Below are positions 1 to 32,384 of a stretch of DNA of 32,384 bases, one piece after another. The stretch comes from Chloroflexota bacterium (GTDB lineage: Bacteria; Chloroflexota; Anaerolineae; Aggregatilineales; J027): positions 1 to 32,384 of the forward strand of contig RFGP01000166.1 of the NCBI GenBank assembly GCA_003697365.1. Direction: 5' to 3'. A program made the position numbers and the translations under genes. The notes below the pieces were generated by a model, which was not told the DNA's origin, made no database searches, and worked only from the letters and a program-made list of their open reading frames with translations. Position 1 is the stretch's first letter. Each line of letters starts with the position of its first letter.

Positions 1-471
1 AAAATAGGCTTGAGGAATGTTTGAATGGTCAGGATATTGCTCAATAAAGGTAGTAAAGGCATTTATTGCTTGGTCGTAAGTCCCCTCACGTAATGCCGCA
101 ACCCCTAAACCATAATAGGCCTCTGCTTTTTGCTCAGATGTTGCATCCGTGCGTTCTAAAACATCCTGATATACTTGTACCGCAAGATTAAAATTGCCAT
201 TGAATAGTGCTTGATCAGCAAGCGCTATAGTGCTAGAAGTGGGCAATTGAGGTGTTGGTACAGGTGTGAGCGTGGCAAAAGCATCGCTAGTAGCCACCAT
301 AAAAATTACGCCCTCGCTATTTGGAGTCGGCAAAAGTGGTTGTCCTTCAAATGGCGTGGCCGTAACCACAAGCGGTGCAGGCACTGTTGCCAAATTGCAA
401 TTAACCAATAATGGCAGTGCTATAAAAATATATATAATCCAAATTTGAGGTTGTTGTCGTAAGTTTTTCAT
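1..471 (-). CDS. TPR-containing lipoprotein, C-terminus cut by window edge
   Basis: The frame is open from an ATG at 471 to the left window edge, giving 157 codons, so the protein is partial. The N-terminus has a basic start, a hydrophobic stretch (about residues 9-23) and a Cys at 25 preceded by LLVN. This reads as a lipoprotein signal, with Asn at -1 slightly off the lipobox consensus. A Pro/Thr-rich linker follows to about residue 75. After it comes a helical part with tetratricopeptide-like units (ALFNGNFNLAVQVYQDVL, then AYYGLGVAALREGTYDQAI), ending in FIEQYPDHSNIPQAY. Such TPR lipoproteins sometimes continue into a lytic transglycosylase or a BamD-like domain, and the missing part would decide. 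It diverges from the tRNA methyltransferase at 553. TPR and lipoprotein calls are seen in sequence; function is unknown. Confidence 0.82.
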   Translation of the reverse strand, partial: MKNLRQQPQIWIIYIFIALPLLVNCNLATVPAPLVVTATPFEGQPLLPTPNSEGVIFMVATSDAFATLTPVPTPQLPTSSTIALADQALFNGNFNLAVQVYQDVLERTDATSEQKAEAYYGLGVAALREGTYDQAINAFTTFIEQYPDHSNIPQAYF

Positions 472-552
472 GACAGCATTATGGCGGCAACCCATATGGG
501 AGTCAACCACCGTATTATTGTTGTTCACCAAACATTGATTGAAAGACACAAA

Positions 553-1362
553 ATGACCTTACCGAAATCTCTCACCGTACAAATTGGCGATACTGTTTTA
601 TTGATAGGCAAAGATCGAAAGCCTTTTGTTCGTACCGTTCGTCAAGGGCGCGTTATCCAAACCCATTTAGGGGAAATTGTGTTTGACCAATTGATAGGAT
701 TACGCTATGGCGAAAAATTTTATACAGGTAACGGACAATTCATGTATATCTTACAGCCTACCCTTGAAGATGTCTTGACGCAATTTCAACGTAGAACACA
801 AATTATTTACCCTAAAGACTTAGGCTATATACTTTTAAAATTAGGATTACAACAAGGCATGAGCGTTATTGAAGCTGGCACAGGAAGTGGCGCAATGGCT
901 GCAGCATTAGCGCTTATGGTTGGTGATGAAGGGCATGTATATAGTTATGAACGTCATGCCAGTCGGCTACAAGCTGCTTTAGATAATCTCAAGATGATCG
1001 GTCTTGATGAACGAGTAACTTTTACACTTCGAGATATTAGTGAAGGATTTGAGCAAAAAGAAGTTCATGCCGTATTTTTAGATGTCCCTAATCCATACGA
1101 CTATTTGGATGTTGCAAGAGCCGCACTTCGTGGAGGTGGCATTTTGGGAGCAATTGTCCCAACGGCGAATCAAGTGATAGACCTATTAACAGCTTTGTAT
1201 CAAGGGCCTTGGTTTATGATACAAGCAGAAGAGCTCATCCTACGTTCATGGAAGACAGCCCCAGCACGAGTACGCCCTGATGAGCAAATGTTTGGGCATA
1301 CGGGAATATTGGTCTTTGCCCGCGCTATTCATAAAGAAGTCGTTCCCGAAATCTCAAGTTAA
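553..1362 (+). CDS. trmI: tRNA (adenine-58-N1)-methyltransferase, TrmI family
   Basis: This is a class I SAM-dependent methyltransferase predicted to make m1A58 in the T-loop of tRNA. From the chosen ATG it has 269 residues, normal for bacterial TrmI. The N-terminal beta domain (residues 1-80) starts with QIGDTVLLIGKDRK. The family motif IIYPKDLGYIL is at 84-94. SAM motif I EAGTGSG is at 107-113, and the substrate-pocket motif FLDVPNP is at 175-181 with its acidic Asp177. A longer frame opens at 481, but its first 24 residues look unrelated to the family and no ribosome site precedes it, so 553 is preferred (a weak GAAAGA lies upstream). Bacterial TrmI enzymes act as tetramers. The family is clear; the exact start is less certain. 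Confidence 0.9.
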   Translation: MTLPKSLTVQIGDTVLLIGKDRKPFVRTVRQGRVIQTHLGEIVFDQLIGLRYGEKFYTGNGQFMYILQPTLEDVLTQFQRRTQIIYPKDLGYILLKLGLQQGMSVIEAGTGSGAMAAALALMVGDEGHVYSYERHASRLQAALDNLKMIGLDERVTFTLRDISEGFEQKEVHAVFLDVPNPYDYLDVARAALRGGGILGAIVPTANQVIDLLTALYQGPWFMIQAEELILRSWKTAPARVRPDEQMFGHTGILVFARAIHKEVVPEISS

Positions 1363-1435
1363 AGTTGTCAATATGGAATACTTTTAGGTAAACTGCAAGA
1401 GCACTTATGCAGCATTTGCAAGGAGTCTAAGCATC

Positions 1436-2233
1436 TTGACCCACAAACATTTATCGCATAAACAACAAATTGTGTTTATTCTAAGCCTAGTAGTTTTCGC
1501 CTTGTTGATGGCATCGCTTGCTTGTAGCTTAACTCGTGAAGATGTAAGTCCTACGGCAACGCCAACTCTTGATGTTAATGCCACGCTTGGCGCAGCGACT
1601 TCTCCAGCTATTTCTGGTGTTACGCCACCAACCATTACAATTCTATCTTCAAGTCCAGAGTCGCCTATCAACATCGGTGATACTTTAACCATACGAGTAC
1701 TCATCGAGCATGAAGAAGGTGCAACTGCTCTTGTTTTACAGCCTATTCAAACTAATTTGCCTCCCGGCAGTACATCTAGTATCGCTCCTGTAAGTGTTGC
1801 ATTACCGGGAGATAACCCCAGCATTGAAGAAACAATTGAATGGACTCCTGATATTGCAGGAGAATTTGCTATTCAAATCACAGCACTAAAGGGGCGTGTG
1901 CCAAGTGAACCCCAAGTTATAGAACTTATAGTCAATGATCCCTTTACAGGTGGAACGCCACGCCCCACTCAAGACCTTGGCCCTTGTATTGCTACTGTTA
2001 ATGCCAATGGCGTACCGTTACGTAGTGCTGCCGATCCGAACGCAAGTGTTATTGCAACGCGCTCTCAAGGAACACAAGGCGAAGCTGTCGGCCGTGATCG
2101 CGACTCATCTGGACAAGGATGGTATTACGTCATACTCAGCAATGATCCTCAAAACCGCGAGGGGTGGATTGTTAGCTCACAAATTGATCGAGAAGGTGGT
2201 TGTTCTAACGATATTATTCCGTTGCGAGAGTAA
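1436..2233 (+). CDS. Lipoprotein with Ig-like and bacterial SH3-like domains
   Basis: The start is TTG, supported by AAGGAG at 1420-1425 ten bases upstream. The 265-aa product has a lipoprotein signal ending in ASLAC, with the lipid-carrying Cys at 30. A Thr/Pro-rich spacer leads to a beta-rich region (about 64-168) that resembles an Ig/cadherin-like fold. The C-terminus (about 184-256) resembles an SH3b domain: the run VPLRSAADPNASVIATRSQG, then GWYYVIL and GWIVSSQI. Cys184 and Cys256 flank this domain and could form a disulfide. SH3b domains often bind cell-wall peptides. This points to an envelope-anchored binding protein, but the ligand is unknown. The metallo-hydrolase downstream has its own promoter-like site. 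Confidence 0.8.
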   Translation: MTHKHLSHKQQIVFILSLVVFALLMASLACSLTREDVSPTATPTLDVNATLGAATSPAISGVTPPTITILSSSPESPINIGDTLTIRVLIEHEEGATALVLQPIQTNLPPGSTSSIAPVSVALPGDNPSIEETIEWTPDIAGEFAIQITALKGRVPSEPQVIELIVNDPFTGGTPRPTQDLGPCIATVNANGVPLRSAADPNASVIATRSQGTQGEAVGRDRDSSGQGWYYVILSNDPQNREGWIVSSQIDREGGCSNDIIPLRE

Positions 2234-2240
2234 TTTCCTT

Positions 2241-2249
2241 TGCTACAAT
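2241..2249 (+). promoter_or_regulatory. Extended -10 promoter for the MBL hydrolase gene
   Basis: TGCTACAAT forms an extended -10 element (TG, one base, then TACAAT) 30 bases before the ATG at 2280. No good -35 hexamer is visible, which fits an extended -10 promoter. A near-identical TTTGCTATAAT stands before gltX in this window. Confidence 0.5.
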
Positions 2250-2279
2250 TACAAAGTTTGTAAGAAAGGAAAATACAAC

Positions 2280-2918
2280 ATGGATATTACATGGTACGGC
2301 CATAGTTGCTTTCGCATAACAGAGCGCAACATGATTTCAGTGGTGACTGATCCCTACGATGCGTCTAGCATTGGCTATAAGCCACTTAAACTAAAAGCAC
2401 AAGTTGTCACCATTAGTCATGATTCACCCGGCCACAGCTATTTAGATGGTGTTAATGGAGTGGACTATGTACTACGCGGGCCCGGAGAGTACGAAATCGG
2501 CGGGGGTTTTATTCATGGTACGATGATGTACAACAAAAAAGCCGAAACCCCAAAGCGCAATATCGTTTACGTTATGAGTTTTGGTGACTTGACTGTTGCA
2601 CATCTTGGCGATCTTGATCATATTCCCAATCAATCTGAAGTTGACGCAATGGGCGATATTGACATTTTGTTGGTTCCTGTAGGCGGAGGCGCTGGCTTAC
2701 ATGCTAGCCAAGCAGCCGAAGTAGTAAGCCTTATCGAGCCCAGCATTGTAGTTCCTATGCATTATCAAACACCACATACACATTTATCGCTTGATCCAGT
2801 AGATCGATTCTTACGTGAAATGGGTATCAGCACCCCCGTAGAAGAAGATGTGCTGAAAATCAGCAAAGCCAACTTACCTGAACAAACACAAATCGTTATC
2901 CTAGCTTTGAAAGACTAG
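2280..2918 (+). CDS. MBL-fold metal-dependent hydrolase, COG2220/UlaG-like
   Basis: The 212-aa protein starts at an ATG with AAGGA at 2266-2270, nine bases upstream. The frame is open further back to 1935, but that part overlaps the preceding lipoprotein gene and lies before the promoter, so it is rejected. The opening ITWYGHSCFRI is typical of the COG2220 branch of the metallo-beta-lactamase fold. The usual HxHxDH metal motif appears here as SHDSPGH (46-52), so only some ligands are conserved. Later landmarks are VAHLGDLDH and VPMHYQTPHTH, which can supply further metal ligands. COG2220 members include L-ascorbate-6-phosphate lactonases and many enzymes of unknown substrate. The fold is confident; the reaction is not known. 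Confidence 0.85.
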   Translation: MDITWYGHSCFRITERNMISVVTDPYDASSIGYKPLKLKAQVVTISHDSPGHSYLDGVNGVDYVLRGPGEYEIGGGFIHGTMMYNKKAETPKRNIVYVMSFGDLTVAHLGDLDHIPNQSEVDAMGDIDILLVPVGGGAGLHASQAAEVVSLIEPSIVVPMHYQTPHTHLSLDPVDRFLREMGISTPVEEDVLKISKANLPEQTQIVILALKD

Positions 2919-2926
2919 ATCGGCAT

Positions 2927-3232
2927 ATGATTAAGTTACTATTGAGTTGGGACATTAAGCCAAACCGTGATCAAGAACACTTTGAGTTCATCATTCGAGA
3001 GTTTGCACCACGCCTTACGGCATTGGGCATTCGCCCAATAGAAGCGTGGTACACCGTATATGGACGTAATGGCAACCCGCAAATTATCGTTGAAGCCATC
3101 ACGGACGATCTCGATAAAATGCGGGCAATATTGCGTTCTTCGGAATGGGATGACCTTAAAGAAAGTTTGCTCAAATACGTTGATAACTATAAGCAAAAAG
3201 TCATTCGTGGGCGGCCATCGTTGCAACTCTAA
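2927..3232 (+). CDS. Conserved-looking hypothetical protein, 101 aa
   Basis: This small soluble protein begins eight bases after the hydrolase stop, so the two are probably co-transcribed. No signal peptide or membrane segment is present. The pattern of strand, helix (DQEHFEFIIREFAPRLTALG), strand (IEAWYTVYG), strand (PQIIVEAI), helix (LDKMRAILRSSEWDDLKESLLKYV) is compatible with a ferredoxin-like dimeric alpha/beta barrel, as in NIPSNAP or antibiotic-biosynthesis monooxygenase folds. That is inference from pattern only; I do not recognise the family. Coding quality is good and overlapping frames on both strands are shadows. Confidence 0.72.
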   Translation: MIKLLLSWDIKPNRDQEHFEFIIREFAPRLTALGIRPIEAWYTVYGRNGNPQIIVEAITDDLDKMRAILRSSEWDDLKESLLKYVDNYKQKVIRGRPSLQL

Positions 3233-3244
3233 TAAAACTATTGC

Positions 3245-4027
3245 CTATTGCCACTTCCATTGAGGATCGCGGCGCATTAATACTGATTGCACCCCTTCCT
3301 GTAAATCTTGTGTGGCAAATAAATTTGCTTGCTCCAAAGCCTCTAGATACAGCCCACGACTTTCGTCAGCGATCCCTTGTATGACTCGCTTAGCTGCGCT
3401 CACTGCAAGCGGGGCACATAAAGCAATCTCATCTGCTAGGGCTACAGCACTTTGGGGCAAGTTTTCGACTTCAACAACTTGATTCACGATACCCCAACGT
3501 TCTGCCGTTATGCCATCAATACGGCGCGCCGTAAAGATCATTTCTTTTGCACGTGCAATACCCACCAACGCCATTAAGCGTGTTGTTCCACCCACATCAG
3601 GAATCAACCCGATTCGCGTTTCAGCAAGACTCAATTGGGCATCTGGCGTGGCATAACGAAAATCACAAGCAAGCGCAAGCTCTAGACCTACCCCCAAGCA
3701 ATAGCCATGAATTAAAGCTAATGTCGGAATAGAGGCATTTGCCAAAATATTCACAGGGGCTTGCCACATACGAGTTAAGGTATGGGGTTGTTGCATCCAA
3801 TCTTCGCCAAACTCCTCAATCATGCCTCCCATTGTTTGCAAATCTAATCCAACGGAAAAAGCGGGACCTTCGGCACGAAGCACAATTAAACGCACCTGAG
3901 GCGTTTGCTGCGCCTCTAAAACAGCTTCTCCTATTTGTCGCAACATTTGAATTTGCATTGCATTGCGTTTTTCAGGGCGATTAAGGATAATCTCAAAGAT
4001 ATGTTTATGATGTTTTGTTTGAATCAT
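3245..4027 (-). CDS. Enoyl-CoA hydratase/isomerase (crotonase) family protein
   Basis: The 260 residues match a full-length crotonase. The first oxyanion-hole segment is AFSVGLDL (56-63) and the second is HGYCLGVGLELALACDFR (108-124). Position 136 (AETRIG) holds Glu, equivalent to rat crotonase Glu144, and 162 (KEM) holds Glu, equivalent to Glu164. Both hydratase glutamates therefore seem present. However, Glu116 and Asp144 (IPDVGG) also match the acidic pattern of delta3,5-delta2,4-dienoyl-CoA isomerase (ADVG motif), so hydratase and isomerase activity cannot be separated by eye. It probably acts in fatty-acid beta-oxidation, as does the acyl-CoA dehydrogenase at 6175, though the two are not in one operon. 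It converges on the 101-aa gene with a 12-base gap. Confidence 0.88.
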   Translation of the reverse strand: MIQTKHHKHIFEIILNRPEKRNAMQIQMLRQIGEAVLEAQQTPQVRLIVLRAEGPAFSVGLDLQTMGGMIEEFGEDWMQQPHTLTRMWQAPVNILANASIPTLALIHGYCLGVGLELALACDFRYATPDAQLSLAETRIGLIPDVGGTTRLMALVGIARAKEMIFTARRIDGITAERWGIVNQVVEVENLPQSAVALADEIALCAPLAVSAAKRVIQGIADESRGLYLEALEQANLFATQDLQEGVQSVLMRRDPQWKWQ

Positions 4028-4148
4028 TTGCTAAAAACCTTTCATTTAATATTTAAGCAAACCTAACATAATCCTACCCTTGTCGTTGATTCATGACCAA
4101 CGTTAAACTTTGAAGAAAGTCTGTTTTATCTTTTAAGGAGATATAACT

Positions 4149-5078
4149 TTGGAACTTACAAGACGCAGTCTAGAAATTGGCCCTATCGAAATCTTCGGGC
4201 TTTCTATTAACCCTACTATTCATTTTTATGGAGTAGTGATTGTACTCGGTATCATACTTGCTACAACCTTAATCGCATGGCTAGCTAAACGAGACAAGGA
4301 AGACCCCGAACTCGTTTGGAATGGTGTCATTTGGGTTGTCATTGCTGGTGTTATTGGTGCTCGCCTATGGTCAGTTTTGTTTCCTGCAGAAAGTGCCAAC
4401 AGTAACGCTTCTTGGTCGCTAGACTACATTACCGATTTAGAAAACGGTCCCATAGCTATTTGGAGTGGCGGTCTCTCGATTTTTGGGGCATTGGTGGGCG
4501 GCCTTATCGGAATGCAGCTGTATGCGATGCGCCACAAACTCCATCGCCTTGTTTGGCTAGATCGGATTGCGATTGGTGTGCCACTGGGGCAAGCAATTGG
4601 GCGTTGGGGTAACTTCATTAACGAAGAGCTTTATGGTAAGCCAACTGATCTGCCATGGGGCATTAAAATTTCTAACCCTATTGGCGGATATAGCCCTAGT
4701 GAAACTTTCCACCCACTATTTCTATATGAATCATTAGGCACTTTGATCATTTGTGGACTGTTATTGTGGTTATGGACAACACAGCGAGATCGCTTTCAAC
4801 ATGGCGATTTCTTATTGCTTTACATTATGAGCTATGGGGCATTGCGCTTCGTGCTAGAATTCCTACGTATTGACATCCCAACAGTAGCCGGAGTCAATGT
4901 TTCTCAAGTTGTAGCAGCGCTTATGTTTCTTGGGGCAGCAGGTGGATTCTTCCTAAGGCCACGTAATAACGAGGCATTTGGTTACACGAGCTTCGGTATA
5001 TCACCTACTAACCCGCCAACAACTGACAAATCACATAAAAAACAAGCGGCCAAAAAGAAAGTTAGCGCAGCCAAATAA
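4149..5078 (+). CDS. lgt: Prolipoprotein diacylglyceryl transferase Lgt
   Basis: Lgt moves diacylglycerol from phosphatidylglycerol to the lipobox cysteine, the first step of lipoprotein maturation in the inner membrane. The start is TTG with AAGGAG at 4135-4140, eight bases upstream. The 309-aa protein has about seven hydrophobic segments and the landmarks HFYGVVIVLG (25-34), ARLWSVLF (71-78), the Lgt signature GRWGNFINEELYG (151-163), and FHPLFLYES (188-196). The residue aligned with E. coli His103 (GGMSFHGGL) appears to be Phe112 (GGLSIFGAL); this site also varies in other Lgts. The Lys/Ala-rich tail SHKKQAAKKKVSAAK is probably cytoplasmic. The window encodes at least four lipoproteins that would be substrates. 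Confidence 0.95.
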   Translation: MELTRRSLEIGPIEIFGLSINPTIHFYGVVIVLGIILATTLIAWLAKRDKEDPELVWNGVIWVVIAGVIGARLWSVLFPAESANSNASWSLDYITDLENGPIAIWSGGLSIFGALVGGLIGMQLYAMRHKLHRLVWLDRIAIGVPLGQAIGRWGNFINEELYGKPTDLPWGIKISNPIGGYSPSETFHPLFLYESLGTLIICGLLLWLWTTQRDRFQHGDFLLLYIMSYGALRFVLEFLRIDIPTVAGVNVSQVVAALMFLGAAGGFFLRPRNNEAFGYTSFGISPTNPPTTDKSHKKQAAKKKVSAAK

Positions 5079-5084
5079 CAAAAA

Positions 5085-5110
5085 TTGCCCCTGAACTCTT
5101 TCAGGGGCAA
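5085..5110 (-). terminator. Intrinsic terminator, mainly for the LysM gene, possibly bidirectional
   Basis: A perfect 11-bp stem (TTGCCCCTGAA / TTCAGGGGCAA) closes a CTCT loop. Read on the minus strand it is followed by TTTTTGTTATTT, a good T-tract just after the LysM gene stop. On the plus strand it lies seven bases after lgt, with only a weak T-tract, so it may also end lgt. Confidence 0.85.
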
Positions 5111-5117
5111 AATCTTA

Positions 5118-6005
5118 TTAACGGTTGTTGGCATCCAACCAAACAAGGTTAAGATAAAAATTTGCGCCAAATATAGTATTGGGCTGCTCAGAGACGCGCC
5201 CAACAATGGAGATCGTCCGATCTGTTAATGGCGTGCCATCTGACCATGTTTCAGGAATTTCAACTTCGACTTCAAAGCGTCCAGATTCATCAGTAGTCAC
5301 AGTTTCTAGAACTTCGCTCTTTTTGCCTGTGCTAAACTTTTCGGCATATATTTCAACTTCTGTATCAGGTGGATAGTTAGCTCCGCGCACAGTAACCGTA
5401 TATCCCGGGCCAGCAACGCGCGGCACAAGAGAAATTGCAGGGAATGAGCCGGGCACAGGGCTAGAATATGAAGGCATTGGAATAATTAATTGTTGCCCTG
5501 CGTAAAGAACACTTGGATCGGTAATATTATTCACCGCCGCAAGTTCATTCATATACACACCAAAAACAGCTGAAAGATTATATAAACGGTCAAAACCACG
5601 TACAATGTAAATGCCGTTTTCATCAGTGGTATATTCTACATCACGAATAACAATCTCAGCGTTACGTTGAACTTCTAAAGTAGGTGGTACTATGGGAGGT
5701 GGTGCTTGAGTGGTTGAAGTGCTATCTGGATTAGGACGCGCTTCAACAAGACCATCTAGACATAAGGTATCACCGATAAAAATAAGGCGAGGGTCTTCAA
5801 TACCATTGGCTACAGCAAGCTCATTGACATCAACGTTATTTGCTTGTGCAATCTTGGAAAGCGTATCACCATCACGAACAACATATTTGTTAATACATGG
5901 CACATCATCATCAGTTTGGGCGTTAGCGGGCATATAAACACCCATAACAACTGCGATAAGCAATAGCGCCAAATTGCAAAGCATTACCCGTTTTATTATT
6001 TGCAT
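5118..6005 (-). CDS. Secreted protein with two LysM domains
   Basis: The ATG at 6005 is chosen because AAGGAGA at 6013-6019 sits seven bases upstream; the TTG at 6011 is too close to that site. The 295-aa protein starts with a Sec signal peptide (hydrophobic about 8-25, ANA-Q cleavage near 29). LysM 1 (about 40-86) contains YVVRDGDTLSKIAQANNV and LysM 2 (about 132-176) contains YIVRGFDRLYNLSAVFGV. A Pro/Thr linker separates them. The C-terminus (about 188-290) is a beta-rich domain with TVTVRGANYPPDTEVEIY, like an IPT/TIG or carboxypeptidase-regulatory fold. LysM domains bind N-acetylglucosamine polymers such as peptidoglycan. No catalytic domain is visible, so a wall-binding structural role is likely. 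Confidence 0.86.
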   Translation of the reverse strand: MQIIKRVMLCNLALLLIAVVMGVYMPANAQTDDDVPCINKYVVRDGDTLSKIAQANNVDVNELAVANGIEDPRLIFIGDTLCLDGLVEARPNPDSTSTTQAPPPIVPPTLEVQRNAEIVIRDVEYTTDENGIYIVRGFDRLYNLSAVFGVYMNELAAVNNITDPSVLYAGQQLIIPMPSYSSPVPGSFPAISLVPRVAGPGYTVTVRGANYPPDTEVEIYAEKFSTGKKSEVLETVTTDESGRFEVEVEIPETWSDGTPLTDRTISIVGRVSEQPNTIFGANFYLNLVWLDANNR

Positions 6006-6110
6006 AACCAAATCTCCTTCAAAAACGCATAAAAAGTTATTGTAATTATTACAAGTGTAAACCCGATTGCCAAATCCAAAAAGTCGTGGTTATTTTTAAT
6101 CTAAATAAGG

Positions 6111-6116
6111 TATACT
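6111..6116 (+). promoter_or_regulatory. Candidate -10 box for the acyl-CoA dehydrogenase gene
   Basis: TATACT stands 58 bases before the ATG in an AT-rich region. No convincing -35 hexamer is visible at 16-18 bases, so this is a weak call. Confidence 0.3.
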
Positions 6117-6174
6117 TTTTCCATCCCCAAGCAGGATGTAATGGTAGTTTTAAGTTTCGAGGAGTTCAAACATC

Positions 6175-7368
6175 ATGACCTTTCAAACCCCAGTGAGTGC
6201 AGGCCCTAGCTTAGAATTGTCAGAAGAACATCTGATGATTCAACAAGCAGCTCGCGAATTCGCTCAAAAAGAAATTGTTCCCATTGCTGAAGCCTTCGAT
6301 CATTCTGGTGAGTTTCCATACGAGACTATTAAGAAGATGGGACAGCTTGGCTTTATGGGCATCGAAGTTCCCGAAGAATATGGCGGAGCAGGACTAGATA
6401 CGCTTTGCTATGTGCTAGCAATGGAAGAAATCGCGAAAGCTGACGTTAGCCACAGCACAATTATGAGCGTAAATAATTCGTTATATTGTAATGCGTTGAC
6501 TAAATTCGGCACAGAAGCTCAAAAGAAGAAATATCTCACAGAAGTTGCTTCTGGGGCAAAAATTGGCGCTTATTCCCTTACCGAGCCTATGAGTGGTTCT
6601 GATGCTGGCACGATGAAGTCTCGTGCCGTTTTAAGTGATGATGGCACACACTACATCATCAATGGAACAAAAAGCTGGGTCACCAGTGCCCCTGTCGCTG
6701 ACTATATCATTTTATTCACAATGACTGATCCGAGTGCAGGACACAAAGGCATCACTGCATTTCTCATTGAAACAGATAAGCCGGGATTTATTCGGGGCAA
6801 AAAAGAGCCCAAATTAGGTATTCGTGCTTCAGCAACGAGCGAAATCTATTTTGAGAATTATAAAGCACCCGTAGATGCGATCTTAGGCGAAGTCGGTAAA
6901 GGCTTCAAAATAGCTATGGCGGTATTAGATGCGGGTCGCATTGGTATTGCTGCACAAGCATTAGGTGTTGCTGAAGCAGCGTATGAAGCTAGTATACATT
7001 ATGCCCGCGAACGTCATGCTTTTGGTCAACCTATCGGCTCATTCCAACTTATTCAGCAAAAAATCGCAGATATGAAGACCCGCATTGAAGCAAGTCGCCT
7101 CCTGATTTACAATGCCGCCCTTGCTAAAATGCGCGCAGAAAAAACCGGTGAACGATACACAACCGAAGCTAGCATGGCAAAACTTTTTGCTAGTGAAACT
7201 GCTGCCTATGTTACAGATGAAGCCATTCAAATTCATGGTGGCATGGGTTATAGCAAAGAAATGCCCCTTGAGCGTTATTATCGTGATGCACGAATCACAC
7301 GTATCTATGAAGGCACGAGCGAAATTCAGCGCATTGTCATAGCGCGTAACGAATTAGGTTTAAGATAA
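6175..7368 (+). CDS. Acyl-CoA dehydrogenase
   Basis: This FAD enzyme introduces the trans-2 double bond in acyl-CoA, the first step of beta-oxidation or branched-chain acyl-CoA breakdown, passing electrons to ETF. The ATG has GAGGAG at 6159-6164 upstream. The 397 aa are typical length. The family signature AYSLTEPMSGSDAG lies near 140-153. The C-terminal signature QIHGGMGYSKEMPLERYYRDARI is followed by IYEGTSEIQR, in which Glu379 matches the catalytic base of medium- and short-chain enzymes (Glu376 in human MCAD). Chain length cannot be told from sequence; it could be butyryl-, short-branched- or medium-chain. It appears monocistronic, ended by a strong terminator. Confidence 0.95.
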   Translation: MTFQTPVSAGPSLELSEEHLMIQQAAREFAQKEIVPIAEAFDHSGEFPYETIKKMGQLGFMGIEVPEEYGGAGLDTLCYVLAMEEIAKADVSHSTIMSVNNSLYCNALTKFGTEAQKKKYLTEVASGAKIGAYSLTEPMSGSDAGTMKSRAVLSDDGTHYIINGTKSWVTSAPVADYIILFTMTDPSAGHKGITAFLIETDKPGFIRGKKEPKLGIRASATSEIYFENYKAPVDAILGEVGKGFKIAMAVLDAGRIGIAAQALGVAEAAYEASIHYARERHAFGQPIGSFQLIQQKIADMKTRIEASRLLIYNAALAKMRAEKTGERYTTEASMAKLFASETAAYVTDEAIQIHGGMGYSKEMPLERYYRDARITRIYEGTSEIQRIVIARNELGLR

Positions 7369-7397
7369 CTTCACACTAAATTTTGTATCAATAGGGC

Positions 7398-7430
7398 AAA
7401 AGGCAGTGCAATCGCATTGCCTTTTTATTT
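7398..7430 (+). terminator. Intrinsic terminator after the acyl-CoA dehydrogenase gene
   Basis: The stem AAAGGCAGTGC / GCATTGCCTTT (one G-T pair) with an AATC loop is followed by TTTTTATTT. It lies 30 bases after the stop codon. Confidence 0.88.
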
Positions 7431-7462
7431 CATTGCAAAATTTATCTATATCAATGCTAAAA

Positions 7463-7837
7463 TCAGTCTTTCTCAAGAGATAAACCCGGACGCATAACTT
7501 TTCTTACAGAAGCTAGAAAATCCTGTGTCAAAACAGCGCGAGACTCTCCCGGAACATCGACAGAATCCGGTAAAGCCTTCATAGATTTTAATGCTTCTAA
7601 GAAGGCTTGAGCTTGCCCCAATATATCACGTAATTCATCAATCGTTGCTTTTGCTTCAACAGAGGTTTCAGACACAGAAGAACGCTCAAGCGGATCAATG
7701 CCATCTAAAGACATCAACGCCCACGTTAAAATCTCGCGCGTTGTATACCCTTTTTCTTGCCAAGCCTCAAGAATCGCAAGCGCTTGGCGCTCTTCTGGAT
7801 GTTCTTCATCAAGTCTAAATGACACCACTTTACTCAT
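7463..7837 (-). CDS. ParR-like ribbon-helix-helix protein
   Basis: The ATG overlaps the stop of the ParM-like gene by four bases (ATGA), so translation is coupled. The 124-aa product begins with a strand, KVVSFRLD (3-10), then two helices (about 12-29 and 32-44, TTREILTWALMSL). That is the ribbon-helix-helix DNA-binding arrangement. The rest is an acidic, helical C-terminus (about 62-124), where plasmid ParR proteins contact the ParM filament. Gene order parM then parR, with repeats upstream of parM, is the classic type II partition layout. Sequence identity to known ParR is probably low, so the call rests on fold pattern and context. An unrelated RHH repressor coupled to an actin-like protein is the main alternative. 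Confidence 0.65.
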   Translation of the reverse strand: MSKVVSFRLDEEHPEERQALAILEAWQEKGYTTREILTWALMSLDGIDPLERSSVSETSVEAKATIDELRDILGQAQAFLEALKSMKALPDSVDVPGESRAVLTQDFLASVRKVMRPGLSLEKD

Positions 7838-8865
7838 AGAATACCCATCATCTCATATAAACGCCACAATTTTTGCCCACCACGCACATTTGCCAAGTGA
7901 ATGCTTTCAGGTTCATCTGCTAAGATGATTGATTTATGTCCAAGAATGGGCAACAAGCGATCATATAAAATAGCGCTACCGCCACCAGTTAAAATAATAC
8001 TATCCCATGGCAAAGGGCCGCCCGCTAAATTTTGGTAAGTATCAGCTATTCTATTTAACAGGGTACTTGCTGCTTCATTTACCTCTTCTGTGCAATCGAT
8101 TTCTTGCCCACCCCCACGAAAAATTCCCGAAGCCACTGCATGGCGTACGCGCTCTGGAGGTAATTTTGTTAACCCCCTTACAAGTTCACGATGCTTCGCC
8201 CTAAAACTTCGCTCAAAATCGCGAAAAACTTCCAAGATACCCATTGGCGTGCTCTCACTTAAACTATAATCAACAGCACCACCGCGCCCCACAGCCAACC
8301 AATCAGTTGTATGTCCTCCAATATCAATGACAAGTGAACGCCCATCCAAATCAGAGCGTCTGAAGTGTTGCCCATCCTCAGTGAGCAACAGGTTCATTAA
8401 TCCCCCTACTGGCTCTTCAAATGTATTCACATAATTTACCCTAAAGCGGCGCTCTTTTCCTCCAGCTTCGACATACCAATCACCAGCCGCAGATTCCATC
8501 AAATTATCACGATAAATGACATCACCGGGAGGATGGCTTCCAAAAACTGAAACATTCACGCCATAATCCATCAAGCGCGCCAATGTAGCAGCCACAAAAA
8601 CTCCATAATAATCACGAGTATAACGTGCTGCCCCTGTACGTCGGGTTACCGTACCATGTCGTTCTGCGCTTTCACCAATGACATAATATTCTCCATTAAC
8701 GCGCATATAATCAATAGGTGGGCCGCTAGGCCCTGCACGATCAATCACTTGTTGATATTCTGTTTCGGTCAGACGACGGAGCGCATGAGGAAAAGTAATT
8801 TCGCGATCATTCATTTTCGCTTTGATAATGCTATTGCCAGCATCAAGTACCATTACTGTCTTCAT
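7834..8865 (-). CDS. ParM/StbA/Alp-type actin-like ATPase
   Basis: The 343-aa protein starts at the ATG at 8865 with a GAGG a few bases upstream; the open frame continues back to 8901, but that stretch is the GTGTATAC repeat region. Actin-family motifs are all visible: phosphate 1 LDAGNSIIKA (7-16), phosphate 2 VIDIGGHTTDW (179-189) with Asp181 and Asp188, and the adenosine motif ILTGGGS (291-297), then ANVRGG (325-330). This matches the ParM/StbA and Alp7A branch, not MreB, FtsA or DnaK, which differ in length and motifs. Plasmid ParM polymerises on ATP to push ParR-bound DNA apart. Here it sits among chromosomal housekeeping genes with a ParR-like partner. The cellular role is unknown. Confidence 0.88.
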   Translation of the reverse strand: MKTVMVLDAGNSIIKAKMNDREITFPHALRRLTETEYQQVIDRAGPSGPPIDYMRVNGEYYVIGESAERHGTVTRRTGAARYTRDYYGVFVAATLARLMDYGVNVSVFGSHPPGDVIYRDNLMESAAGDWYVEAGGKERRFRVNYVNTFEEPVGGLMNLLLTEDGQHFRRSDLDGRSLVIDIGGHTTDWLAVGRGGAVDYSLSESTPMGILEVFRDFERSFRAKHRELVRGLTKLPPERVRHAVASGIFRGGGQEIDCTEEVNEAASTLLNRIADTYQNLAGGPLPWDSIILTGGGSAILYDRLLPILGHKSIILADEPESIHLANVRGGQKLWRLYEMMGIL

Positions 8866-8881
8866 GGGAAACCTCGCAAGA

Positions 8882-8901
8882 GTGTATACGGGTGTATACA
8901 C
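8882..8901. promoter_or_regulatory. Two GTGTATAC repeats upstream of the ParM-like gene, candidate operator or centromere site
   Basis: GTGTATAC occurs at 8882-8889 and again at 8892-8899, a 10-bp step (one helical turn). Because GTATAC is its own complement, the pair also reads as an inverted repeat, and the second copy extends to the palindrome GTGTATACAC. The site begins 16 bases before the parM-like ATG, in the divergent gap to the acetyltransferase gene. ParR proteins bind arrays of about 10-11-bp direct repeats and repress their own promoter, so this is the natural candidate. Two units are fewer than in plasmid parC sites. Confidence 0.5.
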
Positions 8902-8978
8902 TTATGCTACAACTATTTACCTTTTGTGGCAAGCGGGTTACATTAAGTTATAAATATATTCGTTCTTCAGGAGTAAAA

Positions 8979-9497
8979 ATGATTACCGTAAGACCTTTAA
9001 CCGTTGTAGATGCAGAATCTTTTCGTAATTTACGCTTATATGCCCTTCAAGAAAGCCCTACTTCATTTAGTAGCGCTTATGAAGATGAAGTGGCAAGGCC
9101 TCTCGTTCATACTATTGAACGATTAAAACACCAACAACAACCAAACAATTGCATTTATGGCGCATTTGCTCAAGAAGAGCTTATCGGAATGGCAGGGTTC
9201 TTTCAACATGAGGCCCTAAAACTACGTCATAAATCAATTATTTGGGGAGTTTATGTTCTGCCCGATTGGCGGCGACAAGGAGTTGCACGTCAAATGATGG
9301 AAGTGATTCTCAATCAAATTAGAACACTTCCTGCCGTAAAACAAGTTCATGTCACTGTAGTCAATAACAATGACAATGTTGCTGCAAAACAAATGTATCT
9401 TGAGCTAGGTTTTGTGGAATGGGGAGTTGAACCACGAGCAATACTGATAGACGGTCAATATTATGATGAAGCGTGTTTAGTCTATATGCTTGACTAA
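8979..9497 (+). CDS. GNAT-family N-acetyltransferase
   Basis: The ATG at 8979 has CAGGAG at 8968-8973 five bases upstream, so the longer frame from 8892 is not used. The product is 172 aa. Motif A of the GNAT fold is clear: IIWGVYVLPDWRRQGVARQM, with the acetyl-CoA pyrophosphate loop RRQGVA at 98-103. Later, VTVVNNNDNVAAKQMYLELGF matches the motif B region. The N-terminus (ITVRPLTVVDAESFRNLRLYAL) resembles RimJ/RimL- and YjcF-like acetyltransferases. The substrate is unknown. It diverges from the ParM-like gene and its stop overlaps the stop of the next minus-strand gene by four bases. Confidence 0.88.
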   Translation: MITVRPLTVVDAESFRNLRLYALQESPTSFSSAYEDEVARPLVHTIERLKHQQQPNNCIYGAFAQEELIGMAGFFQHEALKLRHKSIIWGVYVLPDWRRQGVARQMMEVILNQIRTLPAVKQVHVTVVNNNDNVAAKQMYLELGFVEWGVEPRAILIDGQYYDEACLVYMLD

Positions 9498-10441
9498 TCA
9501 GCTGCAGAGCTTTGTTCTCGTGGCTCAGGCATTAAGCCTAACTTTACCAACCGAGCTTGATACCGTTCTAAGGTCATGCGCCCATAGCTCATAAAATGCC
9601 CTTTTACTTGTTGAGAATCCAGCTTCACTTCGTCAGTATCTTCAGACTGTACGCTTAGTTTCTTGAGCTTGCGGCGCATTTCCCATGCTTCTAATTTATC
9701 GCCTAGAGCCCCCTTCAGCACCCACTCTCCTAGCTTTTTAAACATTCCGAGAACACGCTTAGGCACATATTCTCTAGTTGGGTAAAAAGGTTTCTGAGCA
9801 TTTGGCAGAAAAGTATCAGCCCAGCGATTTAGTTCTCGCATTTGTTCATAAAAATTATAGCCAAACAATGGGATCATCTGCGTTAATTCATGTGCTAAAA
9901 ATAAATTAGAGGAATCAAGCGCCATTGCTTCAGTAGATAAAACATAATTAGGGCATAAGGTAACCCCTCGAAGCCGCACAAAACGTACAAGTGCTACTGC
10001 AAACAACCGCGCTAGCCATACTCGCCCATCTTGAACCACAAGAATATAGTCTAAATCATCTTCCAAATGAGCAGCATTGTGAACCGACAACGCTCCAGTA
10101 ATGGCAACCATTCGCACAAAGGGTAAACACCCTAACCAAGCGCCATAATATAGAGCCTTTTCCCATAAAATTGATGATACTTTTTGGCGTTGCTGACGCT
10201 GTTCAAAAATATCTGGCACTGCAATACGCAAAGCATAAAACAAAGTACCATTTACTTCGGCAGAGCGAATATGCTCATTCAACCACGTTGAGGGTTGGTT
10301 GAGAGCCGTATAAACGTCTACTTTTTTAGCCGATACTCCTAAAAGAAAATGATGAATTTCATCTGCCATCATAGGGAAGTTAAAAACATCAGCATAAGCT
10401 AAAGTTTGAACTATTGCGAGTTCAAGGGTCGTTGGGGTCAT
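9494..10441 (-). CDS. Winged-helix plus nucleotidyltransferase-like protein
   Basis: The 315-aa protein starts at an ATG with AGGA ten bases upstream. Residues about 4-45 (LAIVQTLAYADVFNFPMMADEIHHFL) look like a winged-helix-type helical N-terminus. Residues 115-136 (start TGALSVHNA, end DDLDYILVV) fit the Pol-beta nucleotidyltransferase pattern: a glycine turn at 116, then DxD at 129-131. The segment LCPNYVLSTEAM (162-173) and the helix NLFLAHELTQMIPLFG follow. The last 90 residues are helical and charged. The arrangement resembles minimal or orphan nucleotidyltransferases; substrate and partner are unknown, and no HEPN partner gene is adjacent. The domain call is by pattern and moderately sure. 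Confidence 0.68.
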   Translation of the reverse strand: MTPTTLELAIVQTLAYADVFNFPMMADEIHHFLLGVSAKKVDVYTALNQPSTWLNEHIRSAEVNGTLFYALRIAVPDIFEQRQQRQKVSSILWEKALYYGAWLGCLPFVRMVAITGALSVHNAAHLEDDLDYILVVQDGRVWLARLFAVALVRFVRLRGVTLCPNYVLSTEAMALDSSNLFLAHELTQMIPLFGYNFYEQMRELNRWADTFLPNAQKPFYPTREYVPKRVLGMFKKLGEWVLKGALGDKLEAWEMRRKLKKLSVQSEDTDEVKLDSQQVKGHFMSYGRMTLERYQARLVKLGLMPEPREQSSAAD

Positions 10442-10510
10442 TACTTACTATCCTAGCTCATCAAATTACCCCAAGCGTACAACAAAATTCTCTCCTCGTG
10501 CAAATAACCT

Positions 10511-12016
10511 CTATTGCCAAATCCATAAGTTCTGAAATTGACAACGCCCAGCATCAGCCGCATAGTTAAGCAATATCACGCCAACAGTTCCCTGACTTGG
10601 CGGGCTATATTGTGTATTGAAATAAATACCATTGATATAAGTTATAACATAGGGGCCACGTAGAATAATCGTCAGACGCTTTGTGTTGTCATTCAACCTA
10701 TCTTCATCAGATAAAGTAATGAAATCATAGGTATGTGATAAAATCATCCCATTGCGCACCACAATCACGCCAGCATCGTTTGTAGTACCTACATAAACAA
10801 TAACACGATCTGTGTTGCCATTGTCACGAAGTGTGAGTCCACACGCAATGTCACTGCCTTCTAATGAAACAACATCTATATTCACTACAATATCATCGTA
10901 CAAAACATCATCAGGTAGCTGTGTATAGGCTCTTGTCGTTTGAGGGGCGATTTGATAGCCAGTATCAAGAATAGTGTAAACTCGTCGCCCACCATCTGTA
11001 ATAACCATTGCTTCAGCTAATTCAGATGTAACTTCATCGGCACGTATTGAACGCCACGATTCAAGTGTAGAAGGTGTATCAGGAGGAACAACTACAGCAG
11101 TGGTGAGCATGAAACGTTCAATCTCCACCCCTGCCGCACGGCCATCGCCTCGCAAAAGCAGTCCCCATCCTCCACTTGAAAATGTACTATCCTCTATTTG
11201 GGTTACTTGCTGCCCATCAACAAATAAAGCTAAATCTTCTCCTAAAGTCGATGCTCCTAAAGAGATTATATTCGATGCAAGCTCTATTGTTCCTTCATCT
11301 AAAATAGTTAATTGTCCAAACTGCTGACGCACAACAGCCCACTCACCTAATGGATTTAGATTAAAATAATAACCATCGGGCGTAAAAGCATCGTCTATAG
11401 TACGTAAAACCAGCCCAAATGTAGTACTTCTTTCCGTCGTTCGCCACGTGAATTCTACATGAAGATAAGCATCTGAAATTGTCGTATACCCAACTGGCCT
11501 AACTACAATAGTTCGATCAATTAATCGGCCGGTTTCATAAATCAGCTTATTATTTTCTTGCCGAGTATAAGGTGTGTTCCAGCGAGTGATACTTTGATCA
11601 AAATCATCGCTATCCCAAACCATAGGCAATGTGGTTGGCAACACAAGCAACTGATAACTGCCACTGCCTTTAAACGGTTCAACTTGAATAATGTATTGTT
11701 CGTTTGCTTGAGCTAAAAAAGTCGTTGATGCATCAAAAATAATACCTTCAACAGCATCATCATTTTGTGATACTAAATTACCTTGTGAGTCGTAAACACT
11801 CATACGCGGATCAAGATCACCACTAGTGCGCCGAACAAAAACACTTAAATCCATGTCATTTTGTACGTCAAGTTGCCACGATTGAACTTCATCCGTAGCG
11901 ATTGTTCCCAAGACTGTTTGACCAACTCTTATCATTGGTGTTTGGGCAAAAGCCGCTTGTTTCAGAAACACACTCAGCATTACAATAATGAATATGGTAA
12001 AGCAAAATTGTCTCAT
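10511..12016 (-). CDS. Secreted protein with PPC-like N-terminal domain
   Basis: The 501-aa protein (ATG at 12016; another ATG at 12019) begins with a clear Sec signal peptide ending AFA-QT near residue 24. Residues about 30-130 match a bacterial pre-peptidase C-terminal (PPC)-like beta domain: VLGTIATDEVQSWQLDVQND, then LDPRMSVYDSQGNLVSQND, and YIIQVEPFKGSGSYQLLV. Two further beta-sandwich regions follow (about 140-310 and 330-500). They have lectin/LamG-like patterns such as FGLVLRTIDDAFTPDGYYF and CGLTLRDNGNTDRVIVYVG, each ending with a display strand like YINGIYFNTQ. No catalytic motif is seen. It is probably an extracellular binding protein. Its first codons overlap head-to-head with the gene at 11988. 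Confidence 0.75.
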   Translation of the reverse strand: MRQFCFTIFIIVMLSVFLKQAAFAQTPMIRVGQTVLGTIATDEVQSWQLDVQNDMDLSVFVRRTSGDLDPRMSVYDSQGNLVSQNDDAVEGIIFDASTTFLAQANEQYIIQVEPFKGSGSYQLLVLPTTLPMVWDSDDFDQSITRWNTPYTRQENNKLIYETGRLIDRTIVVRPVGYTTISDAYLHVEFTWRTTERSTTFGLVLRTIDDAFTPDGYYFNLNPLGEWAVVRQQFGQLTILDEGTIELASNIISLGASTLGEDLALFVDGQQVTQIEDSTFSSGGWGLLLRGDGRAAGVEIERFMLTTAVVVPPDTPSTLESWRSIRADEVTSELAEAMVITDGGRRVYTILDTGYQIAPQTTRAYTQLPDDVLYDDIVVNIDVVSLEGSDIACGLTLRDNGNTDRVIVYVGTTNDAGVIVVRNGMILSHTYDFITLSDEDRLNDNTKRLTIILRGPYVITYINGIYFNTQYSPPSQGTVGVILLNYAADAGRCQFQNLWIWQ

Positions 12017-12458
12017 CATAATTCTCTATCTTAGCTTGATATTGACTGTGCTAGCGTGCCAACAAAAAGGGTCAAAGGTTCATATAACACAGAACAACTT
12101 AGCACGTCCACGTGTTCTTGTTTTATCGCCAGAACGATATATCTATGGTGATGGTACATCAGTTGACAAATTGATTGAAGATACAGGTGCTCTCAATGCC
12201 GCCGATCACCTAACAGGTGAGCAACAAGTTAATGATTCACAAATTATTGAGATGAATCCAGACATTATCATTTTCACTTCTAGATGGCAAAACACAGCCA
12301 TCATCGAATGGGCAAATGCTTCCGTTTATGCCGAAATTAATGCTATACGCACCAAACAACTGTACCGTTTTCCCTATCGACTTACGGATGCCAACTTACA
12401 AGTGAAAAGTGAACAATATCGCATCTTGCTAAAGCAATTGCTTTGGCGGCAAAATTAA
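11988..12458 (+). CDS. Lipoprotein with only the C-terminal lobe of a periplasmic-binding (BtuF/FepB-like) fold
   Basis: The 156-aa product (ATG 11988, alternative ATG 11994) has a lipoprotein signal with LTVLAC and Cys24. From about residue 41 it matches the C-terminal lobe of class III (TroA-type) substrate-binding proteins: PRVLVLSPERYIYGDGTSVDKLI, then IEDTGALNAADH, the hallmark IIEMNPDIIIF, and IRTKQLYRFPYR near the end. A normal BtuF/FepB-like protein has about 300 residues, and the whole N-lobe is missing here, although the signal peptide is present. No permease or ATPase gene is near. It may be a real half-size binding protein or a remnant of an internal deletion. No good ribosome site precedes either ATG. 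Confidence 0.68.
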   Translation: MNMVKQNCLIIILYLSLILTVLACQQKGSKVHITQNNLARPRVLVLSPERYIYGDGTSVDKLIEDTGALNAADHLTGEQQVNDSQIIEMNPDIIIFTSRWQNTAIIEWANASVYAEINAIRTKQLYRFPYRLTDANLQVKSEQYRILLKQLLWRQN

Positions 12459-12503
12459 AGCGTTATTGAATCCAATATAACCGAATCTAGAGGATTATTT
12501 TCG

Positions 12504-12890
12504 ATGATTAGATTTAACAATCGTTATTCTATAATGTTTGTTTTAATTTTGTCCGTAATGCTGCTAGCAGCCTGTGAAGAGCAAGAAGAGAAAGAATCTC
12601 CTCAAGAACCTCAAAATGCTGTACAAGTTGCAGAAACAGTTCTGACACTTATAAATAACAATGATGTTGCTACTGCTAGCCAATACTTATGCGAAAAAGA
12701 CATACAAATATTACGTGAAAATCCCCCAATAGATGAAAGTCCTAAATTTACAGGTGTTGATTGTTCGGGTAACGAATCTATTGTAACGTGTAGCTATAAT
12801 ATCGAAATCAATGGTCGCACTGCAGAGCGTGGGCTTACCGTTGAATTTGATGTTGATGAAGAAGGCAAAATTTGCCAAAGATTAGAGTAA
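12504..12890 (+). CDS. Small lipoprotein, DUF4878-like
   Basis: The 128-aa protein has an ATG with AGAGGA at 12489-12494, nine bases upstream. The lipoprotein signal ends in LLAAC with Cys24. After an acidic linker (EEQEEKESPQEPQ) comes a small alpha/beta domain: a helix AVQVAETVLTLINNNDVATA and then strands. This is the pattern of NTF2-like or DUF4878 lipoproteins. Cys residues near 62, 85 and 95 may form disulfides outside the membrane. It lies 45 bases after the half-size binding protein and is followed by a terminator. Function unknown. Confidence 0.75.
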   Translation: MIRFNNRYSIMFVLILSVMLLAACEEQEEKESPQEPQNAVQVAETVLTLINNNDVATASQYLCEKDIQILRENPPIDESPKFTGVDCSGNESIVTCSYNIEINGRTAERGLTVEFDVDEEGKICQRLE

Positions 12891-12927
12891 TTTTTGAGTT
12901 TGTTATTTCGTCAAAAACTTGAAGCAG

Positions 12928-12952
12928 CCGCCCCAATGGCGGTATTTTTTCG
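12928..12952 (+). terminator. Intrinsic terminator after the small lipoprotein gene
   Basis: CCGCC / GGCGG stem with a CCAAT loop, followed by TATTTTTTC. It separates the lipoprotein gene from the MFS gene that starts at 12980. Confidence 0.75.
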
Positions 12953-12979
12953 CTTACTGTCATTATAAGGAAAATCAAA

Positions 12980-14218
12980 ATGATGAATCCGCGCTATGCG
13001 ATATGGTGGCTTGCAACCGCTCACTTCATGAATGATTTCTTTTCAGGAACGTTAGGGATTATCTTAGCAGCTCAAAACGATCAGATTGGATTGAGCAATA
13101 CACAGATAGGCACCGCATCAGCAATATTTCTAACAGTCTCAATTATACAACCATTTTTGGGATGGGTTTCTGATAAATATCAAGTGCCCCACTTCATGAT
13201 TTTAGGTTCATCCATTACAGCGCTGGGGTTACTCGTTGTCGGCCTTGCTCAAAGCTATACATTGATATTAATAGGAGTACTATTAGGCGGGTTTGGCAAC
13301 GCAATGTTTCACCCTACAGGTTTGGCCAGTGCACGTGCACTAGGCGGCCCCATGCGCAAAGGGCGCTCTGTTGCATTATTTATGCTTGGTGGCAATGGAG
13401 GTTTTGCTATAGGGCCATTCTTATCAGGATTCGCCCTCGCTTCATTTGGGCCAAAAGGTATAGCACCATTTGTTTTGCTTAACTTGATCATTGTTCCTAT
13501 ATTGTTTTGGCGGCTACAAACTAATCTACGCGATACGCTAAATAATATATCCTCTCAATCTAAAGCCAAGCATAATCAACACACTTCTAGCAATACTAGG
13601 TCTAAATGGTATCAAACAACCACAATGATGATTGCTGTTTACTTAATTGTGGTGTTATTACGTGGTGTCATCTATCAAGCACTAAGCACATTCTTGCCCA
13701 AATATTACACTGACTATGGCAATAATCTTGACTTTGCAGGAGCTGCCACATTTGCTTTATTATTTTGCTCAGCATTAGGTGGATTTATCGCCACATCATT
13801 ATCTGATCGTTTGCCACGCTTGCCCATTGTTTCAGTGAGCCTATTTCTCATTGCACCATTAGGATGGTTGTTGCTAGCAGCTAATGGTTGGTGGATATTT
13901 GCGTTAAGCGTCCCATTTGGCTTGACAATAGGCGCACAATGGCCAATCCTACTAATGATCGGTCAAGAAGTGCTGCCCGGTGGCGCAAGCGGTTCTAGTG
14001 GGCTCGCTTTTGGTTGGGGATTTATCGCCAATGCGGGTGGTACTTTTGTTGCTGGATTATTAGCAGACTGGATCGGATTACGCGAAACTTTACAAGTGGT
14101 ATCACTGTTACCCATGTTAGGGGCATTCTTAGTCTTCTTGCTTCCTGCTGAAAGTCCCAATGAAAATCCAACTATTACATTAAAAACATCTTACGAACCA
14201 CAGGAGAGCACGTCATGA
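12980..14218 (+). CDS. MFS transporter, fosmidomycin-resistance (Fsr)-like
   Basis: The 412-aa protein has about twelve hydrophobic segments. Its start (MMNPRYAIWWLATAHFMNDFFSGTLG) contains the HFMND motif typical of the Fsr branch of the major facilitator superfamily. Motif A-like GWVSDKY is near residue 62 and the Fsr-type GGFGNAMFHPTGLASAR lies near 105-121. The ribosome site AAGGAAA at 12967-12973 serves the ATG at 12980 or 12983. The central loop (about 190-212) is hydrophilic (SSQSKAKHNQHTSS). Its stop overlaps the next start by four bases (ATGA), so it is co-expressed with the MBL hydrolase. The Fsr family exports fosmidomycin or other small molecules; the true substrate here is unknown. 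Confidence 0.87.
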   Translation: MMNPRYAIWWLATAHFMNDFFSGTLGIILAAQNDQIGLSNTQIGTASAIFLTVSIIQPFLGWVSDKYQVPHFMILGSSITALGLLVVGLAQSYTLILIGVLLGGFGNAMFHPTGLASARALGGPMRKGRSVALFMLGGNGGFAIGPFLSGFALASFGPKGIAPFVLLNLIIVPILFWRLQTNLRDTLNNISSQSKAKHNQHTSSNTRSKWYQTTTMMIAVYLIVVLLRGVIYQALSTFLPKYYTDYGNNLDFAGAATFALLFCSALGGFIATSLSDRLPRLPIVSVSLFLIAPLGWLLLAANGWWIFALSVPFGLTIGAQWPILLMIGQEVLPGGASGSSGLAFGWGFIANAGGTFVAGLLADWIGLRETLQVVSLLPMLGAFLVFLLPAESPNENPTITLKTSYEPQESTS

Positions 14219-14862
14219 GTATTACCATTCATTCACTAACATTAGGTCAATTAGCGACAAATTGTATCATTCTTCGTGATGAGAATAGCAAGGAAGCTAT
14301 CATCATTGATCCCGCTGATGAAGCGCCACGCATATTAGAAAAAGTTAACGGCTATAAAGTTCGTGAAATTTTACTCACTCATGCACACTTTGATCATGTT
14401 TTGGCAAGCAAGCCTGTCAAAGAAGCTACAGGTGCCCCATTACGAGTGCACCCTCATGATGCAGGTATGTTAGAGCACACCCCAGAGATTGCCGCAATGT
14501 TCGGCTTGCGTGTTCCAGCAGCAGCAAAGCACGACCTTTTACTTCAGGATGGTGATATTATCCAAGTAGGAGATATACAGCTTGAAACACGACACACACC
14601 GGGACATTCTCCGGGACACGTTATTTTCATTTTACATAGCGAAAAAGCAGTGATTAATGGTGACTGTATCTTTGCTGGGAGCATTGGCCGCACCGACTTG
14701 CCGGGTAGCGTACATGAAGAGCTTGTCGATAGCATTTTACATAAAATTTTGCCTATTGGAGACGATTATAAACTTTATACTGGTCATGGGCCACATACTA
14801 CTATTGGGCAAGAAAAACGCCACAATCCTTTCATTCAACAATTTTTAGATCATTACGCTTAA
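14215..14862 (+). CDS. MBL-fold hydrolase, glyoxalase II-like
   Basis: The 215-aa protein has the complete zinc-site motif THAHFDH (55-61), then TPGHSPGH (128-135), GDCIFAGSIGRTDLPG (149-164) and TGHGPHTTIG near the C-terminus. This is the short branch of hydroxyacylglutathione hydrolase-like enzymes (YcbL/GloC type), which lack the long glutathione-binding C-terminus of classic GloB. The initial strand motif (LATNCIILRDENSKEAIIID) is also typical. It may hydrolyse S-lactoyl-thiols or other thioesters. Translation is coupled to the MFS gene. Its stop overlaps the stop of the Clp gene on the other strand by four bases. Confidence 0.9.
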   Translation: MSITIHSLTLGQLATNCIILRDENSKEAIIIDPADEAPRILEKVNGYKVREILLTHAHFDHVLASKPVKEATGAPLRVHPHDAGMLEHTPEIAAMFGLRVPAAAKHDLLLQDGDIIQVGDIQLETRHTPGHSPGHVIFILHSEKAVINGDCIFAGSIGRTDLPGSVHEELVDSILHKILPIGDDYKLYTGHGPHTTIGQEKRHNPFIQQFLDHYA

Positions 14863-17060
14863 TGATTAAATATCAATTGTTGGCCATCCGAATCAATAAT
14901 GATCTCACCTTCGGGTTTCACATTATGAGTAATTAGTAGATCAGCTAGTGGTTCGCGAACGTAACGTTGAATAATGCGCCGAAGAGGACGAGCGCCAAAA
15001 TGCAAATCAACATTTTGATCTAACAACCATCTTTCTGCAGATGGTGTAAAAGTGATGCGAAGCCCTTGTGAGGCAGCAAGTTGGCATTCTTTTTGCAGCA
15101 TCTTTCGCAAAATATCACCTAAATGCTCACGAGTAAGTGGATGAAAAACTACAATATCATCTAATCGATTTAAGAATTCTGGGCGAAAGTGCTTGCGAAC
15201 GTCTGCTAGCACTTGTTGACGAATTTCATCATCTAAAATAGGCGTTTGTAAGTGACTAGCTCCCAGATTACTCGTTAAAATCACTACTGCTTCGCTAAAG
15301 TTCGCAATGCGCCCTTGTGCATCAGTCAACCGCCCTTCTTCCAAAACTTGAAGCAGAATATCTAAAATACGCTGATGCGCTTTTTCCACTTCATCAAACA
15401 ACACCACAATGTAGGGCTGCTCGCGCACGCGATCCGTGAGCTGCCCTCCGCCTTCATAACCAACATAACCCGGAGGCGCACCTATTAACCTACTAATCGT
15501 GTTCTCTTCCATATATTCTGACATGTCAATTTGAAGCATGGCATCTTCATCACCAAACATAAATTCTGCCAACGCTTTTGCTAACTCTGTTTTTCCAACT
15601 CCAGTTGGACCCAAAAATAAGAACGAGCCAATGGGACGACGCGGGTCTTTTAACCCTACTCGTGCAGTACGTACAGCACGACTTACTGCCAACACTGCTT
15701 CATCTTGTCCTACAATGCGTTGATGCAAGTGCTCAACCATACGTGCATATTTGCTACGTTCATCTACATCTAAATTACTAACAGGAATTCCTGTCATTTG
15801 GGCACAAGCTAACATCACATCATCAGCATCAAGAATATTATCTTTTAAATCATGGCGAAATGCCAATTGTGACTGCTGATTCATGCTCACCATAGCCGCC
15901 GTTCGGTGCAATAAATGTGAAGCACTGCGCGGCATAGGGATTTCTGTTAAATAGCGTTCAGCCAAACTAACAACAGCCTCTAATGCAGCGGGGTCAATAG
16001 TGATCTGATATTCTTCAGCAATTTCTGCGCGCATCATCTTTAAGATTTCGAGGGTTTCGGCAGGTGTAGTTTGTTCTACGCGAAGCACTTGAGCATGTTC
16101 AGCAATCGCTGTTACCGAACTTAAGCGTGCTTCCCATTCTACAGGTGTTGTAGTGCCAATGATGATAGGGTTATAAGTTAAGAATGCTTTTTGCAAATTT
16201 TGGCCAGCTTTAGGAAATTCAGCACGGCTACCGCCAAAAAAACGATGCAAATGTGGAACAAATAAAATGCCATCTTTGGCAGCCATGATAGCAGATTGAA
16301 TGGACTCAACAGAATTATCAAGCAACGCGCGTTCATCGACCTGAATGAAGCAGCGAATATTAGAAGGGCCTTTATTTTCCGCAATTAGAGTAGCTAGAGA
16401 ATAAGCTAAAGAACGTTTTCCAACTCCATCTAGCCCTATGAGAATGATATGCCGTCGAATTGTTTGGGCAATAATGTTCATCATTTCACGTAATAAAATT
16501 TCACGGGCATATAGCTTGGGGAGCTTATGGTGATGATCAGTGTTGATATAATCAATGATTGTATTAAAAGTTGTGCGCCTACGAACTACTGTAGGTTCTG
16601 AAAGAGACATTACAGCGCTATGTGTAATGCCATGCTGTTGTAATAAAAAGCCCGTCCCTAAGCGTCGGTCAGTGAAACTTATCAACAGATGATCGCTATC
16701 AATCTGATTAAGATTCTGGCTTTGTGCTAGGCTTAGGGCTTCATCAAGGGCAATCACCATCTGGCGGCTCAGCGGAAAACGACTTCCATCTGGCAATAAC
16801 AGATCAAGCTCGCCATATTTATCTTGCCGCGATTCAACTGCCAATCGTACTTGCTTTTCCAAACGCGCTAAATCAATACCACGTCTTTCCGTAAAGTGTT
16901 GAAGTACTTGATAAGCAGCCGTGTTTTTATGTTGCAACATTGACCATAAAACTACTTCTGGCATTAAGGTACGGCGCATATAGCGTTTGGCAACATCAAC
17001 AGCATCAATCATGATTGATGTGACATCCGATGACAACAAGTTTGGATTCAAAGACCCCAT
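14859..17060 (-). CDS. ClpB/ClpC-like AAA+ ATPase with degenerate first nucleotide-binding domain
   Basis: The ATG at 17060 is chosen because GGGAG lies about ten bases upstream; a TTG at 17126 falls in the T-tract of the preceding terminator. From it the protein has 733 aa. A Clp N-domain (about 10-145) leads to NBD1 (about 185-330). There the P-loop reads GLDGVGKRS (209-217), with Arg where Thr/Ser is expected. The Walker B acidic pair is replaced by Pro-His (FVPHLHRF; P269, H270). NBD2 is intact: GPTGVGKT (484-491), Walker B FDE (D556, E557), Arg finger R632 and sensor 2 GARPLRR (689-695). The linker between the domains is short, with no ClpB-length coiled coil, and I see no ClpP-binding IGF/LGF loop. 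It is probably an unfoldase or disaggregase using NBD2 alone. Confidence 0.9.
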   Translation of the reverse strand: MGSLNPNLLSSDVTSIMIDAVDVAKRYMRRTLMPEVVLWSMLQHKNTAAYQVLQHFTERRGIDLARLEKQVRLAVESRQDKYGELDLLLPDGSRFPLSRQMVIALDEALSLAQSQNLNQIDSDHLLISFTDRRLGTGFLLQQHGITHSAVMSLSEPTVVRRRTTFNTIIDYINTDHHHKLPKLYAREILLREMMNIIAQTIRRHIILIGLDGVGKRSLAYSLATLIAENKGPSNIRCFIQVDERALLDNSVESIQSAIMAAKDGILFVPHLHRFFGGSRAEFPKAGQNLQKAFLTYNPIIIGTTTPVEWEARLSSVTAIAEHAQVLRVEQTTPAETLEILKMMRAEIAEEYQITIDPAALEAVVSLAERYLTEIPMPRSASHLLHRTAAMVSMNQQSQLAFRHDLKDNILDADDVMLACAQMTGIPVSNLDVDERSKYARMVEHLHQRIVGQDEAVLAVSRAVRTARVGLKDPRRPIGSFLFLGPTGVGKTELAKALAEFMFGDEDAMLQIDMSEYMEENTISRLIGAPPGYVGYEGGGQLTDRVREQPYIVVLFDEVEKAHQRILDILLQVLEEGRLTDAQGRIANFSEAVVILTSNLGASHLQTPILDDEIRQQVLADVRKHFRPEFLNRLDDIVVFHPLTREHLGDILRKMLQKECQLAASQGLRITFTPSAERWLLDQNVDLHFGARPLRRIIQRYVREPLADLLITHNVKPEGEIIIDSDGQQLIFNH

Positions 17061-17119
17061 TAGCGTTATTCTCCCAAAGTAGCTAACAACGTCTTTTATA
17101 TTAATTTGTTCAAGAATAT

Positions 17120-17164
17120 TCTTCAATAAAAGAAAAGCCCTATCACCACATGGCGATAAGGCTT
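17120..17164 (-). terminator. Intrinsic terminator of the thioredoxin gene
   Basis: On the minus strand the stem AAGCCTTATCGCC / GGTGATAGGGCTT (two G-T pairs) with an ATGT loop is followed by TTCTTTTATTG. It ends the thioredoxin transcript just before the Clp gene. Confidence 0.82.
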
Positions 17165-17191
17165 CGCGTTGTTATTGCTCTTTAACTAACG

Positions 17192-17905
17192 TTAGGCTGG
17201 AAGTTTTAGAGCGACCAGTTGATCAAGCGCATCACGCAAAACAGGTTCAGGTAATGCCCCTGCTTGTTGACCAACGATCTTTCCTTCTTTGACAAACATA
17301 AGGGTTGGTATGCTCATAATACGGAAGGCTTGTGCTAAGGCAGGATTTGCGTCCACATCAACTTTAGCGATTTTTACCTTACCACTATATTCCTTTGCGA
17401 GCTTATCTAAAATAGGCGCAATTGTTCGGCAAGGGCCACACCATTCCGCCCAAAAATCTACTAATACTGGTAGATCGGACTTTAAAACTTCAGCTTCAAA
17501 TGTTTGATCAGTCACGTGTACTGGTTGCATTGGATGTTCCTTCTGGTTTCCATTTTTGTCGGCAGTTGTTGCCGATGAATGATTTAACTGTACAAGTTGT
17601 TGGGCAATGGATTGTACATCTGCTGCCCATGGTCGTTGGCGACGTAGCACTTCTTCGCCATTATGCCAACCAATTAACACGGGACGCTTGCCGAGCGCAA
17701 AACGCGCTATTAGATCATCGTTATGTTCATTCACAATAACAATCTGCAATCGCCCCTTGTAATTTTTAGACGCAGCATCAAGCGCTTTGCTTACATCTGA
17801 TGATGGAGAACTGCCATCTGGCGAGAGCCAAATGAGTAAAGGCTGTTGCGAAGATTGCAACAAAAGATCAAGTTGTTTGGCATTAACTTTATGCATCTCG
17901 GACAT
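17192..17905 (-). CDS. Two-domain thioredoxin: degenerate N-terminal domain plus canonical TrxA
   Basis: The 237-aa protein (ATG at 17905) has an N-terminal thioredoxin-like fold (about 5-107) with no CxxC: strand PLLIWLSPDG, strand RLQIVIVNE, then the cis-Pro-like KRPVLIGWHNGEEV. A hydrophilic linker (108-125) leads to a canonical thioredoxin (126-237). It has DFWAEWCGPC (150-159; redox Cys156 and Cys159) and the cis-Pro segment SIPTLMF. An in-frame ATG at 17530 (residue 126) has AAGGAA at 17537-17542 six bases upstream. A standalone 112-aa thioredoxin, the standard TrxA size, may therefore also be made. The gene diverges from the DoxX-family gene. Thioredoxins reduce protein disulfides in the cytoplasm. 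Confidence 0.9.
   Translation of the reverse strand: MSEMHKVNAKQLDLLLQSSQQPLLIWLSPDGSSPSSDVSKALDAASKNYKGRLQIVIVNEHNDDLIARFALGKRPVLIGWHNGEEVLRRQRPWAADVQSIAQQLVQLNHSSATTADKNGNQKEHPMQPVHVTDQTFEAEVLKSDLPVLVDFWAEWCGPCRTIAPILDKLAKEYSGKVKIAKVDVDANPALAQAFRIMSIPTLMFVKEGKIVGQQAGALPEPVLRDALDQLVALKLPA
17528..17542 (-). promoter_or_regulatory. Internal ribosome site and ATG for free thioredoxin
   Basis: On the minus strand, AGAAGGAA precedes an in-frame ATG by six bases inside the two-domain gene. The ATG falls exactly at the boundary before the canonical thioredoxin domain (MQPVHVTDQTF). Confidence 0.5.
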
Positions 17906-18044
17906 AAAGGCATTTATTCCTTATGAAACTAGGCCACCGACAAATTACATCACTTTATAGACAGCGTACAACTTGAGGATTATACCTCATTTGATAGACG
18001 CAACGAACAAGAAACTTTTTACATCATTCCAATAAAGGATACAT

Positions 18045-18059
18045 ATCATAATTTATGAT
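18045..18059. promoter_or_regulatory. Perfect 15-bp palindrome in the thioredoxin/DoxX divergent gap
   Basis: ATCATAA-T-TTATGAT is a 7+1+7 perfect inverted repeat. It lies in the 270-base gap between the two divergent genes and could be an operator. The size and symmetry fit a dimeric regulator, but no regulator gene is adjacent. Confidence 0.35.
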
Positions 18060-18100
18060 GATCCGTTCACTGTTAAATAGTTACATTTTAAACTACAACG

Positions 18101-18117
18101 ATCCTTTGAAAAAGGAT
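18101..18117. repeat. Short inverted repeat ATCCTTT-GAA-AAAGGAT
   Basis: Two perfect 7-base arms with a 3-base spacer lie about 60 bases before the DoxX coding region. AAAGGAT also occurs nearby at 18034-18040. It could be a second operator or part of the 5' untranslated RNA. Confidence 0.35.
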
Positions 18118-18175
18118 TTAATAAGAATATCAATTAGCGAGTCGCTGCTAACATAAAACACAGGAGAACGCATCT

Positions 18176-18754
18176 ACGGCAACAACAGCAAGAAATTCTA
18201 ATCCTAGCAAAGAAAGCCCAATTCAATATCAACTTTTTGGGCGTACCGTCGAAAGCACATATTCTTTTCCAGCAATTGGTTATGCAATCTTAGGCTTGCG
18301 CCTTGTGATGGGTTGGATATTCCTACAAGCGGGGCTAGAAAAACTGTTTGAAGACAACTGGACAGCCGAAGGATACCTAAAGTTTGCAATACATCCTGAT
18401 AACCCATTCCGTGATTTCTTTGCCGATATGGCAGGTAATGGCCTTGTAGATGCTTTGAATATCTATGGGCAAATAGCCATCGGTTTAGCATTGATCTTGG
18501 GTGTTGCTGTGCGGTGGACGGCCTTCTGGGGTGCAATAATGATGATTCTATATTGGCTGACAGCATGGCAGGGTGGTATTGGAGATTTCATTCCACTAGA
18601 GCACGGTTATATTGTAGACGATCATATCGTCTATGCAATGTTGCTCTTTGGATTGGGGGCATTTGGCGCAGGTCGTGTTCTCGGATTGGATGCCGTCATT
18701 GAGAAGACGGAGTTTGTACAAAAACAACCTCTGTTGAAATACCTCTTAGGCTAA
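18176..18754 (+). CDS. DoxX-family membrane protein with probable ACG start
   Basis: Homology-like sequence begins well before the first in-frame conventional start (TTG at 18296, inside a membrane helix). Reading back, the frame is open to a TAA at 18149-18151 with no ATG, GTG or TTG between. AGGAG at 18162-18166 is ideally placed for an ACG at 18176, which gives 192 aa with the N-terminal landmark FGRTVESTYSF (21-31). Hydrophobic segments are about 33-52, 95-113, 114-131 and 150-170. Motifs LRLVMGWIFLQAGLEKL (41-57) and DNPFRDFFADMAGNGLVD (75-92) match DoxX/DoxD-like proteins related to the small subunit of thiosulfate:quinone oxidoreductase. DoxX partners have been linked to thiol and oxidative stress; it faces thioredoxin here. 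ATT at 18221 is another possible start. A sequencing error is possible. Confidence 0.8.
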   Translation, partial: TATTARNSNPSKESPIQYQLFGRTVESTYSFPAIGYAILGLRLVMGWIFLQAGLEKLFEDNWTAEGYLKFAIHPDNPFRDFFADMAGNGLVDALNIYGQIAIGLALILGVAVRWTAFWGAIMMILYWLTAWQGGIGDFIPLEHGYIVDDHIVYAMLLFGLGAFGAGRVLGLDAVIEKTEFVQKQPLLKYLLG

Positions 18755-18778
18755 ACGTTACTTCATCAAATACAACGG

Positions 18779-18823
18779 TAAGGAGTGTATCGCCTTCTCC
18801 AATTTAGCGATACACCCTTTTTA
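18779..18823 (+). terminator. Intrinsic terminator after the DoxX-family gene
   Basis: GTGTATCGC (18785-18793) pairs with GCGATACAC (18807-18815), extended by AAGG/CCTT with a bulged A. It is followed by CCCTTTTTATTA. Confidence 0.82.
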
Positions 18824-18866
18824 TTAGCGCTTGTCGGAAACGAAAAATAATTACAATTCCCTATCT

Positions 18867-19883
18867 TCAGGGTGTCATAGTAAGAGTTGGTGTAGGAGAA
18901 GGTTCAGGAAGATTAGAACAATCCCCACTCAAATTGATTTCAAAACCATATACCCACCCTCGTTCATAAGGGGCAAAAGGCCTAACGACTTGATACCAAT
19001 TCGTCTGTGCTATAGCAACAACGTTCCAGTATTCTCCGATATACATTTGACGTTGTATAGGTGTTCCAAAAGGTGCAGTATACACAGTCACAGGTAGCTC
19101 CGTCTTTGCAGTGGCACGACAAATATTATCTATCGGAACACTAGGACTACTCGATGAGGCATTATTGGTTCCATCACCACCACCGCCAGTACCAACCCCC
19201 GTATCATTAAAACTTAAAATGCCAGTATCAAAATCAGAAGGAGCTTGTGTTGCTGGCGGGCGTGGTGTTCTCGTTGCAGATTGGGGCGTGAACGTCGGTT
19301 GACTAGTGTTAGTGGGAAAAGCTGTCACCTCCGTCATAACAAATGGAGTAATTGTTGAAGTGACAACATTATTGGATAGACTTATGTTTTGCTTACGCTC
19401 AGCATCTTCCGAAGTAGTGACCAAATACACCAAAAAAGCACTGATAAAAAATAATGAGATAGCCGCCGCAGCGCCTAATAATGGCAAGCGTTGAAGCAAA
19501 TTTTTTCTTGCAGTTACCTTATAGCGTTCTGAATACCCTAATCCCACTTGAGTTGGCTCAAAACCATCCAAAGATGATGATACTGTATGTGGCATAGGCA
19601 TTCGTGTAATTCGCGTTGGCTCTGGTGACGGTGCCAAATTTGGTTGCGTCGCTTGTGATACAAATAACTGTTCTTTTACTCTTTTAGACAATGGCGGCAA
19701 TGGATTAGCCCAATAGGTAGCTTCTTCTTGTACCACGTCTGCGATCATGCGCCATTCTAAATAAGCAGCATATAAAGAAGGGTCTCGCGCCAAACGTTGT
19801 TCAAGTTGCTGAGCCTCATTTTCAGAAAGCTGTCCTGCAATATAAAGGGGCAACCAATCGTACCATTGTTGATGATTATTCAT
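18867..19883 (-). CDS. Transmembrane anti-sigma factor with extracellular SH3-like domain
   Basis: The ATG at 19883 follows AAGGTGG by six bases and overlaps the sigma gene by eight bases, so the two are translationally coupled. The 338-aa protein begins with an anti-sigma-like helical domain (WYDWLPLYIAGQLSENEAQQLEQRL, 7-31). It lacks the His-x3-Cys-x2-Cys ligands of zinc anti-sigma factors. One membrane helix is at about 133-155. The outer part has a Thr/Pro/Ser/Gly linker (160-250) and an SH3-like domain (about 254-322) bounded by Cys255 and Cys322: VTVYTAPFGTPIQRQMYIGE, then WYQVVRP and GWVYGFEINLSG. It probably holds the ECF sigma factor at the membrane until an envelope signal is sensed. 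Confidence 0.85.
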   Translation of the reverse strand: MNNHQQWYDWLPLYIAGQLSENEAQQLEQRLARDPSLYAAYLEWRMIADVVQEEATYWANPLPPLSKRVKEQLFVSQATQPNLAPSPEPTRITRMPMPHTVSSSLDGFEPTQVGLGYSERYKVTARKNLLQRLPLLGAAAAISLFFISAFLVYLVTTSEDAERKQNISLSNNVVTSTITPFVMTEVTAFPTNTSQPTFTPQSATRTPRPPATQAPSDFDTGILSFNDTGVGTGGGGDGTNNASSSSPSVPIDNICRATAKTELPVTVYTAPFGTPIQRQMYIGEYWNVVAIAQTNWYQVVRPFAPYERGWVYGFEINLSGDCSNLPEPSPTPTLTMTP

Positions 19884-20517
19884 TAAAACCACCTTCTTGC
19901 ATCAAAATCATGCGACGCAATGCTTCTTTTGCTCGATGAAGGCGACTTTTTACTGTGCCAATGCTGATATTCAATACCTCCGCAATTTCAGGCCCTGTAA
20001 GTTGTTGAAAAAAAAACAACACCAACACCTCACGTTGATCGGGGCTAAGATGCTCAAGAGCAGCTCTGACACGCGCTTTATCAAATTCGCGTTCAACAAG
20101 TTCTTGTGGGCCAGTATCTGAGCTTGCTAAATCATACGCCGCATCTACATCAACAAGTTGTGGTTGATAGCGTCTTTGTGTATTAATAGCCCGATTCCGT
20201 GCAATCACCAACAACCACGTTTTTACACTACTCTCACCCCTAAATTGAGCAGCATTACGCCATGCAGCCAACATAGTATCTTGTAACACTTCTTCGGCTA
20301 ATGCTCGATTATTAAGTCGGGCCATCAAAAATGCTAAAATCTGCCCACCATAGCGCTCATAGAGTTGGTCGAGTGCTTGGGTATCGCCTGCTGCCATTGC
20401 ATCGATTAATCCCACATCTGGGTCTGCTCTAGAAGTTGACCACGATTGTTGCATATAATCATTTGCCCCCAAAGTATCTATGAGCAATAGACACCATGTT
20501 GATAAAGAAAGTTCCAT
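19876..20517 (-). CDS. ECF-type RNA polymerase sigma factor
   Basis: Region 2 is clear: LDQLYERYGGQILAFLMARL, then ALAEEVLQDTMLAAWRNAAQF and TWLLVIARNRAINTQRR. Region 4 follows: LEHLSPDQREVLVLFFFQQL, then GPEIAEVLNISIGTVKSRLHRAKEAL with its helix-turn-helix. Regions 1.1 and 3 are absent, as expected for ECF sigma factors. The annotated ATG gives 213 aa. A second ATG at 20454 would give 192 aa and remove a hydrophobic N-terminus (MELSLSTWCLLLIDTLG) that is unusual for the family, so the start is uncertain. The neighbouring anti-sigma gene overlaps it. ECF operons are usually autoregulated, but I could not identify a matching promoter by eye. Confidence 0.92.
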   Translation of the reverse strand: MELSLSTWCLLLIDTLGANDYMQQSWSTSRADPDVGLIDAMAAGDTQALDQLYERYGGQILAFLMARLNNRALAEEVLQDTMLAAWRNAAQFRGESSVKTWLLVIARNRAINTQRRYQPQLVDVDAAYDLASSDTGPQELVEREFDKARVRAALEHLSPDQREVLVLFFFQQLTGPEIAEVLNISIGTVKSRLHRAKEALRRMILMQEGGFNE

Positions 20518-20621
20518 TTTATCTCATCAAAAAAGTAAAAGTAGTATAAGAATATTTCTTCTCCTTCCTGCACATTCAGTTAACTCAATTGCTTTTCCCC
20601 TGCAAAAAAACACGAATGATT

Positions 20622-20630
20622 TGCTATAAT
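20622..20630 (+). promoter_or_regulatory. Extended -10 promoter of gltX
   Basis: TGCTATAAT has a consensus TATAAT with the extended TG, 34 bases before the gltX TTG. No clear -35 box is seen at the usual distance. Confidence 0.7.
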
Positions 20631-20664
20631 CTCAACACACTTAACATGAATAAAGGAGCAAAAC

Positions 20665-22176
20665 TTGAGCGATAAACCTGTACGTGTGCGGTTTGCGCCC
20701 AGTCCCACCGGTTCACTTCATATTGGTGGAGTACGCACGGCGCTATTTAATTGGTTATTTGCCCGCCAACAAAAAGGGGCATTTATTCTACGTATCGAAG
20801 ATACCGATAAAAAACGTTATGCCGAAGGGGCCGTTGAAGAGATCATTAATGGTTTACGATGGCTAGGCTTGGATTGGGATGAAGGCCCTGAAGTTGGCGG
20901 GGATAAAGGCCCTTATTTTCAATCTCAACGCCTTGAACTTTATCGCGAATGGGCAGAATGGTTAGTTGCCAACGATAAAGCCTATCGTTGTTATGCCACG
21001 CCTGAAGAATTAGCCGAAGCCGAAGAACAAGCTAAAAAGCGCGGGCTACGATGGACAGGATATGATCGTCGCCATCGATATTTAAGCGAAGAAGAGCGCC
21101 AACGTCTGCACGAAGAACGTAATGGTGTACATGTGATCCGCTTTAAGATGCCCATTGATGGACAAACCCGCGTGCATGATCTCATTCGTGGCGAGATTGT
21201 TTTTGACAACAAAGAACTCAATGATCTTGTTCTCTTAAAATCAGATGGTTATCCTACTTACCATCTCGCTAATGTGGTAGATGATCACTTTATGGAAATC
21301 AGCCATATTATGCGTGGCGAGGAATGGATACCCACCGCACCTATTCATTGGCAGCTTTACAACGCTTTTGGCTGGGAGATGCCGCTCATCCTGCACTTAC
21401 CTGTCATCCTCAATCCAAATGGCAAAGGCAAGATGAGTAAGCGCTATAAATTGCCAGAGGGGACTGATAAATTTGTTCCCGTTTTGCTCAGCGAATATAT
21501 GGAAGCAGGTTATTTACCAGAAGCATTGGTCAACTTCTTAACCAATGTTGGTTGGGCTTTTGGCGATGATCGAGAGATATTCACAGTTGAGGAAGCCATT
21601 GAACACTTTGATATTATGCGGATTAACCCTGCGGGGAGCGCATTCCCTTATCAAAAATTAGAGTGGATGAATGGAGTCTATATCCGCAAGCTCTCTCCCG
21701 AAGAGCTAACAGAACGTTTGAAGCCTTTCTTAGAACGTGCTGGTCTGAAATATGATGAGCAAAAGCTGGCATTCATTACCCCATATATCCAAGAGCGGCT
21801 AAAAACGCTAAGCGAAGTTGTAGATATAACGCGCTTTTTATGGGTTGAAGAATTTGTGCCAGCTCCCGTTGAAGAGCTTATCCCCAAAAAGCTTGATGCC
21901 GAACAAACGAAAAAGATTCTGCAAGCCGTATATGATACCTTAGATGCTTTACCGAGCTTTGACTGGCCAACACAAGAAGCAGCTTTGCGGCAACTTGCGG
22001 AAGATTTAGGGCTTAAAGCTGGACAATTGTTTAATCCTATACGAGTTGCCACAACAGCACAGCGTGTTGCCCCGCCTCTTTTCCAATCAATGGAGGCATT
22101 AGGAAAAGAAGAAACACTGCGCCGCATCAAACTTGCAATTGATGCTTTAGATTCATACCTCAATAAAAGAGATTAG
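20665..22176 (+). CDS. gltX: Glutamyl-tRNA synthetase
   Basis: GluRS charges tRNA-Glu (and possibly tRNA-Gln, if the organism uses the amidotransferase route) with glutamate. The start is TTG with AAGGAG at 20653-20658 six bases upstream. The class I signature FAPSPTGSLHIGG (10-22) is the HIGH motif. The KMSKR loop is GKGKMSKR at 253-260. The catalytic body contains LRIEDTDKKRYAEGAVEEI and FDNKELNDLVLLKSDGYPTYHLANVVDDH. The C-terminal third is the helical anticodon-binding domain. At 503 aa it is full length. It is monocistronic, with an extended -10 promoter and a strong terminator. Confidence 0.98.
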   Translation: MSDKPVRVRFAPSPTGSLHIGGVRTALFNWLFARQQKGAFILRIEDTDKKRYAEGAVEEIINGLRWLGLDWDEGPEVGGDKGPYFQSQRLELYREWAEWLVANDKAYRCYATPEELAEAEEQAKKRGLRWTGYDRRHRYLSEEERQRLHEERNGVHVIRFKMPIDGQTRVHDLIRGEIVFDNKELNDLVLLKSDGYPTYHLANVVDDHFMEISHIMRGEEWIPTAPIHWQLYNAFGWEMPLILHLPVILNPNGKGKMSKRYKLPEGTDKFVPVLLSEYMEAGYLPEALVNFLTNVGWAFGDDREIFTVEEAIEHFDIMRINPAGSAFPYQKLEWMNGVYIRKLSPEELTERLKPFLERAGLKYDEQKLAFITPYIQERLKTLSEVVDITRFLWVEEFVPAPVEELIPKKLDAEQTKKILQAVYDTLDALPSFDWPTQEAALRQLAEDLGLKAGQLFNPIRVATTAQRVAPPLFQSMEALGKEETLRRIKLAIDALDSYLNKRD

Positions 22177-22191
22177 AGTGCCGCTAAAAAG

Positions 22192-22215
22192 AAAAAGGGG
22201 GTGTTCCCCTTTTTT
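22192..22215. terminator. Bidirectional terminator between gltX and the glycosyltransferase gene
   Basis: AAAAAGGGG / CCCCTTTTT with a GTGTT loop gives a T-tract on both strands. Both convergent genes stop within 20 bases of it. Confidence 0.88.
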
Positions 22216-22217
22216 CG

Positions 22218-23831
22218 TTATCTAGCTTCAAATATATTGCCTTCAAGACAATCTACTCTAAAAATTTTCCTGCCGTCCGATAAAACAGTAACTAAGCTAA
22301 TATTAGGATAATCTTGGATATTTTCCTGATATATATTAGCTATAAATGAACCATAGAGATTTTCTAGCTGCGTCTTTGAATCAAATTTTGTTGTATACAA
22401 GTATGCTGATGAATACTTATCTTGATGTTCACATACCCAATCTGTCAAAAAAGTATGATCAAGATAATCAGTATAGGGATAAGGTGAAAAAGATAAAGTA
22501 TGATATTTGGGAAGGTAAAAAGGAATAAAAACACTATCTTCACCAATAATCAGAGTGCGCTCTGGTGTTGTGTGATTTTGTATCCACTGTAATAAAGGAG
22601 TATTTTCAACATAAGAACGATCATCTCTAGGAAGTAAAACTAAGTTAAGCAATTGCAATAAAATAATGGCAAACCAAAAGTACATGAACATAACATAATA
22701 TTTTTTATTGACAAAAGAGAGGATTCTAAAAATTGATAAACATACCGTTACAAACAGAATCAGGCTTGTAAAAAGCACTAAACGAAAGTTAATCGTATCA
22801 AAATGATAAACAGACCTGTATACCACCAGCACAACAATATAAATACTTGCTGAAAATAATGGCCACCAACGACAGTTGTCTAGGAAAAAATTTCTTACAA
22901 ATATTAGTATTTGTGTTTTACGACTTTGAGGTATATAGCGCTTGAAAAAAATGACGCTCAAAAACAATCCAATAATACTAATAGCAACGAAGGACTTTGA
23001 AGAAAAAAAACTTTCAAAGGCGTTATATTGCCCCAGCAGTGCTTCAAAAGTTATCTTGAGATTATCGTAGGCTGTAATATTAGAAGGGTTACGACTTCCT
23101 CCCATAAATGTTCCTGTAATAAATCTGTTTCGCAAAACTATAGGAAAAGCGATAATCCCCCACCCCACAAGATAGTACAAATATCCTCGATATATCCGTC
23201 TTAACTTGAAAACCGAACTAAGTAGGATCAGGCCTATAGGCAACCATAAACCAAATATATAACGTATTCCAAAACTAATACCTGCAAGAATTCCTGCTAA
23301 AAATGACCAGCGGGAAAATGTTAGTTGCTTTGAAGTATGAACAAGAGCCCATAACCACCAAACCGTTACTGCTACACCTAGAGTATCAGTCAAAGGAAAT
23401 AAGCCCGCATATAACAATGGATAATGAGCAAAAGCAATTAATGCTGCAATAACAGCAACTTGAAAGTCATACAACAAACGATATAAACAATAAATGCCTA
23501 TTATCGTAAGCATAACACCTAAAGAAGATAGAATGGCAGCCGCATCTACATGAGATATACCCAAAGTAGCAATGCCGGCAATAGCAATAGGATATAGGGG
23601 GGGCTGAACAGTTAGCGGTGTCGGAATTGAATCGTCTATATCATAATTCGTAACGTTATAACCTAACGAATTCTGGACAATACCTTTGCCTGCAGAGATA
23701 TTGCGCGCCACAGTGATATAATTCATGCCATCTTTACGCTCATGAATTTGCAAAAAAGTTACAACTAAAATAACGTAAAGCACCAAAATAATTAGCAATG
23801 TTCTGAATAAATATTCTGGTTTAAGTTCCAA
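22218..23831 (-). CDS. Membrane glycosyltransferase, GT39/ArnT-like
   Basis: The start is TTG with AAGGA eleven bases upstream; the product is 537 aa. It is strongly hydrophobic, with about ten to twelve membrane segments. The first outer loop has ERKDGMNYITVARNISAGKG (31-50), where Asp34 matches the catalytic or metal-binding Asp of PMT/ArnT-type GT-C enzymes. It continues with PTPLTVQPPLYPIAIAG, the typical P-x-PPLYP stretch. The C-terminal soluble part has WIQNHTTPERTLIIGEDSVFIPFYL. Such enzymes use polyprenyl-phosphate sugars to glycosylate lipids or proteins outside the membrane. The acceptor is unknown. The gene looks more AT-rich than gltX and miaB around it, which may reflect hydrophobic codons or transfer. 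Confidence 0.82.
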   Translation of the reverse strand: MELKPEYLFRTLLIILVLYVILVVTFLQIHERKDGMNYITVARNISAGKGIVQNSLGYNVTNYDIDDSIPTPLTVQPPLYPIAIAGIATLGISHVDAAAILSSLGVMLTIIGIYCLYRLLYDFQVAVIAALIAFAHYPLLYAGLFPLTDTLGVAVTVWWLWALVHTSKQLTFSRWSFLAGILAGISFGIRYIFGLWLPIGLILLSSVFKLRRIYRGYLYYLVGWGIIAFPIVLRNRFITGTFMGGSRNPSNITAYDNLKITFEALLGQYNAFESFFSSKSFVAISIIGLFLSVIFFKRYIPQSRKTQILIFVRNFFLDNCRWWPLFSASIYIVVLVVYRSVYHFDTINFRLVLFTSLILFVTVCLSIFRILSFVNKKYYVMFMYFWFAIILLQLLNLVLLPRDDRSYVENTPLLQWIQNHTTPERTLIIGEDSVFIPFYLPKYHTLSFSPYPYTDYLDHTFLTDWVCEHQDKYSSAYLYTTKFDSKTQLENLYGSFIANIYQENIQDYPNISLVTVLSDGRKIFRVDCLEGNIFEAR

Positions 23832-23852
23832 AGTTTATTATTCCTTTTATAC

Positions 23853-23889
23853 GTTTAAAATAAAAATACACCTAGAGCGCTATAGCTCT
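23853..23889 (-). terminator. Probable terminator after miaB
   Basis: On the minus strand AGAGC-TATAGC-GCTCT is followed by AGGTGTATTTTTATTTT. The stem is short (5 bp), so the call is moderate. It lies between miaB and the glycosyltransferase gene. Confidence 0.5.
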
Positions 23890-23925
23890 TGAGGCATATT
23901 TTATATTCGTTACAATATCTTAATC

Positions 23926-25371
23926 TTAAGATGTAGCTAGTGGAATAATTTCCAACGTGGGATCAAAAGTTGGAATGCCTGTTGCATCAGCCTGATCAGC
24001 TTCTGTTTTAGGTAGGCGCGCTTGCATACTATAGGGGCCAGTCCATACAACCTCTACGTTCACTAAGCGACCTTTCCAATTACGAGAATTGTCCTCAAAG
24101 AAGACAAGTTTATTTTGTGGTGTACGTCCGCGCCATTTTCCTTTATGCAAGTCTTCAACCAAAATTTCCACCGTCTGGCCCAAGTAAGGGGCATTAATTT
24201 CGGCTTGAACTTGAGCTTGCAGTTCCTCTAGCATCTTATGACGTTGCTTCTTTTCTTCTTTAGGCACGTCATCCTGCATACGACGTTCAGATACTGTGCC
24301 GGGACGCGGGCTATACATCGCAAGGTGTGCCTTATCGAGCTTCAAATCTGCTAACACCTGATATGTATCCATGAACTGCTCATGTGTTTCGCCGGGAAAG
24401 CCGACAATAATATCAGTGTGAATCGCAACATTTGGAATAATTCGACGAATTTTAGCGATCAAGTCTCTATATTGTTGCTGTGTGTATCCGCGTTTCATAT
24501 TTTCTAGCACAAGATCATTGCCAGCTTGAATAGGGACTTCAATATGAGGCATAACTCGTGGCAGTTCGGCAACAGTTTCCAGCAACTCATCGGTCATCCA
24601 ATTCGGATGACTTGTTAAGAAGCGAATGCGGTATAAGTCTTCTTCTTCAGCCACTTGATGAACCACACGCAATAATTGAGCTAAATTAGGGCCATCAGGA
24701 ATATCTTTGCCATAGCGATCTACAATTTGCCCCAACAGAGTAATTTCTTTTACCCCTTGCTGTGCAAGGCTACGCACCTCTCGCACAATTTCACCAACAG
24801 GTCGTGAACGTTCAATGCCCCGTCGAAAAGGAATAATGCAGAACGTACAAGCATGAGAACACCCATATACAACTGGCACATGCGCACTTACCAACGTCCC
24901 CCGTTCATGGGCAGGCAACACCAACTCGGCTTGCTCTGGAGCCATCTCATCCATAGCCGCATTCAAGCGCGCACGTTTTGCGACTTCCAATGTCACAACA
25001 TCAGCTTCAATGTTGCGATCTTGCAAAAATGCCGTCATAGGTTCTATTTCGCTTGGCGGAATAAAAACATCGACAAAAGGAACTTGCTTGCGCAAACGCA
25101 GAGGGTCTTTTACCCCCACCAAGCACCCCATTAACCCAATAACAATATTGGGGTTTTTCTCTTTTAGTTTCCGAAGCTGTTGTAAACGCCCCCAAGCCTT
25201 ATCCTCAGCTTGCTGACGAACAACACACGTATTGATAACATGCACATCGGCGCTATCAGGATCACCATTTGGCTCAATGGGCTCATATCCGAGTTGTTCA
25301 AGTGCTGATGCTAAACGTTGAGAATCAGCAACATTCATTTGGCAACCGAGTGTTTGGATGTGATACTTCAT
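23926..25371 (-). CDS. miaB: tRNA-2-methylthio-N6-dimethylallyladenosine synthase MiaB
   Basis: MiaB is a radical-SAM methylthiotransferase acting on i6A37 of tRNAs that read UNN codons. The 481-aa protein starts at an ATG with GGCAGG just upstream. The UPF0004 domain holds the auxiliary cluster ligands Cys10 (TLGCQMN), Cys49 (INTCVVR) and Cys83 (MGCLVG). The radical-SAM motif CxxxCxxC is GCSHACTFCIIPFRRG with Cys171, Cys175 and Cys178. A C-terminal TRAM domain begins near 385 (LGQTVEILVEDLHKGKWRGRT). NTCVVR and IPFRRGIERSRP favour MiaB over RimO or MtaB. A miaA gene is not in this window. Confidence 0.96.
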   Translation of the reverse strand: MKYHIQTLGCQMNVADSQRLASALEQLGYEPIEPNGDPDSADVHVINTCVVRQQAEDKAWGRLQQLRKLKEKNPNIVIGLMGCLVGVKDPLRLRKQVPFVDVFIPPSEIEPMTAFLQDRNIEADVVTLEVAKRARLNAAMDEMAPEQAELVLPAHERGTLVSAHVPVVYGCSHACTFCIIPFRRGIERSRPVGEIVREVRSLAQQGVKEITLLGQIVDRYGKDIPDGPNLAQLLRVVHQVAEEEDLYRIRFLTSHPNWMTDELLETVAELPRVMPHIEVPIQAGNDLVLENMKRGYTQQQYRDLIAKIRRIIPNVAIHTDIIVGFPGETHEQFMDTYQVLADLKLDKAHLAMYSPRPGTVSERRMQDDVPKEEKKQRHKMLEELQAQVQAEINAPYLGQTVEILVEDLHKGKWRGRTPQNKLVFFEDNSRNWKGRLVNVEVVWTGPYSMQARLPKTEADQADATGIPTFDPTLEIIPLATS

Positions 25372-25546
25372 ATCAACCTGCCAAATCCAATATTTTTCAA
25401 AATTATCGTTTAATGGTATTGATTGACATATTGCCCATGTCTAAAAACAAGGAATTCTTACTATCAATATCAACAGCAGAATTTGTTATCTTACGTCATT
25501 TCTAACAAGGTGGAGTAATGTCCCAACCTGTTTAATTACCATACCA

Positions 25547-25621
25547 CAAAAAGCACGGGCGTGCTATGCTCAAAGGTCAAGGGCGCATCATTAATTTAGG
25601 CTCAGAGTATGGATGCGCCCT
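25547..25621 (-). terminator. Two tandem hairpins between the response regulator gene and miaB
   Basis: The first is a 10-bp perfect inverted repeat (AGGGCGCATC 25580-25589 with GATGCGCCCT 25612-25621) with a 22-base loop. The second is AGCAC-GCCC-GTGCT on the minus strand, followed by TTTTTG. Together they look like the end of the response regulator transcript. The rest of this 275-base gap shows nothing I can name. Confidence 0.55.
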
Positions 25622-25646
25622 CTAAAGAGAGGAATAATGCACTTCT

Positions 25647-26483
25647 TTAATTAGGCTCGTTCAAACGGTAACCAATACCGCGCACATTTACGAGAATATT
25701 TGGGTCTTGGCCTGCATTTTTCAGTTTGCGACGTAAATTGCTTACGTGCGGACGAATGACTTCGCGGGCTTCATTTTCCTCTATAGAATAACCACGCACT
25801 TCTCGCACTAACTCTGAACATGGCACTACACGCCCACGATGAGCAGCCAAGTATAGAAGTAGATCAAATTCTGTTGGTGTAAGATCAATTAATTTTCCTT
25901 CAACCTCAATTTGATAGCGCCCCGGATAAATTGTTAATGGCCCAATAGCCATTGTTGTTGAATTTGTAACCGTAGCCGCCTCATTATATTCATGTACTGG
26001 ACGTACAACTGTTGAATGAGACATTGGAGGCTCAATAGGTGGTTGACGGCTCAATTCGTTTACGTTACTCCGAATCGCGGAAAGCAACTGGCGGCGACGT
26101 TGTAAGTTATGCGCACGCTCAACCCCTCGCCTCACACTTTCGCGAATATCTTCACTTGTACTAGGTTTAATCAGATAGTCATGTGCCCCTAAACGCAGGC
26201 TTTCGACTGCTGTGCCTAAACTGGCATAGCCTGTCATCAAGATGACAACGGCATCTGGTGATTGTTCTTTAATTTGAGCGAGCAAATCAACCCCACTAAT
26301 ACCCGGCATCCGAATATCAGTCAAAACCACATCAAAGTCACGTTCAGCTAAAATAGAGAGCGCTTCTTCACCACTAGATGCGGTTACTACCTGATACCCG
26401 ACCCGCTCTAAGGTCTTTGTGACCGAATAGCGAATCGCACCTTCATCATCTACCACTAAAATTGTTGCATCGTGATATTCCAT
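25647..26483 (-). CDS. Response regulator with receiver and winged-helix DNA-binding domains
   Basis: The ATG at 26483 has AAGGTT six bases upstream; a further ATG at 26507 has no ribosome site. The product is 278 aa. The receiver domain (about 7-118) has the acidic pair Asp12-Asp13, phosphoacceptor Asp56 (VLTDIRMPG), Thr84 (LMTGYAS) and Lys106 (LIKPS). The sequence style is closer to NtrC-type receivers. After a linker of about 65 residues comes an OmpR/PhoB-type winged helix: LIDLTPTEFDLLLYLAAHRGRVV, then IRPHVSNLRRKLKNAGQDPN and the wing VRGIGYRL. No histidine kinase is nearby, so it is an orphan. The divergent membrane-protein gene at 26753 is a possible target. Confidence 0.93.
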   Translation of the reverse strand: MEYHDATILVVDDEGAIRYSVTKTLERVGYQVVTASSGEEALSILAERDFDVVLTDIRMPGISGVDLLAQIKEQSPDAVVILMTGYASLGTAVESLRLGAHDYLIKPSTSEDIRESVRRGVERAHNLQRRRQLLSAIRSNVNELSRQPPIEPPMSHSTVVRPVHEYNEAATVTNSTTMAIGPLTIYPGRYQIEVEGKLIDLTPTEFDLLLYLAAHRGRVVPCSELVREVRGYSIEENEAREVIRPHVSNLRRKLKNAGQDPNILVNVRGIGYRLNEPN

Positions 26484-26752
26484 CTGAACCTTCCATTCAT
26501 TTAGCATCGATTATAAATAAATTTAGAAGTTAATCAAGTTCAAATAATCTATCTGTAGCAAAAATATAAAGATATGCATAGAAATAGTATCAAGATAAAA
26601 ACAATTTTTAAGTCCTAAATCTATGTTTTCTAGAGACGTTTTATATGAAAAGCAGATTATCAATTGTAGAATCAGCTACATGTAATAGGTTGGAATCTAG
26701 AGCAATCGAAAATATACTAGGTAGATAATCAACATCGGAGGGAATTTAATCT

Positions 26753-27757
26753 ATGTTCAATGCTTTATCAAAATTTGGGTATCGGCAAATCCCGTCTTGG
26801 GCACATCCTAGCCACCCAATTATGCGCACTGTTTTGGGCCGCTCTAACCGTCTGAAGTGGAGTCGTCGTATTTTCCTATGGCTCATCTTATTACTTGTTA
26901 CGACAGCAGCCATTGCAGCAGGATATATAATTGCTGGCACGACCACTGAAAACACCGAGCCCACAATCAGTGAAATACTTTATTGGCCATTAGTCGGTGC
27001 GCAAACTCTTGCGATGATTTTAGCGATAGCAATGACTACAAATGCCGTCAACATTGAACGCCAAAAACAAACTTGGGATAGCTTAAAACTTTCATTAGCA
27101 GGTGTTGGCTTGACATTAAGAGCACGTTGGGCAGCTGTTTTTTATCGTCTTAGTTGGTTGTTATTCGTTATCACCATAGGAAGATTAGTTTATATCGGCA
27201 TTTTATTAGACGATATGACCGAGTTTCAAGGGCGTGCACTTGATCTAAGAATCAGCGGCATTACTCCATCAGTATCCTTAGACCTCACCGTTATTATTAT
27301 CTCTTTACATATGACAGCTTTCGTTATACAGCCATTTGTCGCGGTAGCCCTAGCTGCAGCTGCGGGGCTTGTTGTATCTGTTTTTATGCGTGGCCGTGGC
27401 GTAATGATCTTGGGATTAGGATTGCTTATTGCACTTCGGTTACTGATCACTGTTGGTAGTATTCTATTAGGCAATAGCGTATTAGAAAACATAGGCTTAG
27501 GCGTTAAACCCGAACTCGCCGAAATCGCTAATGAAAATACCGTTGACGCTTGGTATCGATTAATTCTCTCCTCAGCAGAAGGCGATCAAATGTTAAAAAT
27601 ACTCAATTTAGATACTTTAGGCCAAATTTGGGCGGACATAGATTATGGCATCTATCTTGGAGCCATTATGTTGATAGTTGTGCTAGTAGAGGCTATTCTC
27701 GCAAATATGCTTGTGATTTTTGCTGCTTGGCGAGCTAGCAAACCTACGAATGATTGA
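26753..27757 (+). CDS. Multi-pass membrane protein, ABC-2 permease-like
   Basis: The ATG follows CGGAGGG by about ten bases. The 334-aa protein has about six hydrophobic segments (near 40-62, 78-97, 125-150, 175-215, 220-245 and 300-325). A cytoplasmic loop NAVNIERQKQTWDSLKLSLAG (about 101-121) resembles the ER..GTWE-LLL coupling segment of ABC-2 type permeases. No ATPase gene is adjacent, so this is only a hint. It is followed nine bases later by a secreted hypothetical, probably in the same operon. Function is unknown. Confidence 0.7.
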   Translation: MFNALSKFGYRQIPSWAHPSHPIMRTVLGRSNRLKWSRRIFLWLILLLVTTAAIAAGYIIAGTTTENTEPTISEILYWPLVGAQTLAMILAIAMTTNAVNIERQKQTWDSLKLSLAGVGLTLRARWAAVFYRLSWLLFVITIGRLVYIGILLDDMTEFQGRALDLRISGITPSVSLDLTVIIISLHMTAFVIQPFVAVALAAAAGLVVSVFMRGRGVMILGLGLLIALRLLITVGSILLGNSVLENIGLGVKPELAEIANENTVDAWYRLILSSAEGDQMLKILNLDTLGQIWADIDYGIYLGAIMLIVVLVEAILANMLVIFAAWRASKPTND

Positions 27758-27766
27758 GGACTGTGC

Positions 27767-28453
27767 ATGTGGTTTTTAAGTAAACTTACGACTAGTGTAT
27801 TGTTATTCAATGCCATTTTACTTGGGGGAGTTTTCACCTATCGAAATATCACCCCTCCCTACCTTGAGCAAACACTTGTAATTGATAAAGCCTGTGGTAT
27901 GGAATGTTGGTTTGGCTTCATCGCTAATGGGCAAACAGTTCGCAAAGATATTCGCACCGCCATTGAAGAAGCGGGTGCTCAACCTATTAACACACGCGGA
28001 ACCAATATGCGCTTCATACAGTATAAAAATACATCAAACCAAACGTTGGGAACAATTTCAGTTGAACTAGAAAATGGATATGGTATTAATGTATGTTTTT
28101 TCCCAACACCTTCTACAGTCACAATTGGCGATGTATACGCAACTTTTGGCGCGCCAGATTCATTTTGGGTTTATTATTTTCGAGGCCGTCCCAATTTTGA
28201 AGTGTTATACGAATACGATAATGCTTATGTACTGGCACGTGGCGACGCTAAAATAGATTGGTTCTTCTCCGAAAAATCGCAAAGAGTAGGGTTCGATTTA
28301 CGTATTAACGAAATTTGCACATTGCAGGAATCTGGTTTAGGTGACATTCGCCCACTAGAATATCCCTCATGGCGGGGCTTTAACGTACCAATACTAGCAT
28401 ATCAAGCTGATGTATATATTTCTGATGGTCTAGACCCTTTTTCATTCCAATAA
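27767..28453 (+). CDS. Membrane-anchored or secreted hypothetical protein
   Basis: The ATG has TGAGGA a few bases upstream and follows the membrane gene with a nine-base gap. The 228-aa product has an N-terminal hydrophobic helix (about 3-25) and an extracytoplasmic alpha/beta domain. Cys residues near 43, 47, 109 and 184 may form disulfides (ACGMECWFGF). The segment YATFGAPDSFWVYYF resembles SmpA/OmlA-like or BamE-type lipoprotein folds only loosely. I do not recognise the family. Its end overlaps the next minus-strand gene by twelve bases. Confidence 0.7.
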   Translation: MWFLSKLTTSVLLFNAILLGGVFTYRNITPPYLEQTLVIDKACGMECWFGFIANGQTVRKDIRTAIEEAGAQPINTRGTNMRFIQYKNTSNQTLGTISVELENGYGINVCFFPTPSTVTIGDVYATFGAPDSFWVYYFRGRPNFEVLYEYDNAYVLARGDAKIDWFFSEKSQRVGFDLRINEICTLQESGLGDIRPLEYPSWRGFNVPILAYQADVYISDGLDPFSFQ

Positions 28454-28912
28454 CTTTTGGAGATTGCTTTGTAGAAGCTGGCTGGAGGAACGTTCGATCT
28501 GCTTTACTTCTGTCATCACTTCAATGGCCACAGCAAGCGCATCTGTTTCAGTTGTAATAATATCGAGCTTCTGCAAACATTCCATGACATTTGCGATGTA
28601 TTCATTTAACATTTGGCGGGTTTCGTCTGGCAAGAAGAAGCCCAATCGGTAAATTTCAGCACGCATATCTTGAAGTTGGTTAATCAGCTGATCTTTCCAT
28701 TGGCGCAATGTCTTATCACCATTAGGGTATTCCAATATAGCTTCAACACGACCTATCATACCCAAGAGGTGACTCGCAGCTTCTAAACGTTTGGTCAATA
28801 ACATGTGCTGATACCAATAGGACGGCAGCCGAGTTTCAAAGTAATAGATAATAATCCCTGTTGCGCCAAACATTGCACATAAAGTGAAAAATGCCGCTAG
28901 TACAATTTCCAT
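28442..28912 (-). CDS. Hypothetical protein with one membrane helix and a helical cytoplasmic domain
   Basis: The 156-aa protein begins with a membrane helix (about 3-24) and continues as long amphipathic helices (KRLEAASHLLGMIGRVEAIL, then QLINQLQDMRAEIYRLGF), likely coiled coil. The segment FFLPDETRQMLNEYIANVMECLQ is hydrophobic-polar patterned. No enzyme motif is seen. It ends inside the end of the previous plus-strand gene (twelve-base overlap). It may form an operon with the gene at 28936, which lies 23 bases upstream in the same direction. Confidence 0.65.
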   Translation of the reverse strand: MEIVLAAFFTLCAMFGATGIIIYYFETRLPSYWYQHMLLTKRLEAASHLLGMIGRVEAILEYPNGDKTLRQWKDQLINQLQDMRAEIYRLGFFLPDETRQMLNEYIANVMECLQKLDIITTETDALAVAIEVMTEVKQIERSSSQLLQSNLQKLLE

Positions 28913-28935
28913 ACTATATTCCCATTAATTCTTAT

Positions 28936-29529
28936 CTAGAAAACAGGTAAGATATGTAGTGTATAATTTCCGCCTGTCCCTAGAATATCTTCAATAAAAA
29001 TAGCATAAACACCACTGAAAGAAACATTAACAATAAACTCAGATTCCACTTGTCCAACTGTACTATGGATAAGTTCGCCATTTGGGCTATATACACTCAC
29101 CGATGGTGTAAGCGATCCTGAGCCAATAACTCGAATACGTAGTGATGAATCAGTATGCACTTCAAAAGCATAAAGATAATTCATATTGGGCGCTATATAT
29201 TGATCAATACGCGCAGGCACTGTAATACTAATACGTTGTGTAGTAAGCTGAGACACGTTATCTGGTAGACGTGATAATGGATCATTAGTTGTTGCGATAG
29301 GGTAAGCATTTTGATTTGGTACAACGCGATACTCTGGCTCTGCATTTGGTAATAAAAACCAAGTGCCAAGTCCTAGCAAAAGCAAGGCAATTAATAGTGC
29401 TCCAATTATCATAATTTGTCGAATATTTAAGAAATTGAAAATTCCAATATGCTGCCCATAACTTTGAAATGCATAAGTTTCTGTATCATCAGGCGCATTA
29501 TCAGAAGGCAACCCTAAACGCTCAAACAT
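28936..29529 (-). CDS. Single-pass membrane protein with PPC-like outer domain
   Basis: The ATG at 29529 has GGGGAG upstream; a TTG at 29532 is an equal alternative. The 197-aa product has a short cytoplasmic N-terminus (1-37), a membrane helix at about 40-62, and an outer domain. That domain (about 100-197) resembles PPC-like beta sandwiches: YLYAFEVHTDSSLRIRVIGS, then LTPSVSVYSPNGELI and the closing YTLHILPVF. The larger secreted protein at 10511 has a similar module. It is probably co-transcribed with the gene at 28442. Function unknown. Confidence 0.68.
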   Translation of the reverse strand: MFERLGLPSDNAPDDTETYAFQSYGQHIGIFNFLNIRQIMIIGALLIALLLLGLGTWFLLPNAEPEYRVVPNQNAYPIATTNDPLSRLPDNVSQLTTQRISITVPARIDQYIAPNMNYLYAFEVHTDSSLRIRVIGSGSLTPSVSVYSPNGELIHSTVGQVESEFIVNVSFSGVYAIFIEDILGTGGNYTLHILPVF

Positions 29530-29619
29530 CAATGCAAAATCTCCCCATTACGTCTGTATAAAATTCTTGTCATAATCGTAGCGCATTTGTTCTCAGAATA
29601 CCTACTAGAAAGAAACGCG

Positions 29620-30207
29620 ATGATTGAAACACTCTTAGTAGCACTAGGTATTTTTCTAATTCGTATTATTGGTAATGCAATCAGCACGCTTCGCTTGGTC
29701 ATGCTCGCCCGAGATCGAGATGTCGCAATGTTCATCCTGAGCTTTTTAGAATCTTTGACATTCGCTGTGGCTATCAGTGCTGTGGTTGCTAATCTAAGTT
29801 CATTGATTAATCTCATCGCCTATTCAGGTGGGTTTGCTGTTGGCAACTATTTAGGCGTATGGTTAGAACGCAAATTGACCATTGGCTATGTACAATTAGC
29901 GATCACCAGCCCACAACATGGCAAAGAAATAGCAAATGCTATACGTCAAGCTGGTTTTGGTGCCACAGAAATTATCGGCTATGGTGTTAACGGCGAGGTT
30001 ATGATCGTTGAAAGCGTCATCGAACGCCGACATCTTAAAACAACAATAGAGATCGCTCAATCCATTGATCCTCTTGCTTTTATCACTACTCGTAGCTTGC
30101 AAAATACATTCTATGGCTTCATTCCTAGTGTACGTCCCGGACTGTATCTTATGCGAAATCGCCCCCTCGCGAAAATCCAAAAATCCAGTAAAATAACAAA
30201 GGATTAG
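29620..30207 (+). CDS. UPF0316-like membrane protein with DUF2179-type domain
   Basis: The ATG at 29620 gives 195 aa. A TTG at 29587 would add eleven residues but has no better ribosome site. Three hydrophobic segments come first (about 2-20, 33-55, 58-80), with LRLVMLARDRDVAMFILSFLE and the typical AYSGGFAVGNYLGVWLERKL (about 70-89). The C-terminal half is a soluble DUF2179-like region (GYVQLAI, then IANAIRQAGFGATEIIGYG). UPF0316 proteins are widespread in bacteria and their role is not established. It is followed 24 bases later by uvrA, probably in the same transcript. Confidence 0.82.
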   Translation: MIETLLVALGIFLIRIIGNAISTLRLVMLARDRDVAMFILSFLESLTFAVAISAVVANLSSLINLIAYSGGFAVGNYLGVWLERKLTIGYVQLAITSPQHGKEIANAIRQAGFGATEIIGYGVNGEVMIVESVIERRHLKTTIEIAQSIDPLAFITTRSLQNTFYGFIPSVRPGLYLMRNRPLAKIQKSSKITKD

Positions 30208-30231
30208 CACATTTGTTCGTCGGAGAATTAA

Positions 30232-32384
30232 ATGTCACAAGATAAAATTATCGTACGTGGAGCACGAGTTCACAACCTCAAAAACATTGACGTAGAAATT
30301 CCTCGCAATAAGCTCGTTGTCATCACTGGGCTTTCTGGCAGTGGTAAAAGCTCTTTAGCTTTTGACACTATCTTTGCTGAGGGGCAACGGCGTTATGTCG
30401 AAAGTCTATCAGCTTATGCACGTCAATTTTTAGGGCAAATGGAAAAGCCCGATGTCGATCAGATCGAGGGATTAAGTCCTGCTGTTTCGATTGATCAAAA
30501 AGCAGGCAGCAGTAACCCCCGTTCAACTGTGGGCACAGTAACTGAAATTTATGACTATTTACGTTTGCTTTATGCGAGAGTTGGCAAACCACACTGTCCA
30601 GAATGTGGCACCCCATTAGAAGCGCAATCGGCTCAACAAATTGTTGATAAAGTCGCTGCTATGCCAAATGGATCACGTGTGCAAATTCTTGCCCCAATCA
30701 TCAAAGACCGTAAAGGCAGACACGAAAAAATCTTCAAAGAAATTCAAGAAGCAGGCTTTGTGCGCGCAAGAGTCAACGGAGAAGTTATTGACGTAGACAA
30801 TCCACCTAAGTTGGATCGCTATAAAGCCCACACGATTGAAATCGTAGTTGACCGACTAGTAATACGTCATTATGAAGACCCAGATACAGAAGAAGCTCAG
30901 AGCTTTATCACGCGCCTAACAGATTCAGTGGAGACAGCGCTAGAGCTAGGAGATGGATTCGTCATTATTAGCGATGTTTCTGATCGTGAAGGAAAAGTGA
31001 TCGATCATCCATATAGTGAATTCTTGGCTTGCCCCAATGGACACGGTAGCATCCCTGAAATTGAGCCGCGCACATTCTCGTTCAACACGCCGCATGGGGC
31101 TTGTCCACACTGCCAAGGCTTAGGCGTATTGCTAAAAATTGATCCAAATCTCGTTATTCCTAATCCCGATTTAAGCCTTGCAGAAGGCGCAATTCAAGCC
31201 GATGCATGGCCTCAAGGTCGCGACTCTTTTACAAGTCAAATTGTTGAATCAGTTTGTCAACATTTTGGGATCGATTATCACGCAGCTTGGAGCGATTTAC
31301 CCCCCGAACATCAAGAAATCATTTTATACGGTGGCAACGATGAAAAAATTGCGGTGAAATACCAAAATAGCAGCGGTGATATTCGTACTTATCGCACACG
31401 CTGGGAAGGAATCATCGCTAATTTAGAGCGCCGCTATAATGAGACTTCTTCTGATTGGATGCGCGGCAAAATAGAAGAAGTTATGAGTGAGTATCCATGC
31501 CCTGTATGTCATGGAAAACGGCTCAATGCATGGGCGCAAGCAGTTACAGTGGGTGGGCTAGCCATCCATGAAGTTACAGATATGCCTGTTAAACGCATTG
31601 CATATTGGCTTGATCACTTAACTGCAAGTAATAATGGCTCTGAACCTGCGCTTTCTATACGCGACCAAGAGATCGCTCGCCAAATACTCAAAGAAATCAG
31701 TAATCGCGTACAATTCATGATCGATGTTGGTTTAGATTACCTGACATTAAGTCGCAGTGCCGGCTCACTTTCTGGTGGAGAGGCACAACGTATAAGGCTG
31801 GCCACACAGATTGGATCGCGCCTAACGGGCGTACTTTATGTGCTTGATGAACCATCCATTGGACTTCATCAACGTGACAATGAACGTTTGATCCAAACCC
31901 TAGAAGGAATGCGCGATCTAGGTAACACTGTTTTAGTAGTCGAACATGATGATGAAACTATGCGACGCGCCGATTATCTCATTGATATGGGACCGGGTGC
32001 AGGTGAACACGGTGGTACAATTGTTGCTACGGGGACACCACAAGAGATTATGCAACATCCCACTAGTATCACAGGGGCTTTTTTAAGTGGGAAACGTAGA
32101 ATTCCCGTTCCTCAACAACGTCGTAAAGGGAATGGGCAATCCATCATTATTCGTGGTGCACGCGGAAATAACCTCAAGAATATTGATGTCGAAATTCCAC
32201 TAGGCAGACTAGTCGTCATTACTGGTGTAAGTGGTTCTGGCAAATCAACGCTAATGATCGATGTCTTATATAAAGCAGTCGCACAAAGACTATATGGGAG
32301 CAAAGAACGCCCTGCTGAGCATGACGCAATTGAAGGGCTAGAAGCCATCGACAAAGTGATTAATATTGATCAAAGCCCTATAGG
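30232..32384 (+). CDS. uvrA: Excinuclease ABC subunit A, C-terminus cut by window edge
   Basis: UvrA finds bulky DNA lesions and loads UvrB in nucleotide excision repair. The frame is open from an ATG with CGGAGAA upstream to the right edge (717 complete codons). The first Walker A is GLSGSGKS (33-40), followed by the typical [20 protein letters not shown]. The first ABC signature is LSGGEAQR (513-520) and Walker [12 protein letters not shown] is near 537-547. The second Walker A GVSGSGKS is at 665-672. A zinc module has CPNGH at 267-271 and CPHC at 291-294; the second Cys of the usual CxxC pair is absent, with His271 next to its place. The remaining third, including the second signature, is outside the window. 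Confidence 0.98.

Follow-up and report, generated by a model that had tools for sequence, protein, structure and literature searches.

In the ParMRC system of the Staphylococcus plasmid pSK41, the gene for the actin-like ATPase ParM is followed by a small adaptor gene, and repeats lie upstream of parM; a ring of the adaptor, ParR, is known from plasmid R1. Chromosomes may carry such genes too. The cParMs of Desulfitobacterium hafniense and Clostridium botulinum are chromosome-encoded and have recently been shown to polymerise, and one of these systems has a chromosomal parC that is bound by its ParR (Ali et al. 2025, PMC12270681). ParA and ParB are also present in their hosts or in related genomes, and on this ground the authors conclude that ParMR is not a replacement (PMC12270681). 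In filamentous cyanobacteria, the FcmB/FcmC pair is a horizontally acquired plasmid partition system that became fixed on the chromosome and determines rod shape (PMC12645912).

The locus described here occupies part of a 32,384-base contig (the window), one of 220 in a draft genome of 3.1 Mb, and comprises two genes:

7834 to 8865, minus strand: parM-like gene for an actin-type ATPase, 343 aa, start ATG at 8865, with profile, PDB and Foldseek matches.
7463 to 7837, minus strand: parR-like partner gene, 124 aa, adjoining parM in 12 loci and without a match in the family libraries.

The first gene encodes the actin-type ATPase with three nucleotide motifs that the initial annotation had reported for this open reading frame; the locus has the actin-fold ParM of a Type II (ParMRC) system. 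The motifs are LDAGNS (residues 7-12), IDIGGHTTD (180-188) and LTGGGSA (292-298), and most of their positions are invariant or nearly so among 12 homologues. ParM matches Pfam families PF21522 (5e-13) and PF17989 (4e-11) and a PHROG named 'partition protein' (3e-30). The solved structures nearest to it by sequence are pSK41 ParM and pCBH ParM, and the former (3js6, 3e-8) is the top PDB match, although the two proteins are only ~20% identical and the pSK41 system is plasmid-borne. With an AlphaFold2 model (pLDDT 80.6), Foldseek recovered the archaeal Ta0583, pSK41 ParM, pCBH ParM, CorM and Dh-cParM1 at E-values of ~1e-15 or better, the D. hafniense cParM structure 8x1i being among these fold matches. 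A search for viral relatives found none, and phage records gave only two weak matches, from Acinetobacter.

The stop codon of parM overlaps the start codon of parR as ATGA, confirming the coupling described previously, and from this overlap we infer that the genes are co-transcribed. As in Type II systems, a small adaptor gene lies beside parM at 12/12 loci, the only split being due to an insertion in genome G007. There, a 335-aa protein with an RRXRR domain (PF14239), resembling IscB/IsrB, is encoded exactly between parM and parR (L040:8976-10264); it has no HNH motif by eye, the ~220-nt leader of its gene has no match in Rfam, and, despite the insertion, the ParM protein is identical to that of a sister species. 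Within ParR itself, two regions can be distinguished:

7703 to 7837, minus strand: N-terminal strand-helix-helix (RHH-like) region, residues 1-45, consisting of KVVSFRLD and then helices 14-28 and 33-44 (pLDDT ~70-85).
7481 to 7531, minus strand: conserved C-terminal tail, residues 103-119, L-x-x-x-F-x-A-S-V-x-K-x-x-R-P-G-L, proposed to contact ParM.

Pfam, NCBIfam and PHROGs offer no match by which ParR could be named, and for none of the 12 partner proteins did a library detect an RHH domain. Its AlphaFold2 model, which is of low confidence (pLDDT 64.5), has an extended N-terminus, helices at 14-28, 33-44 and 59-85, and a short C-terminal helix at 105-114, elements that follow one another as they would in an RHH adaptor carrying a tail. 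The RHH-like N-terminus proposed previously is only plausible: strand and helices come in the right order, but in a model of low confidence, and the libraries lend it no match; the acidic helical C-terminus proposed with it stands only as to the helix (59-85), since the tail that follows is conserved and not acidic. This tail, with the consensus F-x-A-S-V-(K/R)-K-x-x-R-P-G-L, is second only to the N-terminus in conservation, L103 and P117 being invariant and F107 and G118 nearly so, though overall identity among homologues drops to ~31%. By analogy with ParR of R1, it is likely to be the ParM-binding segment. A fold search with the low-confidence model returned no matches, tblastn of ParR against plasmids found none, and comparison of its profile with those of the partners of Bacillus plasmid ParMs gave nothing; by eye, ParR and these partners both end in a tail of the L-x-D-x-F type.

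Upstream of parM there is a DNA site that the initial annotation had overlooked and that is new here, together with a promoter-like sequence:

8884 to 8899, no strand assigned: tandem half-sites GTATAC-N4-GTATAC with 10-bp spacing, proposed ParR operator or minimal parC, found upstream of parM in 8/8 genomes.
8904 to 8932, minus strand: promoter-like sequence TTGCCA-17-TAGCAT directly upstream of the tandem site, weak alone (1 found against 1.3 expected by chance).

Read on the parM strand, GTATACACCCGTATAC consists of two 6-bp half-sites 10 bp apart, between the promoter-like sequence and the parM start codon. The exact GTATACN4GTATAC lies 13-25 bp before the coding region in 8/8 ParM-bearing genomes of the window's genus (g1), a second genus (g5) and an outgroup genus of another family (G018), seven of them being from g1 and g5. 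Searches of whole genomes found it nowhere but upstream of parM in 7/8, against a chance expectation of 0.1-0.3 copies per 3.1 Mb; the window's own genome has one extra copy, inside an ORF. With this one copy elsewhere across eight genomes, chromosome-wide ParR sites are rejected for the exact motif, and the presence of a single conserved cis site, at the promoter of the operon itself, speaks in favour of a DNA-binding ParR but against an organiser of DNA that acts chromosome-wide. In g5, a block of ~75 bp that contains the tandem site, along with a comparable TTGCTC-17-TATCTT arrangement, is nearly invariant at synonymous divergence of up to ~1 per site. The block looks like an RHH operator or a small parC, and is a candidate binding site.

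The number of half-sites varies, from 2 in the window genome to ~4 in its congener G001 (by eye) and ~8 in G018; a GTATAC-containing series also precedes parM in G055, while G024 and G043 have no recognisable GTATAC-type repeats there. The parC of Type II systems, tandem repeats upstream of parM, is thus present in reduced form. Two half-sites are probably too few for a ParR ring, so that what the window genome has may be no more than an operator; the parC of pSK41 is larger, and cParM systems also differ from the window genome in this reduction to one pair of half-sites. The small site fits an operator, whereas the arrays of G001 and G018 fit a centromere.

The window's family and another family each have two genera with ParM orthologues, 64-82% identical, and divergent orthologues have 48% and 42% identity. 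In an even sample of 396 genomes of the class, orthologues were confined to the window's own family, and scanning 84,980 species by pattern produced four matches, all in Chloroflexi/Anaerolineae, plus a remote one in Tepidibacter. Five g5 species share one parMR neighbourhood (proBA, galK-like), and two g1 species (G000, the window genome, and G001) share another that is unlike it. Two proteins are encoded beside parMR in both g1 species (window: 9494-10441 and 10511-12019), the first without a Pfam match. Like the cParM systems, therefore, the locus combines a ParM actin with a small ParR-like gene downstream, and is chromosomal, conserved and syntenic within the genus. Counts of dN/dS by the Nei-Gojobori method in g5 and g18 gave 0.004-0.023 for ParM, lower than for every aligned neighbour, proA and proB included, and 0.02-0.06 for ParR; ParM proteins are up to 100% identical at a dS of 0.33. 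With the conserved site and the synteny, purifying selection on ParM that is stronger than on its neighbours indicates a ParMR that has been domesticated on the chromosome and has a cis site of its own, and not a relic. With conservation at 12 loci and fixed places within genera, this supports the chromosomal ParM/ParR-like pair that the initial annotation had recognised.

Our preferred reading, held tentatively and at somewhat less than an even chance, is that we have here an actin cassette that regulates itself, docks on DNA and positions or separates the chromosomal locus at which it lies, a domesticated and chromosome-resident member of the ParMRC type. ParR would bind the tandem 10-bp half-sites between promoter and parM, and in doing so would repress its own operon. 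By homology, the ParR-DNA complex would use the conserved C-terminal tail of ParR to capture or seed ATP-dependent filaments of ParM, which in turn may push apart sister copies of the parMR locus or hold them in position. Repression of the operon by ParR, with coupling of the locus to ParM filaments, is the most likely role of the pair.

The main rival is a repurposed cytoskeleton of the FcmBC/CorMR type, in which ParM filaments would serve cell shape or another non-DNA task, ParR would anchor or cap them, and the DNA site would control only the expression of the operon. FcmB/FcmC provide the precedent and a similar case, a plasmid-type ParM/ParR pair domesticated on a chromosome, with a ParR-like partner that lacks a conserved-domain match (PMC12645912). 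The CorM filament (9rmi) is among the structural matches of the window ParM (E 1.3e-16), ParM is under far stronger constraint than ParR, the tail helix of ParR is moderately amphipathic, and two half-sites suffice for an operator. The role of FcmBC/CorMR in shape is documented, however, and their filaments are membrane-bound (PMC12645912); the ParR of the window has no confidently predicted membrane segment. The DNA site, moreover, is retained and conserved here, with arrays in two relatives, and the portion of the FcmBC/CorMR report available makes no mention of such a site (PMC12645912). Two MreB genes are kept, as in nearly all relatives; there is thus no sign of a missing shape actin, and replacement of MreB is rejected. 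On balance, we consider a cytoskeletal role unlikely, though far from negligible.

As a second alternative, the pair may be a leftover or selfish stabiliser, brought in by a plasmid or an integrative element and persisting with no role for the chromosome. The ParM family does have plasmid relatives, at ~25% identity. ParM is 64-69% identical between families f1 and f3, against 38-45% for DnaA, and 67% identical between genera within f3, no closer than between families, so that it may have been transferred from family to family and then kept by vertical descent. Two more distant homologues occupy mobile-looking contexts, L045 with a ParA gene and L046 in surroundings that include a resolvase and a type I restriction system. 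The former (L045:3620-6428, in G024) is a second, divergent parM-parR (48%) with a ParA-type ATPase gene and a 129-aa ORF directly after it, so that actin-type and Walker-type partition genes appear to be joined in one operon. There is also a distinct group of ParM-like proteins with ~23% identity to the window ParM (L048, L049, L050, L053, L054 and L055), often accompanied by a small protein of partner size; at L049 it lies near genes for a primase-polymerase and an RHH protein and near a topoisomerase-like gene, which suggests that this order harbours a family of plasmids or integrative elements.

Against a leftover stands the setting of the window, in which gltX, miaB, lgt and uvrA, the housekeeping neighbours named previously, all score at or above curated cut-offs, alongside an acyl-CoA dehydrogenase and a divergent GNAT acetyltransferase, and which lacks any gene for replication, mobilisation or phage functions, in keeping with the earlier statement that no plasmid or phage gene is nearby. 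This profile-identified content, with its housekeeping genes, leads us to reject a plasmid origin of the contig, and carriage by a low-copy plasmid, a feature of Type II systems, is replaced by chromosomal neighbours in the window and in relatives. Nor is the pair confined to recently integrated plasmids in relatives, an outcome that the initial annotation had set against its own interpretation; the neighbourhood is constant across the species of each genus, and a ParM dN/dS near 0.01 is not what a leftover would lead one to expect. We regard this alternative as improbable, the pattern of selection making both it and the following one less likely. That the chromosomal ParR and its site form a device that hampers the partition of plasmids entering the cell with a related ParMRC is highly improbable: related and apparently mobile ParMR systems do circulate in the order, and in G024 a chromosomal-type pair (64%) is present together with the pair next to ParA, but the repeats of that mobile relative are different and longer (TACGTATGTG-type), so that it would escape, and interference by ParR alone needs no strong constraint on ParM.

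The preferred reading, a cassette that docks on its own locus, acquires a wider interest from the hosts. HMM searches with positive controls, in genomes that are all drafts and from whose bins plasmids may be missing, found no SMC hinge in 101/101 relatives of the order, 69 high-quality genomes among them, and no full SMC in 17/17; SMC is present in 62/81 genomes of a phylum sample, including all nine same-class controls. ParB scored above cut-off in 4/101 genomes of the order versus 67/81 of the phylum sample, and no genome with ParMR has a canonical ParB. Exact parS is absent from the 17 genomes tested, and a site with at most one mismatch occurs in 1/17. The window's own genome (G000) does encode, on a 5-kb contig, ParA with a divergent ParB-like protein of 424 aa (L070:1167-3204), and similar pairs were found at L084, L085, L086 and L087; several lie near primase-polymerase or integrase-like genes, and this recurrence makes them look element-borne. 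A chromosomal ParABS, the reported though non-defining companion of cParMR, is therefore represented here by element-type pairs only. The window's hosts thus differ from those of the cParMs in lineage and in the absence of canonical ParB, parS and SMC, and because canonical ParB is absent the argument from coexistence (PMC12270681) does not apply to them.

A more far-reaching version would make the locus a ParMRC with a single chromosomal centromere, the dedicated system for chromosome segregation or positioning in these genera, whose cells lack canonical ParB/parS and SMC. We think this distinctly doubtful. About 90% of the order gets by without a ParMR orthologue, and without SMC and canonical ParB as well; ParMR as a general replacement for ParB and SMC in the order is accordingly rejected, and ParMR must be dispensable for segregation in general. 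A centromere close to the origin is likewise unsupported, since dnaA is on another contig than parMR in 11/11 draft genomes, although a position on the same arm is still compatible with this.

That a whole bacterial order has apparently lost SMC and ParB is interesting in itself, and our literature search brought up no relevant paper on such loss, or on ParM, in Chloroflexota/Anaerolineae. SMC and ParB are both present in other members of the class and in most of the phylum. Within this order, a cassette under very strong selection, with a site of its own and in a host without canonical ParB, parS or SMC, offers a cleaner setting than the published cases for asking whether bacterial chromosomes can be positioned by an actin filament, or whether such a filament has taken on a different role.
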